The notes under the pieces were generated by a model. The model was given only the letters and a program-made list of their open reading frames with translations. It was not told the DNA's origin and made no database searches. DNA of 7,805 bases from assembly GCA_030745955.1 (NCBI GenBank), contig JASLNQ010000097.1, positions 1 to 7,805 on the forward strand, in the 5' to 3' direction. This document shows positions 1-7,805 of the stretch, one piece after another (the stretch's first letter is position 1; the number at the start of each line of letters is the position of its first letter). The DNA comes from Dehalococcoidia bacterium (lineage in GTDB: Bacteria; Chloroflexota; Dehalococcoidia; UBA1151; UBA1328). The position numbers and the translations under genes are program-made.

Positions 1-6
1 CCGACG

Positions 7-12
7 AAGGAG
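7..12 (+). promoter_or_regulatory. Shine-Dalgarno AAGGAG deciding a TTG start
   Basis: AAGGAG matches the anti-Shine-Dalgarno perfectly and sits 7 bases before the TTG at 20. The nearby ATG at 15 is in another frame and is too close to the site, so TTG is the likely start of the transposase. Confidence 0.6.
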
Positions 13-1180
13 TGATGCCTTGCCCTGGAAAGAAACCGATCCGTTGCGTGAACAGCGGAAATTCGTTACAGCGTGGTTGGGAGAAGCCTTTACACCGTTT
101 ACGGAGCTGTGCCGGCGCTTCGGTATCAGCCGCAAGAGTGGCTACAAGCGAATATCGAGGTTCAAAGAGCTGGGGCTGGAAGGCGTTGGCGACCTGTCCC
201 GCACCCCCCTGACTCACCCCAACGAAACACCGGCTGCAATGGTAGAAATGCTGGTCAGGGCCAAGCGCAAACACCTGACATACGGGCCACGCAAACTTCT
301 CGTGATGCTCGGTGCGGCCCACCCTGAACTCGCCCTCCCCGCCGCCAGCACGGCCAGCAAGATCCTGAAGGAACACGGCCTCGTTGTCCGTCGCCGCACG
401 AACCGCAGGTCTGCACCCTGGGCAGGGCCGTTTTCGGATTCCCAGGCACCCAACGACACCTGGTGCGCAGACTTCAAGGGATGGTTCCGTACCGGCGACG
501 GAGTCCGTAGCAACCCGCTCACGATCTCCGACTTTGCCAGCCGATACCTCATCGCATGCACCGGCCTCAGGAGACCGAACTACGAACAGGCACGCCCTGT
601 TTTCGAACTGGTTTTCCGGGAGTTCGGGCTCCCGCATGCCATGCGCACCGATAACGGACCGCCGTTCTCATCGGCCTCCCTCGGCGGGCTGACCAAACTC
701 TCGGCCTGGTGGATCAAGCTGGGCATCCTCCCGGAACGGATCAGGCCGGGTCACCCGGAAGAGAACGGCCGCCACGAACGCATGCACCGCACTCTCAAGG
801 AGGCCGTTGCGTCTCCTCCCAGGGCATCATTCAGGGCCCAGCAGAGGGCGTTCGACCGGTTCATCGAGGACTACAACGAGGTCCGGCCGCACTAGGCACT
901 CGGGCAGAAGACTCCGGCCAGCGTCTACTATCGCTCCGATCGCAACTACCCCGATCGGGTAGATCAACCCGAATACCAGGAAGGCGTGACTGTGAGGCGG
1001 GTACGCACCAACGGCGATATCAGGTGGAAAGGAGACAGGGTTTTCTTGAGCGAAGCCCTCGTCGGAGAACCGGTGGGGCTCAAGCAGATTTCCGAGCGAT
1101 TGTGGGCCATATACTACGGACCACTGGAGATCGGACTGCTTGACGAGACGACAATGAAAACGATCAAGACGCCCGTGAAA

Positions 1181-1200
1181 GTGTTACCCATGTCCCCGGG
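1181..1200 (+). repeat. Probable right end of the IS481-like element
   Basis: In this family the transposase C-terminus (here KVLPMSP) is often encoded almost at the element's end, over the inverted repeat. The segment GTGTTACCCATGTCCCC is where element-type sequence stops and tRNA-type sequence begins (about 1194-1197). The left inverted repeat lies outside the window, so the repeat cannot be confirmed by pairing, and the exact boundary is an inference. Confidence 0.35.
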
Positions 1201-1257
1201 TTGCTATCCCGAGGCTGGGCCACGGCCACGGTGGTTCGATCCCACCACACTCAGCCA
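1197..1257 (+). pseudogene. tRNA-Ser(GCU) remnant, 5' part missing
   Basis: The 3' two thirds of a class II tRNA can be read. The anticodon stem CGGG/CCCG encloses loop TTGCTAT with U33 and anticodon GCT (1203-1205). A long variable arm follows, with stem GGCTG/CGGCC (1213-1217, 1223-1227). The T arm is GGTGG-TTCGATC-CCACC (1230-1246), then acceptor strand ACACTCA, discriminator G and encoded CCA (1255-1257). A long variable arm plus discriminator G is typical of tRNA-Ser. The expected 5' acceptor strand TGAGTGT and a D arm are absent: transposase C-terminal coding sequence abuts the anticodon stem instead. The gene appears cut by the insertion sequence end and should be non-functional. Confidence 0.68.
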
Positions 1258-1263
1258 CGACAG

Positions 1264-1338
1264 TGCCCGGTGGTCCAGCCGGTAGGATGCGACGCCCTGA
1301 ACATCGAGACGGTGGTTCGACTCCACCCGGGGCTACCA
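1264..1338 (+). pseudogene. Degenerate tRNA-Gln(CUG)-like gene
   Basis: A cloverleaf can be drawn. The D arm is GTCC/GGAT (1273-1288), the anticodon stem CGACG/CATCG has one C-A mismatch, the T arm is GGTGG-TTCGACT-CCACC (1311-1327), and discriminator A and encoded CCA end at 1338. The anticodon loop CCCTGAA puts CTG at 34-36 (1297-1299), but position 33 is C where U33 is nearly invariant. The acceptor pairs TGCCCGG against CGGGGCT with two mismatches. The many defects suggest a decaying gene; an unusual functional tRNA is less likely. It lies 6 bases after the tRNA-Ser remnant. Confidence 0.6.
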
Positions 1339-1339
1339 T

Positions 1340-1427
1340 GGGCCGCTGGTGCAACTGGCAGACCCACCGGTCGTAAGAACCGGTGAGCGAAACCCAAATC
1401 CGGGTTCGATTCCTGGTAGGCCCGCCG
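1340..1427 (+). pseudogene. Degenerate tRNA-Leu(UAA)-like gene
   Basis: A class II, leucine-type tRNA starts one base after the previous unit. The D region GGTGCAACTGGCAGAC and the perfect anticodon stem CCGGT/ACCGG (1367-1383) are leucine-like, as is the longer variable region. The T arm is CCGGG-TTCGATT-CCTGG (1400-1416). The loop CGTAAGA places TAA at 34-36 (1374-1376) but has G at position 33. The acceptor pairs five of seven bases (GGGCC with GGCCC), with mismatches at 6:67 and 7:66. The variable arm hairpin is broken, and the end reads GCCG, so no CCA is encoded. Amino-acid identity is inferred from overall form and anticodon. Confidence 0.55.
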
Positions 1428-1430
1428 TGT

Positions 1431-1507
1431 CCGGTCGTGGCGCAATTCGGCAGCGCACCCGGTTCTTACCCGGGAGGTTGGGGGTTCGATGCCCTCCGGC
1501 CGGACCA
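1431..1507 (+). tRNA. tRNA-Lys(CUU), intact cloverleaf with encoded CCA
   Basis: All four stems pair. The acceptor is CCGGTCG (1431-1437) with CGGCCGG (1497-1503), one G-U included. The D stem is GCGC/GCGC (1440-1443, 1453-1456). The anticodon stem CCCGG/CCGGG encloses loop TTCTTAC, with U33 and anticodon CTT at 1465-1467. The variable loop is five bases, AGGTT, and the T arm is GGGGG-TTCGATG-CCCTC (1480-1496). Discriminator A and CCA end at 1507. The anticodon reads AAG codons for lysine. The C1-G72 first pair is unusual for a lysine tRNA, so charging identity is slightly uncertain. It is the only unit of the array with no structural defect. Confidence 0.85.
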
Positions 1508-1793
1508 ACGAAAAACAAAGAACCGTCCTCGCGCGGCTCTGCGGAAGAGCGCCGGTGCTACCTGCTGAGGCACGGGGGTTTGGGTCCTTCCCGGGCAACC
1601 GCATTCCGACGGGTTGTATTGGCTGAACGGGCGGAGCGGCAGTTTCAGAGTTCGCTGCCGCATCAATTTCAGGTAAGCACCGTCGATTTATCAGGAGTAG
1701 ACGCTTGCCTGGACGTCAACCCCGGGTATTCGCCACCATCCACCGCTGAACATGAGCAGTTTCCACGCACCCGGCCTCACCGGTCCTTTGCGC
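1508..1793. other. Gene-free stretch between tRNA array and sulfatase
   Basis: No convincing gene on either strand. One perfect 7-bp hairpin stands out: GCGGCAG (1636-1642) with CTGCCGC (1655-1661), loop 12 bases. It is followed by ATCAATTTC and not by a T run, so it is a poor intrinsic terminator candidate. A smaller hairpin GCTCT/AGAGC lies just after the tRNA array around 1540-1555. Open frames crossing this stretch have no start signal or family character. Confidence 0.5.
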
Positions 1794-1799
1794 TATGAT
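1794..1799 (+). promoter_or_regulatory. Possible -10 element (TATGAT) for the sulfatase
   Basis: TATGAT matches the TATAAT consensus at five of six positions and lies 31 bases before the sulfatase start. No acceptable -35 hexamer is seen 16-18 bases upstream, so the call is weak. Confidence 0.25.
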
Positions 1800-1830
1800 G
1801 CCCCGGCACAACCAAGTGCCTGGAGCAGCC

Positions 1831-3315
1831 ATGACGGATCGTCCAAACCTCGTCTTCATATTCAGCGATCAGCAGCGCCAGGACACGCTTGCCTGCTATG
1901 GCAACGATTGGATCCACACGCCCGCAATCAACGCGCTGGCAGACCACAGCTTCGTTTTCCAGAACGCGTATGTTACGCAGCCGGTGTGTACGCCGGCACG
2001 CGCCAGCCTGCTGACCGGGCTATATCCCCACTCAGCCGGCCCAACGGTCAACAAGATGACGCTACCGGCCGACAGCAAATCGATAGCTGAAATGCTGCCG
2101 GACGGCTACCGGTGTGCATACTTCGGCAAGTGGCACCTTGGCGACGATACGGTGGCCCAGCATGGGTTCAAAGACTGGATCAGTGTGGAGGACGGCCACC
2201 GGCCTCAACTCTCCAGGCCGGAATACCGGTCCATCCTGTCCGACTATCACCAGCACCTGGTAGAAAACGGCTTTGAGCCGGACTCGGAGTTGATGGATCT
2301 GCCCATGTTCACAGCCGACGCGCGGGCGGAGTTGCCGGAGGAGTTCCAGATGGCCTCCTTCCTGGGCGATCGCGCTGCCGAATTCATCGATGAAGTGGGC
2401 GATCAGCCGTTTGTGCTCTACGTCAGCACGTTCGAGCCGCACTCGCCCTACTACGGACCCCTCAACGACTTGTACGACCCGGCGACACTTCCCACTGGTT
2501 CGGCATTTCTGAAAAAACCGGAGGGCGGGTCACGATATAACCGGGCGCGGGCAGACTTTTTCACGCACGCACTGGAATCCGGGGACGGTAGCGTCGATCC
2601 GTATATCCAGACCCAGATCGCAACGTTCAACGACGTGACTACCGAAGAGGGTTGGCGGACGCTGCGGGCCAGGTACATGGCAAACATCACGCTGGTTGAC
2701 CGGATGGTCGCCAGGATCACACAGGCCCTCGACCGCACCGGCCTGGCCGAGAACACGGTGGTCGTCTTCACAAGCGAACACGGAGAGATGGGTGGCGATC
2801 ACGGCATGCTGGAGAAGCGCTCGCCATACGAGGAGGCATCGCGCGTGCCGCTGCTCATCCGGGCGCCGTGGCTAGCGGAAGGGCAGAGCACAGTCGGAGG
2901 CAGCGTGTCACAGGTCGACCTCGTACCGACCCTGCTAGACCTCCTGGGCCAGCCGACACCCACCCACTTGCAGGGTAAAAGTCTGGTCCCGGCAATGCGC
3001 GGCGAACGTACGTTGGAAGACAACGACGTGATCATCGAATGGAACGGAATCAGCGAGATCGAGGACCGCCACCTGGGGAGCCTGGAGATCAATCTGCGAA
3101 ACACACAGCCCTGGCGGACCGTCGTGCGCGGTCGGTGGAAGCTGAACCTGTGTGCGACGGACCGGTGCGAGCTTTTCGATCTCGAAAACGACCCGCACGA
3201 GCTGCATAATTTGTTTGACGACATCGCGCAAAGGGAACGCGTTCACGATCTGGCAACGCGATTGCACGACTGGCAGGCCCGCACGGGCGATATCGCCCCT
3301 CTGCCTCGACCCTGA
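1831..3315 (+). CDS. Type I (formylglycine-dependent) sulfatase
   Basis: Hydrolyses sulfate esters; the substrate cannot be told from sequence. The 494-residue protein starts at ATG 1831, with GGAG at 1822-1825; an upstream in-frame ATG at 1795 would only add twelve non-homologous residues. Motifs in order are the metal-binding start FIFSDQQRQD (about residues 10-18) and the signature C53-T-P-A-R57 followed by LTG, where Cys53 would become formylglycine. Then come GKWHLGD with K100 and H102, and TSEHGEMGGDHG around 316-325. Most relatives have Asp-His in that last motif; here Glu316-His317 is seen, a conservative oddity. The C-terminal part (WNGISE, WRTVVRGRWKLNL, CELFDLENDPHELHNL) is typical of the family. 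No signal peptide or membrane segment is present, which suggests a cytoplasmic enzyme acting on imported sulfate esters. A formylglycine-generating enzyme would be needed and is not in the window. Confidence 0.95.
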   Translation: MTDRPNLVFIFSDQQRQDTLACYGNDWIHTPAINALADHSFVFQNAYVTQPVCTPARASLLTGLYPHSAGPTVNKMTLPADSKSIAEMLPDGYRCAYFGKWHLGDDTVAQHGFKDWISVEDGHRPQLSRPEYRSILSDYHQHLVENGFEPDSELMDLPMFTADARAELPEEFQMASFLGDRAAEFIDEVGDQPFVLYVSTFEPHSPYYGPLNDLYDPATLPTGSAFLKKPEGGSRYNRARADFFTHALESGDGSVDPYIQTQIATFNDVTTEEGWRTLRARYMANITLVDRMVARITQALDRTGLAENTVVVFTSEHGEMGGDHGMLEKRSPYEEASRVPLLIRAPWLAEGQSTVGGSVSQVDLVPTLLDLLGQPTPTHLQGKSLVPAMRGERTLEDNDVIIEWNGISEIEDRHLGSLEINLRNTQPWRTVVRGRWKLNLCATDRCELFDLENDPHELHNLFDDIAQRERVHDLATRLHDWQARTGDIAPLPRP

Positions 3316-3344
3316 GCTGGGGACCTGCCGCGAGATTGCGCGTG

Positions 3345-3361
3345 GGCGGCAACGCGCCGCC
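3345..3361 (+). terminator. GC hairpin after sulfatase, weak terminator candidate
   Basis: GGCGGC-AACGC-GCCGCC forms a perfect 6-bp stem 29 bases after the sulfatase stop. The following bases (GGTCCTGTTCGTTTGTTC) are T-rich but not a T tract, so intrinsic termination is uncertain. Confidence 0.3.
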
Positions 3362-3690
3362 GGTCCTGTTCGTTTGTTCAGATCGTAGTGGCGTAAAGCT
3401 CACTGCTGTCGACCGTGGAGCTTCCCAGCAGCACGACGAAGCGTTGTGCCCCTGGGTGGGTGAGACCGGGCATGCCATGTCGACGGGTGAAGGCCGCCAT
3501 CTCCGAGCGCTTGATCTGGCCACCCCGATTCCTGCCCTGGAGAGCATGGAATCCGGTGCAACAATCGGCCCGCTCGGAAGCACACGGCATCTTCTCAAGC
3601 GCAGGTGAAAGATACGGGCCATCATCACGGGTCACGAATGTTGTCGGGGCTTGATTTCGTGTGTTAGCGTACGCGAATCAACCTCCGGTA
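3362..3690. other. Gene-free stretch upstream of the selenoprotein operon
   Basis: No gene is supported. The reverse strand holds an open frame at 3378-3635 (85 codons) and the forward strand overlapping frames of similar length. None has a convincing ribosome site or a family I recognise. It may be a gene remnant or plain spacer. Confidence 0.4.
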
Positions 3691-3698
3691 GTAGAGGC

Positions 3699-3728
3699 TT
3701 GACGTCGCCGCCCGTCGTATTGTCGAAT
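3699..3728 (+). promoter_or_regulatory. Candidate promoter of the selenoprotein operon
   Basis: TTGACG (3699-3704, five of six to TTGACA) is followed after 18 bases by TCGAAT (3723-3728, four of six to TATAAT). Transcription would begin near 3735, leaving a leader of about 46 bases before the start codon at 3782. Confidence 0.35.
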
Positions 3729-3765
3729 TCCGGCGCCCTGCGGCTGCGATCTGGTGATTATCCAT

Positions 3766-3774
3766 AAGGTGAGG
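3766..3774 (+). promoter_or_regulatory. Strong ribosome binding site of the GrdB-family gene
   Basis: AAGGTGAGG sits 7 bases before the ATG at 3782 and fixes that start, which also matches the N-terminus of the family (RVVHYINQFF). Confidence 0.6.
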
Positions 3775-3781
3775 AACCTGC

Positions 3782-5131
3782 ATGGCCGCCCCTATCAGGG
3801 TCGTTCACTACATCAACCAGTTTTTCGGTGGAATCGGGGGTGAAGAGCACGCGAACATCCCCCCGGAAGTACGGCCAGGACCCGTAGGCCCCGGAATCGC
3901 TCTCGATATGACCCTCGGGCAGGGTGGGTCCGTGGTTGCGACGATCATCGCAGGCGATAACTACGTAGTCGAAGAGGTCGGCGCTATCGAAAGCGCACTT
4001 GGCGGGGTCATCGCCGAATTCAACCCCGATGTGATCGTTGCCGGTCCCGCATTCGAGGCCGGCAGGTATGGTCTGGCCGCGGCAGAGCTGTGCAGGGCGG
4101 CTCAGCTTCGCGGCGTGCCAGCGGTGACCGCTATGTATCCGGACAACCCAGGGGTGCTTACCCACGGCAAGGAAATTCTCTGCATTCCGACGGGCACGAG
4201 CACGACCGATATGCCCGAGGTTCTGAAAAAGGTCTCTGCCCTTGCGGTCAAGCTGGGACAGGGAGAAGCAATTGGTGCAGCCGCCGACGAAGGCTACCTG
4301 CCAAGGGGACTGCGCAAGTTCGTGATGCGCGACAAGTCGGGAGCAGAACGGGCGGCGGACCTTTTGAAGGCCAGGCTCGCCGGCGAGGAAGCGCCGTCCG
4401 AGGTTTATCTCAGCAAATATGAGGTCATTTCCGCACCCGCTGCTCTCGAATCACTCGCCGATAAAACCCTGGCGCTGGTCACCACCGGGGCGGTTGTCCC
4501 AAGGGGAAATCCGGACAATATGCCGCCTCTGTTCGCAACCAGCTACTACAAATATTCTATTGATGGCCTGGATGAACTGGGGCAGGGCGACTGGGAATCG
4601 GTCCACGCCGGATTCAACACCGACCACATCAACACCCACGACCCTAACTACGCACTGCCGCTGAACGCTGCAAGGAGCCTGGAGGCAGACGGGACTATCA
4701 AGAACATCCATCCCGAGATGTTCTCGCTGGCAGGGGTTGCCACGGCGGTAACGGAGGCAAAGAAGTTTGGGGCCGAGATGGCCCGGGAGATCAACGCCAA
4801 CGATATCGATGCAGTCCTCCTCGTCGCTACCTGAGGCAGTTGCAACCGTTGCGGCGCAACGGTAGCTAAAGAACTCGAACGGGTCGGCATACCCACGGCC
4901 GTGCTAACGGCGATCCCAAACATTCCCATAGCCGTCGGTGCGAATCGGGTTGTCAAAGGGATCCGGGTTGAGCACGTTTGCGGAGATCCCCTGTTGTCAG
5001 GGGCCGACGACCGCAAACTCCAACGGCATATAGTCGAGGCTGCCCTTGACGCTCTTCGCACGCCCGTTGATGGGCCAACGCTGTTCGAACCCAACAGGGT
5101 GGCGACTGGAAAAGAGACAGCGAATGCTTGA
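3782..5131 (+). CDS. grdB: GrdB-family selenoprotein (glycine/sarcosine/betaine reductase component B)
   Basis: In the known reductases, GrdB is the substrate-binding selenoprotein that cleaves the C-N bond of glycine, sarcosine or betaine and passes the product on to GrdA. Here the frame runs 449 residues if UGA at 4832-4834 is read as selenocysteine (Sec351), close to the usual length of about 440. The N-terminus RVVHYINQFFGGIGGEEHANIPPE and the motifs GPAFEAGRYG, MYPDNPGVLT, EEGYLPRG-type and TTGAVVPRGNPDNMP follow the family closely. The Sec lies in T-U-G-S-C-N-R-C-G, giving U351, C354 and C357, the family's U-x-x-C-x-x-C redox site. The downstream VGANRVVKGI-HVCGDP segment is also family-typical, so the UGA is not a true end. 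The stop overlaps the next start by 8 bases, which suggests translational coupling. Substrate is unknown; the family symbol is used without claiming glycine as substrate. Confidence 0.93.
4832..4834 (+). other. In-frame UGA read as selenocysteine (Sec351)
   Basis: The codon falls exactly where GrdB proteins carry their essential selenocysteine. The frame after it encodes 98 more residues of conserved GrdB sequence, including two cysteines spaced U-x-x-C-x-x-C. A hairpin of bacterial SECIS type begins within 11 bases downstream. Confidence 0.92.
4842..4866 (+). promoter_or_regulatory. Bacterial SECIS hairpin after the selenocysteine codon
   Basis: ACCGTTGC (4845-4852) pairs perfectly with GCAACGGT (4856-4863) around a GGC loop. 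The stem extends by GC/GC across one A-A mismatch. The loop starts with G, 18 bases after the UGA, which fits the usual bacterial rule of a short apical loop with an early G, placed roughly 16-37 bases from the UGA. SelB would bind it to deliver Sec-tRNA. The same bases encode NRCGAT of the redox motif. Confidence 0.8.
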
Positions 5132-6404
5132 ACTGGGCGCCTTCCCCGTAGACCGCATCGAGTTCGGACCGGCAACGAAATGGACCGATAACACCCTTTA
5201 CGTAAACCCCGAAGAAATCGAGAACGTAGTTAAACAGGACGATCGGATCGACTGGGTTGGTATCGACGCCGTGAATCCCGGAGACAGCACCCGGATCATC
5301 AACCGGTACGACGAGGTTGAACCACGCGTTAAGGTCGACGGGCAGGGGCAGGCTTATCCCGCGATTGTTGGCCGTGATCCGGTCGCAATTGGTGTTGGCA
5401 AGACCCACCGGCTGGCCAACATGTCGGTGGTTGGCTGCGTCGACGCCACGGCCGGTGAGATCGACGATCCAGGTCAACGAGCGAGATCAGCGCACCCGTT
5501 TCACACCAGGGTTAATTTTATCGACAAGTCCGGCCCGGGAGCGGTGACGTTTTCCGCCGCAAAAGCCCACGTATGTGTGACGCTCGAGCAGCCGCCGGAC
5601 ACAAGTACCGAGTACTGGCACACTGTAGCCCAGGGGACGATCATGAGGGTCGCAGACCTCCTTGCGCGGGTGATCGCCAGCGAGGAACCACCCGAAGTTG
5701 AGGTGTTTGACACCACTCCGAAACCCGGCCTGCCGGGTGTTGTATTCATCCCTCACCTCACGACTCCCGAGCTGTACCGGGGACCGTACACAAAGACCGG
5801 AACCACGGTCTACGGAATCACGAGGGCCGCCCCGCCATGGGTTCTCGGGCCAATGGAGTTGCTCGATGGCGCGATCGCGCAAATACGGTCCACGATGTAT
5901 ACAGAAAACCCGACCAACCTTGAGCTGCTGCGCAGGCACGGCAAAGACTGGAATTACCTGGCGTGCCTTGCGTATCCCACGAACTGGGGGATGGAGTCGG
6001 AAAAAGCGGCGGTATCGGCACGCGCCGCTCGCACCGCGAAGATGCTGGGTGCCGCGGGGGCTATCGTCACAACCGATGTCCGGGGACAGCGGATGATCGA
6101 GACAATGCTGACGATCCAGGCTTGCGAGCGGGAGGGTATCAAGGTCGTTTTCCTGACCGAGGAAGAAGACCCGGAGAACGGGACCGCCCCTCCTTTCCTG
6201 ACGTGGGTGAGCGAACTCGAAACCATCGTGAGCACCGGTACGGGCGGATGGGATGGCCCGTTCCCTGCGGTCGAAACGGTGATCGGGGCGCGCGCACCGG
6301 AGGAATCCTGGTACGAAGAGCAGCCTGCGGTGCACGGCCGGTATGCCGTAAGCCACCTGGGCGATCACTATGGCTTCGGGAAGCAGAGTTACGCCGACTA
6401 CTAA
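5124..6404 (+). CDS. grdE: GrdE-family subunit lacking the pyruvoyl-forming cysteine segment
   Basis: GrdE is the partner of GrdB in component B. Known members are made as a proprotein that cleaves itself before a cysteine to give a pyruvoyl group, which forms a Schiff base with the amine substrate. This 426-residue protein matches throughout: MLELGAFPVDRIEFGPATK, TLYVNPEE, VNPGDSTRI, EPRVKV at the N-terminus, then VYGITRAAP, LDGAI (248-251), LLRRHGKDWNY and GAIVTTDVRG. From memory, typical members continue after DGAI with SGNC-V-x-ACDK before the NNP segment. Here DGAI is followed directly by AQIRSTMYTENP, so about eight or nine residues with the cleavage cysteine are absent. Its only cysteines are at 105, 151, 281 and 334. 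The start ATG at 5124 overlaps the previous gene's stop (ATGCTTGA); an upstream in-frame ATG at 5046 lies inside grdB. Tandem stops TAA TAG end it. Confidence 0.9.
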   Translation: MLELGAFPVDRIEFGPATKWTDNTLYVNPEEIENVVKQDDRIDWVGIDAVNPGDSTRIINRYDEVEPRVKVDGQGQAYPAIVGRDPVAIGVGKTHRLANMSVVGCVDATAGEIDDPGQRARSAHPFHTRVNFIDKSGPGAVTFSAAKAHVCVTLEQPPDTSTEYWHTVAQGTIMRVADLLARVIASEEPPEVEVFDTTPKPGLPGVVFIPHLTTPELYRGPYTKTGTTVYGITRAAPPWVLGPMELLDGAIAQIRSTMYTENPTNLELLRRHGKDWNYLACLAYPTNWGMESEKAAVSARAARTAKMLGAAGAIVTTDVRGQRMIETMLTIQACEREGIKVVFLTEEEDPENGTAPPFLTWVSELETIVSTGTGGWDGPFPAVETVIGARAPEESWYEEQPAVHGRYAVSHLGDHYGFGKQSYADY

Positions 6405-6487
6405 TAGTCTCTGTCGATATGCAGTGGTTCTGTCAGGACTCAGCGTCGGGGCAGATCATTCGTGCGAAGGATGCCGGGAGGATACAC

Positions 6488-7024
6488 ATGAAGCAGTACA
6501 TCGTTATGTCGGGCGTGGGGAAAGACCGCGTTGGGATCGTCAACAGGATCGCACACGGAGTCGCGTCCGCCGGTGGGAATATTGAGATGCAGCGAGCAGC
6601 GAAATTGGCCGGGGATTTTGCGGTCATAATGCTGGTTTCTGTCGATGAAGATCAGACAGAGACTGGCACTGTAATCGACAGATTAAATAAACTCAGTACC
6701 CGGGATTTTGCTGTCACTGCCAGGAAAGCGTTTGATTTCGACGATAAGTCGGGAGAAAGCGCGATTCAGGCTGAACTGGCCGCCGAGGGAGCCGATCAGC
6801 CTGGCATCATCGATGCTGTAACGCTATTCCTCGTACAGAAGAACATCAGCTTGACCACGATGGATTACGACGTTGCGAACGCGCCGATGACCGGGACAAC
6901 ACTTCTGCAATTGAAGGCCAGATTGTCCATTCCCAACGATGTTGATGTTTCGGGTATCGAGAATGACCTGGCGGATCTGGAACGGGACTTAGGCATCCGT
7001 ATCACCGTTCGCATATCCACCTGA
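6488..7024 (+). CDS. Double ACT-domain protein, GcvR-like
   Basis: A 178-residue cytosolic protein with two ACT domains. The first is about residues 1-85 (SGVGKDRVGIVNRIAHGVASAGGN, the ligand-binding loop type D-R-x-G-I-V). The second is about 93-178 (EGADQPGIIDAVTLFLVQKNIS). This is the layout of GcvR, which in enterobacteria senses glycine and blocks the activator GcvA; it has no DNA-binding domain of its own. A good site GGGAGGA (6477-6483) precedes the ATG by 4 bases, and frame extensions further upstream overlap grdE and have no such site. It follows grdE by 83 bases without a clear terminator and probably shares its transcript. By inference it senses glycine or the reductase substrate and modulates a regulator or the enzyme. 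Confidence 0.88.
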   Translation: MKQYIVMSGVGKDRVGIVNRIAHGVASAGGNIEMQRAAKLAGDFAVIMLVSVDEDQTETGTVIDRLNKLSTRDFAVTARKAFDFDDKSGESAIQAELAAEGADQPGIIDAVTLFLVQKNISLTTMDYDVANAPMTGTTLLQLKARLSIPNDVDVSGIENDLADLERDLGIRITVRIST

Positions 7025-7081
7025 GGGGGCGGTTTGGCTTTACCCCATGTTCGCGTCATCTAGAAGGTTAGATTTCCGGGT

Positions 7082-7324
7082 TCATCCGGCCACTTCGACT
7101 CCCACCAATTTGATCTCAGCGAACTCGGCCAGAGCCAGGCCGTTCGGTGCGGGTTTGTCGAGTCCTCCGCTCCAGTAAACGACCATCGCTATGAGCAGAT
7201 AGCGATCGTTGCGTCGGGAATAAACGGAATCATCTTTCCCGCGGTAGGTCAATCCGCAGATCGCCGGAGTGGACTCAAACTCCCCTCTGTTCCAAACAAC
7301 TTCACGGAGGGGCGGTGGGTTCAC
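7082..7324 (-). CDS. Doubtful small reverse-strand ORF
   Basis: An 80-codon frame starting with GTG at 7324 and ending at TGA 7082-7084. The translation has a protein-like composition (PAICGLTYRGKDDSVYSR, LALAEFAEIKLVGVEVAG) but no family is recognised and no ribosome site precedes the GTG. The frame stays open for roughly 20 codons upstream without an ATG. It may be the C-terminal remnant of a degraded gene, or chance. Confidence 0.2.
   Translation of the reverse strand: MNPPPLREVVWNRGEFESTPAICGLTYRGKDDSVYSRRNDRYLLIAMVVYWSGGLDKPAPNGLALAEFAEIKLVGVEVAG
7180..7211. repeat. Long near-perfect inverted repeat (hairpin)
   Basis: ATCGCTAT (7185-7192) pairs perfectly with ATAGCGAT (7199-7206) around loop GAGCAG. 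After one C-C mismatch, CGAC (7180-7183) pairs with GTTG (7208-7211), one G-U included. It is followed by no T run. It could be an operator, an RNA structure, or a palindrome inside the doubtful reverse frame. Confidence 0.45.
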
Positions 7325-7482
7325 GCGGGCGATGTTGCCCGCTACTGCGTGCCGGGCTGAGCGTCTCGTTTGCGCGCGTTCTTCTGATCTGGTCTACTGC
7401 CGGGCGTTGAGTTGCTCCGAATGCGGTTCGAGGAATTATCGATCCCAATCCCAACGGCTGGTACCGTTGCGGAGCAGATGAA

Positions 7483-7805
7483 ATGCACAGCGGCCGGAAA
7501 GGTTCCCAATTGAAGATCACCAAAATCGAAACACTGGTTCTGGAAGAACTCGGTACGTTCGCCTGGGTTCAGGTACACACAGACACCGGCCTGGTCGGTC
7601 TCGGCGAGACAACTTTCCATCCGCACTCAGTGGCCGCTTTCGTGAAGGAGGTACTCGCCCCGGAGTTACTCGGTGAAAACCCTCTGGATATCGAGCGGCA
7701 CTGGCAAACGATGTACACGATGTCGCGTATGACCAGCAATCGAGGCGTCAATATGTGTGCGCTCTCCGCGGTTGACATGGCGCTCTGGGACATTTTCGGG
7801 CAGGC
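7483..7805 (+). CDS. Enolase-superfamily dehydratase/racemase, N-terminal part (runs off edge)
   Basis: About 107 residues of a mandelate racemase/muconate lactonizing enzyme-type protein. These enzymes abstract the alpha proton of a carboxylate, commonly dehydrating sugar acids. The visible part is the capping domain: KITKIETLVLEEL, WVQVHTDTGLVGLGETTFHPH, LGENPLDIERHWQTMY, then NMCALSAVDMALWDIFGQ, the usual entry to the barrel. It most resembles galactonate dehydratase-like members, but the catalytic barrel is outside the window, so substrate cannot be given. I chose ATG 7483 (GGAG at 7471-7474, 8 bases away). An in-frame TTG at 7510 with GGAAAGG at 7496-7502 would remove nine residues and start right at the family's usual KITKIETL, so it is a serious alternative. 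Confidence 0.9.
   Translation, partial: MHSGRKGSQLKITKIETLVLEELGTFAWVQVHTDTGLVGLGETTFHPHSVAAFVKEVLAPELLGENPLDIERHWQTMYTMSRMTSNRGVNMCALSAVDMALWDIFGQ

Follow-up and report, generated by a model that had tools for sequence, protein, structure and literature searches.

The window, by which is meant the whole 7,805-nucleotide stretch of DNA that was analysed, contains a gene for a GrdB-type selenoprotein of 449 amino acids at 3782..5131 on the forward strand (PF07355, E 4e-107; TIGR01918), with an in-frame TGA for selenocysteine at residue 351. It is followed on the same strand by a gene for a GrdE-type subunit of 426 amino acids, P0002, at 5124..6404 (PF09338). The ATG of this second gene, at 5124, lies within the end of the GrdB gene, which extends to 5131.

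Upstream of the pair, an IS481-like transposase (2-895, with rve and rve_3 domains) has an in-frame stop within its C-terminal stretch and is therefore probably a remnant. Consecutive tRNA-Gln, tRNA-Leu, and tRNA-Lys genes are present at 1264-1507, and a sulfatase (1831-3315, PF00884) carries a CTPAR motif, which we take to be the usual formylglycine site. Downstream, 83 bases after the GrdE-type gene, the gene at 6488-7024 has ACT-domain matches in two stretches and its protein weakly resembles the glycine-cleavage repressor (47 bits against a cutoff of 267). This protein is possibly a regulator of the GrdB/GrdE pair. At loci L001 and L002 the genes directly downstream of the pair are different from this ACT-domain gene. 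The window ends within a gene of the mandelate racemase/muconate lactonizing enzyme family, truncating it to its 5' part (7483-7805).

The GrdE-type subunit and its shortened loop

P0002 is a full-length PF09338 protein, matching the family over residues 2-390 with 190.1 bits (E 6.4e-56, gathering cutoff 22.2), which bears out the strong family resemblance on both sides of a gap that had been claimed in an earlier note on this DNA. Its only cysteines are at residues 105, 151, 281, and 334, so that none is found at 152-280, just as that note had read. The gap is in the loop between DGAIAQ (5865-5882) and RRHGKD (5931-5948), together spanning 5865..5948 on the forward strand. Here, the aligned segment has 25 residues in P0002, 9 fewer than the 34 in Acetoanaerobium noterae GrdE, a reference labelled by its motif since its record is unannotated at that point, and the Asn-Cys present at 241-242 of that protein is gone. 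The motif is SGNCVSACDK in the A. noterae and Photobacterium proteins labelled GrdE here and SGNCVAPCDK in P. acidaminophilum GrdG. Passages of PMC9908766 place the start of the C. difficile GrdE pyruvoyl peptide at position 242. The segment with the Asn-Cys242 at which GrdE and GrdG proproteins cleave themselves is thus absent from P0002, which scores 147.7 bits against the NCBIfam GrdG cutoff of 780. To PrdA of D-proline reductase there is a weak similarity in the second half of the protein (TIGR04480, 31.7 bits), far from the cutoff of 700, and the pyruvoyl cysteine is again lacking in P0002.

Predicted models of P0002 and of the cysteine-bearing homolog P0347 are both confident (pLDDT 92.2 and 93.1, respectively), and around the loop they agree in secondary structure, compared in string order rather than by superposition. 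On the strength of these models, the change in P0002 looks like a cut loop within an intact fold. With no cleavable cysteine, the subunit probably exists as one intact chain, which is in keeping with the earlier suggestion that it may be uncleaved.

Occurrence of the cysteine in the family

The Asn-Cys is missing at the canonical site in the best 120 of 464 homolog hits, which are 40-88% identical to P0002; the closest among the hits listed is P0003, at 88%. Within the segment, some cysteine is found in 47 of the 121 sequences listed, at scattered positions, and a single sequence, P0095, has an Asn-Cys dipeptide, at a later position. Three protein searches were made, taking the best 120 hits of each, and all started from queries without the cysteine, so family-wide frequencies are biased. 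In this biased sample SGNCVSAC is present in 17 of 392 sequences, with one more having Asn-Cys elsewhere in the segment.

A tree of 95 GrdE rows, built without the loop columns, places the window protein in a clade of 38 rows (SH-aLRT 100), 35 of them with shortened loops. The deletion that the earlier note had described in one protein is therefore shared by a clade. The rows with the canonical Asn-Cys form one clade of five (SH-aLRT 97). The trees are from quick searches, with support given by SH-aLRT only.

The statement in the earlier note that all characterised GrdE-type proteins cleave themselves does not hold, as the betaine-reductase subunit GrdI and the fluoroacetate subunit FarE are also without the cysteine. 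In passages of PMC10838667, FarE is described as having neither of the two cysteines and as not being a proprotein, in which it is like GrdI. The name GrdI is given here to the Enterococcus gilvus subunit adjoining grdH (L085), where SGSFMPC (SGSFMPCSSK) replaces SGNCVSAC. The same replacement is found at a second locus of A. noterae (L087). As a control, the E. gilvus GrdH scores 798.2 against the betaine cutoff of 775. The missing cysteine by itself is an already known sort of variation, and pyruvoyl formation is clearly no general property of PF09338 proteins. This reverses the textbook picture of the family: in the present, biased sample the canonical pyruvoyl cysteine is limited to a single small clade, the majority of members being without it. 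The old question of what the GrdE pyruvoyl group is for is also touched, because the scaffold persists without it.

The GrdB partner and its substrate

The window GrdB scores 399.2 bits to TIGR01918 (cutoff 65.45). Its TGA, at 4832..4834 on the forward strand, lies in the context VAT-U-GSCNRC, with UxxCxxC retained, and directly behind it at 4835..4872 on the same strand is a bacterial SECIS hairpin whose match to Rfam SECIS_4 (31.8 bits, E 3.4e-4) does not reach the gathering score of 38. The window gene thus has the in-frame UGA, SECIS, and UxxC of the GrdB family, its SECIS_4 match being below that gathering score. Pairing in the 7-bp stem is 97.0% across 38 sequences, made up of the window, its relatives, and references. 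The stem has 11 double-sided changes and a covariation of 0.168 compared to 0.067 when shuffled, a value reached in 0 of 500 shuffles. Pairing is retained in four sequences in which the protein CxxC codon is altered (L051, L052, L058, and L067). TGA is found at the selenocysteine position in all 40 of the GrdB frames read, including the window and six references. Together with the stem covariation, this makes selenocysteine in the window GrdB well supported. The GrdB frame at L005 1197-2543 has an internal TAG besides the selenocysteine TGA, through a broken gene, a sequencing error, or some other cause.

For glycine and sarcosine reductases, passages of PMC9751293 give the GrdB/GrdF motifs HGGxD and HGGYD. 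The corresponding motif in the window GrdB is H-A-G-F-N (4604..4618, forward strand), with Asn279 at the place of the conserved Asp. The Asp is retained in the references, these being Photobacterium GrdB, which passes the glycine cutoff (609.5, cutoff 602.2), P. acidaminophilum GrdF, identified from its record annotation, and E. gilvus GrdH. Of the first 40 GrdB-GrdE pairs, 12 have the Asp and 28 do not. With 17 pairs added, all 22 pairs outside the window's branch have it and none of the 35 inside it does. Its absence maps to a single branch of the GrdE tree (SH-aLRT 96), the window included, and so represents one event without independent replicates. Loci that duplicated pairs already included were omitted; in L003 and L055 one GrdE row stands for two neighbouring GrdB each. 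L093, L097, L111, and L117 were left out for want of a complete pair, the L111 GrdB having the Asp. L113 was also left out; it is readable, has Gly at the site, and agrees.

Loop length and the Asp agree in 50 of the 57 pairs. The exceptions are five pairs with the Asp and loops of 31-32 residues (L106-L110) and two without it that have loops of 33-34 (L069 and L100). Read from the sequences, these exceptions suggest that the Asp may have been lost before the loop was shortened. L100 (GrdE 102-1418, GrdB 1428-2738) is a pair on a long branch that joins the Asp-less branch at its base, and it is outside the 95-row tree. In its GrdE an Asn-Cys dipeptide precedes the canonical cleavage position by one residue, and in its GrdB the Asp site is occupied by His. 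Because of this dipeptide, the Asp-less branch may include some members that can be cleaved.

A separate type of GrdE/GrdB pair is found in other genomes of the order (L052, L058, and L101-L111), with an EWLDGAVV-like GrdE and UGTSTRS, in one case UGTSTRC, in GrdB. There is no Asn-Cys in the GrdE loops read of this type and the GrdB Asp is retained. In L052 and L058 the members of the pair are approximately 2 kb apart and the SECIS stem is maintained by compensating changes.

Loss of the Asp suggests that GrdB of the window's branch would no longer bind an ammonium group, if the role of this residue is as supposed. The proposal in the earlier note that the substrate may differ from glycine, sarcosine, or betaine stands in part. 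The absence of the cysteine does not alone exclude betaine, as GrdI is also without Cys242, and it is the loss of the Asp in the partner GrdB that argues for another substrate. Genes for Opp/Dpp-type importers adjoin the pair in L002 (by Pfam) and in L003 and L006 (by local clustering), a hint at larger substrates. There are amidohydrolase genes near the pairs of the two closest relatives.

A betaine-type or N-methylglycine reductase B would also have an unprocessed, GrdI-like subunit, a quaternary ammonium being a good leaving group for which no Schiff base is needed. This is an unlikely reading of the window pair. Its GrdB, although sharing HAG rather than HGG with GrdH, reaches 356.5 bits where the GrdH cutoff is 775 and has Asn where GrdH has the conserved Asp. 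GrdI, although likewise without a cleavable cysteine at 242, has a full-length loop (SGSFMPC) and in the tree adjoins the Asn-Cys clade, distant and apart from that of the window. Among the six genes scanned in this short window there is no BCCT transporter.

That the pair is of the FarBE kind, reducing fluoroacetate or haloacetates, is improbable. In the passages of PMC10838667 that system has both a subunit without the processing cysteines and a substrate lacking an ammonium group, the likeness being to this description of FarE rather than from compared sequences. P0002, however, scores 60.7 bits against the FarE model cutoff of 675, and the best of 86 aligned members reaches E 8.3e-69 to that model. 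According to the same passages FarB is without CxxC, whereas the window GrdB retains UxxCxxC. P0002 is thus a member of PF09338 that falls short of the GrdE/GrdG and FarE models, and its partner GrdB falls short of the GrdH model.

Self-cleavage at Ser256 of the shortened loop, to give a pyruvoyl group derived from serine, is very improbable. Ser is used by other pyruvoyl enzymes, according to PMC3689656, and Ser256 sits at a Ser/Thr position of the loop. However, of the 121 sequences listed, 59 have Ser at this position, 61 have Thr, from which no pyruvoyl would form, and 1 has Cys; the four references with Asn-Cys carry Thr or Ser there besides the cysteine.

A frameshift, assembly error, or decaying gene, which only the absence of the motif would favour, has a negligible chance of being the explanation: P0002 is full length and 88% identical to P0003, the partner GrdB has an intact SECIS and reading frame, and the same gap in the best 120 of 464 homologs refutes sequencing error as the cause of the cysteine loss.

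Related Chloroflexota genomes and the proposed reaction

In five Chloroflexota genomes, traced through relatives, there are 8, 8, 2, 7, and 6 PF09338 matches (31 in total) and 10, 8, 1, 7, and 5 GrdB matches, some of these partial. None of the 30 PF09338 loops read in these genomes has Asn-Cys, the thirty-first match being a fragment (L036). A single GrdA with an in-frame TGA is present in four of these five starting genomes and in four of five further Chloroflexota, with CxxU retained in all seven of the eight that could be framed. SelA is above 420 bits in four of the five. Among 250 genomes of the order, 24 have a P0002-like gene, which in some is of another type with an identity of only 27-31%, and 19 have GrdA, single copy each. 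All 19 are within the 24, and GrdA is missing in the other five. This co-occurrence has a Fisher p of 2.9e-24, and of 1.1e-20 when the five starting genomes are left out, relatedness being ignored.

Eight of 10 genomes have a GrdC above the cutoff, in each case beside GrdA, and the Cys in GFCAGPTHA is invariant in the seven GrdC aligned. No GrdD is above its cutoff in the 10 related genomes, whose completeness is unstated; there are two weak matches of 22-23 bits, and this profile also gives matches below the cutoff in 7 of 14 control genomes. In the E. gilvus operon, used as a control, GrdC scores 815 bits and GrdD 552 bits. Acetate kinase (AckA) is found in 2 of 14 genomes, as is Pta, and neither is found in the nine tested genomes of the order of G001. 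Both GrdA and GrdC are present in G001 and G002, the genomes of the two closest relatives. It is from relatives 66-67% identical that we infer GrdA and GrdC in the window's own organism.

The system resembles GrdE/GrdG in its PF09338 family, in length, in the UGA-selenocysteine GrdB partner, and in the GrdA and GrdC of the relatives' genomes. It differs in that the window pair is without Asn-Cys242, 9 loop residues, and the GrdB Asp, and in that GrdD was not found in the relatives. The favoured reading, considered fairly probable, is that 3782-6404 encodes an uncleaved, pyruvoyl-free protein B module of a GrdA-dependent selenium reductase, feeding GrdA and GrdC in SAR202/Dehalococcoidia-like Chloroflexota. 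The substrate would probably be one without an ammonium group and would yield acetyl-CoA. In the proposed reaction, the GrdE-type subunit would remain uncleaved and form no pyruvoyl group. The GrdB selenocysteine would attack the alpha carbon of an alpha-substituted carboxylate X-CH2-COO-, from which X would leave; the loss of the GrdB Asp points to an X that is not ammonium. The carboxymethyl selenide would then be handed to GrdA, and the acetyl group would be passed to GrdC and finally to CoA. This last transfer is proposed because GrdD, and mostly Pta and AckA, were not found in the relatives, for which reason acetyl phosphate is an unlikely product there. Acetyl-CoA would be a natural alternative product for the FabH-like GrdC.

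Glycine reductases have been reported in Dehalococcoidia, with GrdB chosen by the motif HGGxD in passages of PMC9751293, a selection that would omit the window's branch. Gene clusters of Lost City MAGs are written 'GrdEBCA' in passages of PMC9469722, with a glycine reductase in seven MAGs. Clusters without GrdD may therefore have been seen before, which is not stated in those passages. In the literature searched, with subscription journals mostly outside its scope, no description was found of a branch with many pyruvoyl-free modules, one GrdA and GrdC, and no GrdD, and nothing on SAR202 with glycine reductase or a selenoprotein.

More tentatively, the modules could be parts of a 'plug-in' pathway of marine-type Chloroflexota, in which up to eight pyruvoyl-free GrdB/GrdE modules, many cleaving different non-ammonium C-X bonds beside a carboxylate, would all charge a single GrdA and a single GrdC, with acetyl-CoA as the product and no acetyl phosphate formed. 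Such a pathway would be an undescribed branch of selenocysteine-dependent reductive bond cleavage. If the proposed chemistry is right, the selenium enzymes of uncultured Chloroflexota would reduce several alpha-substituted acids to an acetyl unit.

One Chloroflexota genome, G174 (L064-L066 and L070-L074), has eight PF09338 matches, no GrdA match, and a partial GrdC; either the genome is incomplete or the use of these genes is independent of GrdA. At another locus, L050, an open frame (13816-15168) flanked by the GrdA cluster and a further GrdB/GrdE pair has a weak match to the UGSC family of (seleno)proteins (26 bits).
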